From Actinopolymorpha singaporensis (lineage in GTDB: Bacteria > Actinomycetota > Actinomycetes > Propionibacteriales > Actinopolymorphaceae), in the NCBI RefSeq assembly GCF_900104745.1, contig NZ_LT629732.1, positions 2,219,981-2,283,980 of the forward strand: DNA of 64,000 nt. The letters run 5' to 3'. A program made the translations under genes and the position numbers. Below are positions 1 through 64,000 of this stretch, piece by piece; position 1 is the stretch's first letter; each line of letters opens with the position of its first letter. The notes below the pieces were generated by a model. It was not told where the DNA came from. It did no database searches and worked only from the letters and a program-made list of their open reading frames with translations.

Positions 1-2481
1 CACCTCTGCCGGCCCCAGTCCGGCCAGTACCCGCTGCAGGTCCGGAACGCTCCAGGGGCGGTAGGTGGCCCGCAGGCCGCGGCTGGTGCCGTTGGCTCCG
101 CCGAGATCCACCTCGACGGTCAGCGGATCCAGCGTGATCACCCGGAGGCCCTCGTCCGCGGCCAGCACCCTGTTCGCCGGCACCCCGACGCTGATCCACA
201 CCTTCCCCGCGGCCCGGGTCGGATCGGACACCGCGAGCGCGACCTCCTCGTCACCTTCCTGCACCACCACACCGGCCGGCGCTCTGGTGGACACGATCGA
301 CGCCGCACCGAGAGCCCACAGGTTCACGCCGAGCACACCGGCGTTCAGCGCTCGTACGGCCTGGACGCGGGAGGTGTTCGCGACCACCGCGGTCCCGGGC
401 CGTTCGGCGTACCGTCTGGTCGTCTCCGCGTCGGCGGTCGGCAGCAGGACGTAGGAGTACGCCGCCTGGTCGGGATCCACGCCGTGGTCGAGCCAGAGGG
501 TGAAGTAGTCGCGGGGGAGCGGGGTGTCGTCCTTCCAGGATGGGTGCTGGGTGATGTCGGACCAGCGGCCCACCCGGTGCTCGCGTTTCAGGTGCGCCTT
601 GACGCCATGGGGGAAGACGTACCCGCCCGTCCCGGCGAGGTGGACCCACCGGGCGGCCGGCACGGTGGTCTGCTCGCCGAGCCCGGGCACCGCGGTCGTG
701 CCGTTCACCACCACCGCCTCGGTCCCGGTCGCCAGCCGGCGGTTCTCCACCACCGTCTCCACCCGGCGGCCGTCGTGCGCGGTGATGCCGGTGCCCAGCG
801 CGACCACCTCGTCGTCGAAGCAGAACCATGACCTTCGCGACACCAGCGAACAGCCCTGCGACGCGAGCCACATCCCCACCGCGGTGTAGCGGTCGGCGAG
901 CGTGGTGCCGCCCACCCAGTCCTGCGGGTTGAGGTAGCCGCGGCCCTCCATCGGCCGGCGTTCACGCACGTCCACCGTCGTGCCGGGAATCCGGTAGGGG
1001 TCCACCGTGGGCCAGAACCCGTCGTTGTAGTGGTCGATCTGGTGGTCGTAGAGGTAGGTGGCGCCGTCCGCGGTGAGCCAGCCGCGGAGGTTCTCGTCGT
1101 TGATGGACTCGAAGTTCGCGATCCGCCGGGAGCACATCGAGATGCCGTACGCCCAGTTCGTACGCCGGTGCACCACCCGGTCCATGGCGGCGAAGACGTG
1201 GCTGGTCACCAGAGGTCCACGCCGGGGTACGGACTCGTCGGCGAGGAGCGTGCGCGCCTGCAGGAGAGCCGGGACGCTGCGACCGGCCAGCGGGTCGTCC
1301 TGGGTGTCGGCCAGGATCCACTCCTTGAGCATCGGCCCGAGCCAGGCGCTGGTCTCCGCCGGCGCGGCCACCCACAGGCCGAGGGCGGCGTCGACCGCGG
1401 CGTGCCCGGCGTGGTGGTCCTGTTCGTTGTGGCGGGCGATGACCCGGCCGCTGGCCATGTCCATCAGCCCGCCGTGCCAGATCAGCGGGTCGTAGGCGTC
1501 CCGGATCCACTCGTAGACGATGGGGTCGCTGACCGCGAACGGCGTCCCCGCGACCCGCTGGAAGATCCCCGGCAGCGTCGCCAGCAGGCTGACGCCGTAG
1601 GAGCCGTTGTAGGGGTAGTAGTCGTGCTGGATGAACGACCCGTCGCGGTGGAAGCCGTCGCCTGAGTCGGCGTACGACATCACCGGTGCCAACCCGTCCA
1701 CCCCTAGCCGCACCGCGGCGGCGTCCCCGGCGAGGATGCCGCGGCCGACGACCACGTCGGCGGTGAGCACCCGGTTGGCCGCGGTGGCGATGGGCTCGGG
1801 CGTGTAGTTGGCCACCGCCCGGGTGTAGGCCCCGATCCGGTCCGCGCTCAGGTCGTCGTACACCAGCATCGCGGCGAGGTTGAAGCTCTGCGGCCCCGAG
1901 ATCATCCACTCGTACCAGTTGCCGATGATCTGCCCGTCCTCGCGGTAGTAGTGCGCGACCATCCAGTCCATCGCGGCGATCACGTCGGCGAGCAGCTTCG
2001 GGTCGCCGTGAGTGTCGATGCCGGGGGTGGCCCAGCCGAGGGCCATCCGGGACAGCCGGCCGAACGAGATCGAGATGGCGAACGAGATCTGCACGTCGAG
2101 CCGGGCGTCCGGCCACAGGAACGCCCGGTCCGCCCCGGTTTCCATCGTCGACCACCACTGGTGGGTTTCCGCGGCGAGCCGTGCGAGTCCGGGGGCGATC
2201 GCCGGGTCCGCCGGGTCGTAGTCGCTGCCCACGTAGCCCGCCCGCCACTGGGCGCGCATCCGGGCGAAGTCGTCCCCGGCGGCGGACGGCGCGATGCCTG
2301 CGGCTGTGACGGCCGCGACGGTGGCCGCGGCCCTCTCTGCCGGGGTGGTGCCGGCCCGGGCCGGGTGAGCGCTCACCAGGCCCGCCAGGCCCGTACCGGC
2401 GAGGAGCGCACCGAGGTGGAGCGCGTGCCGTCGGGACAAGGGGAGGGGCTGGGGACTCTCGGGGTTTCCCGCGTCGTTCAA
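1..2481 (-). CDS. Secreted polysaccharide lyase family 8 protein (hyaluronate/chondroitin/xanthan lyase type), C-terminus off the window
   Basis: About 827 residues are visible and the C-terminal end is beyond the left edge. The N-terminus has a twin-arginine signal (SRRHAL, a hydrophobic stretch, then an AxA-like site), so export by Tat is likely. PL8 signatures follow: NWYEW near residue 188, TAANRV with Asn236, and DGSFIQH with His286 and PYNGSYG with Tyr295. The Asn-His-Tyr spacing of 50 and 9 residues equals that of the catalytic triad I recall from pneumococcal hyaluronate lyase. Later PL8 blocks (an ANFESIN segment, DPYRIPGTT) are also present. The start is TTG, chosen because it precedes the signal peptide and has GGAG about 8 nt upstream. 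Family members cleave uronic-acid polymers by beta-elimination; the actual substrate cannot be read here. Confidence 0.93.
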   Translation of the reverse strand, partial: MNDAGNPESPQPLPLSRRHALHLGALLAGTGLAGLVSAHPARAGTTPAERAAATVAAVTAAGIAPSAAGDDFARMRAQWRAGYVGSDYDPADPAIAPGLARLAAETHQWWSTMETGADRAFLWPDARLDVQISFAISISFGRLSRMALGWATPGIDTHGDPKLLADVIAAMDWMVAHYYREDGQIIGNWYEWMISGPQSFNLAAMLVYDDLSADRIGAYTRAVANYTPEPIATAANRVLTADVVVGRGILAGDAAAVRLGVDGLAPVMSYADSGDGFHRDGSFIQHDYYPYNGSYGVSLLATLPGIFQRVAGTPFAVSDPIVYEWIRDAYDPLIWHGGLMDMASGRVIARHNEQDHHAGHAAVDAALGLWVAAPAETSAWLGPMLKEWILADTQDDPLAGRSVPALLQARTLLADESVPRRGPLVTSHVFAAMDRVVHRRTNWAYGISMCSRRIANFESINDENLRGWLTADGATYLYDHQIDHYNDGFWPTVDPYRIPGTTVDVRERRPMEGRGYLNPQDWVGGTTLADRYTAVGMWLASQGCSLVSRRSWFCFDDEVVALGTGITAHDGRRVETVVENRRLATGTEAVVVNGTTAVPGLGEQTTVPAARWVHLAGTGGYVFPHGVKAHLKREHRVGRWSDITQHPSWKDDTPLPRDYFTLWLDHGVDPDQAAYSYVLLPTADAETTRRYAERPGTAVVANTSRVQAVRALNAGVLGVNLWALGAASIVSTRAPAGVVVQEGDEEVALAVSDPTRAAGKVWISVGVPANRVLAADEGLRVITLDPLTVEVDLGGANGTSRGLRATYRPWSVPDLQRVLAGLGPAEV

Positions 2482-2560
2482 GGTCGGTCTCCGTTCGTCG
2501 TTCGGAGCGGCGGCGGGGAAGGCGCGACCTTCGTGTCTAGGCCCGAATCAGTACAAAGTG

Positions 2561-2591
2561 AAGAAAAACCGGTGAGATCGGTCGTCCGGTT
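2561..2591 (-). terminator. Rho-independent terminator after mutY
   Basis: On the minus strand an AACCGG/CCGGTT stem with a 13-nt loop is followed by TTTTTCTT. It lies directly after the mutY stop codon and ahead of the polysaccharide lyase gene. It is one of few signals in this window with a real U-tract. Confidence 0.65.
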
Positions 2592-2595
2592 GCCG

Positions 2596-3498
2596 TCAGG
2601 GCGTGGGTGGGAACACCGGCGCACTGACCGGGAGCCGGAACGTCCCGTCTGCCAGCGGCTCGACCAGCCCGTCGGCGACCAGCGTGTCGAGGGCGCGTTC
2701 GCGCTGCGGCGCCGCGGACCAGGCGGCGTCCAGGTCGGCTCGGGTGACCGGCCCGCTGGCCTCGCGCAGCACCCGCAGCAACCGGCCCCGGCACTGCCGG
2801 TCGGTTCCGTCGTAGGACTGCCGGCGGCGGGGCGGTCCGTCGTACGCCGGCTGTCCGGCAAGCCGCCACGCACAGCGGCGCCGGATCGGGCAGTCCGCGC
2901 ACCGCGGACCTGCGGCCGTGCACACCAGGGCGCCGAGTTCCATCGTGGCCACCGCCCACCGGGCGGCGGTCGCGGGTTCGTCGGGCAGCAGGGCGAGCGC
3001 GGTCCGGCGCTCGGCGGCGGTGGTCGCCGTGGGCGGGTACTGCACGCCGTCGACGGCCCGGGCGAACACCCGGCGCACGTTGGTGTCCAGGACGACGTGC
3101 CGGCGGCCGAACGCGAACGAAGCGACCGCGGCGGCGGTGTAGTCGCCGATGCCGGGCAGGTCACGCAGCTCGTCGTAGTCGGCGGGTACGTCGCCGCCGT
3201 GCCGCCGGCTGATCGTGGTCGCGGCGGCGTGCAGTCGCAACGCGCGGCGCGGGTAGCCGAGCCGGCCCCACTGGCGTACCGCCTCACCGGGCTCGTCCGC
3301 GGCCTGCGCGGTCGGCGTGGGCCAGCGATCGAGCCACGCGGCGTGTGCGGGGAGCACCCTGCTCACCGGTGTCTGCTGCAGCATCACCTCGCTGACCAGC
3401 ACCGACCACGGCGAGGCGTCCGGACGGCGCCAGGGAAGGTCACGGGCGTTGGTGGCGTACCACGCGAGAACGGGCGTGTGCAGCGGTGACTTCGGCAT
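2596..3498 (-). CDS. mutY: A/G-specific adenine DNA glycosylase MutY
   Basis: A 300-residue protein that removes adenine mispaired with 8-oxoguanine in base-excision repair. SEVMLQQT carries the catalytic Glu37, LPGIGDYTA is the helix-hairpin-helix, and VVLDTNVRR carries the catalytic Asp138. The C-x6-C-x2-C-x5-C array (CTAAGPRCADCPIRRRC) binds the 4Fe-4S cluster. The C-terminal 8-oxoG-reading domain is short compared with the roughly 350-residue E. coli enzyme. The ATG at 3498 is used because homology begins there; the frame stays open upstream without recognisable content. The gene is divergent from the membrane protein at 3628 and close to disA. Confidence 0.95.
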   Translation of the reverse strand: MPKSPLHTPVLAWYATNARDLPWRRPDASPWSVLVSEVMLQQTPVSRVLPAHAAWLDRWPTPTAQAADEPGEAVRQWGRLGYPRRALRLHAAATTISRRHGGDVPADYDELRDLPGIGDYTAAAVASFAFGRRHVVLDTNVRRVFARAVDGVQYPPTATTAAERRTALALLPDEPATAARWAVATMELGALVCTAAGPRCADCPIRRRCAWRLAGQPAYDGPPRRRQSYDGTDRQCRGRLLRVLREASGPVTRADLDAAWSAAPQRERALDTLVADGLVEPLADGTFRLPVSAPVFPPTP

Positions 3499-3627
3499 GG
3501 CGGTTCCGATCCTGCCACGGGGCCGGGACCGTACCCGGCAGCCGTACATGGTCACGGCGGCGCGGCACATGGTGTCGGCGCGGCGTGGGAACCCGGACAT
3601 CCGGCGGCGGGCAGTTAGCCTCCGCCT

Positions 3628-4380
3628 ATGATCCGCCCGCTGCTGCGTCCCGTCGGGCCGTTGCCTGCTTCGGCGTACTGGCTTCGGCGGGGTGTCCTGC
3701 TCGCCGTCGTCGTTGCGCTGGTGTGGGCGCTCGTGGCGTTGTTCACGCCGGACGGGCCGAGTCGTGGGACCGCGCAGGGCGCGGCGACGGCCAGTCCCAC
3801 GCCGTCGCAGGACCCGACGATCGAGCCAACCAGCGCCGCTGACAAGGGCGGGCCGGTGGGGCGTTCGCCGGCGTCGACCGGCAAACCGTCCGAGACTCCC
3901 TCGCCGTCGCCGACTGCCTCGACGTCTCCGACGCCGTCGAAGACACCGACCCCCGAGTCCAGCCCGAAGCCGACGCCCGGCGGGTCCGCCCGGCCGGTTG
4001 CCTGTGAGCCGGGCACGCTCGGCGTCGAGGCCGAGGTGACCCAGAGTCCGGTCGAGGCCGGCAAGCCGGTGGTGGTCACGGTGCGACTGCTCAACAGCGG
4101 GTCGGACCCGTGCAGGCTGACGATCGACTCCAGTACGCTGCGCGTGCTCGTCACCTCCGGCAGCGACCACATCTGGGACACGGCGGACTGCCGCGGTCTG
4201 CCCGAGGTGCCGGTCGTCCTGAAGGCGAAGGAGCAGCGCAACCTGACCGTGCGGTGGCCGGGGGTGCGCTCCCGTGAGGGCTGCCCGAGCGGGCAACCCG
4301 CGGCGAAGCCTGGCTACTACGCAGCGGACGTCACCGTCGGCGGGGTGGGTCCGGTCCGCACGCGGTTCCGGCTGAGCTAG
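3628..4380 (+). CDS. Single-pass membrane protein with Pro/Ser/Thr linker and extracytoplasmic beta-sandwich-like domain
   Basis: A 250-residue protein. Residues about 20-40 form one membrane segment, followed by a low-complexity Pro/Ser/Thr linker (about 45-120). A C-terminal domain of about 125 residues has three or four Cys (SDPC, TADC, EGC) and alternating hydrophobic strands, resembling an Ig-like or BsuPI-type fold. It sits between mutY and disA, the place where mycobacteria carry a conserved membrane protein (Rv3587c, from memory). A TAGCCT hexamer ends 6 nt before the ATG, so the mRNA may be leaderless. The function is unknown; the fold call is inference. Confidence 0.8.
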   Translation: MIRPLLRPVGPLPASAYWLRRGVLLAVVVALVWALVALFTPDGPSRGTAQGAATASPTPSQDPTIEPTSAADKGGPVGRSPASTGKPSETPSPSPTASTSPTPSKTPTPESSPKPTPGGSARPVACEPGTLGVEAEVTQSPVEAGKPVVVTVRLLNSGSDPCRLTIDSSTLRVLVTSGSDHIWDTADCRGLPEVPVVLKAKEQRNLTVRWPGVRSREGCPSGQPAAKPGYYAADVTVGGVGPVRTRFRLS

Positions 4381-4450
4381 GCCCGACCTGGTGGCACCGC
4401 TGCCGTCCGGCCCTGCGCCGACCGGTTCCTGAGATTGCCCCGACGCGCTC

Positions 4451-4480
4451 GTGACACTACGGGCGCGGGGGTACTAGCGT
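4451..4480 (+). promoter_or_regulatory. Probable housekeeping promoter for the Gfo/Idh gene
   Basis: GTGACA (4451-4456) and TAGCGT (4475-4480) are separated by 18 nt, a good match to the actinobacterial principal sigma consensus. Transcription would begin near 4487, leaving a leader of about 125 nt before the ATG at 4613. Confidence 0.55.
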
Positions 4481-4612
4481 GCCATCAGCGCCTGCACGTA
4501 ATCGCCTGTCGTTACGTCGTTCCGCACAGCTTTGCGCAACTCGCTCAGGGGTGGGGGGACTTCTCGGCGAGCGGCGCGCATCGGTCGGGTACAACGAACG
4601 GAGTGGCACAGC

Positions 4613-5773
4613 ATGGCGGACCTTGCGATCGGCGTGATCGGCTACGGGCTGCGGGGCAGTCTGGCACGGCACGCGCACCGGCCCGGTGAAGGCTCGAGGC
4701 TGGTCGCGGTGTACGACCCGGACGTCGCGGCGCACCAGCGGTTCCGCGAGGCGTTCGGCTCGGACGTCGCCGCCACGACCGACCTTGACGAGTTCCTCAA
4801 ACTCGACCTCGACGCGGCGTTCGTGCTCAGCCCCGACTTCCTGCACGAGGAGCACGCCCTCGCCCTGCTCGACGCCGGCATCCCGGTCTACCTCGAGAAG
4901 CCGATGGCGATCACCACCGAGGGCTGCGACCGTCTGCTGCGGGCCGCACAGCAGAAGGGCGGCCGCCTCTACCTCGGCCACAACATGCGGCACATGCCGT
5001 TCGTCCGGGAGATGAAGAAGCTGATCGACTCCGGCGCGATCGGTGAGCCGAAGGTCGCGTGGTGCCGGCACTTCGTCGGCAACGGCGGCGACTTCTACTT
5101 CGGCGACTGGCACGCCGAGCGCAAGTACGGCACCAGCCTGCTGCTGCAGAAGGGCGCGCACGATCTCGACGTCCTGCACTGGCTGTGCGGCTCCTACGCC
5201 AGCGAGGTCACCGCGATGGGCGACCGGATGGTCTACAGCGCCGACCAGGGCGGCGAGGAGGACCCGTGGTGGCAGGGCGAGCGCAACCTCAAGCGCTGGC
5301 CGCCCAAGTCCCTCACGGGCCTCAACCCGAAGATGGACGTCGAGGACGTCTCGATGATGACGATGCGGCTGCAGAACGGCATTCTCGCGTCGTACGAGCA
5401 GTGCCACTTCACACCCGACTACTGGCGCAACTACACGATCATCGGCACCGAGGGCCGGATCGAGAACTTCGGCAACGGCGAGCCCGGCACCGTGATCCGG
5501 TTGTGGAACCAGCGTCACGACTACGCCGCCCAGGGCGACCACGAGGTGTCCCTCGGCGAGGAGACCGGCGGCCACGGCGGCGCCGACCCGCGGATCGTGG
5601 CGGAGTTCCTGCGCTACGTCCGTGAGGGCGGCCAGACCGACACCTCGCCGGTGGCCGCGCGGTACGCGGTGGCGGCCGGCTGCGCGGGTGCGGAGTCGCT
5701 GCGGTCGGGGAGCAGGCCGGTACGCGTGCCCGAGGTCGACCCGCAGGTCACGGCGTACTTCGACCAGGCCTGA
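4613..5773 (+). CDS. Gfo/Idh/MocA family NAD(P)-dependent oxidoreductase
   Basis: A 386-residue protein. The N-terminal Rossmann fold has IGVIGYGLRG, VAVYDPD as the second strand, and the family EKPMA motif with the cofactor-contacting Lys. A C-terminal alpha/beta domain of the GFO_IDH_MocA_C type follows, with KGAHDLDVLHWL supplying the usual His/Asp catalytic pair. The start is the ATG with GGAG at 4600-4603; an upstream in-frame ATG at 4532 adds only unrelated sequence. Such enzymes oxidise or reduce sugars, inositols or glycosides. The nearby rhamnosidase and PL8 genes suggest a sugar substrate, which is inference. Confidence 0.93.
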   Translation: MADLAIGVIGYGLRGSLARHAHRPGEGSRLVAVYDPDVAAHQRFREAFGSDVAATTDLDEFLKLDLDAAFVLSPDFLHEEHALALLDAGIPVYLEKPMAITTEGCDRLLRAAQQKGGRLYLGHNMRHMPFVREMKKLIDSGAIGEPKVAWCRHFVGNGGDFYFGDWHAERKYGTSLLLQKGAHDLDVLHWLCGSYASEVTAMGDRMVYSADQGGEEDPWWQGERNLKRWPPKSLTGLNPKMDVEDVSMMTMRLQNGILASYEQCHFTPDYWRNYTIIGTEGRIENFGNGEPGTVIRLWNQRHDYAAQGDHEVSLGEETGGHGGADPRIVAEFLRYVREGGQTDTSPVAARYAVAAGCAGAESLRSGSRPVRVPEVDPQVTAYFDQA

Positions 5774-5815
5774 CGTCGGGGTCGCTCGGGTCGCACTCTC
5801 GAACGAGCTCCGAAG

Positions 5816-5855
5816 CGCCGCCGGCCGGACAGCACAGGATGTTCGGCCGGCGGCG
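5816..5855. terminator. Bidirectional terminator hairpin between Gfo/Idh gene and disA
   Basis: A perfect 12-bp inverted repeat (5816-5827 with 5844-5855), extendable by about 4 weaker pairs. It lies between the convergent ends of the Gfo/Idh gene and disA. There is no U-tract. Confidence 0.7.
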
Positions 5856-5857
5856 GT

Positions 5858-6943
5858 TCAGACGTAGCGTTCGAGGATGCTCGACTCGGCCAGCCGGGAC
5901 AGGCCCTCGCGGACCGAACGCGCGCGGTTCTCGCCGACCCCGCCGACGGCCTGCAGGTCGTCGATGCTGGCGGCGAGCAGCTTCTGCAGGCTGCCGAAGT
6001 GGTCGACCAGCCGGTCGATGACCGTGCCCGGGAGCCGCGGCACCTTCGCCAGCAGGCGGTAGCCGCGCGGGCTGACCGCGGCGTCCAGGGTGTCGCCGCC
6101 GTGGCCCAGCGCACGGGCCACTGCACCGACGTCGAGTAGCTCGGAGGCGGACAGGGCGTCGAGGTCCTCCAGCGCCTCGTCGACGGTGCGTACGCGCCGG
6201 CCGGGGACCTGGGGGAGGTAGTCGCGGGCGACGAGGTTGCGTTCGGGGTCGACCCCGGCGACGAGTTCGTCGAGTTGAAGCGACAGCAGCCGGCCGTCGA
6301 CGCCCAGCTCGACGACGTACCCGTGGATCTCGTTGGCGATCCGGCGGACCATCTCCAGTCGCTGCGCCACCTGGGCGACGTCGCGGACGGTCACGAGGTC
6401 CTCGATCTCCAGCGCGGAGAGCGTGCCGGACACCTCGTCGAGGCGAAGCTTGTAGCGCTCCAGGGTGGCCAGGGCCTGATTGGCGCGGGACAGGATCTGC
6501 CCGGTGTCCTCCAGGACGTACCGGATGTCGTCGACGTACAGGCCGATGATCCGCATCGACTGCGACACCGACACCACCGGGAAGCCGGTCTGCTTGGCGA
6601 CGCGCTCGGCGGTCCGGTGCCGGGTGCCGGTCTCGACCGTCGGAATGGAGGGGTCGGGCATCAGGTGGACGGCGGCCCGGACGATGCGTGTGCACTCGCG
6701 GTCGACGACGATCGCGCCGTCCATCTTGGCGAGCTCGCGCAGTCCGGTGGCGCTGAACTCCACGTCGAGGGTGAACCCGCCGGTGCACAGGCTTTCCACC
6801 GTACGGTCGTGTCCGAGGACGATGAGCGCGCCCGTGCGCCCCCGGAGGACACGCTCGAGCCCGTCGCGCAGAGAGGTACCTGGCGCGACCGCGGCGAGCG
6901 TGGCCCGGAACTTCGCGTCCGGGCTCTTGTCACTTGCAGCCAC
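5858..6943 (-). CDS. disA: DNA integrity scanning diadenylate cyclase DisA
   Basis: A 361-residue protein that makes c-di-AMP from two ATP and slides on DNA, pausing at branched structures. The N-terminal DAC domain has MDGAIVVD (Asp75-Gly-Ala) and GTRHRTAER (residues 106-114), the two catalytic motifs. A long helical spine and a C-terminal helix-hairpin-helix ([15 protein letters not shown]) follow. The length fits the family. The GTG start has AGGAG 4-5 nt upstream; the frame is open upstream but lacks homology. RadA, which is known to modulate DisA in mycobacteria, is encoded nearby at 10048-11496, with the rhamnosidase gene in between. Confidence 0.96.
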
Positions 6944-7241
6944 AACTCTCCTGGGATGGTCAGCTTGCTCGGCAGCAAAGTCTACGGTCCCGGAATCCGG
7001 GATGCGCCACGCGCCATGCTCTGGTCCCCGACGCGGAATCGCCCGATCGGACGTCGAAGCCGGCACGGCCAGCCCCGGGATCGCTGGATGTGACCGCTTG
7101 CGGACGGTGTGGCGCTGGCTGGGTATAGGCAGATCGGGTGTGACACGCAATTGTGGTGCAGTCCGTCCCCGTTGGCGCGGTGTTCCCGGTAATTGGCGGG
7201 TCCGCGCCGGCTTCGCCGAACCCTAGTGGAGTACGCCCCGC
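6944..7241. other. Divergent intergenic region disA / rhamnosidase
   Basis: No gene was seen. It holds the disA ribosome-binding site, a 6-bp hairpin (6988-7002, TCCCGG/CCGGGA) in the presumed disA leader, and a GGAG about 10 nt before the rhamnosidase ATG. The stretch around 7110-7190 is less GC-rich than its surroundings and is the likely promoter area. Confidence 0.5.
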
Positions 7242-9929
7242 ATGAGTGCCGCCAGTGCCACCGGTGTCCTGATCCCGCACACGCTTCGCACCGAGTACGC
7301 CGAGAACCCGCTCGGCGTGGAGGAACCCAGCCCGCGGCTGTCCTGGCTGCTCCGCCCGGTCCCGCAGGAGACGTCCGGTACCTCCGGCTCCGGCGCTTCT
7401 GGTTCCGGCGCGGCCGCCGCGGCCGCGACGCAGACCGCCTACCAGGTGATCGTGGCCACCGACCTGGCCGACCTGGACGCCGGCCGCGGACCGGTCTGGG
7501 ACTCCGGGCGGGTGGAGTCCGGGCGTACCGGCCAGGTGGAGTACGCCGGGCAGGCACTGGCCGCGGACACCGGACACTTGTGGACCGTCCGGGTCTGGGA
7601 CGGTTCCGGCGAGGTGTCGGACTGGGCCGAGCCGGCCACCTTCGTCACCGCGCCGGCGGGCGAGCAGGGCTGGGGAGGTGCGATGTGGATCGGGCAGGCC
7701 CAGGCCCTGCAGACCGACGGCCAGCCACCGGCACCCCTGCTGCGCAAGGCGTTCCGGCTGCCCACCGGCGATGTCGCGCATGCCCGCCTGCGCGTCAGCG
7801 GCCTCGGCTACGGCGAGTTCTTCCTGGACGGCGAGCGGATCGGCCGGTCGGTGCTCGACCCGGCGCCGACCAACTACGACGCGACCGTTCTCTACTCGAC
7901 GTACGACGTGACCGCCCAGGTCCGTGCCGGCGCCTCCGACACCGATCACGTGCTCGCCGCCGTGCTCGGCCGCGGCCGTTACGGAGATCCCACGCCGAAC
8001 GTGTGGTACTGGCAGAAGGCGCCCTGGTGGGACCACCCCAAGCTGCTGGCTCACCTGGCGGTGACCTACACCGACGGACGGGTCGTCCGGGTGGTCAGCG
8101 ACCTGACGTGGCGTGCCGTGGACGGACCCACCCGGTCGGACTCGTTGTACGCGGGCGAGCACTACGACGCGCGGCACGCCCGCCGTGGCTGGACCACCGT
8201 CGACTTCGACGACAGCGAATGGCCGGAGGTGGCGGCGGCGGCCCCGCCGCGCGGGCAGTTGCGCTCGCAGCAACAGGAGCCGATCGAGGTGATCGGGGAG
8301 ATTCCGCCGGTCGGGCTGGCCGAACCCCAGCCAGGTGTGTACGTCTACGACCTCGGCCAACAGCTCGCCGGGTGGGCACGGCTGCACGTCGCGGGCCCCG
8401 CCGGAACGATCGTACGAGTGCGGCACGGCGAGCGGCTGCTGCCCGACGGCACCGTCGACATCCGTCAAGTCCACATTGACGGCGACATCCAGACCGACTT
8501 CTTCACGCTGGCCGGAGAGGGCACGGAGGCGTTCGAACCCTCCTTCTCCTACAAGGGTTTCCAGTACGTCCAGATCGACGGGCACCCCGGCCGACCGGAG
8601 CTCGGTGACCTGCGCGGGGTGGTCGTGCACACCGCCGTCGCGTCCACCGCCGAGCTCGACACCGACCACCCGATCGTGAACCGGCTGCACACCGCGACCC
8701 GGTGGGCGGTGCTGAACAACCTGCACGGCATCCCCACCGACACGCCGGTGTTCGAGAAGAACGGCTGGACCGGTGACGCCCACCTCACCGCCGACGTCGC
8801 CGCCTACAACTTCCACATGCCACGCTTCTACACCAAGTGGCTGCAGGACTGGGTTGACGCGCAGTTGCCGAGCGGTGAATTCCCGCCGATCGTGCCGACT
8901 GCCGGCTGGGGCTACCACCACGACACCGAGGCCGGCATCGTCGGACCGATCCCGGCGTGGGACGTCGCGTACGTCGAGATCCCGTGGGTGATGTACCAGC
9001 ACTACGGCGACGAACGGATCCTGCGCCGGATCTACGACCCCGCTCGGCGTTACCTCGACTTCCTCGTCGACGGCTATCTGGACGACGACATCGTGCTCGC
9101 CGGCCTTGGCGACTGGTTGCCGCCGGGGTTCAACGGGATGCCGCCGGAGGGGCCGGGCGTCTACGAGACCGCGTACACGGTGCGGTTCGTGGATCTGCTC
9201 GGCCGGATCGCGCGGGTGGTCGGCCGGGAGGGCGACACCAAGGGGTACGCCGAACTCCGAGACCGGCTCGCCGCCGGCTTCGACCGCGCGTTCTACGACG
9301 CGGAGTCCGGGACCTACCACGGTGAACGCCCCACCGGCTACCGGCAGTCGGCCAACGTGGTCGCACTCGCCTTCGGCCTGGTCCCGCAGGGGAGGTACGA
9401 CCGGGTCCTGGACCGCTTGGTCGCCGACATCCACGACCGCGACGACCACCTGGACACCGGCGTCATCGGTACGAAGTTCCTGCTGCCGCTGCTCAGCCGC
9501 AACGGGCTGGCCGACCTGGCGTTCACCGTGGCGACGCAGCGGACGTACCCCGGTTACGGCTTCTGGATCGAGCAGGGCGCGACGTCGCTGTACGAGCACT
9601 GGCAGGCCGACTCGCGGTCCCGGAACCACCACTTCTTCGGCCACGTGGACCAGTGGTTCATCGAGGACCTGGTGGGGGTCACCCCAGCCGAGCCCGGCTT
9701 CACCCGGGTGCGGATGCGGCCGCTGCCGCCGACCGAACTCGGCCGGGCGCGAGTCCGTCTGGACACCGTGCGTGGACGCGTGGCCGCCGGTTGGGAACGT
9801 CGCGGCGCCGGCTACAGCGTCCGGGTCGACCTGCCTCCGGGGGTGACCGCCGAGGTGCACGTCCCCACGCCCGACGGCGGGCACCTGGTGGAGGAGTGCG
9901 GGCCGGGGAGCCACACCCTGGAGTCCTGA
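7242..9929 (+). CDS. GH78 alpha-L-rhamnosidase
   Basis: An 895-residue protein. An N-terminal fibronectin-like domain (about 10-150) carries a Gly/Ser/Ala-rich insertion. A Bac_rhamnosid_N sandwich follows (LRVSGLGYGEFFLDGERIG near 180), then the (alpha/alpha)6 catalytic barrel and a C-terminal beta domain. DTPVFEKNGWTGD gives Asp500, Glu505 and Asp512, the spacing of catalytic residues I recall for Bacillus RhaB (567, 572, 579). Glu785 in TSLYEHW is the likely general base. No signal peptide is visible, so it probably acts on imported rhamnosides in the cytoplasm. It is transcribed towards radA, with a strong hairpin between them. Confidence 0.95.
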   Translation: MSAASATGVLIPHTLRTEYAENPLGVEEPSPRLSWLLRPVPQETSGTSGSGASGSGAAAAAATQTAYQVIVATDLADLDAGRGPVWDSGRVESGRTGQVEYAGQALAADTGHLWTVRVWDGSGEVSDWAEPATFVTAPAGEQGWGGAMWIGQAQALQTDGQPPAPLLRKAFRLPTGDVAHARLRVSGLGYGEFFLDGERIGRSVLDPAPTNYDATVLYSTYDVTAQVRAGASDTDHVLAAVLGRGRYGDPTPNVWYWQKAPWWDHPKLLAHLAVTYTDGRVVRVVSDLTWRAVDGPTRSDSLYAGEHYDARHARRGWTTVDFDDSEWPEVAAAAPPRGQLRSQQQEPIEVIGEIPPVGLAEPQPGVYVYDLGQQLAGWARLHVAGPAGTIVRVRHGERLLPDGTVDIRQVHIDGDIQTDFFTLAGEGTEAFEPSFSYKGFQYVQIDGHPGRPELGDLRGVVVHTAVASTAELDTDHPIVNRLHTATRWAVLNNLHGIPTDTPVFEKNGWTGDAHLTADVAAYNFHMPRFYTKWLQDWVDAQLPSGEFPPIVPTAGWGYHHDTEAGIVGPIPAWDVAYVEIPWVMYQHYGDERILRRIYDPARRYLDFLVDGYLDDDIVLAGLGDWLPPGFNGMPPEGPGVYETAYTVRFVDLLGRIARVVGREGDTKGYAELRDRLAAGFDRAFYDAESGTYHGERPTGYRQSANVVALAFGLVPQGRYDRVLDRLVADIHDRDDHLDTGVIGTKFLLPLLSRNGLADLAFTVATQRTYPGYGFWIEQGATSLYEHWQADSRSRNHHFFGHVDQWFIEDLVGVTPAEPGFTRVRMRPLPPTELGRARVRLDTVRGRVAAGWERRGAGYSVRVDLPPGVTAEVHVPTPDGGHLVEECGPGSHTLES

Positions 9930-9949
9930 CGCAGCATGCGCCCTTCGAC

Positions 9950-9999
9950 GAAGTGTGGAGACTTGCGGGGGTCATAACCCCCGTAAGTCTCCACACTTC
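9950..9999. terminator. Long inverted repeat, probable bidirectional terminator
   Basis: A 23-bp stem (9950-9972 with 9977-9999), with one G-T pair (9965/9984) and the 4-nt loop CATA. It lies between the convergent rhamnosidase and radA genes. It is unusually long and symmetric for a terminator and has no U-tract. Confidence 0.75.
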
Positions 10000-10047
10000 A
10001 TGAGCGAGGGCCGGAACAAGTGCGGAAGGGTCGCGTCGACCGCGGGC

Positions 10048-11496
10048 TCACCACTTCTCCCACGGCGCCTGTGGCTCCCACTGCTCCTGCGGCTCGTCCG
10101 GCTGCTCGATGCGGACCACCTTGACCAGCCGGCTGACCGCGCGCAGCGCCTCGCTGACGTTGCTCGCCTCCCAGGCACGGATGCCGTCGGGCGGGGTGCC
10201 GCTGTCGGGCGGGACGATCGCGTCGGTGAACCCCAGCCGCATCGCCTCCGACAGCCGGCGTTCGACACCGGTCACCCGGCGGATGTCGCCGCCCAGGCCG
10301 ACCTCGCCGATCGCGATCATGTACGGCGGCAACGGCTGGTCGATGGTCGCGCTGGCCACCGCGACCGCCACCGCCAGGTCGGAGGCCGGCTCGCGCAGCT
10401 TCACCCCGCCCACGGTGGAGGCGTAGACGTCCTGGTTGCCGATGCGCAGGTTGCAGCGGCGTTCGAGGACGGCGAGGATCATCGCCATCCGGCTGGAGTC
10501 CAGCCCGGAAGTCGCCCGCCGCGGCGTGCCCAGCGCGCTGGCCGCCACCAGCGACTGCACCTCGGCCAGCAGCGGCCGCTTGCCCTCGAGGGTCACCGTG
10601 ACGCAGCTGCCGGACACCGGGACCGCCCGGCGGGTGAGGAAGAGGCCGCTGGGGTCGGGCAGGCTCTGCAGGCCGCCATCGGCGAAGTCGAAGCAGCCCA
10701 CCTCGTCGGTCGGGCCGTAGCGGTTCTTCACCGCCCGGACCAGCCGCAGTCGGGAGTGCCGCTCGCCCTCGAAGTGGAGCACCACGTCGACCAGGTGCTC
10801 CAGAGCGCGCGGGCCGGCGATGGAGCCGTCCTTGGTCACGTGGCCGACGACGATCGTGGCGATGTTGCGTTCCTTGGCCACCCGGATCAGCGACCCGGCG
10901 ACCTCGCGTACCTGCGTGACCCCACCCGGCGCGCCGTCGACCTGGGCCGACGCCACCGTCTGGACGGAGTCGAGCACGATCAGGTCGGGGCGTACGGCGT
11001 CGATCTGGCCGAGCACCGCGCCCAGGTCGGTCTCGGCGGTCAGGAAGAGCCGCGGCGCAAGGGCGTCGACCCGCTCCGCCCGCAGCCGAACCTGGGCGGC
11101 GGACTCCTCGCCGGACACGTAGAGGCTCCGTCCACCCGCCCGCGCCCGCTCCGCCGCGGTCTCCAGCAGCAGGGTCGACTTGCCGACGCCGGGCTCGCCC
11201 GCGACCAGGACCACAGCGCCGGGCACCAGCCCGCCGCCGAGCACCCGGTCGAGCTCGCCGATCCGTGTGGGCTCGGCACGCGCGGCCTCGACGTCCACCT
11301 CGTCGATGGGTATGGCCGGCTGGGTGACCGGCTGTGCGCTGGTCACCGTCACCCGGGCCGCGCCGACCCCGGACTCCTCGACCGTGCCCCAGGCCTGGCA
11401 CTCACCGCACCGGCCGACCCACTTGGAGGTCTGCCAGCCGCACTCGCCGCAGCGGTAGGAGGGGCGCAGGGCACGAGACGTCGACGTTTTCGCCAT
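10048..11496 (-). CDS. radA: DNA repair protein RadA (Sms)
   Basis: A 482-residue RecA-related helicase/branch-migration factor. A C4 zinc finger lies at about 16-33 (CGECGWQ...GRCGEC), Walker A is AGEPGVGKSTLL, and Walker B (LIVLDSVQT) follows. The RadA-specific KNRYGPTDEVGCF loop and a C-terminal Lon-like domain complete the protein. A TAGCCT hexamer (11503-11508) ends 6 nt before the ATG and there is no Shine-Dalgarno sequence, so a leaderless mRNA is likely. It belongs to the radA/disA/mutY neighbourhood. Confidence 0.96.
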   Translation of the reverse strand: MAKTSTSRALRPSYRCGECGWQTSKWVGRCGECQAWGTVEESGVGAARVTVTSAQPVTQPAIPIDEVDVEAARAEPTRIGELDRVLGGGLVPGAVVLVAGEPGVGKSTLLLETAAERARAGGRSLYVSGEESAAQVRLRAERVDALAPRLFLTAETDLGAVLGQIDAVRPDLIVLDSVQTVASAQVDGAPGGVTQVREVAGSLIRVAKERNIATIVVGHVTKDGSIAGPRALEHLVDVVLHFEGERHSRLRLVRAVKNRYGPTDEVGCFDFADGGLQSLPDPSGLFLTRRAVPVSGSCVTVTLEGKRPLLAEVQSLVAASALGTPRRATSGLDSSRMAMILAVLERRCNLRIGNQDVYASTVGGVKLREPASDLAVAVAVASATIDQPLPPYMIAIGEVGLGGDIRRVTGVERRLSEAMRLGFTDAIVPPDSGTPPDGIRAWEASNVSEALRAVSRLVKVVRIEQPDEPQEQWEPQAPWEKW

Positions 11497-11777
11497 GCCG
11501 CGAGGCTAGAGGCCACCACCGACAAACCATCCACAACCACCCGGCGGCCACCGGCAACCGTTCGGCGGCCACCGACACCCGTTCGGCAGCCGTACGGCGG
11601 CCGCCCGCAGACCATGGCGCCCGGCGCGGGCAGGATCGGGTTCCTGTCACGCTCCCGTCACGCGCAGGTCGCGGAACGATCGGTTGCCGCCTGCCCGGCG
11701 GCAGGTTGCGGACAGGCGCGCCGACCTACCCGCAAATCCCTGGGTGGACCGCGTCCGGGGTTCTACGCTCGGGAGAT

Positions 11778-12299
11778 GTGAGCACCGAGACCAGTTCGAA
11801 CGTGAGCACACAGAGCCCGCCGAGCACACACGGCGCAGAGGGCACCCAGATCACTCTCGTACCCATCGGGTACGTCCGAGGTGGTCGACGAGAGGTTCGC
11901 GACGGCAGGTGGGACCAGGAGACGGCGAGGATCGTTCTCGACGCCGACCTGCTGGAGCCGTCCGCGACCCACGGCCTGGTGGCGTTCTCCCACCTCGAGG
12001 TGATCTTCCACTTTCACAAGTCGACCCGGGCCAGATCCGGTGCGGCCCATCCACGCAGCAATCCCCACTGGCCGCGGGTCGGCGTCCTCGCCGACCGTAC
12101 GCAACACCGGCTCAACCACCTCGGGGTCTCCCGGTGCGAGCTGGTCGCGGTGGACGGCCTGGAGTTGACGGTGCGTGGGCTGGACGCGGTGGACGGTACG
12201 CCCGTGCTGGACGTCAAGCCGTACTTCGAGGAGTACGGCCCGCGCGGCCAGGTCCGGGAGCCGGCCTGGACCCGGCAGCTGATGGCCGGCTACTCCTGA
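11778..12299 (+). CDS. TsaA/TrmO-like tRNA (N6-threonylcarbamoyladenosine-37) methyltransferase family
   Basis: A 173-residue protein. ITLVPIGYVRGGR is the family's N-terminal strand, the FSHLEVIFHFHK segment matches the conserved core, and HPRSNPHWPRVGVLADRTQHRLNHLG plus LDVKPYF are typical of TrmO/YaeB (UPF0066) proteins. These use S-adenosyl-methionine to methylate t6A37 in tRNA. The start is GTG 11778, with TACGCT ending 8 nt upstream; GTG 11802 is a possible alternative. The C-terminal domain of E. coli TrmO is absent, as in many short homologues. Confidence 0.85.
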   Translation: MSTETSSNVSTQSPPSTHGAEGTQITLVPIGYVRGGRREVRDGRWDQETARIVLDADLLEPSATHGLVAFSHLEVIFHFHKSTRARSGAAHPRSNPHWPRVGVLADRTQHRLNHLGVSRCELVAVDGLELTVRGLDAVDGTPVLDVKPYFEEYGPRGQVREPAWTRQLMAGYS

Positions 12300-12353
12300 C
12301 GCCCGGTCCCAACCACACGCCCGAGGCCGGCCGCCGCTGCCCGGACGGCCCGC

Positions 12354-13052
12354 TCAGAACGTCCGCCACCACAGGTTGACCGCGTAGTCGACCTCGACGC
12401 CTGCGTGTTCGGCGATCACGCGTTCGGCCACCTCGGGCCGGAACTCGATCCGGACAACCGCCTCGAAGTCGGCCCGCCGCTCGAACCTCCACCGGATGTC
12501 CAGTGGGGTACGCGACCAGCCGCGAACGGTCCAGAAGCGTTGGACCGCTTCGGGGTCGTACGCCGGGAAAGCCGCCCGGAACCACCTGCCGAACGTGCTC
12601 CGGGTGGCATCGTTGTCGATCACGAACGCCGCCCCGCCGCGCCGGACGACCCGGGACAGCTCGGCCAGCCCCGGCTCGCATCCCGGGCCGAAGAAGTACG
12701 CCCAGCGAGCGTGCACCACGTCCACGGACGCGTCCGGTACGGGCAGCGCCTGCGCGGAGCCCTGCCGTACCTCGACGTTCGCGAGGCCGGCGCAGCGCCG
12801 GCGGGCCTGCTCGGCGAGGCCGCGGTGCGGCTCGACGCCGATCACCGCCGCGGCGTCGGCGGCGAACCGGGGCAGGTGGTAGCCGGTGCCGCAGCCCACG
12901 TCGAGGACCCGTGCGCCGGCCCAGGTCCGCCGCTCCGACATCGCGCGTTCGAGCACACCGTCGGGGTCGACCGCGGCGTTCTCCAGCTCGTACGTCGCGG
13001 GGTTGTTCCAGATGTTGGGGCTCGGGGTGGCGCCGGTGGCGATGCGGGGCAC
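12354..13052 (-). CDS. Class I SAM-dependent methyltransferase (Methyltransf_11 type)
   Basis: A 232-residue protein. Motif I VLDVGCGTGYHLPRF begins near residue 49, the acidic motif II ends in VIGVEP, and DVVHARWAYFF is motif IV. The C-terminal half, rich in Arg and Trp, probably determines the substrate, which cannot be named. The GTG start has TAGCCT 7 nt upstream (13060-13065), a leaderless layout. It is convergent with the TrmO-like gene. Confidence 0.88.
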   Translation of the reverse strand: MPRIATGATPSPNIWNNPATYELENAAVDPDGVLERAMSERRTWAGARVLDVGCGTGYHLPRFAADAAAVIGVEPHRGLAEQARRRCAGLANVEVRQGSAQALPVPDASVDVVHARWAYFFGPGCEPGLAELSRVVRRGGAAFVIDNDATRSTFGRWFRAAFPAYDPEAVQRFWTVRGWSRTPLDIRWRFERRADFEAVVRIEFRPEVAERVIAEHAGVEVDYAVNLWWRTF

Positions 13053-13101
13053 ACCCGGGAGGCTACGACAGACCTGGGCGGAAGATCCGTGCGACCGGCC
13101 C

Positions 13102-13920
13102 CTACGACGGGGCGCCGTCGACCAGCGGCTGCTGGGTGGAGGGGAGCTTGCGGGGCGGCTTGCCCGATCTCTTCACCCGCTCCGGGTCGGCGGGGTGGCG
13201 GGCGACCGGCTTCTTGGTGGCCAGGTGCGCCTCACAGTGCTTGGCCAGCTCGTCGTAGGCCTCCTGGCCGAGCAGCTCGACCAGCTCGGCGCGGCTGTTG
13301 AGGTAGACCGGCTCGGGCGCGTTGTGGGCCTCGGTGTTGCCGGTGCAGTACCACTCGAAGTCGTGGCCGCCCGGCCCCCAGCCGCGGCGGTCGTACTCGG
13401 TGATCGTGACCTCGGTGTACGTCGTGCCGTCGGTCAGCTCGACGTCGCGGTAGAGCCGCCGGATCGGCAGCTGCCAGCACACGTCGGGCTTGGTCTGCAA
13501 CGGGTGGACCCCGATGCGCAGGGCGTACCGGTGCAGGGCACAACCGGTGCCGCCCGGGAAGCCCTCACGGTTGTGGAAGATGCACGCTCCGTCGACCACG
13601 CGGGTCTTGCGGTCGCCGTCCTCGTCGAGCTCGACGAAGCCGCCCCGGCGCCCCTCGGCGCGGTACTGCCAGTCCTCGGCGGTGAGCTTCTTGGCATAAC
13701 TGCGCACGCGCTTCTCGTCCGCCTTGTCGGCGAAATGGGCACCAAGTACGCAGCAGCCCGCATCGGGCTCGTCGTGGAAGATGCCGGGACAGCCGGCCCC
13801 GAAGATGCAGTTGTACCTGGACGTGAGCCAGGTCAGGTCGGCGCGGACCACCTGGTCGGCGTCCGCCGGGTCGGTGAACTCCACCCACGCGCGGGGAAAG
13901 TCGAGTGATACCTCGGGCAC
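13102..13920 (-). CDS. Conserved cysteine-rich protein, probable metal-binding (function unknown)
   Basis: A 272-residue protein with clustered Cys and His: [13 protein letters not shown] near residue 43, [29 protein letters not shown] and [10 protein letters not shown]. The arrangement recalls YkgJ/DUF3109-type proteins that coordinate Zn or Fe-S, but I cannot place it firmly. The C-terminus ends in a basic Lys/Arg/Pro tail. The GTG start has TAGGGT 7 nt upstream. It is divergent from ppx. Confidence 0.8.
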
Positions 13921-14117
13921 GCCCGGAACCCTACGCCCCGGCGGGTGCCTCCCGTGGGACGCCCGGGGAATCGACCGGCGCGGGCGGAGTGTCGGAGCAT
14001 GCTCGGACCCTCCGCGCCGACTCCGCCCGGGCCCCGCCCGGCGAAGATCGAGGCGTACGCACCGGTTTGTGTCGGACACGACGAGAGTCGGCGCCCGCCA
14101 ACCGGTAGCGTCGGGGC

Positions 14118-15059
14118 ATGCGGCTCGGTGTACTCGACGTGGGCTCCAACACCGTCCACCTGCTCGTGGTCGACGCGCGCCCGGGGGCCCGCCCGCTGCC
14201 GGCCTACTCCCACAAGACCGAACTCCGGCTCGCCGAGCATCTCGACGACGACGGCGCCATCTCGCGCGCGGGTGTCTCGGCGCTGGAGGACCTCGTGAGC
14301 GAGGCGCTGGAGATCGGCGAGGACAAGGGCTGCCAGTCCGTCCTGGCGTTCGCCACGTCCGCGGTCCGGGAGGCCACCAACGGTGATGCCGTGCTGGCCT
14401 CGGTGGACGCGTCCACAGGTGTGCACCTCGGAGTGCTCAGCGGTGACCAGGAGGCCCGGCTGACGTTCCTCGCCGTACGCCGGTGGTTCGGCTGGTCCTC
14501 CCGCCGGCTGCTGGTGCTGGACATCGGCGGCGGCTCGCTGGAGATCGCCACCGGCGTGGACGAGGACCCCGACGCCGCGCTGTCGGTGCCGCTGGGCGCC
14601 GGTCGGCTGACCCGCGGCTGGTTCACCGCCGACCCGCCCTCGCGGGGTGAGGTGAAGGACCTGCGGAAGTTCGCCCGTGCGGAGATCGCGAAGCACGCCG
14701 GGCAGGTGCTGAGGTTCGGTGCGCCCGACCATGTGGTCGGTACGTCCAAGACCTTCCGGCAGCTCGCCCGGGTCTGTGGTGCGGCCCCCTCCGCCGAGGG
14801 TCCCTATGTCAAGCGCACCTTGACAAGGGAGGTCCTGCACCAGTGGATCCCCAAGCTGGCCGCGATGCGCAGCTCCGAGCGCGCCCAGCTGCCTGGTGTG
14901 TCGGCCGGGCGCGCGCCACAGTTGCTGGCCGGTGCGCTCGTGGCCGAGGCGGCGATGGACATCCTCGAGGTGGAGGAGCTGGAGATCTGTCCCTGGGCAC
15001 TTCGCGAGGGAGTGATCCTGCGCCACCTCGACACCATGCCCCCGGAGGACTTCGCGTGA
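14118..15059 (+). CDS. ppx: Ppx/GppA family exopolyphosphatase
   Basis: A 313-residue protein of the ASKHA fold. [16 protein letters not shown] is phosphate loop 1, [12 protein letters not shown] follows, and [15 protein letters not shown] is phosphate loop 2. It lacks the C-terminal HD domain of E. coli Ppx, as do other actinobacterial short forms. The role is to remove terminal phosphate from polyphosphate, or to hydrolyse pppGpp. TAGCGT ends 6 nt before the ATG with no Shine-Dalgarno sequence, a leaderless layout. The BadF-type kinase follows after 25 nt and may be co-transcribed. Confidence 0.92.
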
Positions 15060-15084
15060 GCGGACCCATGCAGGGATCCGGCAG

Positions 15085-16113
15085 GTGAGCGGATCCGTCC
15101 GACTGGCCGTCGACGGCGGCCAGACCATGCTGCGGATGGGCCTGCTCGGCGACACCTCCGTTGGCACGGTCACGGGTGATGGCGCGAACGCCGGCTCAAC
15201 CGCGCCGGCGGCGCCCGAGTTCGTCCGGCAGGTCTCCGTCCCCGGCTTCCAGTGGACGATGGGGGAGGACCCGGTCGAGCAGCAGTGCCGGCGGGTGGAG
15301 GCGGCCTGGGAGGCGCTGGGCCGGCCCGCGCCGGTCGACGTGGTGGCCCTCGGCCTGGCCGGCGGTGCGTCCGACCCGGACAGCAGGCGCCGCCTCGCGC
15401 CGCTGGTGGCGCGACGGCTCGGGGCCCGCCGGGTGCTCCTCACCGGCGACGACGTGACCACCCACCTCGGCGTACTGGCCGGGGCGGCCGGGGTAGTGAT
15501 CGCCGCGGGCACCGGCGTCGCCTGCCTCGCGGTCACTACCGGCGGCGAACTCCTCAACGTCGACGGGCTCGGCTACCTCTTCGGCGACTCGGGCGGAGGC
15601 TTCTCGATCGGCCTGGCCGGGATGCGGGCCGCGCTCGAGGGCTACGAAGGCCGCGGGCCGGCGACCGTGCTCACCGAACGCGCCGAACGCCTGGTCGGCT
15701 CGCCTCTGCGGCTGGCGATCAAGCGGTGGTACGCCTCGCCCTCGCTGGTCGCCGACGTCGCGGCGTTCTCCGCGCAGGTCACGCAGGCGGCCGGACCGCG
15801 CGAGGGCGACCCGGTGGCCCGGTCCCTGTGCCTGCGGGCGGGCCGGGACCTCGGCACGAGCGCGGCCACCGCGGCCCGCCGGGCGTTCCCCGGCGCAGCG
15901 CGGGGAAGCGTCCCGGTCTCGTGGGCGGGTGGCGTACTGGCGGCGCAGGTCGTCTTCGAGGCGTTCGCGGCCGAACTCGCCGCGACGTGCCCGGCGGCCG
16001 CGCTGCGGCCCCCGGCCGGCGGGTCGATGGCCGGTGCCGCCCGGCTGGCCGCCGGAAGTGACGTACCCCACCTGGCCAACGTCCTGGCACACCACGGACA
16101 CGCCCCGTCGTGA
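15085..16113 (+). CDS. BadF/BadG/BcrA/BcrD-type ATPase, N-acetylglucosamine kinase-like
   Basis: A 342-residue ASKHA-fold protein: [13 protein letters not shown] is the phosphate-1 loop, [11 protein letters not shown] the central acidic motif, and [12 protein letters not shown] with [11 protein letters not shown] the phosphate-2/adenosine part. The family includes eukaryotic-type GlcNAc kinases and bacterial sugar kinases; the substrate is inferred as an amino sugar only. The GTG start lies just downstream of ppx. The sugar isomerase at 16226 suggests a small sugar-use set. Confidence 0.88.
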
Positions 16114-16123
16114 TCCGGCGGCC

Positions 16124-16141
16124 CCCGGGGATATCCCCGGG
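16124..16141. promoter_or_regulatory. Perfect 18-bp palindrome, candidate operator
   Basis: CCCGGGGATATCCCCGGG is fully self-complementary and lies 84 nt before the isomerase GTG, upstream of its presumed TACGCT -10 element (16213-16218). It has no unpaired loop, so a DNA operator is more likely than an RNA hairpin. The binding protein is unknown. Confidence 0.35.
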
Positions 16142-16225
16142 CGCACCCCAGGTGATCAACTGGTATTCGCCGGGCAAACCACACTCGGCGCGTCGCCGGG
16201 CGACGCGAGCCGTACGCTGGGGGCC

Positions 16226-17158
16226 GTGCAGCCCGTTGTGCCCTCGACCCACGTGCGCGGCAAGGACGCCGTCGTGCGCGTACCGGACGCCCGGATCGCC
16301 CTGTCCACGGCATCGGTCTATCCGGAGTCGACGGCCACCGCGTTCGAGCTGGCCGCCCGGCTCGGGTTCGACGGGGTGGAGGTCATGGTCGGTGCCGACC
16401 CGCTGAGCCAGGACGTCGAAGCCCTGCGCCGGATCAGCGACTACCACCAGATGCCGATCGTGTCGATCCACGCGCCGACCCTGCTCATCACGCAGCGGGT
16501 CTGGGGCACCGACCCGTGGGGCAAGATCGACCGAAGTGCCGAGGCGGCGAAGGCCCTGGGCGCGTCCGTGGTGGTCGTACACCCGCCGTTCCGGTGGCAG
16601 CGCGACTACGCCCGCGACTTCGTGGCCGGGATCGCCCGCCGCCAGGCCGAGACCGGCGTCAGCCTCGCGGTGGAGAACATGTTCCCGTGGAAGGCCGCGG
16701 GGCAGGGCGTCCAGGCCTATCTACCCGGCTGGGATCCGCGGGACTTCGACTACGCCGAGGTGACGCTCGACCTCTCCCACACCGCGACGGCCGGCGTGGA
16801 CGCGTACCAGATGGCGTACGACCTCGGTGACCGGCTCACCCACATCCACCTGGCCGACGGCAACGGATCCAACAAGGACGAGCACCTGGTGCCCGGGCGC
16901 GGCAGCCAGCGCTGCTCCGACGTACTCGAACTCCTCGCCCGCCGCGGCTTCACCGGCAGCATCGTGCTGGAGGTCAACACCCGCAAGGCCACCGGGCGGT
17001 CGGAGCGGGAGGCCGACCTGGTGGAGGCGCTGGCGTTCGCCCGGCTGAGCTTCGCCGCGCCGGTCGTCCCGTCGTACGCCGTGACCGCCGACGGCACTAT
17101 CGAGGCCGTCGCGCCGGAGCCGTCCGGCGGCGAGAGCGCGTCCGGCACGTCCGGCTGA
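16226..17158 (+). CDS. Sugar phosphate isomerase/epimerase (AP endonuclease family 2 TIM barrel)
   Basis: A 310-residue protein with the Xyl-isomerase-like TIM barrel. [59 protein letters not shown] and ILEVNTRK supply the Glu, His and Asp metal ligands expected at the ends of the strands. The substrate is unknown; relatives act on inositol, tagatose or hydroxypyruvate. The GTG at 16226 has TACGCT ending 7 nt upstream, so it may be leaderless. Confidence 0.88.
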
Positions 17159-17441
17159 GTCGCGGGCCCCGAGGGCATCGTCCCGGGCGCCGTGGGTTCT
17201 CGACCGCCTCGTCCCGGGATGGATCCGGGGATCGTGGGGCCGCACCAACTGATCGGTTTATGTCGCCGAGTCTTGTGGCGCCCGTGTCGTTCGCAAGTGT
17301 CCGATGTCGCGATAAGTAGCACAGCTTCGGCTATTGCCCCGAACCCTCCCACGCCGTCACGCTGTGGGCACATCGAGGCACGCCCCGAGCCGAGCGCCGG
17401 GGCGCGACCCGTGACCTGCGGGCGGCAAAGGGGTCCGGGAC

Positions 17442-18272
17442 ATGAACGTCGTACGGCGGCGGCTGCGGCTGCGCACCATCCTTGTCCTGTTGGGGTTCGC
17501 GTCCGGCTCGCTGGCGTTCGCCGCACCGGCGCAGGCGGCACCGCCGGCCTACGCCGCCCTCGGGGACTCCTACTCCTCCGGGCTCGGCACCCGCTCGTAC
17601 TATCCCGACAGCGGATCCTGCTACCGCTCGCCGTACAGCTACCCCGTCCTGGACGCGGCGCGGCTCGGAGCCAGGCTGACGTTTCTAGCCTGCGCGGGCG
17701 CGACGGTCGCGGGGGTGCGCGGCCAGGTCGGCGGCATCCCTTCCGGCGCGACGCTGGTGACCGTCTCCGCCGGCGGCAACGACGCGGGGTTCGGCAACGT
17801 GCTGTTGCGGTGCGCGCTGCCGTGGCCGATGACCTGCTGGGACCAGATCGACCACGCGAACACCGTCATCCGTACGGTCCTGCCGGGCCGGCTGGACGGG
17901 TTGTACGCCGCGATCCGGGCGGCCGCCCCACACGCCAGGGTGCTGGTGGTCGGGTATCCGCGGCTGTTCAACGGCCGTGAGTGCAACCTCGCGTCCCGGA
18001 TCAGTTCCGGCGAACAGCGTGCGTTGAACGCCACCGCGGACCTGTTGGCAACGACGATCGCGGCGCGGGCGGCAGCCCATGGGTTCGGCTATGCCGACGC
18101 GAGGGGGCCGTTCACCGGGCACTCGGTGTGCGCGGACGCGGAATGGATCAACGGCCTGTCGAACCCGGTAGCGGAGTCCTACCACCCGAACCGGCCCGGA
18201 CAACGCGGGTACGCCGACCTGGTCGGTCCGGCACTGACCAGCCTCGCCGGCAGCCGCCAGGCCCGGGTCTGA
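17442..18272 (+). CDS. Secreted SGNH/GDSL hydrolase (Streptomyces esterase/lipase type)
   Basis: A 276-residue precursor. Residues 1-33 form a Sec signal peptide (basic start, hydrophobic core, AQA cleavage site). ALGDSYSSGLG carries the nucleophile Ser (block I), SAGGNDAGF is block III, and SYHPNRPGQRGYA is block V with the catalytic His. Six Cys would form three disulfides as in Streptomyces extracellular lipases. The 283-nt region upstream (17159-17441) holds no gene; it contains a locally less GC-rich stretch at about 17250-17340, the probable promoter. It ends convergently with aceA. Confidence 0.92.
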   Translation: MNVVRRRLRLRTILVLLGFASGSLAFAAPAQAAPPAYAALGDSYSSGLGTRSYYPDSGSCYRSPYSYPVLDAARLGARLTFLACAGATVAGVRGQVGGIPSGATLVTVSAGGNDAGFGNVLLRCALPWPMTCWDQIDHANTVIRTVLPGRLDGLYAAIRAAAPHARVLVVGYPRLFNGRECNLASRISSGEQRALNATADLLATTIAARAAAHGFGYADARGPFTGHSVCADAEWINGLSNPVAESYHPNRPGQRGYADLVGPALTSLAGSRQARV

Positions 18273-18317
18273 GCGCAGCAGTCGGCCGGTCGACGTAACC
18301 AACCCAGCCAGCGTAAG

Positions 18318-18360
18318 GGGGCCGCCGCGGAACGTCGACCGGACGTCCCGCGGCGGCCCC
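18318..18360. terminator. Strong bidirectional terminator
   Basis: A perfect 13-bp stem (18318-18330 with 18348-18360) with an inner 5-bp extension (18332-18336 with 18342-18346). It lies between the convergent SGNH hydrolase and isocitrate lyase genes. Confidence 0.8.
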
Positions 18361-18386
18361 GACCCCCTCGTGTGGTCGGTCGGTTC

Positions 18387-19928
18387 TCATCGGCGGTTCG
18401 AGATGAACTGCTCCTCTTCCGTCGAGCCGGTGAGTGCCGTCGTCGCCGACTGTGGCGAGATGGCGGTGCTCACCAGGTCGAAGTAACCGGTGCCCACCTC
18501 GCGCTGGTGCCGGGTGGCGGTGTAGCCGTCGCGTTCGGCGGCGAACTCGCGTTCCTGCAGGGCGACGTACGCCGTCATGCCTTCGCGCGCGTAACCCTTG
18601 GCGAGTTCGAACATCGACTCGTTCAGCGCGTGGAACCCGGCCAGCGTGATGAACTGGAACGCGTACCCCATCTCGCCCAGCTCGCGTTGGAACTTCGCGA
18701 TCGTCCCGTCGTCCAGGTGCTGCTTCCAGTTGAACGACGGCGAGCAGTTGTAGGCGAGCATCTGGTCCGGGTACTCCGCCTTGATCGCCTCGGCGAACTC
18801 CCGCGCCACGCCCAGATCCGGCTTGGACGTCTCCATCCACAACAGATCGGAGTACGGCGCGTAGGCGAGTCCCCGGGAGACGCACGCGGCCAGTCCGTTG
18901 GTGACGCGGTAGAAGCCCTCCGCGGTCCGTTCGCCGGTGACGAACACCCGGTCGCGTTCGTCGACGTCGCTGGTCACCAGGGTCGCCGCCTGCGCATCCG
19001 TACGCGCGATGATCAGCGACGGTACGCCGGAGACGTCGGCCGCCAGCCGGGCCGCGTTGAGGGTGCGGATGTGCTGTCCGGTGGGGATCAGCACCTTGCC
19101 ACCGAGGTGGCCGCACTTCTTCTCCGAGGCCAGCTGGTCCTCCCAGTGCACCCCGGCCGCGCCGGCCGCGATCATCGCCTTCATCAGCTCGAACGCGTTC
19201 AGCACGCCGCCGAAGCCGGCCTCCGCGTCGGCCACGATCGGTGCCAGCCAGTACGGCGCGTCCGCGTTGCCTTCGGCCCAGGTGATCTGGTCGGCCCGCT
19301 GGAGCGCGTTGTTGATCCGGCGCACCACCTGGGGTACGGAGTTCGCGGGGTACAGGCTCTGGTCCGGATAGGTCTGGCCGGCGAGGTTCGCGTCGGCGGC
19401 TACCTGCCAACCGGACAGGTAGATGGCCTCCAGCCCGGCCCGTACCTGCTGGACGGCCTGGTTCCCGGTCAGCGCCCCGAGCGCAGCCACGTAGTCGCGC
19501 TCGTGCAGCAGCTTCCACAGCCGCTCCGCGCCGACCCGGGCGAGGGTGTGTTCCTCGGGCACCGAACCGCGCAGACGCACCACGTCCTCGGCGGCGTAGT
19601 CGCGTCGGACGCCGGCCCAGCGCGGGTCGGTTTCCCAGACCCGCCGCAGTTCCTGCGCCGCGGCGCGGATCTGCCGCTCGACCGGCCGGTCGCCGTTCGG
19701 GCTGTGCTGCGCCACGGCTTCGCGAGGCGAGGGGATGTGCTGGTCCGCTCGGTTGTGCCTGCTGTGCTGGGTTGTGCTGTTCGTTGTGCTCATCGGGTTG
19801 GTTTCGCCCTGATCGACCCGGGTCCGCGCCGGAGTGTTCCGGCCGGCCCTGGTCCGCTCGGGCTTGGGCGCGGGCTCCTCCGGCGCGGCGTCTTCCTGCC
19901 CGCGCGGAGTCGTCTCGCTCGGTCGCAT
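18387..19928 (-). CDS. aceA: Isocitrate lyase with N-terminal extension
   Basis: Cleaves isocitrate to glyoxylate and succinate in the glyoxylate shunt. [17 protein letters not shown] is the catalytic signature, and the [26 protein letters not shown] and [11 protein letters not shown] blocks are all intact. The ATG at 19928 has GGAGGGGGAG 4 nt upstream and gives 513 residues. The ATG at 19793 gives 468 but has a poor site. Actinobacterial enzymes are usually near 430, so about 40-85 extra N-terminal residues, hydrophilic and rich in Pro, Thr and Arg, are unexplained. It is divergent from the RamB-type regulator, its likely controller. Confidence 0.93.
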
Positions 19929-20085
19929 CGTGCTCCCCCTCCGTCGGATGGGTGCTTCCGACCCGAGTGTCGGACGCTGGAGGAGCCGGCGGAGGAGTTC
20001 GCCGGGGGAAACATCGGCGGTTCTTCTCCTACGATGAAAGCTGCGCTTCCTTCGGACCGGGGGAGGCGAAGAGGAGTTCGAGATC

Positions 20086-21522
20086 ATGCCGGCAGACCTC
20101 CATCTGCCCACATTCGGGCAGCGACTGCGCCATCTGCGACGCAACCGACAGTTGACACTGGCCGAGCTCGGTGAACGGGTGGGCCGGGCGCCGTCCCAGC
20201 TGTCCCTGTTGGAGAACGGCCGGCGCGAGCCCAAACTCACCCTGATCACCGCACTTGCTCAGGCCTTGGACGTATCCGTCGACGAGCTGCTGTCCCCGAC
20301 ACCGCCGAGCCGGCGTGCGCAACTGGAGATTGCACTGGAGGAGGCGCAGCGCGAACCCCTGTACAAACAACTCGATCTGCCTCCTCTGCGCGTCGGGCCG
20401 CGGGTACCCACGGAGGTTCTCGAGCACCTCACCGCGCTCTACGAGGAACTCCGACGCCGGGACACCAAACCCACCGCCACGCCGGAGGATGCGCGCGCCG
20501 CCAACGCGGAGTTGCGCCGGCGGATGCGGGACCGCGGCAACTACTTCGCCGAGGTCGAGCGCCTCGCGGTGGAGACGCTGACAGCGGTCGGCTACCGAGG
20601 CGGAACGCTGTCGGACGCGCTGGCCGCCGCGATCGTGATGCACTGCGGGTTCCAGGTGAGGTACGCCGAGGACCTGCCGCGCTCGGTCCGGTCGGTCACC
20701 GACCTGCGAAACAACCGCATCTACCTGCGGCGGGAGTCGCTCGGGATGCACACCCACCGCGGCATCCTGCTGCAGACCGTCGGCCACTTCGTCCTCGGGC
20801 ACGAGCAGCCGCGCGACTTCGCCGACTTCCTGCGTCAACGGGTGGAGGCCAACTACTTCGCCGCCGCCGTACTCGTGCCCGAACAGCAGGCGGTGCCCTT
20901 TCTCGAGCGGGCGAAGGCAGATCGAGACCTCGCCGTGGAGGACCTGCGGGACGTGTTCTCGGTGTCGTACGAGATGGCCGCGCACCGGTTCACCAACCTC
21001 GCCACCCGCCACCTCGACCTGCGATGCCACTTCGTCCGCAACGACGAGGCCGGCACGATCTACAAGGCGTACGAGAACGACGGGCTGTTGTTCCCGGCCG
21101 ACCCGACCGGTGCGATCGAGGGACAGCGGATGTGCCGCCGGTGGGCCGGCCGACGAGTCTTCGGCGCCCCGGAGCGTTACTCCGCGTACTACCAGTACAC
21201 CGACACCCCGGACGGCACGCACTGGTGCGTCTCCCACGTCGATCCCGGCCGGGAACGCGATTTCGCGGTCACGCTGGGCGTGGCGTACGAGGAGTCGCGG
21301 TGGTTCCGCGGCCGGGAGACCACCAACCGCGCGACGTCGCGCTGTCCGACCGGTCCGTGCTGCTCCCTGCCACCACCCGAACTCAGTGCCCGCTGGGAGG
21401 GCGCGGCCTGGCCGTCGGCGCGGGCGCACTCCCACGTGCTCGCCGCGCTGCCGACCGGCAACTTCCCCGGCGTGGACGAGACCGACGTCTACACCTTCCT
21501 CGACCGGCACGCCCCGTCCTGA
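20086..21522 (+). CDS. ramB: RamB-type XRE regulator (short-chain fatty acyl transcriptional regulator family)
   Basis: A 478-residue protein. The N-terminal HTH_3 domain ([24 protein letters not shown]) is followed by an IrrE/ImmA-like metallopeptidase-type region in which HFVLGHEQ replaces the usual HExxH, and by the C-terminal domain of this family with several Cys ([10 protein letters not shown]). RamB controls acetate and glyoxylate genes, including aceA, in Corynebacterium and Mycobacterium. Its divergent placement beside aceA supports the same role. GAGGAG precedes the ATG, and TACGAT (20030-20035) is a plausible -10 element. I could not recognise a RamB box in the 157-nt intergenic region. 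Confidence 0.88.
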
Positions 21523-21739
21523 CCGGGCTCACCCCAGGCCCTGACCGCTCTCCCGGCCGTGACCTGCGCCGTCGTGACCGGACGAGGCGCCGGTCGCGAA
21601 GCCTCCCGTCCCTCCTGGAAGCGGACCCGCTCCGGCGCGGGTAGGCTCGGCGACTGCGGCCCAACGCGGACGCCGGGGCACACCTCGGGTCTACCCGCCG
21701 CCGGCTCGCACCGACGACCCCGTCCACTGGACAGGAGAC

Positions 21740-21832
21740 ATGGCAGGTTCACAACGCTCCGCCGGAGCGGCGTACCGACATCCGTCCGACCGCCGGCCCG
21801 GCAGCGAAGCGCTGGTGACGTCCACATGCTGA
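21740..21832 (+). CDS. Putative 30-residue upstream peptide overlapping the next start
   Basis: ATG 21740 has AGGAG 3-4 nt upstream, the best ribosome-binding site in the region. It opens a 30-codon frame ending at TGA 21830-21832, which overlaps the ATG of the CNNM gene (21826) in ATGCTGA. The CNNM start itself has no Shine-Dalgarno sequence, so translational coupling through this peptide is the simplest reading. The peptide (MAGSQRSAG...VTSTC) is hydrophilic and unrecognised. A frameshift artefact that really joins the two frames is the alternative. Confidence 0.45.
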   Translation: MAGSQRSAGAAYRHPSDRRPGSEALVTSTC

Positions 21833-23262
21833 CCGCCGTGCTGGTGGCGGCGTCCGTCCTTCTCATCCTGGTCTGCGGTGTCTTCGTCGCCGCGGAGTTC
21901 TCGCTGGTGACGGTGAGCCGGCCCGCGGTCCAGCGAGCCGCCGAGGCCGGGATGAAGGGAGCGCGCAGCCTCGAAGCCGCTCTCCCGAACCTCTCCACCC
22001 ACCTGTCCAGCGCCCAGATCGGTATCACGCTCACCAACCTGGCCGTCGGTTGGCTGGCCGAACCCGCGGTGGCCAAGCTGCTGCACGCCCCGCTCACCGC
22101 GGTCGGTGTCGGCGACGGCGCGGTGCGCGGGATCTCCCTGACTCTCGCGCTGGTGCTGGTGACGCTGGCCACCATGGTGTTCGGCGAACTGGTGCCGAAG
22201 AACCTCGCCATCGCCCACCCGTTGGGCGTGGCCCGGATGGTGCAGTTGCCGCAGCGGGTCTTCACCACCGCCACCAAGCCGCTCACCGGGGCGCTCAACA
22301 GCACCGCCAACCGTGTCGTCCGGGCGCTCGGCATCGAGCCGCAGGAGGAGCTGGCCTCGGCCCGCACACCTGAGGAGCTGGTGTCGGTCGTACGGAGTTC
22401 GGCCGAGTCAGGCTCGCTGGCGCGGTCCACCGCCGCTCTGGTCGAACGCATGCTCCGCTTCGACGACAAGCGGGCGCGCGACGTGATCACCCCGCGCACC
22501 CGGCTGGTCTGGCTGGCGGACCACGATCCCGCACAGCGGGTGATCGACCTGGCCCGCGAGCACGGCCTGTCCCGGTTCCCGGTGGCGCGCGGTGACGACC
22601 TGGACGACATCGTGGGCGTGGTCGAGCTGAGCCAGGCGGTCGCGGTGCCGGCCGCGGAGCGGGCGACCACCACCGTCGGTACGCTCGCCGGCGAGCCCCT
22701 GGTGGTGCCCGACACGGCACCGCTGGACGAGGTCCTGTGGGCGCTGCGCGACTACCGGACCGAGCTCTGCGTCGTCCTCGACGAGTACGGCGGGACCGCA
22801 GGCATCACCACCTTCGAGGACGTGGTGGAGGAGATCGTCGGCGAGGTGTCGGACGAACACGACGAGCAGACCCCGACTCACGAGCGCACCGGTGACGGCT
22901 GGGTGATCTCCGGCCTGCTCCGTCCGGACGAGGTTCGCGACCTGACCGGCATCCGGCTGCCCGCCGACGACCACCGGTACGAGACCGTCGCCGGACTGGT
23001 GCTGCATCTGCTGGGCAAGGTGCCCGACGCCGGAGACGTCGCAGCCGTGGACGGCGTACGGATCACGGTGGCCCGGATGGACAACCATCGCATCGACCAG
23101 GTGCACCTCGAACGCGTGTCCGACGGTGACCACCCCGGCGACGTCCAGGAGGAGGGCGGCCTGGGGGCGGGCGACCGCCACGGGGGCAACGGGCACGGGG
23201 ACAACGGGCAGGCGGGCAACCGCCAGGCACGCAACGGACACAGAGGTGCCGGCCATGAGTGA
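21826..23262 (+). CDS. CNNM/HlyC-CorC family membrane protein with CBS pair
   Basis: A 478-residue protein. The CNNM (DUF21) domain spans about 1-190 with four hydrophobic segments (MLTAVLVAASVLLILVCG first) and the FAAEFSLV-like motif. Then come a CBS pair (RARDVITPRTRLVWL and TTVGTLAGEPLVV), the DEYGGTAGITTFEDVVEEIVGE signature, and a CorC_HlyC C-terminal domain. The last 35 residues are Gly/Asn/His/Arg low-complexity. Members are linked to Mg2+ efflux or homeostasis. It overlaps the paralogue downstream by 8 nt, so the two probably form a heteromer. Confidence 0.92.
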   Translation: MLTAVLVAASVLLILVCGVFVAAEFSLVTVSRPAVQRAAEAGMKGARSLEAALPNLSTHLSSAQIGITLTNLAVGWLAEPAVAKLLHAPLTAVGVGDGAVRGISLTLALVLVTLATMVFGELVPKNLAIAHPLGVARMVQLPQRVFTTATKPLTGALNSTANRVVRALGIEPQEELASARTPEELVSVVRSSAESGSLARSTAALVERMLRFDDKRARDVITPRTRLVWLADHDPAQRVIDLAREHGLSRFPVARGDDLDDIVGVVELSQAVAVPAAERATTTVGTLAGEPLVVPDTAPLDEVLWALRDYRTELCVVLDEYGGTAGITTFEDVVEEIVGEVSDEHDEQTPTHERTGDGWVISGLLRPDEVRDLTGIRLPADDHRYETVAGLVLHLLGKVPDAGDVAAVDGVRITVARMDNHRIDQVHLERVSDGDHPGDVQEEGGLGAGDRHGGNGHGDNGQAGNRQARNGHRGAGHE

Positions 23263-24292
23263 CGGCGCCGCACTGATCCTTTCGGTCGTCCTGCTGGCGG
23301 CGAACGCGTTCTTCGTCGGAGCGGAGTTCTCGCTGGTCTCGGTCCGCCGCAGCCAGATCGAGCCGCTGGTGGAGGCCGGGTCGCGCCGGGCGCGGTCGAC
23401 CATGTGGGCCATCCGCCGGGTGACGCTGATGATGGCCGGCGCCCAGCTCGGCATCACGTTGTCCACGGTCGGGCTCGGCGCGGTCGCCGAACCCGCCCTG
23501 GCTCACCTGATCCAGCCGGCGTTCGAGGCGGTCGGCGTACCTCACGCGCTGCTCCACCCGGTCGCCATCGTGATCGCGTTGCTGGTGGTCGTGGCGCTGC
23601 ACGTCGTACTGGGGGAGATGGTCCCCAAGAACATCGCGCTGGCCGCGCCGGACCGGGCGGCACTCGCCCTCGGCCCGCCGCTGCGGGCGATGGTGCGGGC
23701 CATCCGCCCGGTGATCACCGGGCTGAACGGCGTCGCCAACGGCGTCCTGTGGCTGCTGCGGGTCACCCCGCAGAACGAGGTGGACGACGCGGTGACCCAC
23801 GAGGAGGTGGGGCACCTGCTGGCCGAGTCGCGCGACGAGGGCCTGGTCGACGAGGACGAGCACCGGCTGACCTCCGAGGCGCTGGCGTTCGCCGAGGGCA
23901 CCGCCGGTGACGTCGCCATCCCGCTGGACTCGGTGGTGCTGATCGACGCCGGCGCAACTGCCGCCGACGTGGAGCAGCTGTCCGCCCGTACCGGCCACTC
24001 GCGTTTCCCGCGCCGCGACGTGGGGGGAGTTCTGTCCGGGTACGTCCACCTCAAGGACGTCCTCGCCGACACCTCCGACGAGAGGCCCCGGCCGCTGACG
24101 CCGGACCGGATCCGCCGGCTGCCGGCGATCACCACCGGCACTCCGCTGGTGGAGGTGCTCGCCGCCCTCCGGCTCGGTGCGAGTCACCTGGCCCGGGTCG
24201 ACGACGAGTCGGGTACGACGACAGGGGTACTCACCCTGGACGACGTACTCCTCCGACTGGTACCCCCTCGCCAGCACCAGGAGGCCCGCTGA
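23255..24292 (+). CDS. Second CNNM/CBS membrane protein (HlyC-CorC family, short)
   Basis: A 345-residue paralogue of the preceding gene: a CNNM domain (NAFFVGAEFSLVSVRR, then LGEMVPKNIAL), a linker DEDEHRLTSEALAFAEGTAGDVAIP, and a CBS pair ending in GVLTLDDVLLRL. It lacks the CorC_HlyC C-terminal domain. The start is ATG 23255, overlapping the upstream stop (23260-23262). Paired long and short paralogues are common in actinobacteria (Rv1842c/Rv1841c in M. tuberculosis, from memory). Confidence 0.92.
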   Translation: MSDGAALILSVVLLAANAFFVGAEFSLVSVRRSQIEPLVEAGSRRARSTMWAIRRVTLMMAGAQLGITLSTVGLGAVAEPALAHLIQPAFEAVGVPHALLHPVAIVIALLVVVALHVVLGEMVPKNIALAAPDRAALALGPPLRAMVRAIRPVITGLNGVANGVLWLLRVTPQNEVDDAVTHEEVGHLLAESRDEGLVDEDEHRLTSEALAFAEGTAGDVAIPLDSVVLIDAGATAADVEQLSARTGHSRFPRRDVGGVLSGYVHLKDVLADTSDERPRPLTPDRIRRLPAITTGTPLVEVLAALRLGASHLARVDDESGTTTGVLTLDDVLLRLVPPRQHQEAR

Positions 24293-24398
24293 CATGATCG
24301 GCCTCCGTTGGGCGGGTGCCGGGGCGTAGCCTGACAGGGCCGGATACCGACCGACGGACCGATCACTGATCGCGGGGCTCGACCTTGGGAGGGTCACG

Positions 24399-25331
24399 GT
24401 GGTGCTACGCCAGGCGCTGCTGACCGGTGCCCGCAGCCGGCGGCTGCGGAAGCTGGTCTCCACGATGCCGGTCTCTTCCGCGATCGTGGCGCGGTACGTC
24501 GCAGGAGAGACCGCCGACGAGGCGGTGGAGGCCGCGCGGCGGTTGCTCACCGACGGGTTGCAGTCCTCGATCGACTATCTCGGCGAGGACACCCGTGACC
24601 GCGACCAGGCCACCCGAGCCACCCAGTCGTACCTCATCCTGCTGGACCGGCTGCACCGCGCGGGCCTCACCCGGGGTGCGGAGATCTCGGTCAAGCTGTC
24701 CGCCGTCGGAAGGTCACTCGGCTCCGACGGAGAGAAGATCGCCCTCGACAACGCCCGGTCCATCGCCGACGCCGCCAGGAACGCCGGCACCACGGTGACC
24801 CTCGACATGGAGGACCACACCTCCGTCGATGCCACCCTGTCGATCCTGCACGAGCTGCGCCGCGACTTCCCCGAGACCGGTGCCGTCCTGCAGGCCTACC
24901 TCCACCGCACCGAGGCCGACTGCCGCGATCTCGCCCACGAGGGTTCGCGGGTGCGGTTGTGCAAGGGCGCCTACAACGAGCCCGCCTCCGTGGCGTACCA
25001 GAAGACCGCCGACGTGGACCGGTCCTACGTCCGCTGCCTGAAGATCCTGATGGCCGGCCAGGGCTACCCGATGATCGCCACCCACGATCCGCGGCTGATC
25101 GAGATCGCCGGTGCTCTCGCGATGCGCCACGACCGGTCCCGCGGCAGCTACGAGTTCCAGATGCTGTACGGCATCCGGCCCCAGGAGCAGAGGCGCTTGG
25201 CCGACCTGGGTGACACGGTCCGGGTCTACGTGCCGTACGGCGACGAGTGGTACGCCTACCTCATGCGCCGCATGGCCGAGCGTCCGGCCAACACCGCCTT
25301 CTTCCTGCGCTCGCTGCTCACCCGGACCTGA
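24399..25331 (+). CDS. Proline dehydrogenase (monofunctional, FAD)
   Basis: A 310-residue TIM-barrel flavoprotein that oxidises proline to pyrroline-5-carboxylate. ISVKLSAVG, LDMEDH, LQAYLHRTEAD, VRLCKGAYNEP, MIATHDP, EFQMLYGIR and RVYVPYGDEWYAYLMRR are the family blocks. The GTG has GGAGGG 6 nt upstream. A TAGCCT hexamer near 24327 would give a leader of about 65 nt. proC follows, encoding the opposite-direction step; the second catabolic enzyme (P5C dehydrogenase) is not in the window. Confidence 0.94.
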   Translation: MVLRQALLTGARSRRLRKLVSTMPVSSAIVARYVAGETADEAVEAARRLLTDGLQSSIDYLGEDTRDRDQATRATQSYLILLDRLHRAGLTRGAEISVKLSAVGRSLGSDGEKIALDNARSIADAARNAGTTVTLDMEDHTSVDATLSILHELRRDFPETGAVLQAYLHRTEADCRDLAHEGSRVRLCKGAYNEPASVAYQKTADVDRSYVRCLKILMAGQGYPMIATHDPRLIEIAGALAMRHDRSRGSYEFQMLYGIRPQEQRRLADLGDTVRVYVPYGDEWYAYLMRRMAERPANTAFFLRSLLTRT

Positions 25332-25458
25332 CCCCGGCCCGACCGGGCTGTGCGCCGCACCGGACGGCGGCACCGCGCCGGACGACGTGGGTCCACGTGG
25401 GTGTAGGTGTAGTTGCGAGCCCGTACGACAACCCCACCCGCCGAAGGATGATGTCGCG

Positions 25459-26277
25459 ATGAACGCCGTCCAGCACACGATCGCCGTGATCGGCGCCGGC
25501 AAGATGGGCGAGGCCATCCTGTCCGGCCTGCTCCGGGCCGGCTGGCCGGCGACCCGGCTGATAGCGACCGCCCGCCGGGCCGAGCGTGGTGAGCAGCTCG
25601 CCGAACGCTACGGCGTCCGCGTGCTGCCCAACGCCGAGGCGGCCGCCACCGCGGACGTGCTGGTCATCGCGGTCAAGCCGCAGGACGCCGGCACGTTGAT
25701 GGTCGAGCTCGCTCCGGCCGTACCGGCCGGGAGGCTGGTGGTGACCCTGTGCGCGGGCCTGCCGACCGCGTTCTTCGAGAAGCGGCTGCCGGATGCCACC
25801 CCGGTCGTACGGGTGATGTCCAACACCCCGGCCCTGGTCGACCAGGCGATGAGCGCGATCTCGGCCGGTTCGCACGCCAGCGCCGAGCACCTCGCGCTGA
25901 CCGAGGAGATGCTGCGCCCGCTGGGGGAGACGCTGCGGCTGCCGGAGTCGCAGCAGGACGCGGTGACGGCGCTGTCGGGTTCGGGTCCGGCGTACTTCTA
26001 CTACCTCGTCGAGGCGATGACCGACGCCGGCATCCTGCTCGGGCTTCCGCGCCAGGTGGCGCACGACCTGATCGTGCAGGCAGCGCTCGGTGCGGCGGTG
26101 ATGCTGCGGGACACCGGTGAGCATCCGGTGGCGCTGCGGGAGGCGGTGACATCTCCGGGCGGCACCACGATCAGCGCCATCCGCGAGCTGGAGAGCCACC
26201 GGGTCAGGGCGGCGGTCCTGGACGCGATCGAGGCCGCCCGCGACCGGGCCCGGGAGATCGCGGCCGCCGCTGAGTGA
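25459..26277 (+). CDS. proC: Pyrroline-5-carboxylate reductase
   Basis: A 272-residue protein completing proline synthesis with NAD(P)H. The Rossmann motif IAVIGAGKMGEAI, VIAVKPQD, VRVMSNTPALV and the signature stretch DAVTALSGSGPAYFYYLVEAM through TSPGGTT are all present. The start is ATG 25459, with AAGGA about 11 nt upstream. The 127-nt gap after the proline dehydrogenase gene contains no clear terminator, so co-transcription is possible. Confidence 0.96.
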   Translation: MNAVQHTIAVIGAGKMGEAILSGLLRAGWPATRLIATARRAERGEQLAERYGVRVLPNAEAAATADVLVIAVKPQDAGTLMVELAPAVPAGRLVVTLCAGLPTAFFEKRLPDATPVVRVMSNTPALVDQAMSAISAGSHASAEHLALTEEMLRPLGETLRLPESQQDAVTALSGSGPAYFYYLVEAMTDAGILLGLPRQVAHDLIVQAALGAAVMLRDTGEHPVALREAVTSPGGTTISAIRELESHRVRAAVLDAIEAARDRAREIAAAAE

Positions 26278-26289
26278 CCGCCGCCCGGC

Positions 26290-26670
26290 TCAGTCCGCGC
26301 GGCGCAGGTGCAGGAAGTCGCTCACACCGACGCGGGCCAGGATGAACCTGACCCGCTTCGGCATGTCCGTACGGCTTTCGTCGTGCACCAGCCGGGGGTC
26401 GGTCAACCGGATCGTCTCGCCCCTGGTGACGATCTCACAGCCGCCCGCGGCGAGGACGTTGCGCACCCAGTCCGAGTCCGGGCCGTAGGTAAGGGCGATG
26501 ACGTAGCCCTCGGGGCGTTCGAAGACGTTCACCGGCGTCTCGTACCGGCGCCCCGACCTGCGGCCCTGGTGGACGACCGTCGCCATGCCCCGGAACCGTG
26601 GTGCGGCCTTCCCGAGAACTCGGTTGGTGGCGACCTTGTTGAACCTCGCGATCCGCTTGCTCAGCACCAT
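26290..26670 (-). CDS. Nitroreductase/deazaflavin-dependent (F420H2) oxidoreductase, Ddn family
   Basis: A 126-residue protein. VVHQGRRSGRRYETPVNVFERPEGYVIALTYG and DSDWVRNVLAAGGCEIVTRG are the split-barrel blocks typical of Ddn-like proteins that use F420H2, or bind FMN. The substrate is unknown. It is convergent with proC only 12 nt away. GACGAT lies 6 nt before the ATG, so it may be leaderless. Confidence 0.88.
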   Translation of the reverse strand: MVLSKRIARFNKVATNRVLGKAAPRFRGMATVVHQGRRSGRRYETPVNVFERPEGYVIALTYGPDSDWVRNVLAAGGCEIVTRGETIRLTDPRLVHDESRTDMPKRVRFILARVGVSDFLHLRRAD

Positions 26671-26736
26671 GGCCTGATCGTCCCCCGGCTTCCCGGACGG
26701 ATCAACACCTGCAGGCTTCGAGACACATCTCGTCCT

Positions 26737-27732
26737 TCACAACCCGATCGCCGTCCGGGCGGCGGCGAGTGTCGGAGCGGCGAGTTCCCGCGCGCGTTCG
26801 GCGCCCAGGCGCAGGGTCGCGTCGACGTGTGCCGGGTCCGCGGCGAGTTCGGCGTAGCTGTTCTGCAGCGGCTCCAGAATGCTCACCACCGCGTCGGCGG
26901 TGTCCCGTTTGAGCGCGGCGTAGCCGTCGTACTTCCCGGCGAGGGCAGCCGGGTCGGCCTCGCCGGTGCAGCCCGCGAGGATCTCCAGCAGGTTGGACAC
27001 GCCCGGCCGGTTCTCGGGGTCGTAGCCGACGTCGGGCGAGGCGTCGGTGACGGCGCGGGAGATCTTGCGGACGACCACCTCGGGCGGGTCGAGCAGTCGG
27101 ATGGACCCCAGTGAGTCGGCAGGGGCGTCCTTGCTCATCTTCGCGGTCGGGTTCTGCAGGTCCATCACCCGTGCGCCCACGGTGGCCGGGCTCATCTCCG
27201 GTACGACGAACGTGGGCCCGTACACGCGGTTGAACCGGATCGCCAGGTCGCGGGCGAGTTCCACGTGCTGGCGCTGGTCCTCACCGACCGGCACCTCCGT
27301 ACTTCCGTACAGCAGGATGTCGGCGGCCATCAGCACCGGATAGGTGTACAGCGACACCCGGGTGCGCGGCCGGCCGCGACCCTTCTCCTTGAACTGGATC
27401 ATCCGGTTCAGCTCGCCGACGTAGGCCGTCGACTCCAGGAGGTACATGAGTTCGGTGTGTGCGGACAGGTCGCTCTGTCTGGTGAGTACGCAGACCGCCG
27501 GGTCGAGCCCGGCGGCGAGGTAGATCGTCGCCGTCTCGCGGGTCAGTTGGCGCAGCCGTTTCGGATCGTGCTCGACGGTGAGCGCGTGCAGGTCGACGAC
27601 GCAGAAGACGCACCGGGCGGTGTGCTGCAGGTCGACGAACCGGCCCAGCGCTCCGAGATAGTTGCCGAGGGTGAGCCGGCCGGTGGGCTGGATGCCGGAG
27701 AAGATCGTGCGGTTCGTGGCCGGGTGGTTCAT
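26737..27732 (-). CDS. trpS: Tryptophanyl-tRNA synthetase
   Basis: A 331-residue class Ic synthetase that charges tRNA-Trp. FSGIQPTGRLTLGNYLGA contains the HIGH-equivalent, PVGEDQRQHVELARDLA is the conserved central block, and AKMSKDAP is the KMSKS equivalent. ATG 27732 has AAGGAG 7-8 nt upstream. It is preceded by a 170-nt leader with a Trp-rich peptide and two competing hairpins, described separately; expression is therefore predicted to rise when charged tRNA-Trp is scarce. Confidence 0.96.
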   Translation of the reverse strand: MNHPATNRTIFSGIQPTGRLTLGNYLGALGRFVDLQHTARCVFCVVDLHALTVEHDPKRLRQLTRETATIYLAAGLDPAVCVLTRQSDLSAHTELMYLLESTAYVGELNRMIQFKEKGRGRPRTRVSLYTYPVLMAADILLYGSTEVPVGEDQRQHVELARDLAIRFNRVYGPTFVVPEMSPATVGARVMDLQNPTAKMSKDAPADSLGSIRLLDPPEVVVRKISRAVTDASPDVGYDPENRPGVSNLLEILAGCTGEADPAALAGKYDGYAALKRDTADAVVSILEPLQNSYAELAADPAHVDATLRLGAERARELAAPTLAAARTAIGL

Positions 27733-27790
27733 GGGAGGGCTCCTTGGTCGGTCGGAGCCGCCGCCGCGAGGGCTGCTTCCACACATGCGT

Positions 27791-27914
27791 CGGCCGCCCT
27801 CGCAGGGGCGGCCGCGGATGCTTGGGGTGCGTCGTACGCGGGATCGGGGCCGCCCTAGGCGGCCCACCAACCCAGGGGTCGGAGAACGATCTGCGCACGC
27901 ACCCGACCACAATA
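27791..27914 (-). promoter_or_regulatory. Predicted ribosome-mediated attenuator of trpS
   Basis: On the minus strand, TATTGT (27914-27909) is a -10 element ending 6 nt before the leader-peptide GTG (27902); CAGACA 18 nt upstream of it is a weak -35. Hairpin 1 pairs arm A (27865-27858) with arm B (27854-27847) around the loop TAG, which is the peptide stop. Hairpin 2 pairs arm C (27814-27806) with arm D (27799-27791), 9 bp with a 6-nt loop. B and C share GGCGGCC/GGCCGCC complementarity (7 bp), so A:B plus C:D and B:C are mutually exclusive. The two Trp codons (27869-27864) touch arm A. Stalling there would free B to pair with C and prevent hairpin 2, the terminator. There is no U-tract after hairpin 2. 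Confidence 0.7.
27855..27902 (-). CDS. trpS leader peptide with tandem Trp codons (15 residues)
   Basis: GTG 27902 opens a 15-codon frame, MRAQIVLRPLGWWAA, stopping at TAG 27857-27855. Trp is normally rare, and two adjacent TGG codons directly ahead of a hairpin upstream of trpS are unlikely by chance. The start appears leaderless: TATTGT ends 6 nt upstream, the same spacing as at many genes in this window. The peptide itself probably has no function beyond ribosome stalling. Confidence 0.7.
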   Translation of the reverse strand: MRAQIVLRPLGWWAA

Positions 27915-27947
27915 ACCGCTCGGCCGATGCGGTGTCTGCAGGAGAGG

Positions 27948-28571
27948 ATGATCCCCGTGGCGAATGTGGAGAACCCGGCGGCCGGGAAGGGCGCCGTCAA
28001 CGCTGCCTTGACAGGGGCCGGAGGCGCGGAGGTGGATGTGAGCCGGCCCGGCGTGGTGGTCCGGCAGGTCGGGCCGGACGACTGGCGGGAGTGGCGGGCG
28101 GTCCGGCTGGCGGCGCTCGAGGAGGCGCCGTGGGCGTTCGGGTCGACGCTCGCGCAGGCGCGGACGTTCGGCGAGGACGAGTGGCGGCGCCGGTTGACCG
28201 GCTTCCCGTGCTACCTCGCCGACCTGCCGGGAGTGGCGGCCTCTCCGGTCGGGATGAGCGGGGCGTTCATCGAGGACCCTGAACCCGGCGAACTCGGCTT
28301 GTGGCAGGGCGGCACCACCGTCGAGCTGGTCTCGATGTGGGTCGGCCCGGCGGCGCGAGGACGCGGGGTCGGCGCGCACCTGGTGGCGGCCGTGGTCGAC
28401 TGGGCCACCCGGACCGGCGCCGCCCGGGTGCACCTGTGGGTGACCGACGGGAACGACCCGGCCCGCCGGTTGTACGAACGCTGCGGCTTCGTTCCGACCG
28501 GCGAACGCGGGCCGCTGCCCTCCGACCCGAGCCTGAACGAGATCGGCATGGTGCGCGAACTCCGGGCGTGA
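27948..28571 (+). CDS. GNAT family N-acetyltransferase
   Basis: A 207-residue protein. VVVRQVGPDDWREWRAVRLAAL is the N-terminal strand-helix, VELVSMWVGPAARGRGVGAHLVAAVVDWA carries the acetyl-CoA motif A (RGRGVG), and VTDGNDPARRLYERCGFVPTGER is motif B. The acceptor is unknown. The start is ATG 27948 or GTG 27957; both follow the same GGAGAGG, and the first about 35 residues are non-conserved. Its promoter region overlaps that of the divergent trpS leader. Confidence 0.88.
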   Translation: MIPVANVENPAAGKGAVNAALTGAGGAEVDVSRPGVVVRQVGPDDWREWRAVRLAALEEAPWAFGSTLAQARTFGEDEWRRRLTGFPCYLADLPGVAASPVGMSGAFIEDPEPGELGLWQGGTTVELVSMWVGPAARGRGVGAHLVAAVVDWATRTGAARVHLWVTDGNDPARRLYERCGFVPTGERGPLPSDPSLNEIGMVRELRA

Positions 28572-28607
28572 GGCCGGGCGTGGCCAGGTGGCCGGCAGGT
28601 CGCCCGG

Positions 28608-29189
28608 TCAGGCGGGTTGCCCGCCTCCGGTGAGGTCGCCGGCCACTTCGGCCCGGCGGATCTCTCCGGCCAGGTCGAGCAGTTCGGGGTACCAGTCGCC
28701 GTCGGTCCGCAGCAGCTCCCGAGCCTGGGCCACCGGGACCACGCGTACCTCCTCCACCTGCTCACCGCCCGGCGGGTTGCTGGGCACCCCGTCGACCACG
28801 ACGTCGGTGAAACACCACAGCCAGGCCTTGTTCGGGTGCGGCAGGTGCGGGCGGTACGGCGCGGGCCGGTCGGACACGCAGTGGTGTGCGCCGAACCACC
28901 GCAGCGGGCCCACGCGCCGGGCGCCCGCCTCCTCGGCGATCTCCCGGTCGACAGCGGCGAGCACGGACTCACCCGGCTCGCGGGTGCCGCCGGGCAGGAA
29001 CCACACGTCGCGGTGGTCCCGGCAGACCGCCACCTCATCTCCCACGAATCCGACCACGTGGATGCTCTGCACCAGCGGCTCGGGCGGGAGTGTCGTGGAG
29101 AACTGCGCGTCGAGGCCCGCCCACTCCCACCGCTGCGGTGCGAAGAGCAGGGGGAAACGGTCGGCCGGCCCGGCGGGGATCACGTCCAT
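28608..29189 (-). CDS. Nudix hydrolase
   Basis: A 193-residue protein with a complete Nudix box, GGTREPGESVLAAVDREIAEEAG, around residues 68-90, the Glu pair binding Mg2+. It hydrolyses a nucleoside diphosphate linked to an unknown group. TAGGGT ends 8 nt before the ATG, a leaderless-like layout. It is convergent with the GNAT gene. Confidence 0.92.
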   Translation of the reverse strand: MDVIPAGPADRFPLLFAPQRWEWAGLDAQFSTTLPPEPLVQSIHVVGFVGDEVAVCRDHRDVWFLPGGTREPGESVLAAVDREIAEEAGARRVGPLRWFGAHHCVSDRPAPYRPHLPHPNKAWLWCFTDVVVDGVPSNPPGGEQVEEVRVVPVAQARELLRTDGDWYPELLDLAGEIRRAEVAGDLTGGGQPA

Positions 29190-29310
29190 GCCCGAAGACC
29201 CTAGGACCTGCCCTGCGCGGTGCTCCCCGATGGATCACCCGCCGGCGTTCGGCGGGAAGGGCCGGGAGCGCGTCCGTACTCGTGATCCGTTCTGGGGCAG
29301 GATGGCACGC

Positions 29311-30375
29311 GTGACGAACTCCCCGCTCGAGCCCGCGCCGTCTGCCGAGCCCCCGCAGCCCGATCCGAACGCACAGCCCGCTGAGCCTGCACCCGACTCC
29401 GCACCCGTCATCGGGGTGGACGTCGGCGGGACGTTGATCAAGGCCGCGGTGGTGTACGCCGATGGACAGGTCGGCGCCCGGGTGGAGGAGCCGACACCGC
29501 CGGCCCGCGACGCCGACACAGTGCTGTCCGCGGTCGTCTCGGTCGTGGCCGGGCTGCTGGAACGTACACGGAACGAGGAGCCGCGCGGCGACGTGGCGGC
29601 GCTCGGCGTCGCCGTACCCGGCATCATCGACGAACAGCGCGGCGTCGCCGTGGTCGCGGCCAATCTCGGCTGGCGGGACACCCCGGTGCGCACGCTTCTG
29701 TCCGAGGCGACGGGTCTGCCGGTGGCGCTCGGGCACGACGTCCGCTCGGCGTGCGTCGCCGAGTGGCGGCTGGGCGCCGCCCGCGAATCCGACGACGCGT
29801 TGCTGGTGACCCTCGGCACCGGCATCGGCGCCGGCGTGGTCAGTGACGGCCGGCTGCTCGTCGGTGGTGGGTACGCCGGCCAACTCGGGCACGTCGTGGT
29901 CGACCCCGGCGGGACGCAGTGCACCTGCGGGCAGTACGGCTGCCTGGCGACGCTTGCCTCGGCCACCGCCGTCGTCCGCCGGTACGCCGAACGCGCCTCG
30001 CAGACCGCGGGGGACCCGGGGAGCGCCGCCAACGGGTCCGCGGAGCTCACCGCCCGGGACGTGGCCCGGCTGGCCCGTACCGGCGACCCGGCCGCGGCCG
30101 CCGTGTGGGACGACGCCGTCACCGCGCTCGCCGACGCGCTGGCCACGGCGGTCACCGTGTTCGGGTCGGAGCTGGTGGTGCTCGGCGGCGGGCTCGCCCT
30201 CGCCGGCGACCAGCTGGTCGACCCCGTTCGCGACCGGCTGCTGGCCCGGCTGACGTTCCAGCGCCACCCTCGGGTGGTGCGGGCCGCGATGGGTGCGGAG
30301 TCCGGCGTACTCGGTGCCGCCCTGCTCGGCCGGGCCGCCCTGCTCGACGCGGTGCCCGGCGAAACGGCAAGGTAG
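29311..30375 (+). CDS. ROK family glucokinase / sugar kinase
   Basis: A protein of about 354 residues. An acidic/proline-rich N-terminus (about 30 residues) precedes VIGVDVGGTLIKAAVV (ATP phosphate loop). GVAVPGIIDEQRG, LGHDVRSACVAEW with the catalytic Asp, LVTLGTGIGAGVV, GQLGHVVVDPGG and the zinc motif CTCGQYGCLAT of ROK kinases follow. The start is GTG 29311 (CAGGAT 7 nt upstream) or ATG 29302. It probably phosphorylates glucose in the cytoplasm; actinobacterial ROK glucokinases are the closest type. AcuC begins 4 nt after its stop, so the pair is an operon. Confidence 0.88.
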   Translation: MTNSPLEPAPSAEPPQPDPNAQPAEPAPDSAPVIGVDVGGTLIKAAVVYADGQVGARVEEPTPPARDADTVLSAVVSVVAGLLERTRNEEPRGDVAALGVAVPGIIDEQRGVAVVAANLGWRDTPVRTLLSEATGLPVALGHDVRSACVAEWRLGAARESDDALLVTLGTGIGAGVVSDGRLLVGGGYAGQLGHVVVDPGGTQCTCGQYGCLATLASATAVVRRYAERASQTAGDPGSAANGSAELTARDVARLARTGDPAAAAVWDDAVTALADALATAVTVFGSELVVLGGGLALAGDQLVDPVRDRLLARLTFQRHPRVVRAAMGAESGVLGAALLGRAALLDAVPGETAR

Positions 30376-30379
30376 GAAC

Positions 30380-31618
30380 GTGACCGGACACGCACGGCTG
30401 GTGTACGACCCGGACCTCACGGCGTACGACTTCGGCCCCCATCACCCGCTGGCTCCGATCAGGGTGCGGCTGACCGTCGCCCTGGCCACCGAGCTCGGCC
30501 TGGTCGACACCACCTCGTCCACCTCGCCTGCCTCCCCGGGCGGCGGGTCCGGGGCCGAGGCGAACGGGCGCGTGCTCCAGGTGCCCGCCCCCTCGGCCAC
30601 CGACGAGCTGCTCGCCCTCGTGCACGACCCGGCCTACCTCGAGGCGGTCAAGCGGGCCGGCGAGCACCCGGAGTGGGCGGACGCGGAGTTCGGCCTGGGG
30701 AGTTCGGACAACCCGACGTTCGCCGGGATGCACGAGGCGGCCGCCCACGTCGCCGGCGCCAGCGTCGAGGCGGCGCGCATCGTCTGGTCGGGGGAGGCGC
30801 AGCACGCGGTCAACGTCGCCGGTGGGCTGCACCACGCCATGCCTGCCTCGGCCAGCGGCTTCTGCGTCTACAACGACCCGGCGGTGGCGATCCGCTGGCT
30901 GCTGGACGCCGGGTGCCCCCGGGTCGCCTACCTCGACCTCGACGTCCACCACGGCGACGGCGTACAGGAGATCTTCTGGGACGACCCGCGGGTGCTGACG
31001 ATCAGCGTGCACGAGTCGCCGCGGACGTTGTTCCCGTACGTCAGCGGCTATCCCACCGAGATCGGCGGCCCGAACGCCGAGGGCTTCGCTGTCAACCTCG
31101 CCTTGCCGGCGGGTACGGGCGACGCCGGCTGGCTGCGCGCGTTCCACGCCGTCGTACCCCACCTGCTGGAGGCGTTCGAGCCCACCGTCCTGGTCAGCCA
31201 GCACGGCTGCGACAGTCACCGGGCCGACCCGCTGGCCCACCTCGCGCTGTCCGTCGACGGGCAGCGCGCAGCCGCGCTGGCCGTGCACGACCTGGCCCAC
31301 CGGATGTGCGAGGGCCGCTGGGTGGCCACCGGCGGGGGAGGCTACGCCCTGGTGGAGGTGGTGCCGCGCACCTGGAGTCACCTGCTGGCGATCGCCGGCG
31401 GTCGGCCGCTTTCGCCGGGCACACCGACTCCGCCGGGCTGGCGCGACCTGGTGGCGAGGGAGTGCCACAGGCCGGCGCCGACCGCGATGACCGACGGAGA
31501 GGACCCCACGTACGCCGACTGGGACACCGGCTACGACCCCGCCGACGAGCTTGACCGGGCGGTCCGGGCGACCCGGCAGGCGGTCTTCCCCTGCCACGGC
31601 CTCGACCCTCACCTCTGA
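30380..31618 (+). CDS. Acetoin utilisation protein AcuC, class I histone-deacetylase-like
   Basis: A 412-residue protein: YDFGPHHPLAPIRVRLTVAL at the N-terminus, then LHHAMPASASGFCVYNDPAVAI, YLDLDVHHGDGVQEIFW (Zn-binding Asp and His), SVHESPRTLFPY and VSQHGCDSHRADPLAHL. These place it with AcuC deacetylases, which reactivate acetyl-CoA synthetase by removing acetyl-lysine. It starts at GTG 30380, 4 nt after the ROK stop. Confidence 0.92.
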   Translation: MTGHARLVYDPDLTAYDFGPHHPLAPIRVRLTVALATELGLVDTTSSTSPASPGGGSGAEANGRVLQVPAPSATDELLALVHDPAYLEAVKRAGEHPEWADAEFGLGSSDNPTFAGMHEAAAHVAGASVEAARIVWSGEAQHAVNVAGGLHHAMPASASGFCVYNDPAVAIRWLLDAGCPRVAYLDLDVHHGDGVQEIFWDDPRVLTISVHESPRTLFPYVSGYPTEIGGPNAEGFAVNLALPAGTGDAGWLRAFHAVVPHLLEAFEPTVLVSQHGCDSHRADPLAHLALSVDGQRAAALAVHDLAHRMCEGRWVATGGGGYALVEVVPRTWSHLLAIAGGRPLSPGTPTPPGWRDLVARECHRPAPTAMTDGEDPTYADWDTGYDPADELDRAVRATRQAVFPCHGLDPHL

Positions 31619-31843
31619 CCCGCCTTCGGCCCAACCTCCAACCCGCCTCTTGCGCCCGTCTCAGAATCAGTCCCAGAGCCCACCTCGGAGCCGGACGGTC
31701 CGGGCGGAAGTGGACGGGCTCGCGGCCTGTACCCTGTGAGGGCGCATCGGTCCGCCCTGGTCATCGCCTGCCCGTAGGCGTGGCGGTTTCGGACGTTCGG
31801 GTGCGTATTGGCTGGGGTACGAACACATCCGAAAGGGTTCCGC

Positions 31844-31945
31844 GTGGGTTCCGTCATCAAGAAGCGTCGCAAGCGAATGTCGAAGAAGAAGCATCGCAAG
31901 CTCCTCAAGAGGACGCGCGTGCAGCGCAGGCGTCAGGGGAAGTAG
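31844..31945 (+). CDS. 33-residue AURKAIP1/COX24-domain protein (bS22-type ribosome-associated)
   Basis: GTG 31844 encodes 33 residues ([20 protein letters not shown], then [13 protein letters not shown]), more than half Lys/Arg. This short, highly basic protein is nearly invariant across actinobacteria and is seen bound in the small ribosomal subunit of mycobacteria as bS22. AAAGG lies 7 nt upstream. TACCCT at 31730-31735 may be its -10 element, leaving a leader of about 100 nt. It is too short for usual gene-finding cut-offs. Confidence 0.9.
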
Positions 31946-31975
31946 CGACCTTCGTGCCCACGGGGTGAGGCCGAT

Positions 31976-33034
31976 ATGGCGCGTGTAGTACTGGTCACCG
32001 GGGTCTCCCGAGATCTCGGTAGCAGGTTCGCGCGCCGGTTGGCCGGTGACCCCGGCATCGACCGGGTGCTCGCCGTCGACGTCGTACCTCCGCGTCACGA
32101 TCTCGGTGACGCGGAGTTCGTACGTGTCGACCTGCGCAGCCCGGTCGTCTCCCGCGTCCTCGCCCGGGAGAGCATCGACACCGTTGTCCACCTGAACGTG
32201 ATCGCCACCCCGCAGCACGCGGGCGGGCGGGCCACGATGAAGGAGATCAACGTCATCGGCACGATGCAGCTGCTGGCCGCCTGCCAGCGGCTGCCGTCGG
32301 TGAGCAAGGTCGTGGTCAAGTCCTCCACGGCGGTGTACGGTGCGTCGCCGGCGGACCCGGCGATGTTCACCGAGGACATGGAGCCGCGTGCGCTGCCGCA
32401 GTCCGGGTTCGCCAAGGACGCGGTGGAGGTGGAGGGTTACGTTCGCGGCTTCGCCCGGCGCCGCCCGGACGTCGCGGTGACGACGCTCCGGTTCGCCAAC
32501 GTCATCGGTCCACGGGTGCGCACCCCGATGACGCGCTACTTCACGCTGCCGGTGGTGCCGACGGTGCTCGGCTTCGACGCGCGGCTGCAGTTCGTCCACG
32601 AGGACGACCTGCTGGAGTCGCTGCGCCTCGCCACCGTCGGCCAGGTGCCCGGCACGTTCAACATCGCCGGGGACGGCATGCTGATGCTGTCCCAGGCCAT
32701 TCGCCGGATGGGCCGGCCAACGGCCCCCGTTCCGGCGTTCGCGGTGGCGACCTTCGGGCAGATGTTCCGGGCCGCCCGGCTGGCCGACTTCACCCCCGAA
32801 CAGCTCTCCTACCTCACCTACGGTCGCGGCGTCGACACCACCCGGATGCGCGAGGACCTGGGCTTCAAGCCGGCCCACACCACCGCGGAGGCGTTCGAGG
32901 CCTTCGCCGCGGTGCACGAACAGGGCCTGCTGAGCTCCGAACGCATCGCGGCCGCCGAGGAGGAGGCCGCGGCGTTCCTCGGCATACGCGATGTGCGAGA
33001 CGAGGCCGAAGGGGTACGACAGGGCCATGGCTGA
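31976..33034 (+). CDS. NAD-dependent epimerase/dehydratase-like SDR (conserved actinobacterial)
   Basis: A 352-residue extended SDR. VVLVTGVSRDLGSRFARRL is a variant of the GxxGxxG nucleotide loop, VVHLNVIATP and INVIGTMQLLAAC follow, and KSSTAVYGASP supplies Ser and Tyr; the usual YxxxK is degraded to SGFAKDAVE, so catalysis is doubtful. It follows the bS22-like gene and overlaps the acyltransferase gene by 8 nt, suggesting an operon. The role is unknown; a lipid or envelope function is inferred from the neighbour. Confidence 0.87.
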   Translation: MARVVLVTGVSRDLGSRFARRLAGDPGIDRVLAVDVVPPRHDLGDAEFVRVDLRSPVVSRVLARESIDTVVHLNVIATPQHAGGRATMKEINVIGTMQLLAACQRLPSVSKVVVKSSTAVYGASPADPAMFTEDMEPRALPQSGFAKDAVEVEGYVRGFARRRPDVAVTTLRFANVIGPRVRTPMTRYFTLPVVPTVLGFDARLQFVHEDDLLESLRLATVGQVPGTFNIAGDGMLMLSQAIRRMGRPTAPVPAFAVATFGQMFRAARLADFTPEQLSYLTYGRGVDTTRMREDLGFKPAHTTAEAFEAFAAVHEQGLLSSERIAAAEEEAAAFLGIRDVRDEAEGVRQGHG

Positions 33035-34049
33035 CTCCTCCCAGGCGAAGGTGATTCCCCTCCACGGCTCGCCCTCGGCCGACGGCGCCGGCTCACAGAC
33101 GGACTCCGGGTCGGGCCCGGCAGGCGGTGCCGGCCGGTCGGCGAGCCTCGGCGACGGCCTGCTCGAGGCGGCCGGCGCGCTGGCGCAGGGCCTGGCGGCG
33201 CGAACCCTCGGCGACGACTGGCGGACGAAGGTGGCGGGAGGGCTTGAGTTCGCGCGACGCCGGCTGACGGGGGAGTACGAGGTCGACGACCTCGGCTTCG
33301 ACCCGGACCTCACCGAGAACGTCCTGCTCGCCATCCTGCGGCCGCTCTACCGGAGTTGGTTCCGGGTCGAGGTACGCGGCCTGGACAACATCCCCTCCGT
33401 CGGCGGTGCGCTGCTGGTGGCCAACCACTCGGGCACGTTGCCCGTCGACGGCCTGATGACCCATGTCGCGGTGCACGACCACCACCCCGCACACCGCCAC
33501 ATCCGGATGCTCGGCGCGGACCTCGTCTTCCGTACGCCGGTGATCGCCGAACTCGCCCGCAAGGGCGGCACCACGCTCGCCTGCAACGAGGATGCCGAGC
33601 GGCTGCTCAGCGCGGGTGAGCTGGTCGCGGTGTTCCCCGAGGGCTACAAGGGGCTGGGCAAGCCGTTCTCCGAGCGCTACAAGCTGCAGCGGTTCGGGCG
33701 GGGCGGCTTCGTCGCGGCCGCGCTGCGCACCGGCGTACCCATCGTGCCGTGCTCGATCGTCGGCGCCGAGGAGACCTACCCGCTGCTCGGAAACGTCGAG
33801 CCGCTCGCCCGGCTGCTCGGAGTGCCGTACCTCCCGATCACCCCGACGTTCCCGTGGCTCGGTCCACTCGGGTTGGTGCCGCTGCCGTCGAAGTGGATCA
33901 TCTCCTTCGGCGAACCGATCTCGACCGACAGCTACGACCCGGAGGCGGCCGAGGACCCCATGCTGGTCTTCGACCTCACCGACCAGGTGCGCGAAACCAT
34001 CCAGCACACGTTGTATGCACTCCTCCTCGACCGCCCCGACGCCTTCTGA
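33027..34049 (+). CDS. PlsC-type 1-acylglycerol-3-phosphate acyltransferase family protein
   Basis: A 340-residue protein. After a hydrophilic N-terminus (about 70 residues) the acyltransferase blocks appear: LLVANHSGTLPVDG (the NHxxxxD catalytic motif, His and Asp), RMLGADLVFRTP, LVAVFPEGYKGLGKPF (glycerol-phosphate binding) and VPIVPCSIVGAEETYP. ATG 33027 overlaps the preceding stop codon. It probably acylates a lipid at the inner membrane face. Confidence 0.9.
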   Translation: MADSSQAKVIPLHGSPSADGAGSQTDSGSGPAGGAGRSASLGDGLLEAAGALAQGLAARTLGDDWRTKVAGGLEFARRRLTGEYEVDDLGFDPDLTENVLLAILRPLYRSWFRVEVRGLDNIPSVGGALLVANHSGTLPVDGLMTHVAVHDHHPAHRHIRMLGADLVFRTPVIAELARKGGTTLACNEDAERLLSAGELVAVFPEGYKGLGKPFSERYKLQRFGRGGFVAAALRTGVPIVPCSIVGAEETYPLLGNVEPLARLLGVPYLPITPTFPWLGPLGLVPLPSKWIISFGEPISTDSYDPEAAEDPMLVFDLTDQVRETIQHTLYALLLDRPDAF

Positions 34050-34061
34050 CGGCGCCGCCGC

Positions 34062-34205
34062 GGGCCCCCGCATCCCGCCTGGCCCGTTGTCGTCGTCGCG
34101 CGTAGAACACCGCTACGCGTCTCCTCCTCCGCCTTGCCAGCCGGGCGCGGATGACCCGCGGTGCGGGCCCGGCATCCCGCCTGGCCGCGTTGTCGTCGTC
34201 GCGCG
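34062..34205. repeat. Direct repeat of about 41 bp flanking a hairpin
   Basis: Two copies (about 34062-34102 and 34165-34205) share a CATCCCGCCTGGCC core and GTTGTCGTCGTCGCGCG, with small indels. Between them a 7-bp stem CGCGTAG/CTACGCG with a 7-nt loop may act as a terminator for the convergent genes. No coding function was seen. Confidence 0.6.
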
Positions 34206-34207
34206 CG

Positions 34208-35386
34208 CTAGTTCGGCAGCGGCAGCGGCAGGGGCAACGTCGGGAGCGGAAGCGGCAACGGCAGTCCCGGCGGTGGCGGGGTCGTGGGTGTCCCCTTCGG
34301 GGCCGGGGTGGTCGGCTTCGGGTCCGGGGTGCCCGGTCTGCTCGGCCCGGGCCGCGGCAGGTCGAGCGTCGGCAGCGGCAGGGGAAGCGGATCGGCGGTA
34401 CGAGTCGGCCGCGGACCGCCCGGGCCGGGGTTGGTCGGCACCGGACCGGGCCCGTCGGTCGGCCGCGTCGGTCCGGGTGTGGGCCGAGCCGGCCCGGAGG
34501 TGGGCCCGGCCGTAGGCCCGGAGGTCGGGGTGGGACGCGGGGAGGTGGGTCGCTCAGGGGCGTTCGGACCGCTGGGCGGTGTGCGACAGGTGGGGCAGGC
34601 GGCACGTGCCCGGCGGTCGGCGTCGGCGACCGCTGCGGCCGCGCGGGCGTACGACCCGGACAGGTTCGGCGGCAGCAGCGGCCGCAGCTCCCGAAGGTGC
34701 GGCCGCGCCCCGGTGGCGAACTCCCGGATCGCGACCACCGGCGCGGTGCTCCCGTCGGTCCGGTGTGCCCGCAGGAGCAGGTCGGCGCCCCGGCGGGTGT
34801 CCACGCTCACCTGCTCCAGGGTGGTCCGCGCCAGGTCGACGCGTTCGGTGTCGGTGTCGCGGAGCGGCGCGCTGTCGGCCATCCGGCCCACCTCGGCCAG
34901 CCGGGCCGAGGCCTGGGTGAGGTACTCCCGGCCGCGTGACTCCTGGCTGGACGCCACCGCGACCTGGGTGCGCTCCAGGCCGATCTTGATGGGGTAGAAC
35001 ATCCCGCCCGGCTGGGCGTCGTGGGCCGCGGCGGCCGTTCCGGCCACCCCGCCGGCCAGCACCAGCGCGGCGGCGACGGCGACGATTCGTGAACGGCTCG
35101 GAGTCGCGTCCGCGGGCCGGCCCGTGCGGTTCGCGCGCGCCCCGGCGCCACCCCAACGGGGCTCGACGGCACTGTCGCCCTCCGCGGCGGAAGTGCGGGC
35201 GGCGGCCACCAGCAGACGCTCCCGGAGGGCCGTACGGAACTGCTCCGACGGCTCGACCGCGCATGGCCGCAGCCGCATGGCGACGGTGAGCAGGTCGCGC
35301 AGCGCGGGGTCGGCGGAGCGGCTGGTGCCATCCACCAGCCGGGCGAATTCCTCGGCCCGCCGGCGCGACGCCAGGAGGGAGGTCAT
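34208..35386 (-). CDS. DUF5667-type membrane protein, probable RsbN-like partner of the BldN-like sigma factor
   Basis: A 392-residue protein. The N-terminal cytoplasmic helical region (about 1-90) is followed by one membrane segment (IVAVAAALVLAGGVAGTAAA), an extracytoplasmic helical DUF5667 region to about residue 240, and a long Pro/Thr/Ser tail ending in repeated Leu-Pro. The ATG has AAGGAG 9 nt upstream. In Streptomyces the gene beside bldN encodes the membrane anti-sigma RsbN; position and topology support the same role here. The Pro-rich tail may span the cell wall. Confidence 0.8.
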   Translation of the reverse strand: MTSLLASRRRAEEFARLVDGTSRSADPALRDLLTVAMRLRPCAVEPSEQFRTALRERLLVAAARTSAAEGDSAVEPRWGGAGARANRTGRPADATPSRSRIVAVAAALVLAGGVAGTAAAAHDAQPGGMFYPIKIGLERTQVAVASSQESRGREYLTQASARLAEVGRMADSAPLRDTDTERVDLARTTLEQVSVDTRRGADLLLRAHRTDGSTAPVVAIREFATGARPHLRELRPLLPPNLSGSYARAAAAVADADRRARAACPTCRTPPSGPNAPERPTSPRPTPTSGPTAGPTSGPARPTPGPTRPTDGPGPVPTNPGPGGPRPTRTADPLPLPLPTLDLPRPGPSRPGTPDPKPTTPAPKGTPTTPPPPGLPLPLPLPTLPLPLPLPN

Positions 35387-35549
35387 CGACGTGTGCTCCT
35401 TCGACCAGTCGACCGGGTGGCCGGGATTCTCCGTGCGCATCCGGTGGTTGTTCGCCAGGACGGGGGTGTCCCGAGGGATACCTGCGAGAACGAGCAGTGG
35501 CGTCTGTGGTTACGGTCCGGCGCCGCCCGTGATCAACGACTCGGCGACG

Positions 35550-36392
35550 TCATCGCAGTCCGTCGGGGAGCAGCTTGGCGAGGTTGCGGACCGCTCGCAA
35601 CTGGAGCTGCTTGACCGCGCCCTCGCTCTTGCCCAGCGACTGGGCGGTCTCGGCCACCGACATGCCGTTGAGGAAGCGCATCACCAGGCATTCCTGCTGG
35701 TCCGGTCCGAGCTGCCGGAGCGCCTCCACCAGCGCCTCGTTGGTCAACCGGGTGAGTACGTCGTCCTCGGGGCCCGCGGCGACCGAGTCGGAGTCGAGGA
35801 TCTCCCCGGTCGCGACCTCCAGCCGGAACCGGCCCGACTTGAAGTGGTCGGTGACGAGGTTGCGGGCGATCGTCACCAGCCAGGCACCGAAGTCGCGTCC
35901 CTGCCAGCGGAACGACCCCAGCGAGCGCAGGGCACGCAGGAACGTCTCGCTGGTGAGGTCCTCGGCGAGTGGGTGCGTGCCGACCCGGTAGTAGACGTAC
36001 CGGTAGACGCTCGGGACGTAGTGGTCGTACAGCTGGCCGAACGCCTCCGCGTCGCCGTGCTGGGCGAGCTCGACCAGGGCGACGATCCGGGCCCTTGTCG
36101 CGTCGGCCGGTGCGTGGTCGCCGGCGGCGCGGGCACCGGCGCGGGTCCGGGTCGAGGCGGTCTGCTGGTGCGACGCCTGGCACAGCCGGCCGTCGTCGGG
36201 CACCCGGGGGTGCCCGACCGTAGACCCGGCGGACGAGTTCGAGACGAGAGCGGAGCCGGCCGAGGCCGGGACGAGGAGGTGCCCGCCGACCGGGCCCAAG
36301 GCGTCGTTGGTACGCAGCGCGGCGCGCAGCAGCGTGACGAGCTCCCGCACGCCCGCACGGTCGGCGAACGTGGTGCGGCGGTCATCCAACAT
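35550..36392 (-). CDS. ECF RNA polymerase sigma factor, BldN-like
   Basis: A 280-residue protein. A long N-terminal extension (about 100 residues) precedes sigma region 2 (EAFGQLYDHYVPSVYRYV through FGAWLVTIARNLVTDHFK) and region 4 (LGPDQQECLVMRFLNGMSVAETAQ, GKSEGAVKQL). Streptomyces BldN also carries an N-terminal pro-sequence removed by proteolysis and drives aerial-mycelium genes. The ATG at 36392 has CAGG about 6 nt upstream. The order with HAD hydrolase, glutaredoxin, rex and hemA matches what I recall of the S. coelicolor bldN region. The presumed anti-sigma gene lies 163 nt downstream. Confidence 0.88.
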   Translation of the reverse strand: MLDDRRTTFADRAGVRELVTLLRAALRTNDALGPVGGHLLVPASAGSALVSNSSAGSTVGHPRVPDDGRLCQASHQQTASTRTRAGARAAGDHAPADATRARIVALVELAQHGDAEAFGQLYDHYVPSVYRYVYYRVGTHPLAEDLTSETFLRALRSLGSFRWQGRDFGAWLVTIARNLVTDHFKSGRFRLEVATGEILDSDSVAAGPEDDVLTRLTNEALVEALRQLGPDQQECLVMRFLNGMSVAETAQSLGKSEGAVKQLQLRAVRNLAKLLPDGLR

Positions 36393-36476
36393 CGCTACCT
36401 GCCCCCCAGCAGGAGTGGGTACGGCCCCGTCCGCGGCATCGTAGGGAAATTCCGGCAAACGGGAAACCCAGTGCGT

Positions 36477-37379
36477 TCAGCGGACCTTCCACCACGCAGA
36501 GTTGCGACGCCGGAGCGGAACTCCGAGTGGGGAGTGGTGCCGGCCGAGGGCCGTGCGGCGCAGGGCCGCGGCGGCCGCCGCCGCGCCTCCGACCGCCCCG
36601 GCCATGGCCGCCGCCGCGAGCCCTGCCCGGGCCGCTCTGCGAGCGCGGCGGAAGTCGCGGATGCGCCACCCGTTCTTGCGGGCGTACCTGCGCAGCTTGC
36701 GGTCGGGGTTGATGGCGTACGGCATACCGACCAGGGACAGCATCGGCACGTCGTTGGCCGAGTCGGAGTACGCCGCGCAGCGGGAAAGGTCGAGGTTTTC
36801 CCGCGCGGCCAGGATGCGGACCGCCTCGGCCTTGGCCTGGCCGTGCATGAGGTCGCCCACCAGCCGGCCGGTGTAGCGGCCGTCCTGCGTCTCCGCGATG
36901 GTGCCGAGCGCGCCGGTGAGGTTCAGCCGGTCGGCGATCAGCTGGGCGATCTCCACCGGCGCGGCGGTGACCAGCCACACCCGCTGGCCCTGGTCGAGGT
37001 GCCGCTGGGCGAGCGCGGCCGTGCCGGGCCAGATCTTGGTGGCCAGCGCCTCGTCGAAGATCTCCGAGGCGAGTTCGGCCAGGTCGTCGACCTCCCAGCC
37101 GGCGATGAAGGCCAGCCCGAGCTCGCGGATCTGGCTGATCCCGTCGGCGTCCTCCGCCCCGCCGATCCGGAACTTCAGCTGCTGCCAGCCCGCGCTGAGG
37201 AACTCCCGGGTCGGGTAGTAGTCGCGCGAGTGCAGGCCACGGGCCAGGTAGAAGAGCGAGGCGCCGCGCATCAGCGTGTTGTCCACGTCGAAGAACGCCG
37301 CCGCGGCCATGTCGGCAGGCGGTCGGTCGGCGGCTGCGATGGGGGACGGAGCCGGCTTGGATTCCTCCGCGGGCGTCAT
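36477..37379 (-). CDS. HAD-IB family phosphatase (SerB/CicA-like)
   Basis: A 300-residue protein. FFDVDNTLMRG is motif I with both Asp, VWLVTAAPVEIAQL is motif II, HGQAKAEAVRIL carries the Lys, and AYSDSANDVPML is motif III. A basic, Ala-rich C-terminus with a possible amphipathic or membrane helix (residues about 255-285) follows. The substrate is unknown; phospholipid phosphatases are among close relatives. ATG 37379 is preferred: TAAGCT ends 8 nt upstream (37388-37393). GTG 37385 is the alternative. Confidence 0.88.
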   Translation of the reverse strand: MTPAEESKPAPSPIAAADRPPADMAAAAFFDVDNTLMRGASLFYLARGLHSRDYYPTREFLSAGWQQLKFRIGGAEDADGISQIRELGLAFIAGWEVDDLAELASEIFDEALATKIWPGTAALAQRHLDQGQRVWLVTAAPVEIAQLIADRLNLTGALGTIAETQDGRYTGRLVGDLMHGQAKAEAVRILAARENLDLSRCAAYSDSANDVPMLSLVGMPYAINPDRKLRRYARKNGWRIRDFRRARRAARAGLAAAAMAGAVGGAAAAAAALRRTALGRHHSPLGVPLRRRNSAWWKVR

Positions 37380-37514
37380 GCCCACCGAGCTTAGAGTGCC
37401 CGACCGACATCGGGGCGGTCAGGATGCGGGAATCCTCCGGCTTCGGGAGTGGTCCTGGCGGTGGACACCCGAAGCCGCGGCGGCTCGATGTGTGCCAGAC
37501 TCGCCGACGTGGTG

Positions 37515-39206
37515 ATGGCGCCTCGTACGCAGCTGCAGCCTGACCGGGTGGACACGGCGGTCAACGTCGCCGACCTGGTGCGGCGGGCGGCCCAGGATGC
37601 CCCCGACCACCTCGCGGTGGTGGCCGGGAAGGACCGGCTGACCTGGGCCGAGCTCGACCGCACGGTCGACGCCGTGGCCGCCGCCTGGTCCGGTGCCGGG
37701 CTGGTGGCCGGGTTCCGGGTAGCACTGGCCATGTCCAACTCCCTGGAGTTCGTCACCGCCTACTTCGGCGCGCTGCGCGCGGGCCTGGTCGCCGTACCCC
37801 TCAATCCCGCCAGCACGGCCGAGGAGATCGGGTCGATGCTGGGCGCGGTGCGCGCCCGGGTGGTCCTCGCCGACGACACGGCCGTGGCCGCGGTCAGGGC
37901 CGCGGTGGACGAGCTCGTCGGCGTCGGCAGCCGCGTCCTCGACGCTGACGCCGTTCCCGTGGTGGTCCCGGTCGGGGTCGCCTCCCGGCCCGGCGAACGC
38001 AGCTACGACGAGTTGCTGGCCGCCGCCTCCAGTGCGCCCGCCGTTCCGCCCGCGGACCCCGAGACCCTGGCCGTGCTGCTGTTCACCTCCGGTGCGGCGA
38101 GTCCTCCGGTGATGCTCACGCACCGTGCGCTGCTGGCCAACCTCGACCAGCTCGCTGCGATCGAGCCACCGGTGATGACGCCCGCCGACGTGGTGCTCGG
38201 TGTGCTGCCGATGTGCCACGTGTACGGCCTGAACGCAGTCCTGGGCATGGTCGCCCGGGTGGCCGGCACGCTGGTCCTGGTCCGCCGGTTCACCCCGGAG
38301 GGCAGCCTCGACCTGGTGGCGGGCGAGCAGGTGACGAACGTTCCGGCGGTTCCCACGGTGTTCGCGGGTTGGCTGCGGGCCGTCGCCGACGACGCCGAGC
38401 TCGCGCGCCGGCTCGCGAGCGTCCGGCTGCTGGTGTCCGGTGCGGCGCCACTGCCGCCGTCGCTGCGGAGCGCGCTGCGGGAGGCCACCGGGCTGGTCGT
38501 CGAGGAGGGTTACGGCCTGACCGAGGCCGGCCCGGTGGTGACCAGCACGCTGTGCTCGGCCGGCGCGGGGACGGAGGCTGCGCGGACGGGGACCGAGGGG
38601 AGGACGGGGACCGCGGAGGAGGCGACCGAACAGCCCCGACCCACCAACCGGGCGAAGCACACAGTGGGCGCTCCCCTGCCGGGTGTGGAGCTGCGGATCG
38701 TCGACGAGACCGGCACCGAGGTCGAGGTGGGCGAGCCCGGCCAGGTGCTCGTCCGCGGACCGAACCTGTTCTCCGGCTACTGGCCGGACGGCGCCGACGC
38801 GCCTGGTGAGAAGGGCTGGCTGGCCACCGGCGACATCGGCTACCTCGACGAGGACGGCGACCTGGTCCTGGTCGACCGGATCAAGGAACTCGTGATCGTC
38901 TCCGGCTTCAACGTCTACCCGCGCGAGGTCGAGGAGGCCATTGCCGAACTCGACGGCGTGGCCGAGGTCGCGGTGGTGGCGATGCCCGACCCGCAGACCG
39001 GCGAGGCGGTGCGTGCGTACGTCGTTCCCGCCGCCGGTGCGCAGGTGAGCGCGGAAGAGGTACGCCGGCACTGCGAGGTGCGGCTGGCGAGGTTCAAGCG
39101 GCCGAGCGTCGTGGAGATCGTTCCCGAGCTCCCGCGCTCGGTGACCGGCAAGGTCGCCAAGGCCAGCCTGCGGCGGGCCGCTCGCGAGTCGGCGATCGGC
39201 TTCTGA
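37515..39206 (+). CDS. AMP-binding acyl-CoA synthetase-like protein with degenerate A3 motif
   Basis: A protein of about 563 residues with ANL-family layout: EEGYGLTEAGP (A5), GWLATGDIGYLDEDGDL (A7), DRIKELVIVSGFNVYPREVEEAI (A8) and PRSVTGKVAKASL with the A10 Lys. The A3 phosphate loop, normally TSGTTGxPKG, reads TSGAASPPVM here, losing the second Gly and the Lys. A roughly 35-residue Gly/Thr/Glu-rich insertion follows A5. It may be a weak or altered ligase. The start is uncertain (ATG 37515, ATG 37491 or GTG 37449). It is followed 2 nt later by the glutaredoxin gene. Confidence 0.85.
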   Translation: MAPRTQLQPDRVDTAVNVADLVRRAAQDAPDHLAVVAGKDRLTWAELDRTVDAVAAAWSGAGLVAGFRVALAMSNSLEFVTAYFGALRAGLVAVPLNPASTAEEIGSMLGAVRARVVLADDTAVAAVRAAVDELVGVGSRVLDADAVPVVVPVGVASRPGERSYDELLAAASSAPAVPPADPETLAVLLFTSGAASPPVMLTHRALLANLDQLAAIEPPVMTPADVVLGVLPMCHVYGLNAVLGMVARVAGTLVLVRRFTPEGSLDLVAGEQVTNVPAVPTVFAGWLRAVADDAELARRLASVRLLVSGAAPLPPSLRSALREATGLVVEEGYGLTEAGPVVTSTLCSAGAGTEAARTGTEGRTGTAEEATEQPRPTNRAKHTVGAPLPGVELRIVDETGTEVEVGEPGQVLVRGPNLFSGYWPDGADAPGEKGWLATGDIGYLDEDGDLVLVDRIKELVIVSGFNVYPREVEEAIAELDGVAEVAVVAMPDPQTGEAVRAYVVPAAGAQVSAEEVRRHCEVRLARFKRPSVVEIVPELPRSVTGKVAKASLRRAARESAIGF

Positions 39207-39208
39207 CC

Positions 39209-39502
39209 ATGACCCACCCGACCCACCCGACCAAGCCGACCCAGCCGACCCAGCCGACCCAGCCGGAGCGGGTGACGCTCTACAGCAAGCCCGGGTGCCA
39301 CCTGTGTGACGACGCCCGGGCGGTGGTCGCCTCCGTGTGTGCCGACCTGGACGTCGGCTGGAGCGAGGTCGACATCCAGGGCGACGAGGCGCTGTACCCC
39401 AGGTTCTGGGAGCAGATCCCGGTGACCTTCGTGGACGGCCGTCAGCACGACTTCTGGCGCGTCGACGCCGATCGGCTGCGCGCCGCGCTCACCGCCGGCT
39501 GA
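39209..39502 (+). CDS. Glutaredoxin family protein
   Basis: A 97-residue protein. A Thr/Pro/Gln repeat at the N-terminus (codons 2-18) precedes the thioredoxin-fold core with the active-site CHLC near residue 30 (YSKPGCHLCDDA) and IPVTFVDG with the cis-Pro. The family is common just ahead of rex and hemA in actinobacteria. The start is 2 nt after the ligase stop; co-translation is likely. Confidence 0.9.
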   Translation: MTHPTHPTKPTQPTQPTQPERVTLYSKPGCHLCDDARAVVASVCADLDVGWSEVDIQGDEALYPRFWEQIPVTFVDGRQHDFWRVDADRLRAALTAG

Positions 39503-39679
39503 CCGCCAGCGCCGCCCGGAGAGCCCCCGAGAGCCCCCGAGACCCCGGCCGAAGTGGTCCGGGTTTCGGCGTTCCGGCGATCATGCCGAGTGCCCTCGTA
39601 CGGGTCGATATCCGTGCAGATCCACTCCGAGTGCGCCGGATGTGACGACCGGCACGTCCACCCAGCGCTACGCTCGATT

Positions 39680-39708
39680 TTGTTCGCACGTTCACAAAGT
39701 CCTAGGCT
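39680..39708 (+). promoter_or_regulatory. Rex operator overlapping the rex-hemACD promoter
   Basis: TGTTCGCACGTTCACA (39681-39696) matches the Streptomyces Rex operator I recall (TGTGAAC-N2-GTTCACA) at 12 of 16 positions, with a perfect right half and T/A flanks. A promoter fits exactly: TTGTTC (39680-39685), a 17-nt spacer and TAGGCT (39703-39708). Rex bound here would block the polymerase at low NADH/NAD+ and release it when NADH rises. The leader to the GTG at 39791 is about 75 nt. Nothing else was seen in 39503-39679. Confidence 0.6.
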
Positions 39709-39790
39709 TGGAGATCGCCGGTCGGGACGGCTCCGATCGAGCAGAGGCGTCACCCAGCCCCAGGGCGTCTCGTGTCACTACGGGAGAGAT

Positions 39791-40528
39791 GTGAGTCCGC
39801 CGAACCCCCGCCGTACGAACGAGCAGGAAGCGCGCCCGAGCCGCGGCATTCCCGAGGCGACCGTCGCGCGACTGCCGGTCTACCTCCGGGCGCTGACCGC
39901 GCTCGCGGACCGGGGGATCGCGACCGCCTCCAGCGAGGAGCTCGCCCGGGCGGCCGGCGTCAACTCCGCGAAGCTGCGCAAGGACCTGTCCTACCTCGGG
40001 TCCTACGGCACCCGCGGGGTGGGGTACGACGTGGAGTACCTCCGCTACCAGATCGCGCGGGAGATCGGCCTCACCCAGGACTGGCCCGTGGTGATCGTCG
40101 GCATCGGAAATCTCGGCCACGCGCTCGCCAACTACTCCGGGTTCGTGTCCCGTGGGTTCGGCATCGTCGGGCTGCTCGACGCCGACCCGGCGCGGGTCGG
40201 TGAGCAGGTCGGGGACCACGTCATCCAGGCGTACAGCGAACTCGAACGCGTCGTGTCAGAGTACGGCGTGGCCATCGGCGTGATCGCGACGCCGGCGACC
40301 GCCGCGCAGGAGGTCTGCGACCGCATGGTTGCGGCGGGCATCACCAGCGTGCTCAACTTCGCTCCCGTGGTGCTGAGCGTTCCGCCCGGTGTGGACGTCC
40401 GCAAGGTCGACCTGTCCACCGAGCTGCAGATCCTCGCCTACCACGAACAACGCAAGGCGCTCGCGGGCCCGGGCCCGCTGAGCCAGGTCGACGGCATCCC
40501 AGTCGAGAGGAGCCCCCTCGTCCCATGA
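39791..40528 (+). CDS. rex: Redox-sensing transcriptional repressor Rex
   Basis: A 245-residue protein. The N-terminal winged helix (IATASSEELARAAGVNSAKLRKDLSYLGSYGTRGVGYDV) is followed by an NAD(H)-binding Rossmann domain (VVIVGIGNLGHAL, GFGIVGLLDAD, IGVIATPA) and a C-terminal swapped helix. The GTG has GGGAG 4 nt upstream. It senses NADH/NAD+ and represses respiratory genes. The stop overlaps the hemA ATG (ATGA), so rex-hemA-hemC-hemD form one operon. Confidence 0.95.
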   Translation: MSPPNPRRTNEQEARPSRGIPEATVARLPVYLRALTALADRGIATASSEELARAAGVNSAKLRKDLSYLGSYGTRGVGYDVEYLRYQIAREIGLTQDWPVVIVGIGNLGHALANYSGFVSRGFGIVGLLDADPARVGEQVGDHVIQAYSELERVVSEYGVAIGVIATPATAAQEVCDRMVAAGITSVLNFAPVVLSVPPGVDVRKVDLSTELQILAYHEQRKALAGPGPLSQVDGIPVERSPLVP

Positions 40529-41871
40529 GCATCCTGGTCGTCGGCTTGTCCCACCGCGGTACGCCCGTCCATCTGCTGGAACGCGTGGTGCCCGCACCGG
40601 AGACGCTGGACAAGGTCCTCGTCGACGCGGTGGCCTGCCCGCACGTCGCCGCGGCGGTGGTGCTGTCCACCTGCAACCGGGTGGAGATCTACGCCGAGGT
40701 GGAGCGGTTCCACGGCGGTGTCGAGGAACTCGCCGAGCTCCTGGCCCGCCACGCGGGCGTCTCCGCCGCCGAGCTGACCCCGCACCTCTACGTGCGGTAC
40801 GAGGACGGCGCGGTGAGCCATCTGTTCTCGGTGGTGTGCGGCCTGGACTCGATGGTCGTCGGCGAGACCCAGATCCTCGGCCAGGCCAAGGCGGCGCTGC
40901 GCAACGCCCAGGACGCGGAGACGATCGGCTCGGTGCTGAACGGCGTCTTCCAGCGGGCGCTGCGGGTCGGCAAGCGGGCGCAAACCGAGACCGAGCTCGG
41001 CCGGGCCGGCCGCTCGGTGGTGAGCGCGGCCCTGGCGCAGGCGGTCCGCGTCCACGGCGACCTGGCCGGACGCGCGGCACTGGTGGTCGGCGCGGGTTCG
41101 ATGGCAGCACTCGCCGCCACCACTCTCCGCCGCGACCACGACGCCAAGGTGGTGGTCACCAACCGCACGCCGTCGCGCGCCCGCCGGATCGCCGAGCAGG
41201 TCGAGGGCACCGCGGTCCCGCTGGCGGACCTGCGTACCGCGCTGGCCGACGCCGACGTGGTGGTGTCGTGCACCGGCGCGGTCGGCACCGTGATCTCCGC
41301 CGTCGACCTCGCCACGGCCATGCGCCGGCGTACTGACCGGCCGCTGGTGGTCTGTGACCTCGCGATGCCGCGGGACGTGGAGATCGAGGCCGGGCACGTC
41401 GCCGGCGTCACCCTGATCGACCTGGGCCGGCTGGCCGAGAGGGTGGACGACGGTGTGGCCACCGACGTGGAGGCGGTCCGGGCGATCGTGGCCGAGGAGG
41501 TCGCCGACTTCGTGGCCACGCGGCGGGCGGCGACCGTGGCCCCCACCGTGGTGGCGTTGCGCAGCATGGCTGCCGAGGTCGTCGAGGCCGAGTTGCGCCG
41601 GCTCAGCGCACGGGTTCCGCACCTGGACGACCACTCCCACGCCGAGGTGGCCAAGACCGTACGCCGGGTGGTCGACAAGCTGCTGCACGCGCCGACGATC
41701 CGGGTGAAGGAACTCGCCGAGCAGACGGTCGAGACCTCCTACACCGACGCCCTGCGGGAGCTGTTCGCCCTCGACCTCAGCGCACTGGAGGCGTTCACCA
41801 GCGTCGAGCCGGTGGAGCCCGCCCAGCCGGACCGCTCCGTGCAGCCCGGCGAGCCGGGAGGTGCACCGTGA
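40525..41871 (+). CDS. hemA: Glutamyl-tRNA reductase
   Basis: A 448-residue enzyme making glutamate-1-semialdehyde from Glu-tRNA with NADPH, the first step of the C5 haem route. Cys50 in STCNRVEIYAE is the nucleophile; SHRGTP, GLDSMVVGETQILGQ and the NADPH loop VVGAGSMAALA are present. It ends in an acidic/proline tail. It overlaps rex and hemC by 4 nt each. Confidence 0.97.
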   Translation: MSILVVGLSHRGTPVHLLERVVPAPETLDKVLVDAVACPHVAAAVVLSTCNRVEIYAEVERFHGGVEELAELLARHAGVSAAELTPHLYVRYEDGAVSHLFSVVCGLDSMVVGETQILGQAKAALRNAQDAETIGSVLNGVFQRALRVGKRAQTETELGRAGRSVVSAALAQAVRVHGDLAGRAALVVGAGSMAALAATTLRRDHDAKVVVTNRTPSRARRIAEQVEGTAVPLADLRTALADADVVVSCTGAVGTVISAVDLATAMRRRTDRPLVVCDLAMPRDVEIEAGHVAGVTLIDLGRLAERVDDGVATDVEAVRAIVAEEVADFVATRRAATVAPTVVALRSMAAEVVEAELRRLSARVPHLDDHSHAEVAKTVRRVVDKLLHAPTIRVKELAEQTVETSYTDALRELFALDLSALEAFTSVEPVEPAQPDRSVQPGEPGGAP

Positions 41872-42848
41872 CACCCGGGACACCCACGACACCCGTGACA
41901 CCCATGACACCAGGGATCTCCGGGACGGCGTTCCGCGTCGGCACCCGTCGCAGCGCCCTCGCGCTCACCCAGGCCCGCCAGGTCGCCGCCGCGCTGGAGC
42001 GGGCCGGCCACCGGTGCGAGCTGGTCGAGGTGACCACCGAGGGCGACCGCAACCGCGCGCCGCTTGCGTCGATCGGTGGCCAGGGCGTCTTCACCGGCGC
42101 CCTGCGCGAGGCCCTGCTCCGCAAGGAGATCGACGTCGCGGTGCACTCGCTGAAGGACCTGCCGACCCAGAACGTCGACGGCATCGTCCTCGCCGCCGTG
42201 CCCCCGCGCGAGGATCCCCGCGACGCCCTGGTCGCCCGCGACGGGTTGCGCCTGGCGGACCTGCCCGCGGGTGCTCGGGTGGGCACCGGCTCACCGCGAC
42301 GGCTGGCCCAGCTCCGGCTGCTCCGAGAGTACGACCTCGAGCTGGTCGAGATCCGGGGGAACGTCGACACCCGGATCAGGAAAGTACGCGACGGTGAGCT
42401 CGACGCCGTCGTTCTCGCCCGCGCCGGCCTCACCCGACTGGGGCGGCAGGACGAGATCACCGACACCTTCGATCCCACCGCGTTCGTCCCGGCCCCCGGC
42501 CAGGGCGCGCTGGGGATCGAGTGCCGGAACTCCGACGAGGACGTGGTGCGCGCCCTCGCCGGGCTTGACGAATCCCGCACCAGGGCGGCGGTGACCGCCG
42601 AACGCGCCGTACTCGCCGGAATCGGGGCCGGCTGCAGCGCACCCATGGGAGCCTTCGCCGAGACCACCGGCGGAGTGGAGGGAGACGACCTTTCCCTCCA
42701 TGCCGTCGTGGCCGCCGTCGACGGCTCCGCAAGCGTCCGTCTGTCCACCTCGGGGCCTCTAGGCGATGCGGAGGAGATCGGCCGTCAGCTGGCGGCCGCC
42801 CTGCTCGCCGAGGGCGCCAGCCGTTTGATCGAGGAACGCGTCACGTGA
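41868..42848 (+). CDS. hemC: Porphobilinogen deaminase (hydroxymethylbilane synthase)
   Basis: A 326-residue protein joining four porphobilinogen units. FRVGTRRSALALTQARQV, HSLKDLPTQ (catalytic Asp region absent only by divergence in DVAVHSLKD), RRLAQLR and IRGNVDTRIRK are present, and the cofactor-anchoring Cys lies in GAGCSAPMGA near residue 256. The N-terminus carries a 16-residue Thr/Pro repeat from tandem ACACCC-like units. GTG overlaps the hemA stop. Confidence 0.97.
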   Translation: MTPGTPTTPVTPMTPGISGTAFRVGTRRSALALTQARQVAAALERAGHRCELVEVTTEGDRNRAPLASIGGQGVFTGALREALLRKEIDVAVHSLKDLPTQNVDGIVLAAVPPREDPRDALVARDGLRLADLPAGARVGTGSPRRLAQLRLLREYDLELVEIRGNVDTRIRKVRDGELDAVVLARAGLTRLGRQDEITDTFDPTAFVPAPGQGALGIECRNSDEDVVRALAGLDESRTRAAVTAERAVLAGIGAGCSAPMGAFAETTGGVEGDDLSLHAVVAAVDGSASVRLSTSGPLGDAEEIGRQLAAALLAEGASRLIEERVT

Positions 42849-44452
42849 CCGCCAAGACAAAGACCACTAAGAAACTCCAGGGCTCGGTCTCCTTCGTCGG
42901 GGTCGGCCCCGGCGACCCCGCGCTCGTCACTGCCAGGGCGAAGGAGCTCCTGGGCCGTGCGGACGTCATCGCCGGTGAGCTTGCGGCCTTCGAGGTCGTG
43001 CTCAGCACTCACGTCCGCGAGGACGTCGAGCGGCTGGAGCTGACCGAGGACGCCGTGACCGCGGCCGAGGCCGGCCGAGTACTCGCCAAGCACGGGAAGG
43101 ACGGCAAGCACGTCGTACGCCTGTACCACGGCGACCCGTTCCTCGACGGCAACGCCGCCGAGCACGTCGCCGCGTTCGTCCGGCACCACGTGCCGTTCGA
43201 GGTGACGCCCGGTCTGCCGGTGGCGACCGCGGTGCCCGCCTACGCGGGGATCCCGCTGACAGGTACCAAGGTGCGTGAGACCCGCATCGTCGACCTGAGC
43301 GGCGGCGAGCCGGCGTGGGAGACGTTCGCCGAGGGCTCGGCGACCCTGGTGCTCACCAACGTCACCGAGGGCCTGAAGGACATCGCCGCGTTCCTGGTCA
43401 AGGCCGGCCGGGAGCCTTCGACGCCGGTGGCCGCGACCACCGCCGGCACCACCACCGACCAGCGCACCGTTGCCGGGACGCTGGAGACGATCGCGGCCGA
43501 GGTGAAGTCGTCCCGGCTCGCCGGTCCGTTCGTCTTCGTCGTCGGCTCGGCCGTCGCGCATCGCGACAAGCTGTCGTGGTTCGAGACCAAGCCGCTCTTC
43601 GGCTGGCGGATCCTGGTCCCGCGGACCAAGGAGCAGGCGGGCGTGCTGTCCAAGCTGCTCCGGCAGTACGGCGCGGTGCCCGAGGAGGTCCCGACCATCT
43701 CCGTGGAGCCGCCGCGAAACCCCCAGCAGCTGGACCGGGCCATCACCGGGCTGGTCACCGGCCGCTACCAGTGGGTGGCGTTCACCTCGGTCAACGCGGT
43801 GCGCGCGGTGCGGGAGAAGTTCGAGGAGTACGGCCTGGACGCACGGGCGTTCGCCGGCCTGAAGATCGCCGCGGTGGGGGAGAAGACCGCCGAGGCGATC
43901 CAGTCCTGGGGCATCAAGCCCGACCTGGTGCCCTCCGGTGAGCACTCCGCGCGGGGTCTGGTGGAGGACTGGCCGCCCTACGACCGGGTGCTGGACCCGA
44001 TCAACCGGGTGTTCCTTCCCCGTGCCGACATCGCCACCGAGACGCTGGTGGCCGGACTTGTCGAGCTCGGCTGGGAGGTCGACGACGTGACGGCGTACCG
44101 CACGGTGCGCGCCGCGCCGCCGCCCGCCCCGATCCGGGAGGCGATCAAGACCGGCAGGTTCGACGCGGTGGCCTTCACCTCCAGTTCGACGGTGCGCAAC
44201 CTCGTCGGCATCGCCGGCAAGCCGCACGCCACCACCGTGATCGCCGCCATCGGCGCGCAGACCGCGACGACGGCGGAGGAACACGGCCTGCGGGTCGACG
44301 TTCAGCCGCCGCAGCCGTCGATCGAGGCGCTGGCGGAGGCGCTCGCCGACTTCGGCGAGGCGCGGCGCGCGGCCCAGATCGAGGCCGGCGACCCGGTGAC
44401 CAAGCCGTCCGAACGCAAGGCGGGTGCCCGGCGCCGGGCAACCACCAAGTAG
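42845..44452 (+). CDS. hemD: Bifunctional uroporphyrinogen-III C-methyltransferase-like / uroporphyrinogen-III synthase fusion
   Basis: A 535-residue protein. The N-terminal half is a SUMT (CobA)-like domain: [28 protein letters not shown] and [24 protein letters not shown]. The usual RLKGGDPFxFGRG is altered to [13 protein letters not shown], so its methylation activity is uncertain. The C-terminal half (from about 255) is Hem[48 protein letters not shown] and [12 protein letters not shown]. It closes hydroxymethylbilane to uroporphyrinogen III. GTG overlaps the hemC stop by 4 nt. Confidence 0.93.
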
Positions 44453-44503
44453 GCCGGAAACGAGCCCGGAGCAACCGGGACGAACGCGCCCAACAGTGCT
44501 ACC

Positions 44504-44540
44504 TGCGAAGGGGTCCGCCGTGCCGGCGGGCCCCTTCGCA
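44504..44540 (+). terminator. Strong hairpin terminator ending the rex-hemACD operon
   Basis: A 17-bp stem (44504-44520 with 44524-44540), one T-G pair, 3-nt loop. It stands 52 nt after the hemD stop and just before the hemB promoter hexamer TAGGCT (44550-44555), separating the two transcription units. Confidence 0.85.
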
Positions 44541-44562
44541 CGTCCTGGTTAGGCTGGACGGC

Positions 44563-45537
44563 ATGGGTTATCCGGAGATGCGCCCCAGGCGCCTTCGTAC
44601 GACGCCCGCGATGCGCCGGCTGGTCGCCGAGACCGAGGTGCCGCCGCGCTCGCTGGTGCTGCCGATCTTCGTCCTGGAGGGCGCGGCCGAACCAGTCCCG
44701 ATCCCGTCCATGCCGGGTGTGGTGCAACACACCCTGGACTCCCTGCGCAAGGCGGCCGTCGAGGCCGTCGAGGCCGGTGTCGGCGGGCTGATGCTGTTCG
44801 CGGTGCCGCAGGCCAAGGACGCGGTGGGGTCCGGGGCGACCGACCCGAACGGCATCCTCAACGTCGCGATCCGCGAGGTCGCCGCGGAGGTCGGTGACGC
44901 GAGCGTGGTGATGGCCGACCTCTGCCTGGACGAGTTCACCGACCACGGGCACTGCGGCGTCCTCACCCCCGACGGCCGGGTGGACAACGACGCCACGCTG
45001 GCGAGGTACGCCGACATGGCCGTCGCCCAGGCCGACGCCGGGGTCCAGGTGGTCGGGCCGAGCGGCATGATGGACGGTCAGATCGGGGCGATCCGCGCTG
45101 CCCTGGACCGGGCCGGCCACACCGACGTGAGTGCGATGGCCTACTCCGCGAAGTACGCCTCGGCGTTCTTCGGCCCCTTCCGCGACGCCGTTCAGTCCAG
45201 TCTGGAGGGCGACCGCAGTACGTACCAGCAGGACCCCGCCAACGCCACCGAGTCGATGCGGGAGGTCGCGCTCGACGTCGCCGAGGGCGCCGACATGGTG
45301 CTCGTCAAACCCGCGCTGGGCTACCTCGACGTGGTCCGCCGGGTGCGGGACGCGGTGGACGTTCCGGTCGCCGCGTACAACGTGTCCGGTGAGTACTCCA
45401 TGGTCGAGGCGGCCGCCGCCCAGGGCTGGATCGACCGCGAGCGCGCGATTCTCGAGGTCCTCACGTCGATCCGCAGGGCCGGCGCCGACATCGTGCTGAC
45501 GTACTGGGCGGTGGAGGCGGCGCGCCGGCTGCGCTGA
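44563..45537 (+). CDS. hemB: Delta-aminolevulinic acid dehydratase (porphobilinogen synthase)
   Basis: A 324-residue protein condensing two ALA molecules. [16 protein letters not shown] supplies the Asp/Cys metal-binding region, [16 protein letters not shown] carries the first Schiff-base Lys, and [15 protein letters not shown] the second. TAGGCT ends 7 nt before the ATG with no Shine-Dalgarno sequence, so a leaderless mRNA starting after the hemD terminator is likely. Confidence 0.97.
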
Positions 45538-45569
45538 CCCGCCCCTGGTCCCGCCGAAACCACTCGTGC

Positions 45570-45599
45570 GGCCCGCTGTCCGATTCCGGACGGCGGGCC
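45570..45599 (+). terminator. Hairpin terminator after hemB
   Basis: A 13-bp stem (45570-45582 with 45587-45599), one T-G pair, loop ATTC, 33 nt after the hemB stop. Confidence 0.8.
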
Positions 45600-46261
45600 T
45601 CGTCATGCGCGGGGCCCACGTTTGCCGCACCGCCGGAGGGTCAGGTGGAAATGGAGGGGCCGCCACGGCGCCCGGTCGGGGGGGAGGTAACCGGGCACCG
45701 CGGCGGCCGAGGAGGCTCGGCGCGCCCGGGGGGGTGAGGGCGCCGAGCCGGCTTGGGGAGCCCGGGTGCGCGGGTCGCGCACGTCGCGGCTGCGGGCTCG
45801 CGGAACAGTCTGTGGTCTGTCTTGTGGCTGTCCTGTTCAGGGGCCAGGTCGTTGGCCGTTCGGTGTATCGGGAGCGTCAGTGGGCGGGGCCGTCATGGAT
45901 GGTGAGCACATCGGGGACTCGTCGAACGGCGCACCGTGTCGGCTGCCCGCGACCCCGCCCCGACGGTCCCGACTCCGGCGCTCGCCCGCGCAGGTGAACC
46001 GGCCCGTCAACGGGCCCCCGTGTGGTCTCGACCTCCCCGGCTCACGCCTCACCTTACGTCCCCACCCTGGGTCTTTGAAGCCTTGACACCGTGCCGTCTC
46101 CATCGACGACTCCATCAACGACGGGGCGGGCCGGAAGTTACGCCCGGCTTCGCGAGTTTCGACCCGTGGGATTCCGTTCGTCGCGCAACGCCGCGGGCCG
46201 GCCCGTCCCCTCGCCGATCGGCCGACCCCCCGCCCCTGCGGGCGAGCCCAGCCCGGCGAGG
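45600..46261. other. Long region without a convincing gene
   Basis: About 660 nt between hemB and hemL. Open frames exist on both strands, but none has a good start site, codon bias or recognisable content. It holds G-runs at 45680-45735, a short near-perfect hairpin (GGCCCGTCAACGGGCC, about 46002-46017) and a less GC-rich stretch near 46050-46110. A plus-strand frame from ATG 45896 (63 residues) cannot be excluded. Confidence 0.4.
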
Positions 46262-46273
46262 GACAATGACGCG

Positions 46274-47677
46274 GTGACCGAGCCGCGAAACCCCGCAACG
46301 CACGGAAGTGCCGCCTCCCAGGCGTTGTTCGAACGTGCCCGTGTCGTCACTCCCGGTGGCGTCAACTCACCGGTCCGGGCGTTCCACGCCGTGGGCGGTA
46401 CGCCGAGGTTCGTCACCTCCGCGCGCGGGCCGTACCTCCTGGACGCCGACGGCAACGAGTACGTCGACCTGATCGGCTCGTGGGGCCCGATGATCCTCGG
46501 CCACGCCCACCCGGAGGTGGTGGCCGCGGCCACCCGCGCGGTGTCGGCGGGCACGTCCTACGGCACGCCCACCCGCCCGGAGGTGGAGCTGGCCGAGGAG
46601 ATCGTCGCCCGTACGCCGATCGAGCAGGTGAGATTCGTCTCGTCCGGCACCGAGGCCACCATGTCGGCGATCCGGCTGGCCCGGGGCGTCACCGGCCGGG
46701 CGAAGCTGGTGAAGTTCGCCGGGTGTTACCACGGTCACGTCGACGCGCTGCTGGCCTCCGCGGGGTCGGGGGTGGCGACGTTCGGGCACCCGGACTCCCC
46801 GGGCGTGACCGGTGCGCAGGCCGGCGACACCCTGGTCGTTCCGTACAACGACCGTGCGGCGGTGAGCGAGGTCTTCGCGAGGTACGGCGAGGAGATCGCG
46901 GCGATCATCACCGAGGCCGCGCCGGGCAACATGGGAGCGGTACCACCCGAGGACGGGTTCAACGAGTTCCTGGCGCGGACCGCGCACGAGCACGGGGCGT
47001 TGTTCATCTCGGACGAGGTGATGACGGGCTTCCGGGTGAGCCGTTCCGGTTGGTACGGCATCGACGGCGTGGCCGCCGACCTCGTGACGTTCGGCAAGGT
47101 GATGGGTGGCGGCTTCCCGGCCGCGGCGTTCGGCGGGAAGGCGGCCCACATGGAGCGGCTGTCCCCGGCCGGCCCCGTCTACCAGGCCGGCACGCTGGCG
47201 GGTAACCCCGTCGCCACCACGGCCGGGCTCACCACGCTGCGCCTGGCCGACGCGCAGGTCTACGCACACCTGGACAAGACGGCGGCCACCATCGCCGGAC
47301 TGGTCAGCGAGGCGCTGACCAAGGAGGGCGTACCCCACCTGCCGCAGTTCGCCGGGAACCTCTTCAGCATCTTCTTCGTAGACCCCACCGAGGTGCCGCG
47401 GGTCCGCAACTTCGACGACGCCCGCTCGCAGGCGCAGCACCGGTTCCGGGCGTTCTTCCACGCGATGCTCGACGGCGGGGTGCACCTGCCGCCGAGCGCG
47501 TTCGAGGTGTGGTTCGTCAGCGCCGCGCACGACGAGGAGGCGCTGGACCGCATCGCCTCCGCCCTGCCGGCCGCGGCCAGGGCAGCCGCTGCGGCCGAAC
47601 CCGATCCGGCCCCAGGAAGGCCAGCAGCCCAGCCAGCAGCCCCGACAGCCGACCCGACTCAGCAGGAGCGTTCGTGA
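46274..47677 (+). CDS. hemL: Glutamate-1-semialdehyde 2,1-aminomutase
   Basis: A 467-residue PLP enzyme making 5-aminolevulinate from the HemA product. [13 protein letters not shown] at the start, [39 protein letters not shown] and [11 protein letters not shown] (PLP Lys near 275) are typical. The last 30 residues are Ala/Pro low-complexity. GTG 46274 has GACAAT ending 6 nt upstream, so it may be leaderless. It leads an apparent operon running to CcsA. Confidence 0.96.
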
Positions 47678-48330
47678 GCCGAAGCCGCACCCTCGTCCAT
47701 CTGCTGCGCCACGGCGAGGTCGACAACCCGCAGAAGGTTCTCTACGGCCGGCTCCCCGGCTACCACCTGTCCGAGCTCGGGCGGGAGATGGCCGAGCGCG
47801 TCGCCGAGACCGTCGCGTCCCGGCCGATCACCCACCTGGTCGCCTCCCCGCTGGAGCGCGCGCAGGAGACGGCCCAGCCGATGGCCGACAAGCTGGGCCT
47901 GCCGATCAGCACCGACGAACGCCTGATCGAGGCGGGCAACCTGTTCGAGGGGCTGACGTTCGGGGTGGGCGACGGTTCGCTGCGCCGGCCGGACTCGTGG
48001 AAGCACCTGCGCAACCCCTTCCGGCCGTCGTGGGGCGAGCCCTACCGCGCGATCGTGGTGCGGATGCTTGCGGCGATGGCCGATGCGCGGACCGCCGCGG
48101 AGGGTGCGGAGGCGCTGCTCGTCTCCCACCAGCTGCCGATCTGGACGGTGCGGTCCTACGTCGAGGGCCGCCGCCTGTGGCACGACCCGCGCAAGCGTCA
48201 ATGCACGCTTGCCAGCCTGACGACGTTCACCTACGAGGACGGCCGGATCGTGTCCGTGGACTACTCCGAGCCGGCGGCGGACCTGCTGCCGGGCGGTCTG
48301 GCGGGCAAGAAGTTCGTCGCCGGGGCGTGA
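47674..48330 (+). CDS. Histidine phosphatase (phosphoglycerate mutase) family protein
   Basis: A 218-residue protein: [28 protein letters not shown] has the phosphohistidine [17 protein letters not shown] and [15 protein letters not shown] hold the second Arg and His. The substrate is unknown. GTG overlaps the hemL stop, with AGGAG 5 nt upstream. The gene lies between hemL and the cytochrome c maturation genes in many actinobacteria. Confidence 0.93.
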
Positions 48331-48343
48331 ACGTCAGCTGAGG

Positions 48344-49003
48344 ATGAACGGCGGTATGGGTTCCAGGTCACCGAGGCACCCGCGGGGCGCGCGGTCGCGC
48401 GCGCTCGCCGCGGTGGCGACGCTCGCCCTGCTGGGCGTGGCCGGACTCGCCGGTTGTTCTGGTGACGGCTCCGGCGGCGGAGGCGAGGGCGGCGACGGTT
48501 CGCGTTCGACCAACGCCACCACGAGGTTCGTCTCCGGCAGCGGCACCGTCACCACGATGCCGCCCGACGAACGCCGCCGGGCCCCGGCGGTCGCCGGGAC
48601 CACACTGGACGGCAAGCGGGTCGCACTCGCCGACTACCGCGGCAAGGTCGTCGTGCTGAACGTCTGGGGCTCCTGGTGCGCGCCCTGCCGCAAGGAGGCG
48701 CCCGACCTGGCCGCCGCCGCCCGCGCCCTGCGGGCCAAGGGCGTGGAGTTCCTCGGCATCAACACCCGGGACGTCTCCCGCCAACCGGCCCAGGCGTTCG
48801 TGCGTACCTTCGACGTGCCGTACCCGAGCATCTACGACCCGAACGGCGAACAGCTGCTGGGTTTCCGGGCGACGCTGCCGCCGAGCGCGATCCCTTCGAC
48901 GCTGGTGATCGACAAGCAGGGCCGGGTCGCCGCGCGGGTGCTCGGCAACGTCAGCCGGCGCACCCTCGAGCAACTCACCACCGACGTGACGGGGCTGCGG
49001 TGA
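48344..49003 (+). CDS. TlpA/ResA-like thiol-disulfide oxidoreductase, lipoprotein
   Basis: A 219-residue protein. The signal peptide ends in a lipobox (VAGLAGC, Cys near 38), followed by a Gly/Ser linker and an AhpC-TSA/redoxin domain with the active site GSWCAPCRKEAPDL. In cytochrome c maturation it keeps apocytochrome haem-binding Cys reduced outside the membrane. ATG 48344 or the in-frame ATG 48356 could start it. It overlaps ccdA by 4 nt. Confidence 0.94.
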   Translation: MNGGMGSRSPRHPRGARSRALAAVATLALLGVAGLAGCSGDGSGGGGEGGDGSRSTNATTRFVSGSGTVTTMPPDERRRAPAVAGTTLDGKRVALADYRGKVVVLNVWGSWCAPCRKEAPDLAAAARALRAKGVEFLGINTRDVSRQPAQAFVRTFDVPYPSIYDPNGEQLLGFRATLPPSAIPSTLVIDKQGRVAARVLGNVSRRTLEQLTTDVTGLR

Positions 49004-49845
49004 GCTGGCTCGCCCTGGCCGCGACCCACTCCGCGGGAGCCTCGCCGAACGCCTCGCTGCTGGCGTCCGCGGCGTCCGCGGCGGCCACCGCGACCTCCGT
49101 GGGCGACGGCTTCGCGCGTACGGCGCTGAACGGCTCGCTGATGCTGGCGATCCCGATCGCGGCGCTGGCCGGCCTGGTGTCCTTCCTGTCCCCGTGCGTG
49201 CTGCCGCTGGTGCCGGGCTACCTGTCCTACGTCACCGGGCTCACCGGCGCCGACCTGGCATCGGCACGGCGCGGCCGGATGCTGGCCGGCGCGCTGTTGT
49301 TCGTACTCGGCTTCGCGGCGGTGTTCGTCTCCATCGGCGCGGTGTTCGGCGTGGTGGGCAACTTCCTCGCTGTCAACGCCGGCTTGCTCACCCGGATCCT
49401 GGGCGTGGTGGCGATCCTGCTCGGCTTGGCGTTCGTCGGACTCGTGCCCTGGCTGCAACGCGACGTACGGGTGCACAAGGTGCCGGCGGTCGGGCTGGCT
49501 GCGGCGCCGCTGCTCGGCGTGCTGTTCGGCCTGGGCTGGACGCCGTGCGTCGGCCCGACGCTCGGCGTGGCGGCGACGCTCGCGGTCAACGAGGGGACCG
49601 CCGGGCGCGGCTCGCTGCTGATGCTCGCGTACGCGCTCGGTCTCGGTGTGCCGTTCGTCCTCGTGGCGCTCGGCTTCCGGAGGGTGCTGGGCGGGCTGTC
49701 CTGGGTGCGCCGCCACCACGTGTGGGTGACCCGGGCCGGCGGCGCGCTGCTGATCCTGGTCGGCCTGGCCATGGTCACCGGGGCCTGGGACGCCGTGATC
49801 GGCCCGCTGCGGCAGTGGGCGAGCAACTTCCTGACGGTGGTGTGA
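49000..49845 (+). CDS. ccdA: Cytochrome c biogenesis protein CcdA
   Basis: A 281-residue membrane protein with six helices. SFLSPCVLPLVPGYLSYVTG and LGWTPCVGPTLGVAATLA carry the two redox Cys. It passes electrons across the membrane to the TlpA-like protein. The first about 40 residues (an Ala/Ser-rich stretch) are unusual for the family. GTG overlaps the upstream stop. Confidence 0.94.
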   Translation: MSWLALAATHSAGASPNASLLASAASAAATATSVGDGFARTALNGSLMLAIPIAALAGLVSFLSPCVLPLVPGYLSYVTGLTGADLASARRGRMLAGALLFVLGFAAVFVSIGAVFGVVGNFLAVNAGLLTRILGVVAILLGLAFVGLVPWLQRDVRVHKVPAVGLAAAPLLGVLFGLGWTPCVGPTLGVAATLAVNEGTAGRGSLLMLAYALGLGVPFVLVALGFRRVLGGLSWVRRHHVWVTRAGGALLILVGLAMVTGAWDAVIGPLRQWASNFLTVV

Positions 49846-49848
49846 CGG

Positions 49849-51606
49849 ATGGCTTCGACGCAGGAACGCGAGCGCGAGCGCCAGGCGCCGGCGGCCAAGG
49901 ACGCGCCGCCGCTCGGCCCACGGGAGCTGGCCCGCTGGGTGTGGCGGCAGCTGACGTCGATGCGTACCGCCCTCATCCTGTTGTTCCTGCTGGCGGTGGC
50001 GTCCATCCCCGGCACGCTCATCCCGCAGCGCCGGATCAACCCGGTGACCGTGGCGGAGTTCGTCCGCAACAACCCCGGGCTGTCCCGGTGGTACGAACGG
50101 TTCGGGCTGTTCGATGTGTTCGGCTCGCCGTGGTTCGGCGCGATCTACCTGCTGTTGCTGGTGTCCCTGCTCGGCTGCATCCTGCCGCGCACGCTCGCCC
50201 ACTGGCGGCTGATCCGGTCCCGGCCGCCGGTCGCGCCGCGCCGCCTGGAGCGGCTGTCGGTGCATCGGTCCTGGACCACCGACACCCCGCCCGACCAGGT
50301 GCTCGCTGCCGCCCGGGAGCGCCTGCGCGCGGCGCGGTACCGCGTGGTGGCCGATGAGGCGCCCGTCGGATCGCCCGGGTCTTCGGGGTCTTCCGGGTCC
50401 GCCGGCTCGGCCGGCTCGGCCGGCTCGTCACTGTCCGCCGAACGCGGCTACCTGCGCGAGGTCGGCAACCTCCTCTTCCACATGGCGATCGTCGTGGTGC
50501 TGGTCGGCGTGGCCATCGGCAGCCTGTTCGGGTTCCGCGGCACCGTGCTGGTCGTCGTCGGCAACGGCTTCGCCAACACCGTGACGCAGTACGACGGCTA
50601 CCAGAGCGGCGGGTTGTTCAAGGAGAGCCGGCTGGCGCCGTTCTCGTTCACCGTGAAGAGCTTCAGGGTGAAGTTCGCCACCAACGGCGAGGAGAGCGGT
50701 TCGCCACGATCGTTCGACGCGGCGCTGGCGTACGCCCCGCGCCCGGGTGCCACCATCCGCGACTACCACCTGCGGATCAACCACCCCCTGCACGTGGACG
50801 GTACGCAGATCCACCTGAGCGGCCACGGGTACGCGCCACGGTTCACCGTCCGCGACGGCACCGGAAAGGTGGCGTTCTCCGGGCCGGTGCCGTTCCTGCC
50901 ACAGGACGCTAACTTCTCCTCCACCGGCGTGGTGAAGGTGCCCGACGCCCGGCCCAAGCAGTTCGGGTTCGAGGGCTTCTTCCTGCCGACGGGGATGATC
51001 GACCAGCAGCGCGGCCCGATCTCGGCGTTCCCGGACGCGCTGCGGCCGATGGTGTTCCTCACCGGGTACACCGGCAACCTCGGCCTCGACGAGGGTGTGC
51101 CGCAGTCGGTGTACAGCCTGGACAAGACCCGGCTGACCCAGCTCGAGGGCGGGGACGGCCCCTGGCGCAAGTCGCTGGAGCCCGGGCAGACCGCCTCACT
51201 GCCCGGCGGGGGCAGCATCCGCTTCGACGGCTACACCCGCTGGGTCAACCTCCAGATCAGCAGCAATCCAGGTGCGCCGGTGGCGCTGGTGGGCGCGGTG
51301 CTAGCACTGGCCGGGTTGCTACTATCCCTTGTAGTACGTCGCCGCCGGGTATGGGTGCGAGTCGGCACAGACGACGGGCGTACCGTGGTCGCGATCGCCG
51401 GCATGGACAAGGGCGAACGGCTCAGCTCCCGCGCACCGGGCGTGGCCCGGGCGGCACCCGACGAGGGAGACCGCGCCGAGCGGGAGGGGCGGTCCGGCCC
51501 GGCCGGCGCCGACGACGGTGAGACGCGCGACCTCGCCGTCGAGATCGACAGAATCGCCGCGGACCTTCCCGGTCGTGCGGCCCCGGCCGGGGAGGAATCA
51601 CCGTGA
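49849..51606 (+). CDS. resB: Cytochrome c biogenesis protein ResB (system II)
   Basis: A 585-residue protein. Membrane segments lie near residues 38-58, 95-115, 212-232 and 475-500, with a large extracytoplasmic part. LRTALILLFLLAVASIPGTLIPQR is the family start (ILLFLLAVASIPGTLIPQ) and LRINHPLHVDGTQIHLSGHGY the central block. A Gly/Ser/Ala repeat (about 176-195) interrupts a loop. With CcsA it forms the haem-handling synthetase that attaches haem to apocytochromes. Confidence 0.94.
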   Translation: MASTQERERERQAPAAKDAPPLGPRELARWVWRQLTSMRTALILLFLLAVASIPGTLIPQRRINPVTVAEFVRNNPGLSRWYERFGLFDVFGSPWFGAIYLLLLVSLLGCILPRTLAHWRLIRSRPPVAPRRLERLSVHRSWTTDTPPDQVLAAARERLRAARYRVVADEAPVGSPGSSGSSGSAGSAGSAGSSLSAERGYLREVGNLLFHMAIVVVLVGVAIGSLFGFRGTVLVVVGNGFANTVTQYDGYQSGGLFKESRLAPFSFTVKSFRVKFATNGEESGSPRSFDAALAYAPRPGATIRDYHLRINHPLHVDGTQIHLSGHGYAPRFTVRDGTGKVAFSGPVPFLPQDANFSSTGVVKVPDARPKQFGFEGFFLPTGMIDQQRGPISAFPDALRPMVFLTGYTGNLGLDEGVPQSVYSLDKTRLTQLEGGDGPWRKSLEPGQTASLPGGGSIRFDGYTRWVNLQISSNPGAPVALVGAVLALAGLLLSLVVRRRRVWVRVGTDDGRTVVAIAGMDKGERLSSRAPGVARAAPDEGDRAEREGRSGPAGADDGETRDLAVEIDRIAADLPGRAAPAGEESP

Positions 51607-52634
51607 GTTCGTTGCTCGCGAGCTTGTCGGACAACTTCGTCTACGCCTCGACGGCGGTCATCGCGCTGGCGATGCTGGCGCACGCGGCCGAGTGGGCGTT
51701 CCGCCGCGAACGCCGTACCTCCGGCCGGGCGGAACAGTCAGCGGCTGTGCGTGGCGAGACAAGCGGCGCGTCCACGGCGGCAGCGCAGTCGTCCGCCGAC
51801 GACTCCGGCGCGGGTGAGTCCGGTGGCGGGGTGGCCGTGCTGGAACGCGAGCAGGCGCCGGACGGCGGAGGCGTCGACCGGGCCGACCTGTTCGCCCGGA
51901 TCGGTGTGGCGCTGACGATCCTGTCCACCGGCCTGCTCGGCGCGGGTGTGCTGTGCCGGGGATTCGCGGCCGGCCGGGTGCCGTGGAGCAACCTGTACGA
52001 GTTCTCGATCACCGGCAGCTTCGTGATCATGGTCGTCTACCTCGTGTCGCTTCGGAAGCTGCGCACGAACTTCCTCGGGCTGCCGCTGACCGGGTTCGTC
52101 CTGGTCCTGCTCACGGTGGCCATCTCGGTGCTCTACATCCCGGTGACCGGCCTGATCCCCGCCCTGCAGTCCTACTGGCTGGTCATCCACGTCTCCGCCG
52201 CCTGCCTGGCCACCGGCATCTTCACCCTGGGCGCCGTTGCCAGCGCCCTGCAGATCTTCAAGGCCCGCTACGAACGCCGGGTGGCCGAGGGTCGCCGTAC
52301 CCCCGGCGGCTACCTCGCCCAGCTTCCGTCCGCGCAGGCCATCGACCGGGTGGCGTACCGGCTGAACGCGTTCGCGTTCCCGATCTGGACGTTCGCCCTG
52401 ATCGCCGGAGCGGTGTGGGCGGCGGCGGCCTGGGGCCGCTACTGGGGCTGGGACCCCAAGGAGACCTGGATGTTCATCACCTGGGTCTGCTACGCCGCCT
52501 ACCTGCACGCACGGTCGACGGCCGGGTGGCGGACCAAGGTGTCGGGGATCGCGCTGGTGTCCTACGCCGCGCTGGTGTTCAACCTGGTCGGCGTCAACTT
52601 CTTCATCTCCGGCCTGCACTCCTACGCCATGTAG
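51603..52634 (+). CDS. Cytochrome c biogenesis protein CcsA/CcsB (system II haem channel)
   Basis: A 343-residue polytopic protein. The tryptophan-rich WWD-type motif WGRYWGWDPKETWMFITW is complete, and conserved His residues lie in external loops (IHVSAACL, LHARSTAG). A variable Ser/Ala/Asp linker (about 40-85) follows the first helix. It conducts haem and, with ResB, joins it to CXXCH motifs. GTG overlaps the resB stop, closing the operon. Confidence 0.95.
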   Translation: MSSLLASLSDNFVYASTAVIALAMLAHAAEWAFRRERRTSGRAEQSAAVRGETSGASTAAAQSSADDSGAGESGGGVAVLEREQAPDGGGVDRADLFARIGVALTILSTGLLGAGVLCRGFAAGRVPWSNLYEFSITGSFVIMVVYLVSLRKLRTNFLGLPLTGFVLVLLTVAISVLYIPVTGLIPALQSYWLVIHVSAACLATGIFTLGAVASALQIFKARYERRVAEGRRTPGGYLAQLPSAQAIDRVAYRLNAFAFPIWTFALIAGAVWAAAAWGRYWGWDPKETWMFITWVCYAAYLHARSTAGWRTKVSGIALVSYAALVFNLVGVNFFISGLHSYAM

Positions 52635-52729
52635 GTCAGGCAGGTCCGGCCCCCGATCCGCGCGCGATGATCCGTCGGCACGTCCGATCCGTACAAGGCC
52701 CGCCGGTGAGTCGCGGGCAGGCTTGTCCC

Positions 52730-53734
52730 ATGGTTGATCTGTCCGCCGCGAACGACTTCGTCGCCACCCACGCCCGGCTGCTCGAACGCCGCCGGTTCGG
52801 CCTCCTGACCGGGCAGGCCACGCCCGCGCAGGTGGTGACCGCCCTGATGGCCTACCGCAACCCCGACGGCGGGTTCGGCTCGGGGCTCGAACCCGACCTG
52901 CGCTCGGCGAGCAGCCAGCCGGTCGGCGCACTGGGCGCGTTCGAGGTGCTGGGCGAACTGGCGACGACAGCTGGCGCGATCGTGGAGCCCGGCCTGGTGG
53001 CACAGACGATGGACTGGCTGGACTCGGTGACCCGCTCCGACGGCGGCGTGCCGTTCGTTCTGCCCAGCGCGGCGGACGCGGCGTACGCACCCCAGTGGAC
53101 GCCCGAACCCGATCCCGGTTCTTCCCTGCATCTGACCGCCGCGGTCGCCGCCGGCGCGCACCGGATCGCGGGAGCCGGCTCGAAGTCCGACGTGAGTGGC
53201 GGCGTGGGTTCCGGTCCGGCCGCCCATCCCTGGTTGCGCCGGGCGACCGGCTACTGCTGGAGCCGGCTCACAGACGGCTACCGCCCTGCGCACGCCATCG
53301 AACTCCGTTACGTCGTGGAGTTCCTCGATGCCGTGCCCGACCGCGAGCGGGCCCGCGCGGTGCTGGAATCGACGATCCGACCGCACGTGCCCGCGGGCGG
53401 GGACCTCGCGGTCGCCGGCGGCGCGGAGGGTGAACGGCAGACCACCACCGACCTCAGCCCGCTACCGGACGCCGCGTCCCGCGCGCTGTTCGACCCGCGC
53501 GCGGTCGACCGCGACCTCTCCCTGCTGGCGGCCGGGCAGCGCGCCGACGGCGGCTGGACGGTCGACTGGGCGCCGTTCTCGGAGCTCTCCGACCTGGAGT
53601 GGCGCGGGATCGTCACCGTCCGCACGCTGCGGGTGCTGGCCGCGAACGGGCGGGTCGACCTGCCGGGCGTCCCCGGCGGTGCTGCCCGGGCACGTCGCGA
53701 TCAGGGGAACGACGATCAGGAGAACGCGGGGTAG
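52730..53734 (+). CDS. Prenyltransferase/squalene-oxidase alpha-toroid repeat protein
   Basis: A 334-residue protein of alternating helices with three QW-like repeats: AYRNPDGGFGSGLEPDLR, DSVTRSDGGVPFVLP and AGQRADGGWTVDW. No cyclase DxDD motif was found, so enzymatic activity is unproven. CAGGCT lies 6 nt before the ATG. Its last 19 nt overlap the 3' end of the convergent kinase-like gene. Confidence 0.85.
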   Translation: MVDLSAANDFVATHARLLERRRFGLLTGQATPAQVVTALMAYRNPDGGFGSGLEPDLRSASSQPVGALGAFEVLGELATTAGAIVEPGLVAQTMDWLDSVTRSDGGVPFVLPSAADAAYAPQWTPEPDPGSSLHLTAAVAAGAHRIAGAGSKSDVSGGVGSGPAAHPWLRRATGYCWSRLTDGYRPAHAIELRYVVEFLDAVPDRERARAVLESTIRPHVPAGGDLAVAGGAEGERQTTTDLSPLPDAASRALFDPRAVDRDLSLLAAGQRADGGWTVDWAPFSELSDLEWRGIVTVRTLRVLAANGRVDLPGVPGGAARARRDQGNDDQENAG

Positions 53735-55029
53735 ATCGGCAGCAGCCCGACCCCCGGCCAGGCGCGCCGGGTGGCCGCCCGCAGTGTGCCCGCGAGGTCA
53801 CCCAGTGCCGCAAGGCTGGGTTGACGGCGGGCGGCGTCGGCCAGGTTGTCCAACCGGAGTACGCAGAGCTCGCGGTGTGAGGGCAGGTCGAACGCCCACG
53901 CGTCGAACCTCCGCCGGTCGGCGCCCTCGGCCGTGGCGGCTCGGGGAAGCAGCCAGGAAAGCACCTGCAGCGCCCAGTACGCCTGGCAGGCGTCGAGCGC
54001 GGTGTCGAAGTCGCTGCCGCTCACGTCCCGGCCCGCCTCGGCGAGCCGCCGCCGGTAGCGGTCCACGAGCACGTCCGGCAGCCCGTCCGGCAACCGGCGT
54101 ACACACCAGCAGGTGGGCATGACGGTGCGCACGTAGGCGAGGTCGAGGAGCGCGTGCCGGAAGCTGCCGAACTCCAGGTCGAACAACCGCACCGTGCCGT
54201 CCTCGCCGACGTGGTTGTTGTCGGGGCAGCAGTCGTTCGGGCTGTACGCCTGCCAGGACGGCGCCGCCAGCGTCTCCTCGATCCAGTCGACCGCGGCAAG
54301 GGCGGCGTCGTCGACGGCGGCGGCGAGACCGGGGTGGGTGCCGAGGCCAGCGCAGGGGCCTGCGTCGAGGTCGGCCAGCGCGGGGACGAGCTTGGTGCGT
54401 ACGTCCTGCCCGATGCTGTCACCGGGCGCGGGTGTGCCGAACCGCGCGCGCAGCCGGGCGTACTCCTCGTCCCGGCCGAAGCTGGCCAGGTGGACCCGGG
54501 CGAGGGCGTCCACGTAACCGGCCATCCCGGTCCGGGCCGGCTCGGCACTCTCGCGCACCAGGATGTCGGCGAGGCTGCGGTCGGGGCCGAGGTCCTCGAT
54601 CAGGATGAAGCCGAGTTCGGCGTCTCCCCCGTAGAAGGTGGGGGTTCCGCCCTTCACCGGAACGGAGGACAGGAACTCCAGCCCGGACCACTCGTTCCAC
54701 AGCCGGTTGGCCGGGCTCCAGAAGTCGGTCGAGGTCCGGTCGAACTCGCCGTCGTCGCCCCGATGCGCCACCTTCACCACGGCTGAAGGGAACGGCGCGC
54801 CGGCGACGACCAGCCGGGCGACGTGCGCATGCCCGTCCACGCGAAGCGGCTCGTACCCCGTCACGCGGACAGGTGATCCGAGGTGGTCGCTCAGCAGAGT
54901 GGCCGCGCGGGCCGCGACACCAGCCGGCAGGTGGTCGCCGAGGGACGTCTCGGCCTGGTCCGCCTCGGCGGCCGCGGGGGAGTCGGGCGCGGGCTCGTCG
55001 GGCGCTGTCTTCGACGACGGCGGGATCAT
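53716..55029 (-). CDS. Aminoglycoside/choline phosphotransferase-like protein
   Basis: A 437-residue protein. An N-lobe has AVVKVAH with the ATP-binding Lys, and LGFILIEDLGPD is the hinge. The catalytic loop reads PNDCCPDNNHV, where the usual HGDxxxxN has lost its His and Gly but keeps Asp and Asn. LFDLEFGSF is the metal-binding equivalent. The substrate is unknown. The ATG has TACCCT 6 nt upstream (55036-55041), a leaderless layout. It is convergent with the toroid gene. Confidence 0.85.
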   Translation of the reverse strand: MIPPSSKTAPDEPAPDSPAAAEADQAETSLGDHLPAGVAARAATLLSDHLGSPVRVTGYEPLRVDGHAHVARLVVAGAPFPSAVVKVAHRGDDGEFDRTSTDFWSPANRLWNEWSGLEFLSSVPVKGGTPTFYGGDAELGFILIEDLGPDRSLADILVRESAEPARTGMAGYVDALARVHLASFGRDEEYARLRARFGTPAPGDSIGQDVRTKLVPALADLDAGPCAGLGTHPGLAAAVDDAALAAVDWIEETLAAPSWQAYSPNDCCPDNNHVGEDGTVRLFDLEFGSFRHALLDLAYVRTVMPTCWCVRRLPDGLPDVLVDRYRRRLAEAGRDVSGSDFDTALDACQAYWALQVLSWLLPRAATAEGADRRRFDAWAFDLPSHRELCVLRLDNLADAARRQPSLAALGDLAGTLRAATRRAWPGVGLLPIYPAFS

Positions 55030-55079
55030 CGCCGCAGGGTAGGCCCCGTGAGCCGCCCGCGGTAGCGGATTTTGCCGCC

Positions 55080-55469
55080 TCAGGCGCGAGCGCTCCCGGT
55101 GGGGCCGGGCCCCTCGCCCTCGTCGCGGCCGAGTTCGCGTTCGCGGCGTTCGAGGTCGGCCTGCCACTGGCGCAGCCGGTCGTCCTCGGACTTCTGCCGC
55201 ATCCGGGCGAGCCGGGCGAGGAACTCGGGGTCGTCGTCAGGCGCCAGCGGCTGGCCGGGCCGGAGCGCGGGCCGGCCGGACGTGCCGCCCTCGACGGGCC
55301 GGCCGAACGTCAGCCAGCCGAGCGGTCCGGCGTACGGCAGAAACGTGATGACGAGCGCCCACGCCCATCGGGGCAGCGCCCGAATCCTGTCGGATCGGCT
55401 CTGCGCGAGGTCGACCAGGCAGTAGACGAGCAGGACGAGGGCGATGAGGACGGGTAGTACGCGGAGCAC
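55080..55469 (-). CDS. PLDc_N domain membrane protein
   Basis: A 129-residue protein with two N-terminal membrane helices (VLPVLIALVLLVYCLVDL and ALVITFLPYAGPLGWLTF) separated by a basic loop; this is the phospholipase D nuclease N-terminal domain. A charged, probably coiled-coil tail follows. The domain occurs near menaquinone genes in many actinobacteria; men genes lie 6 kb away. GGGAGGGGG precedes the GTG. Confidence 0.87.
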   Translation of the reverse strand: MLRVLPVLIALVLLVYCLVDLAQSRSDRIRALPRWAWALVITFLPYAGPLGWLTFGRPVEGGTSGRPALRPGQPLAPDDDPEFLARLARMRQKSEDDRLRQWQADLERRERELGRDEGEGPGPTGSARA

Positions 55470-55590
55470 CGAACCCCCTCCCGGACGGCTGTGGGGCGAA
55501 GTTATCCCCGAGGGTAGCCGTCCGGGAGGCTGGAGGCCCGTGGTCCTCGAGGCGACTGGTTCGGTGCGGGCCCGGTCCGCCGCGGCCGGC

Positions 55591-55660
55591 CCAGCGCGAT
55601 CAGGCCAGCGCGATCGGGCCAGCGCGATCAGGCCAGCGCGATCGGGTCAGCGCGATCGGG
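55591..55660. repeat. Five tandem copies of a 14-bp unit
   Basis: The unit CCAGCGCGATCRGG is repeated five times without gaps, alternating A and G at position 12, so a 28-bp higher-order unit is visible. It lies in the intergenic region 55470-55687, where no gene was seen. Confidence 0.9.
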
Positions 55661-55687
55661 TCGGCCTGCCGGATCAGTGAGCCTGCT

Positions 55688-55873
55688 TCAGCGCGACCAG
55701 CGGACGAAGCGGCGGAACCGGTGGCCCATGCGGCCGGCCGTCGCGGAGGCCTGCAGGTCGGCCGTAAGCGAACCCTGCGAGGGTGTGGGGACGCGACGGG
55801 AGGTCGCGAGCGAGGTGGTGCCGAGGTGCGGAAGCTGACGGAGCGTCGGGAACTCCGGGGAACCGATGAACAT
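55688..55873 (-). CDS. Possible small basic protein (61 residues), unrecognised
   Basis: ATG 55873 opens a 61-codon frame ending at TGA 55690-55688. Third codon positions are about 85% G/C, as in neighbouring real genes. The sequence starts MFIGSPEFPTLRQLPHLG and ends in an Arg/Trp-rich MGHRFRRFVRWSR. AAGGGG lies about 12 nt upstream, which is long. It is divergent from the Lrp gene across an AT-richer promoter region (55875-55990). No family recognised. Confidence 0.5.
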   Translation of the reverse strand: MFIGSPEFPTLRQLPHLGTTSLATSRRVPTPSQGSLTADLQASATAGRMGHRFRRFVRWSR

Positions 55874-55990
55874 TTGGTGGTTGTGCCCCTTGGATCGTTG
55901 CTGTATCGAGGCGTACGTCGATGATTCTAAGGTTGCGGCCGGGAAACGCCAATAAATTACGTGTCGATCGCCAAGGCGCGGAGGATTTCG

Positions 55991-56539
55991 ATGGACGAGC
56001 TGGACGGCCGCCTGGTCGCCGCCCTGCGGGAGAACGCCCGCGCGTCGTACGCCGAACTCGGCCGGCTCGTCGGGCTGTCCGGTCCGAGCGTCCAGGAGCG
56101 CGTACGCCGGCTGGAGGAACGCGGCGTGCTCACCGGCTACCGCGCTCTGGTCCGCCCGGGCGCGGTGGGCCTCACCGTGACCTCGCTGATCGGCCTGCTG
56201 CTGTCCGACAACGCCGACCAGAACGCGGTGGTGGAGCGGCTGGTCGGCGTGCCGGAGATCGAGGACTGCTGGTTCGTCGCCGGTGAGGAGTCCTACGTCG
56301 TCAAGGTGCGGGTCGCCGACGTCGACGCGCTGGAGGAGTTGCTGGGCCGGCTGCTCAGGGTCGAGGGAATCAGCCGCACCCGGACCACTCTCGTCCTGTC
56401 CACGAAGTGGGAGGGCAGGCTGCCGATGTCCGGGCTGCCCGACGGTGCGGATGCCGCGGGTGCAGCGGAGACCACGCACACGGCGGACGGGGACGCCACG
56501 GGTGGCGGGGAGGCCGGAGACGACGGCGACGCCGGGTAG
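55991..56539 (+). CDS. Lrp/AsnC family transcriptional regulator
   Basis: A 182-residue protein. The HTH (DGRLVAALRENARASYAELGRLVGLSGPSVQERVRRLEERG) is followed by an AsnC/Lrp ligand-binding RAM domain (VPEIEDCWFVAGEESYVVKVRV) and an acidic Gly/Asp tail. ATG 55991 is chosen for GGAGG 6 nt upstream; GTG 55961 would add ten residues. The threonine dehydratase follows after 9 nt and may be controlled by this regulator in response to an amino acid. Confidence 0.9.
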   Translation: MDELDGRLVAALRENARASYAELGRLVGLSGPSVQERVRRLEERGVLTGYRALVRPGAVGLTVTSLIGLLLSDNADQNAVVERLVGVPEIEDCWFVAGEESYVVKVRVADVDALEELLGRLLRVEGISRTRTTLVLSTKWEGRLPMSGLPDGADAAGAAETTHTADGDATGGGEAGDDGDAG

Positions 56540-56548
56540 CGTTTCGCC

Positions 56549-57511
56549 ATGGCCGAGATCGCACTGGTGACGCTGGACGACATACGCACCGCTGCCACCC
56601 GGATCGCCGACCAGGTGCTGCGCACCCCGCTGGTGGCGACGTCGTGGGGCGAGGCCGACCGGCCGTTGTGGCTGAAGCCGGAGAACCTCCAGGTCATCGG
56701 GGCGTTCAAGGTCCGGGGCGCGCTCAACGCGGTCGGCGCGCTGACCGAGCAGGAGCGGGCGCGCGGAATCGTCACGCACTCCTCCGGCAACCACGCCCAG
56801 GCGGTCGCGCTGGCCGGCCGGGAGTACGCCGCGCCGGTGACGGTGGTGATGCCGGAGACCGCACCCGAGGTGAAGGTCGCGGCGACCCGTGCCCTCGGGG
56901 CCGAGGTGGTGATGGTTCCGGCCGCCGAGCGGGAGTCGCGCACCGCCGAGTTGGTCGCGGAGCACGACTACGCCTATGTCCCGCCGTACGAGCATCCCGA
57001 CGTGATCGCCGGTCAGGGCACGATCGGCCTGGAGATCCTCGCCGACCTGCCCGACGTGGCGACCGTCCTGGTGCCGGTCGGTGGCGGCGGCCTGCTGTCC
57101 GGGGTGGCGACCGCGATCAAGGCGCTGCGGCCCAACGTCACGGTGCTCGGCTGTGAGCCGGAGCTGGCCGGCGACGCCGCGGAGAGCATGCGCCTCGGCG
57201 AACGCCGGGTGTGGCCGGTCGAGCAGACCTACCGCACGATGGCCGACTCCCTGCGGACCGGGCTCGGCGAGCTCACCTGGGCGCACCTGCACGAACGCGT
57301 GGACGGCGTGCTCACCGTCACCGAGGACGCCATCGCCGAGGCGGTGCGGGTGCTGGCCACCCGGTCACGGCTGGTGGCCGAGCCGGGCGGCGCGGTGACC
57401 ACGGCGGCCTACCTCAGCCACGCGGGCGACCTGCCCGCCGGCCCGGTCGTCGCGGTGGTGTCCGGCGGCAACATCGAGCCGGACCTGCTGGTCAAGCTGC
57501 TCGGCTCCTGA
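56549..57511 (+). CDS. Threonine/serine dehydratase (PLP fold II)
   Basis: A 320-residue protein. KPENLQVIGAFKVRGA holds the PLP Lys, HSSGNHAQAVALAGRE follows, VPVGGGGLLSGVATAIKA is the phosphate-binding loop, and VVSGGNIEPD is the C-terminal block. It lacks the regulatory ACT-like domain, so it is the catabolic or serine racemase-like type. TAGCGT ends 6 nt before the ATG, allowing independent leaderless transcription as well as read-through from the Lrp gene. Confidence 0.93.
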   Translation: MAEIALVTLDDIRTAATRIADQVLRTPLVATSWGEADRPLWLKPENLQVIGAFKVRGALNAVGALTEQERARGIVTHSSGNHAQAVALAGREYAAPVTVVMPETAPEVKVAATRALGAEVVMVPAAERESRTAELVAEHDYAYVPPYEHPDVIAGQGTIGLEILADLPDVATVLVPVGGGGLLSGVATAIKALRPNVTVLGCEPELAGDAAESMRLGERRVWPVEQTYRTMADSLRTGLGELTWAHLHERVDGVLTVTEDAIAEAVRVLATRSRLVAEPGGAVTTAAYLSHAGDLPAGPVVAVVSGGNIEPDLLVKLLGS

Positions 57512-57528
57512 CGTACGCTGCCAACGTC

Positions 57529-57783
57529 GTGCGTACTTTCCTCGTCTACACGCTGCTCCGGCTCGTCATCTTCCTGGCGTGCTTCGGAGTGCTGTACGTC
57601 CTGTTCGGCGCCCACGTGTCGGGGTGGCTGATCGCCCTGCCCGCGGTGCTCTTCACGTCCGGTCTGTCCTGGTTGCTGCTGCGCCAGCGCGGTGTCGAGG
57701 CCGGCGCGGCGCTGTCCTCCGGCTGGCGGTCCGCGCGCGGCCGCCTGGAAGCGTCCACCCGCCGGGAGGACGCCGAAAGCTGA
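57529..57783 (+). CDS. DUF4229 small membrane protein
   Basis: An 84-residue protein with two membrane helices (FLVYTLLRLVIFLACFGVLY and GWLIALPAVLFTSGLSWLLL), then a charged tail. This matches the actinobacterial DUF4229 family, of unknown function. The GTG start has TACGCT 9 nt upstream. Confidence 0.85.
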   Translation: MRTFLVYTLLRLVIFLACFGVLYVLFGAHVSGWLIALPAVLFTSGLSWLLLRQRGVEAGAALSSGWRSARGRLEASTRREDAES

Positions 57784-57840
57784 CCGGGTGGCCGGTCGAT
57801 TCGTGCTGGTCCGCCGGTAGTCCTCGCCGCCCCATGAACG

Positions 57841-57876
57841 TGTACTCTCGTACAGGTTAAGTTGTACGGTCGTACA
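57841..57876. promoter_or_regulatory. Twin operator of the SMR/TetR operon
   Basis: Two copies of the palindrome TGTAC-N4-GTACA (57841-57854 and 57863-57876), both followed by GG, lie with centres 22 bp apart, two helical turns. A possible -10 (TACGGT, 57865-57870) sits inside the second copy. The position before a pump-regulator pair strongly suggests binding by the TetR protein at 58227. Confidence 0.7.
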
Positions 57877-57906
57877 GGTTTTCGTCCTGCCCGGGGAGAG
57901 TGTGAG

Positions 57907-58230
57907 ATGGCGTGGCTGGTGCTGATCGGATCGGGGCTTCTCGAAGCGGGCTGGGCGGTTTCGCTGAAGCTGTCCAACGGCTTCACCCGGCTGGTGCCGT
58001 CGGTGGTGTTCGCCGTGTGCGCGCTTGCCAGCCTGGCCGGGCTCGCCTGGGCGATGAAGCAGATCCCGGTCGGGTCGGCGTACGCGGCCTGGACGGGCAT
58101 CGGGGCCTCGGTGACCGCCGTGATCGGCATGGTGTTCCTGGGTGACGGCGTGTCCGTCCTGAAGCTCGTCTCGCTGGTGCTGATCATCGCCGGCGTGGTC
58201 GGCCTCAACCTGTCCGGAGCGGGACACTGA
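57907..58230 (+). CDS. SMR family small multidrug/guanidinium exporter (SugE/Gdx-like)
   Basis: A 107-residue protein with four membrane helices. The essential TM1 Glu lies in GSGLLEAGWAVSLKLSNGFTRL, whose AGW and LKLSxGFTRL wording resembles SugE/Gdx rather than EmrE. Gdx proteins export guanidinium in exchange for protons. GGGGAG precedes the ATG. There is a CTGA junction with the TetR gene. I saw no guanidine riboswitch; instead the twin operator lies upstream. Confidence 0.92.
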   Translation: MAWLVLIGSGLLEAGWAVSLKLSNGFTRLVPSVVFAVCALASLAGLAWAMKQIPVGSAYAAWTGIGASVTAVIGMVFLGDGVSVLKLVSLVLIIAGVVGLNLSGAGH

Positions 58231-58832
58231 CCGGCCGGCCGGCGCCCCGGCAGCAGCCGAGACGGGAGCCGAGGCAGGAGCGCGGCCAGCGGCGCCGGGA
58301 CGCCCTGGTCGCCGCGGCCGCCGACCTGCTCGAGGACGCCGGGGTGGACGCGGTGAGCCACCGCGCGGTGGCCCGCCGGGCCGGCGTACCCCTCGGTTCC
58401 ACGACGTACTACTTCGCCTCACTGGACGACCTGCGGGCCGCCGCGGCCGGTGCCCTCGCGCAGCGCTGGGTACGCCGGGCCGCCCGCTCCGCCGCCTCCG
58501 TGCCGGAGGGCAGCTACAGCGAACGCGAGGCTGCCCACGGGCTGGCCCGCGCGGTGCTGCCGGCCGGGCGGCCCGCGGTCCTCGCGCAGTACGAGCAACT
58601 GCTCGCCGCCGCCCGGTATCCCGCCGTCGCCGCGGTGCTGCGGGGAATGCGGCCGGCGTTCCTGGAAGTGATCGACGACCTGCTCGCCCGCACCGGCTGG
58701 GCCGGCCGGGCGGGTGCCGACGTGGTCCTCGCGCTCGTCGACGGCGCCGCGGTCAGCGCGCTGTCGGAGGGCCGCGGCGACGCCCGCGAGGTCGCCACCG
58801 ACCTGCTCGCCCAACTCCTGGGCGAGCAGTGA
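58227..58832 (+). CDS. TetR family regulator, apparent CTG start
   Basis: A 201-residue protein. The HTH is intact (RRRDALVAAAADLLEDAGVD, then AVSHRAVARRAGVPLGSTTYYFASLDDL), with an all-helical ligand domain behind. No ATG, GTG or TTG exists in frame between the stop at 58143 and GTG 58344, which lies after helix 1. CTG 58227 has GGAG 8 nt upstream and overlaps the pump's TGA as CTGA, so it is the likely start. It is the probable repressor of the pump through the twin operator. Confidence 0.88.
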   Translation: MTGRPAPRQQPRREPRQERGQRRRDALVAAAADLLEDAGVDAVSHRAVARRAGVPLGSTTYYFASLDDLRAAAAGALAQRWVRRAARSAASVPEGSYSEREAAHGLARAVLPAGRPAVLAQYEQLLAAARYPAVAAVLRGMRPAFLEVIDDLLARTGWAGRAGADVVLALVDGAAVSALSEGRGDAREVATDLLAQLLGEQ

Positions 58833-58891
58833 CCGCCCCGGTCGTACAGGCGCGGAGTTCCCGGTTGGTCACCGTCAGTTGACCTAGCATC

Positions 58892-59497
58892 GTGGCCACG
58901 GCGGAGGGAAACCAGAGCTTCCCCTTCCTCACGGCGACGGTTCTGGTGGTTCTCATCTCCGCGGGCGCCGGCTTCTTCGCGTGGTCGTACACCTATGCGT
59001 TCGCAAATCCCACTCCGCGAGAGGTTCCGGTCGCCGTGGTCGGCTGGGAAGGGACGCTGCGCCGCGCCTTCGTGGCCGGCATGGACCAGGCTCTGGACGG
59101 CGCGCTGGTGCCCCACCCCGCCGCCACCTACGCACGAGCCAGGGAGGCGGTCGAGGAGCAGACGGCCTTCGCGATCCTCGACCTGCAGCGGGGGCGGCGG
59201 GTGACCGTGGACGTGACGCTGGCGGCCGTCATCGTCGGCTTCGTCGGCGCGATCCAGCTCAACGTGCACGCGCGCGGCCTCGATCCCGGCGTGCGCATCG
59301 GGTTCACCGTCGGCTGTGCGCTCCTGGGCACGTTCGCCCACACCGAGGTCTACTTCCCGGGCCATTCGCACGGCCTGCCGTTCGTGGTCCTGGCCGGATG
59401 GGCCGCGGTGTCGACGTGCGTCTTCTGGGTCGTATGGCAGCGACAAGCGCGTGCTGGCAAGGTGTCGGCGCCCGGAGCTCTCCAGAGCCGGAGCTAG
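58892..59497 (+). CDS. Membrane protein, possibly an internally deleted YhgE/Pip-like protein
   Basis: A 201-residue protein. The first helix (about 11-31) and the following VPVAVVGWEGTLRRAFVAGMDQAL...AREAVEEQTAFAILDLQRG resemble the start of large YhgE/Pip or DUF3533 exporters. From about residue 105 the sequence jumps straight to three hydrophobic segments, without the large central domain. Either it is a distinct short family or a deletion remnant. GTG 58892 lacks a Shine-Dalgarno sequence; TAGCAT ends 1 nt before it, too close for leaderless use, so the start is uncertain. Confidence 0.6.
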   Translation: MATAEGNQSFPFLTATVLVVLISAGAGFFAWSYTYAFANPTPREVPVAVVGWEGTLRRAFVAGMDQALDGALVPHPAATYARAREAVEEQTAFAILDLQRGRRVTVDVTLAAVIVGFVGAIQLNVHARGLDPGVRIGFTVGCALLGTFAHTEVYFPGHSHGLPFVVLAGWAAVSTCVFWVVWQRQARAGKVSAPGALQSRS

Positions 59498-59506
59498 GGT
59501 GCCGCC

Positions 59507-60721
59507 ATGTCCGCGCCCTCCGACCTGCCAGCGCCGTCCGACCTGCCAGCGCCGTCCGGCCTGCCAGCGCCGTCCGGCCTGCCAGCGCCGTCCGGCCTGC
59601 CAGCGCCGTCCGACCTGCCCACCCTGCCCGCCCCGGGCCGGCGGATGCCCGACCGCGACTGGGTGGCCGAGGCGGTCCGCCGGGTGGAGGCCGACGCCAA
59701 CCGCAGCGCCGACACCCACCTGCACGTGTTCCCGCTGCCGGCCGAGTGGGGCATCGACCTCTACCTCAAGGACGAGTCGGTGCACCCCACCGGCAGCCTC
59801 AAGCACCGGCTGGCACGGTCGCTGTTCCTGTACGCGCTGACCAGCGGGTGGCTCGGCCCGGACACGCCGGTGATCGAGGCGTCAAGCGGCTCCACCGCGG
59901 TCAGCGAGGCGTACTTCGCGCGCCTGCTCGGGCTGTCGTTCGTGGCGGTGATGCCGGCGTGCACCAGCCCGGAGAAGATCGCGCTGATCGAGTTCTACGG
60001 CGGCCGCTGTCACCTGGTCGACGACCCGCGCGGGATCTACGCGGAGTCGCACCGGCTGGCCGAGGAGACCGGCGGCCACTTCATGGACCAGTTCACCTAC
60101 GCCGAACGCGCCACCGACTGGCGGGGCAACAACAACATCGCCGAGAGCATCTTCGAGCAGTTGCGGCTGGAACGTCATCCGGTGCCACGGTGGGTCGTGG
60201 TCGGCGCCGGAACGGGCGGTACCAGCGCGACCATCGGCCGGTACCTCCGCTACCGACGGCACGGGACCAGGCTGTGCGTCGTGGACCCGGACGGCTCGGC
60301 GTTCTTCGAGGGCTGGTCGCGCGGGGACGCCGGGGTGACCGCGGTCGGCTCCCGGATCGAGGGCATCGGCCGGCCGCGGGTCGAACCCTCGTTCGTCCCG
60401 AGCGTCGTCGACACCATGCTCCGGGTGCCGGACGCGGCGTCGGTGGCGGCGATGCGGCACCTGCTCGGGGTGACCGGCCAGCGCGCCGGCGGATCCACCG
60501 GCACCAACCTGTGGGGCGCGCTCACCCTGGTCGGTCGGATGCGGGCGGCCGGCGAGCGGGGGAGCGTGGTGACGCTGATCTGCGACGGCGGCGACCGGTA
60601 CGTCCACACCTACTACGACGACGCCTGGGTGGCCGCGCAGGGGCTCGACCTCGTGCCGTACGCCCGCCGGCTGGCGGCGTTCACCTCCACGGGAACACTC
60701 GAATCCGACGACGGTCGGTAG
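59507..60721 (+). CDS. PLP-dependent cysteine synthase family protein, Cds1-like L-cysteine desulfhydrase
   Basis: A 404-residue protein. After a repeat-built Pro-rich N-terminus (about 45 residues), [21 protein letters not shown] leads into the fold II core: [14 protein letters not shown] with the PLP Lys, [19 protein letters not shown], and [20 protein letters not shown] for the phosphate. This layout resembles mycobacterial Cds1 (Rv3684), which releases sulfide from cysteine. TAGGGT ends 6 nt before the ATG, so it is probably leaderless. Confidence 0.88.
59519..59608 (+). repeat. In-frame 18-bp tandem repeat at the 5' end of the Cds1-like gene
   Basis: Five full units TCCGRCCTGCCAGCGCCG, encoding Ser-Asp/Gly-Leu-Pro-Ala-Pro, with a partial sixth. 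The near identity of copies suggests recent slippage. Confidence 0.9.
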
Positions 60722-60806
60722 CCACAGTTCGACGGTCGGCTACGCGGCGACTCCTGCGTCGGTGGCGCCGGAGTTTCCGGGCGGTGCACCTGGGTAGCGG
60801 GCAGTT

Positions 60807-61025
60807 ATGACCGACGAACCGCGCCGCGACTCGCAGGACAAGTCTCGCTGGGCCAAGGAAGGCGCAACGCCAGGCGAGGATCCGCGCGACATCGACGAGG
60901 AGCAGATCAACCCGGAGTACGTCCGACGGCTCCAGGAACGCCGGCAGGTGACCCACGCCCAGCCGGAAGCCGAGGACGAGATGGGTACGTCGTCCACCAC
61001 GGACGACCCCACCGAGCGCACCTGA
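60807..61025 (+). CDS. Small hydrophilic acidic protein (72 residues), unknown
   Basis: A 72-residue, strongly charged sequence with no predicted membrane segment: MTDEPRRDSQDKSRWAKEG at the start and DDPTERT at the end, probably disordered. Codon bias is that of a real gene. TAGCGG lies 6 nt before the ATG, the same leaderless spacing as its neighbours. No family recognised. Confidence 0.65.
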   Translation: MTDEPRRDSQDKSRWAKEGATPGEDPRDIDEEQINPEYVRRLQERRQVTHAQPEAEDEMGTSSTTDDPTERT

Positions 61026-61096
61026 GCGCACCCCATGAGCGCACCTGAGCGCAGCTGCCTGGGTGGGTCGGCGGCCCTACGACCGGGCCGGCGCCC

Positions 61097-61969
61097 TCAG
61101 GCGAGGACGAGCCCGACCGCGAGCAGCACGGCGTAGGCGAGTTCGGCCACGCCGGTGTCGCGGAGCACCGGGATCAGCGCCCGGCCGGTGGTCCCGCGCA
61201 TGACCGTGGCCACCGGCCGGAGCGCCAGCGGCAACGAGAGCAGTGCCAGCAGGGTCCACGGCGTCACCGTCACCGCGAGCAGCACCACCACGACGTTCGC
61301 CACGACCTGCAGCCCGGCGTACAGCAGGCGGGAGGCCCGGTCGCCCATGACCACCGCGAGGGTCCGCTTGCCGCTCTCCCGGTCGGTCGGGATGTCCCGC
61401 AGGTTGTTGGCCACCAGTAGTGCGCAGGTGAGCGCACCGACACCGAACGCGCAGGCGACGGCGGGCCAGGTCACCCGGTCGGCCTGTACGAACGTCGTCC
61501 CGATCACCGCGACCAGGCCGAAGAACACGAACACGCTGATCTCGCCGAGCGCGTAGTAGCCGTAGGGCCTGCTGCCTCCGGTGTAGAACCACGCGGCGGC
61601 CACCGCGGCCACGCCGACCAGCAGCAGCCACCACGCGGTGGTGAGCGCGAGGACGAGACCGCAGACCGCGGCGACGGCGAAGCAGCCGAAGGCGACGGCC
61701 TTCACCGTCTTCGGCCGGGCCGCGCCGGACCCGACCAGGCGCTGCGGGCCGACGCGGTTGTCGTCGGTGCCGCGGATGCCGTCGGAGTAGTCGTTGGCGT
61801 AGTTGGAGCCGACCTGCAGGGCCACCGCCACGACGAGCGCGAGGGCGGCTTTCCAGGCGACGAACGAGCCGGCGGCCGCGGCCGCACCGGAGCCCGCGAC
61901 GACCGGTGAGATCGACGCGGACAGCGTGCGTGGACGGGCGCCGTCCAACCACTGTGCGGGAGTTGCCAC
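61097..61969 (-). CDS. menA: 1,4-dihydroxy-2-naphthoate polyprenyltransferase MenA
   Basis: A 290-residue UbiA-family membrane protein with about eight helices. NYANDYSDGIRGTDDNR is the first Asp-rich prenyl-diphosphate motif, and NNLRDIPTDRESGKRTLAV the second. It attaches the isoprenoid tail in menaquinone synthesis. The GTG start has AACAAT 6 nt upstream. menE lies 56 nt further upstream on the same strand. Confidence 0.95.
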   Translation of the reverse strand: MATPAQWLDGARPRTLSASISPVVAGSGAAAAAGSFVAWKAALALVVAVALQVGSNYANDYSDGIRGTDDNRVGPQRLVGSGAARPKTVKAVAFGCFAVAAVCGLVLALTTAWWLLLVGVAAVAAAWFYTGGSRPYGYYALGEISVFVFFGLVAVIGTTFVQADRVTWPAVACAFGVGALTCALLVANNLRDIPTDRESGKRTLAVVMGDRASRLLYAGLQVVANVVVVLLAVTVTPWTLLALLSLPLALRPVATVMRGTTGRALIPVLRDTGVAELAYAVLLAVGLVLA

Positions 61970-62025
61970 GGCCGGATTGTTTCAACGGCGGTGTCGTGCA
62001 CCGCGCCCGGGTCTTGGCCGGCGGC

Positions 62026-63282
62026 TCAGCCAGTGGCTCGCAGCGCCGAGCGGTCGACCTTGCCCGAGGGCAGCAGCGGCAGCGCGTCGACCACGACCAC
62101 CTCGCGCGGGGCGTACGCCCGCGGGTGCGTCGCGCTCACGTGGTCGCGGACGTCGGCCAGCGCGGGCGCGCCCGCACCGGGCCGCAGCACGACGTACGCC
62201 CGGACCAGGGAACCCCACTCGGCGTCGGGAACCCCCACCGCCGCCGCCTCGGCGACCCCGGGGCACGACGCGACCGCCCGCTCCACCGCGAGCAAGGGCA
62301 CGTTGACACCGCCGGAGACCACCACGTCGTCGGCCCGGCCGAGGATCTCCAGCGTCCCGTCGGGGCGCAGCCGGCCGAGGTCGCTGGTCAGGTGCCGGCC
62401 GTCGACCAGCGCCGTCGCGGTGAGGTCGGGCCGGCGCCGGTAGCCGGCGAACACCGTGGCGCCGCCGATTCGTACGAGGCCGCTGGCTTCGTCGATGTCC
62501 AGGTCCACCCCGGCCAGCGGCCGTCCGTCGTAGACGCACCCGCCGCACGTCTCGGTCATGCCGTACGTCGTCACCACCCGGACCCCGGCCGAGCGGGCCC
62601 GGTCCAGCAGTGCCGCCGAGCTCGCCCCGCCGCCGACCAGCACCGCGTCGTACGACCTGAGCGCGTCCACCGCCGCAGGGTCCGCGTCGAGCAGCCGCCC
62701 GAGCTGGGTCGGCACCAGCGCGGTGTACCGGCGGGCGGGTGAACCGGATCCGGCGCCGGAACGCCCCAGCCGGTCGGTCGCCGCCGTGAACGCCTCCACC
62801 GTGAACCGGCCGGCCATCACCGCCGGCGTCGTCCCCGCGACCAGCGACCGCACCAGTACCTGCAGACCGGCCACCCGGGTCGGCGGCAGCGCCAGCAACC
62901 ATCGGCCGGGTCCGCCGAGAGCGGCCAGCGTCGCCCGGGCCGAGTGCAGCAGCGCCGACCCCGGCAGCAGGGCGCCCTTCGGCTCGCCGGTGGAGCCGGA
63001 CGTGGGCAGCACGACGGCGATGTCGTCGCGTTCCAGCGCAAGATCGGTCCGGAGTAGGGTCAGGATCTGTTCGCGCTCGGGTCCCGGCGCGAGTGGCGCC
63101 AGCGCCGGCCCGTCGCCGTCGAGCCGGTCCGCGAGCAACGCCAGCAGTCCGTCGACACCGGCCCGCACGACGCTCGGGTCGGCATGATCGACTAGGCCCT
63201 GCGAGCCGTCGCCCGAGCGGTCGGGAGGGGGCTCGTCCACGAGTTCGACGGCGACCAGTCGGCGGCGGGAGTCGGTTGGCAC
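62026..63282 (-). CDS. menE: 2-succinylbenzoate-CoA ligase MenE
   Basis: A 418-residue ANL-family ligase activating o-succinylbenzoate with CoA and ATP. VVLPTSGSTGEPKGALLPG (A3, intact), TYGMTETCGGCVYDG (A5), TSDLGRLRPDG (A7), RADDVVVSGGVNVPLLAVE (A8) and LPSGKVDRSAL (A10) are present. The N-terminus is shorter than in E. coli-type ligases, as usual in actinobacterial MenE. The GTG has TAGCCT 6 nt upstream. It is divergent from menC. Confidence 0.94.
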   Translation of the reverse strand: MPTDSRRRLVAVELVDEPPPDRSGDGSQGLVDHADPSVVRAGVDGLLALLADRLDGDGPALAPLAPGPEREQILTLLRTDLALERDDIAVVLPTSGSTGEPKGALLPGSALLHSARATLAALGGPGRWLLALPPTRVAGLQVLVRSLVAGTTPAVMAGRFTVEAFTAATDRLGRSGAGSGSPARRYTALVPTQLGRLLDADPAAVDALRSYDAVLVGGGASSAALLDRARSAGVRVVTTYGMTETCGGCVYDGRPLAGVDLDIDEASGLVRIGGATVFAGYRRRPDLTATALVDGRHLTSDLGRLRPDGTLEILGRADDVVVSGGVNVPLLAVERAVASCPGVAEAAAVGVPDAEWGSLVRAYVVLRPGAGAPALADVRDHVSATHPRAYAPREVVVVDALPLLPSGKVDRSALRATG

Positions 63283-63381
63283 GTGACTAGGCTACGAGCC
63301 CGGTCTCGTGACACTGTGTCACGGACATGCGGGGGAACGCCCCGACGGGGAAGTGGCGGGGAGGAGACGGAGGATGCGGTC

Positions 63382-64000
63382 ATGATCATCCGGGCGGACG
63401 GCGATCTTCACGTCTTCGCGGTGGCCATGCGCAACCGCTTCCGCGGCATAACTGTCCGTGAGGGGATCCTGGTCCGCGGCCCGGCAGGCTGGGCGGAGTT
63501 CAGCCCGTTCCTCGACTACGACGACGCCACCTGCGTTCCCTGGCTGCGGGCGGCCCGCGAGGCCGCGTACGACGTGTGGCCCACCCCCGTCCGCGACGCG
63601 GTCCCGGTCAACTGCACCGTCCCCGCCGTCGGTCCCGAACAGGCGCACGAAGTGGTGTGCCGCAGCGCCGGCTGCCGTACCGCCAAGGTGAAGGTCGCCG
63701 AGCCCGGCCGGCCAGAGTCCGACGACCTGGCGCGGGTGGAGGCGGTCCGCGACGCCCTCGGCCCCGACGGACGGATCCGGGTGGACGCCAACGGCGGCTG
63801 GGACGTCGACACCGCCACCAGGATGATCACCTGGCTGGACAAGGCCGCCGGCGGCCTCGAGTACGCCGAACAACCCTGCGCCAGCGTCGAGGAGCTCGCC
63901 CAGGTACGCCGCCGGGTCGATGTACCCATCGCCGCCGACGAGTCGATCCGGCAGGCGGCCGACCCCTACCGCGTGGTCCGGCACGAGGCCGCCGACATCG
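63382..64000 (+). CDS. menC: o-Succinylbenzoate synthase MenC, C-terminus off the window
   Basis: 206 residues visible of an enolase-superfamily enzyme. VFAVAMRNRFRGITVREGILVRGPAGWAEFSPF is the N-terminal capping region of actinobacterial MenC. KVKVAEPG carries the catalytic Lys, IRVDANGGWDV the first metal Asp, EYAEQPCA the Glu and PIAADESI the next Asp. It dehydrates SHCHC to o-succinylbenzoate, the MenE substrate. ATG 63382 has GGAGG 8 nt upstream. The frame is still open at the right edge. Confidence 0.94.
   Translation, partial: MIIRADGDLHVFAVAMRNRFRGITVREGILVRGPAGWAEFSPFLDYDDATCVPWLRAAREAAYDVWPTPVRDAVPVNCTVPAVGPEQAHEVVCRSAGCRTAKVKVAEPGRPESDDLARVEAVRDALGPDGRIRVDANGGWDVDTATRMITWLDKAAGGLEYAEQPCASVEELAQVRRRVDVPIAADESIRQAADPYRVVRHEAADI

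Follow-up and report, generated by a model that had tools for sequence, protein, structure and literature searches.

The window analysed here is a stretch of 64,000 nt from the genome of the soil actinobacterium Actinopolymorpha singaporensis, and the leader details given below were taken straight off its minus strand. This strand carries trpS, encoding an auxiliary tryptophanyl-tRNA synthetase (TrpRS) of 331 aa without the stop codon (26740-27732; TIGR00233 281.6 bits, cut-off 176.75). A Shine-Dalgarno sequence, AAGGAG, was read at 27740-27745. The genome contains two trpS copies scoring over the TIGR00233 cut-off, of which the other scores higher (343 vs 281 bits) and lacks a leader with adjacent tryptophan codons (a WW leader); a third match is weak (23 bits) and falls under the cut-off. 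The closest named relative is Actinopolymorpha rutila (94% protein identity), and 22 Streptomyces-type TrpRS located by a covariance model share 57-60% identity with the window enzyme in the aligned part. The auxiliary TrpRS of Streptomyces is indolmycin-resistant according to excerpts of two reports (PMC6804068, PMC9437257).

Upstream of trpS, on the same strand, a -10 box TATTGT (27909-27914, read as 27914-27909) stands 6 nt ahead of GTG 27902, the first codon of a leaderless-type leader ORF of 15 codons, GTG...TAG (27855-27902), with the peptide VRAQIVLRPLGWWAA. The peptide ends in GWWAA, followed by the stop codon TAG at 27857-27855, and the two regulatory Trp codons, TGGTGG, occupy 27864-27869. 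The leader continues through four arms: A (GGGCCGCC, 27858-27865), B (GGCGGCCC, 27847-27854; partner A or C), C (CGGCCGCCC, 27806-27814; partner B or D) and D (GGGCGGCCG, 27791-27799; partner C or E). All four were identified by sequence and folding, with additional evidence from the A:B swap test for arm A (z -4.7), from swap tests and footprint geometry for arm B, and from swap tests for arm C. Hairpin 1 (A:B) comprises 8 bp and has a loop of exactly UAG, the leader stop codon, while hairpin 2 (C:D) has, in the window, a loop of 6 nt. The folding energy of the 183-nt leader is -94.6 kcal/mol (z -2.96), a value equalled by 2 of 200 dinucleotide shuffles.

Much of this had been described in an initial annotation. 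Direct reading of the minus strand confirmed its TATTGT box 6 nt before GTG 27902, and the 15-codon frame with adjacent TGG codons and with TAG in the loop of hairpin 1 was found in the sequence as described. The mutually exclusive B:C pairing, given as 7 bp, extends over at least that length. Hairpin 2 has the reported 9 bp but lies 32 nt, and not 33 nt, from hairpin 1. The assigned extent of the leader (27791-27914) encloses the A-D region but stops short of two further arms, E and F (27738-27777).

Arm E (27756-27777, minus strand) is complementary to the C-loop-D stretch, with a predicted core of 27764-27773 pairing with 27796-27805, and is supported by swap tests. Folding also predicts an E/F hairpin (27738-27759, minus strand), in which GGCTCC (27759-27754) pairs with GGAGCC (27743-27738) over part of the trpS Shine-Dalgarno sequence.

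Two other features were observed nearby. An ATG at 27784-27786 is in frame with trpS, 54 nt upstream of the trpS ATG and without an intervening stop, so automatic annotation may begin trpS there, within the leader region. A GNAT-like acetyltransferase frame (approximately 27948-28571, plus strand; family assigned by eye) is divergent from the leader promoter.

Conservation of the WW leader

The conservation of the WW codons in related genera, on which the initial annotation had staked its reading, was borne out. We searched 196 genomes of the order and fetched the 67 best-scoring trpS copies (L084-L150, the window's included) as auxiliary copies. A WW leader frame precedes 66 of these 67; in the exception, L090, WW is still encoded and the stop is displaced (judged by eye). 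Forty primary trpS copies from the order served as a control, 35 belonging to genomes with at least two trpS matches and five to genomes with a single match; within 320 nt, none of the 40 carries a WW leader frame. Of 80 named loci retrieved with the window's TrpRS, 39 have a short WW-terminated frame ahead of trpS, and 23 of the 41 named loci without such a frame carry an Acidimicrobiia-type name. TGGTGG is invariant in the 38-row alignment A1, whose rows had been selected by a TGGTGG search. Together, the counts indicate that Trp attenuation of a spare TrpRS is common across the window's order.

Five leaders carry a single Trp codon, with WR in place of WW (L068, L070, L078, L193, L200), the arrangement also seen in S. 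lividans trpL2. In these the second TGG has become CGG or CGC, and the arms look retained by eye.

Rfam families (T-box, trp leader and others) gave no match at the gathering score in the whole window, and a relaxed threshold (E up to 10) returned eight sub-threshold matches, all far under the gathering scores. Eight chosen loci searched against Rfam yielded a single match, a 16S rRNA in one locus.

Leaderless start of the leader peptide

A non-redundant set of leaders was prepared by removing similar ones, leaving 82 of 105; L002 and L084, which represent the window's own locus, were dropped. A TANNNT box was located 4-9 nt before a start of the WW frame in 61 of the 82, and exactly 6 nt before it in 57. 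The same search on shuffled upstream sequence produced a mean of 4.0 and a maximum of 9 in 200 repeats. A Shine-Dalgarno 4-mer was present at only four of the 61 boxed leader starts. With the box at this distance from the leader start, the leader peptide is probably translated leaderless. The start of S. lividans trpL2 is leaderless by RNA-seq, according to an excerpt of the report (PMC8079986). Translation of the leader without a Shine-Dalgarno sequence, as the initial annotation had proposed, is thus likely on the strength of the box spacing, the scarcity of Shine-Dalgarno 4-mers and the trpL2 RNA-seq. Many of the primary trpS genes (L244-L283) also look leaderless by eye, with a CAGAAT-like box directly before the ATG.

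Covariation of the leader arms

RNAalifold on MAFFT alignments recovered C:D and missed the full A:B and E:F pairings, so swap tests were used instead. A swap test compares the pairing of a leader's own segments with that of segments exchanged among sequences of the same family set; the names of the Kribbella (family f3) and Streptomyces (family f22) sets are inferred assignments. Below, "top" denotes the C-loop-D stretch and F the trpS Shine-Dalgarno region. The first within-family tests on the whole set gave z -4.6 for A:B, -5.7 for C:B and -4.6 for C:D. The compensatory changes anticipated for the arms are visible for C:D in the alignment, and A:B, C:B and C:D all pass the swap tests.

We then scored 66 segment pairs across the leader and the gene start. 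The strongest pairing signals were top:E (z -6.57), E:F (-6.47) and A:B (-4.70), followed by a next value of -2.66; B against the whole hairpin top reached only -2.0. Values of opposite sign extended to +4.8, so unrelated pairs scatter by more than one unit, and top:E, E:F and A:B are still set apart on the pairing side. Over the 82 leaders, top:F (z +1.3) and spacer:E (z +2.0) produced no signal. Under stricter pruning top:E gave -6.9 (n 38), -4.4 (n 20) and -2.6 (n 10), and E:F weakened to -3.2, -2.2 and -0.75 at the same sizes. Gene bases 20-40, tested against E as a control, scored z -2.0 to -2.5 for sample sizes from 82 down to 20, and values near -2 are for this reason untrustworthy.

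The signals were distributed unevenly among the sets. For top:E, z was -6.0 in the Nocardioides-type leaders (n 48), -2.4 in the six leaders of the Actinopolymorpha family and -0.6 in the set taken as Kribbella (n 28). For E:F it was -4.7 in the Nocardioides-type leaders and -4.8 in the set taken as Kribbella. Loop plus D with E scored -5.0 in the Nocardioides-type leaders, +0.2 in the Kribbella set and -0.1 in Actinopolymorpha. The matching segments of the 40 primary trpS copies showed no pairing signal (z +2.3); only 14 of the 40 were usable if a Shine-Dalgarno sequence was required, and the value comes from a rerun of all 40 without that condition.

Folding of the arms E and F

In 78 of the 82 leaders, the best top:E and E:F duplexes have at least 30% of the smaller E-base set in common. 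The arms are thus strung into a chain, A-B-C-D-E-F, with competition between neighbours. The window's own predicted cores, D:E (27796-27805 with 27764-27773) and E:F (27754-27759 with 27738-27743), do not overlap and can coexist.

Equilibrium folding, tried as proof of a translation switch, failed: with B:C enforced, the mean predicted exposure of the Shine-Dalgarno sequence was 0.34 both ways, and exposure was higher in 48 of the 82 leaders. When B:C was enforced on transcripts ending before the Shine-Dalgarno sequence, the loop/D region paired with E in all 82 leaders (mean 10.1 pairs) and did better than with shuffled E in 75; shuffled E still formed 7.6 pairs, which makes the folding evidence for loop/D:E weak. 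A pseudoknot joining the loop to E while C:D persists was discounted by argument, because most Nocardioides-type loops look too short, and it may still apply to the 6-nt loop of the window. We also considered E as a second copy of the terminator hairpin. Visual inspection spoke against this in the window, Nocardioides and Kribbella types, where E matches the complement of the loop and not the loop itself; in the Streptomyces type, E may be such a copy.

C:D is predicted to be more stable than B:C by a mean of 6.0 kcal/mol over the 82 leaders and by 0.3 kcal/mol in the window, where the two states are near-equal in predicted energy (-62.4 and -62.7 kcal/mol). As an intrinsic terminator, the window has the hairpin and lacks the U-tract, D being followed by GACGCATG. 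At least four T among the 8 nt after D were counted in 2 of 6 leaders of the Actinopolymorpha family, 8 of 48 of the Nocardioides type and all 28 of the set taken as Kribbella. On the attenuator reading, transcription in A. singaporensis would end at C:D.

Related leaders in other genomes

Of 394 genomes of the class, 137 contained a match to a covariance model of the A-D arms. A TrpRS gene follows each of the 30 best loci, and 22 of these loci come from genomes presumed to be Streptomyces. Other matches precede genes that were not recognised as trpS. We assembled 41 such leaders (L185-L187, L191-L192, L196, L198-L199, L201-L207, L210, L214-L215, L218-L220, L223-L227, L229-L243) from 59 loci after removing five without a parsed hairpin or start, nine recognised trpS and four with the wrong hairpin (L216, L217, L221, L222). 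In L185 the script chose an out-of-frame WW, and its hairpin, E and F were retained. Because L204-L243 include little coding sequence, a trpS may have gone unrecognised among the 41. Six downstream proteins were profiled: one scored over the trpD cut-off, one over the anthranilate synthase cut-off, and the other four were good matches to anthranilate synthase models, below the cut-offs.

Across clades, these 41 leaders gave z -7.2 for top:E and -6.8 for E:F, with -0.1 for top:F and -1.0 for spacer:E; within clades the corresponding values were -2.1, -4.1, -0.9 and -1.2. Since values near -2 are untrustworthy, within clades only E:F is supported, and top:E rests on differences between clades. 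Among single clades, top:E was +0.8 in the Streptomyces type (n 8) and E:F was +0.45 in one other (n 8).

The Streptomyces-type trpS leaders were tested with 18 of the 22, leaving out L166, L176, L179 and L180. They contain a stretch whose complementarity to the hairpin top averages -31 kcal/mol (n 18) and beats shuffled sequence (z below -1.5) in 13 of the 18. Covariation of top:E was absent in the same 18 (z -0.8). Because the same complementarity would arise from a second GC-rich hairpin, we give it no weight as support. In these loci (L162-L183), the predicted partner of the Shine-Dalgarno sequence and AUG is mostly the stretch directly after the terminator, whereas in the window the Shine-Dalgarno sequence is predicted to pair with E; the post-terminator pairing showed no clear covariation (z -1.0). 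It looks like a different route to the same Shine-Dalgarno site.

Ribosome position and proposed mechanism

The position of the ribosome on the 82 leaders was calculated with an assumed footprint length, the usual value. With the first Trp codon in the A site, the stretch of free RNA opens a median of 1 nt upstream of B, and on the assumed footprint the stalled ribosome does not overlap B in 71 of the 82. With a ribosome at the stop codon, again on the assumed footprint, coverage extends as far as the 3' end of B (median 0, range -6 to 3). A stall that frees B and a stop-codon ribosome that covers it fit what the classical attenuation model requires, given this footprint.

We conclude, at a probability of roughly 80%, that the auxiliary trpS is under a tryptophan-responsive, ribosome-mediated attenuator, as judged from sequence. 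The initial annotation had arrived at the same Trp-stall reading, which now draws support from WW conservation, compensatory changes in C:D, swap tests, the -10 spacing and footprint geometry; its arms A-D stand, and the downstream arms E and F had been missed. The basis of the present analysis is the anatomy, conservation, swap-test covariation and footprint geometry, and from these we infer the transcription start, termination, the effector and any effect on translation.

In the proposed mechanism, RNA polymerase would start at or adjoining GTG 27902, and the leader peptide would be translated without a Shine-Dalgarno sequence. When Trp-tRNA is ample, the ribosome would get to the stop codon in the A:B loop and cover B, C:D would form, and expression would be low. 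When Trp-tRNA is scarce, through starvation or inhibition of the main synthetase, the ribosome would stall on the Trp codons of arm A, leaving B to pair with C, and trpS would be transcribed. With C held by B, D and the loop could pair with E, leaving F free; otherwise E would pair with F and hide the trpS Shine-Dalgarno sequence, so that the translation start would follow the same decision.

For E and F, such a working role is to us a proposition that falls just short of an even bet. With the same reserve, we tentatively suggest that many actinobacteria may use a six-arm domino, in which A:B, C:D and E:F make up the off state and B:C and D:E the on state, and in which a single stalled leaderless ribosome would decide transcription read-through as well as how accessible the Shine-Dalgarno sequence of the downstream gene is, whether that gene is trpS or one for trp biosynthesis.

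Alternative explanations

A plain four-arm transcription attenuator, with E/F as a local Shine-Dalgarno hairpin and the E:top complementarity without a role, is a real alternative to the E/F part of the reading, although we would give it clearly less than an even chance. Its mechanism needs no further parts, and it agrees with the absence of Shine-Dalgarno opening in equilibrium folding, with D:E and E:F cores that can coexist in the window, and with the lack of top:E covariation within the Kribbella set. It leaves unexplained why the top:E and E:F signals exceed A:B over the 82 leaders when top:F and spacer:E give none, why both E signals recur in the 41 other leaders, and why the matching segments of the primary trpS copies carry no signal.

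Actinobacterial terminators with poor U-tracts may still work. This counts against a mainly translational attenuator, in which C:D would be no terminator in this clade and a ribosome stalled on the leader would gate the trpS Shine-Dalgarno sequence by way of the arms A to F. So do the conservation of C:D, the T-rich stretch after it in all 28 leaders of the Kribbella set and the lack of predicted exposure when B:C forms. We regard this version as unlikely, even though the window has no U-tract, the E:F hairpin covers part of its Shine-Dalgarno sequence, and S. lividans trpL2 likewise has no U-rich stretch. Hairpins arise easily in GC-rich DNA, and the WW frame could in principle be a random one beside two unrelated GC-rich hairpins; conservation, the -10 spacing, footprint geometry and the primary-copy control contradict such a coincidence, which we find scarcely credible.

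Relation to known systems and significance

The window leader resembles the E. coli trpL type in its tandem Trp codons in arm 1, its stop codon between arms 1 and 2, a 2:3 antiterminator and a putative 3:4 terminator. It differs in the leaderless-type start, the missing U-tract and two further arms leading to the Shine-Dalgarno sequence of the gene. Attenuation of S. coelicolor trpRS1 has reportedly been described by Vecchione and Sello. The core switch is of an already known type, represented by S. avermitilis trpS2 and S. lividans trpL2: the Streptomyces trpS attenuators are alike in having a short Trp leader, competing hairpins and a TrpRS gene, and in S. lividans also a leaderless start. 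In the excerpted report, trpL2 has one Trp codon (LWRAA) where the window has two, and it lacks a U-rich stretch, as the window does (PMC8079986). Both trp operons and S. avermitilis trpS2 have been predicted to carry attenuators (PMC1262725, in excerpt). Those of the actinobacterial trp operons (Corynebacterium, Streptomyces) likewise combine a Trp leader with GC-rich competing hairpins, at other target genes; in the same excerpt, U-tracts follow all of these terminators, unlike in the window, and E/F arms go unmentioned. We liken the 41 non-trpS leaders, with their E/F signals, to these trp-operon attenuators.

The excerpts of open-licence PMC literature consulted likewise contain no mention of E/F arms. 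The E/F chain is thus the part that we did not find in print; the covarying arms, whose function is putative, make the leader a variant of the known switch. Mycobacterial cysteine-rich leaderless short ORFs are said to have been reported by Canestrari in 2020. An excerpt on candidate ORFs of this kind (PMC4633059) presents a similar arrangement, a leaderless regulatory ORF upstream of presumed targets, with cysteine codons instead.

Overall, the leaders collected here supply a large set of natural leaderless leader peptides. The E/F chain is proposed to tie the start of translation to ribosome stalling, a connection that can be tested and that the four-arm model does not have. At terminators without a U-tract, such a link between stalling and translation could explain how control still works.
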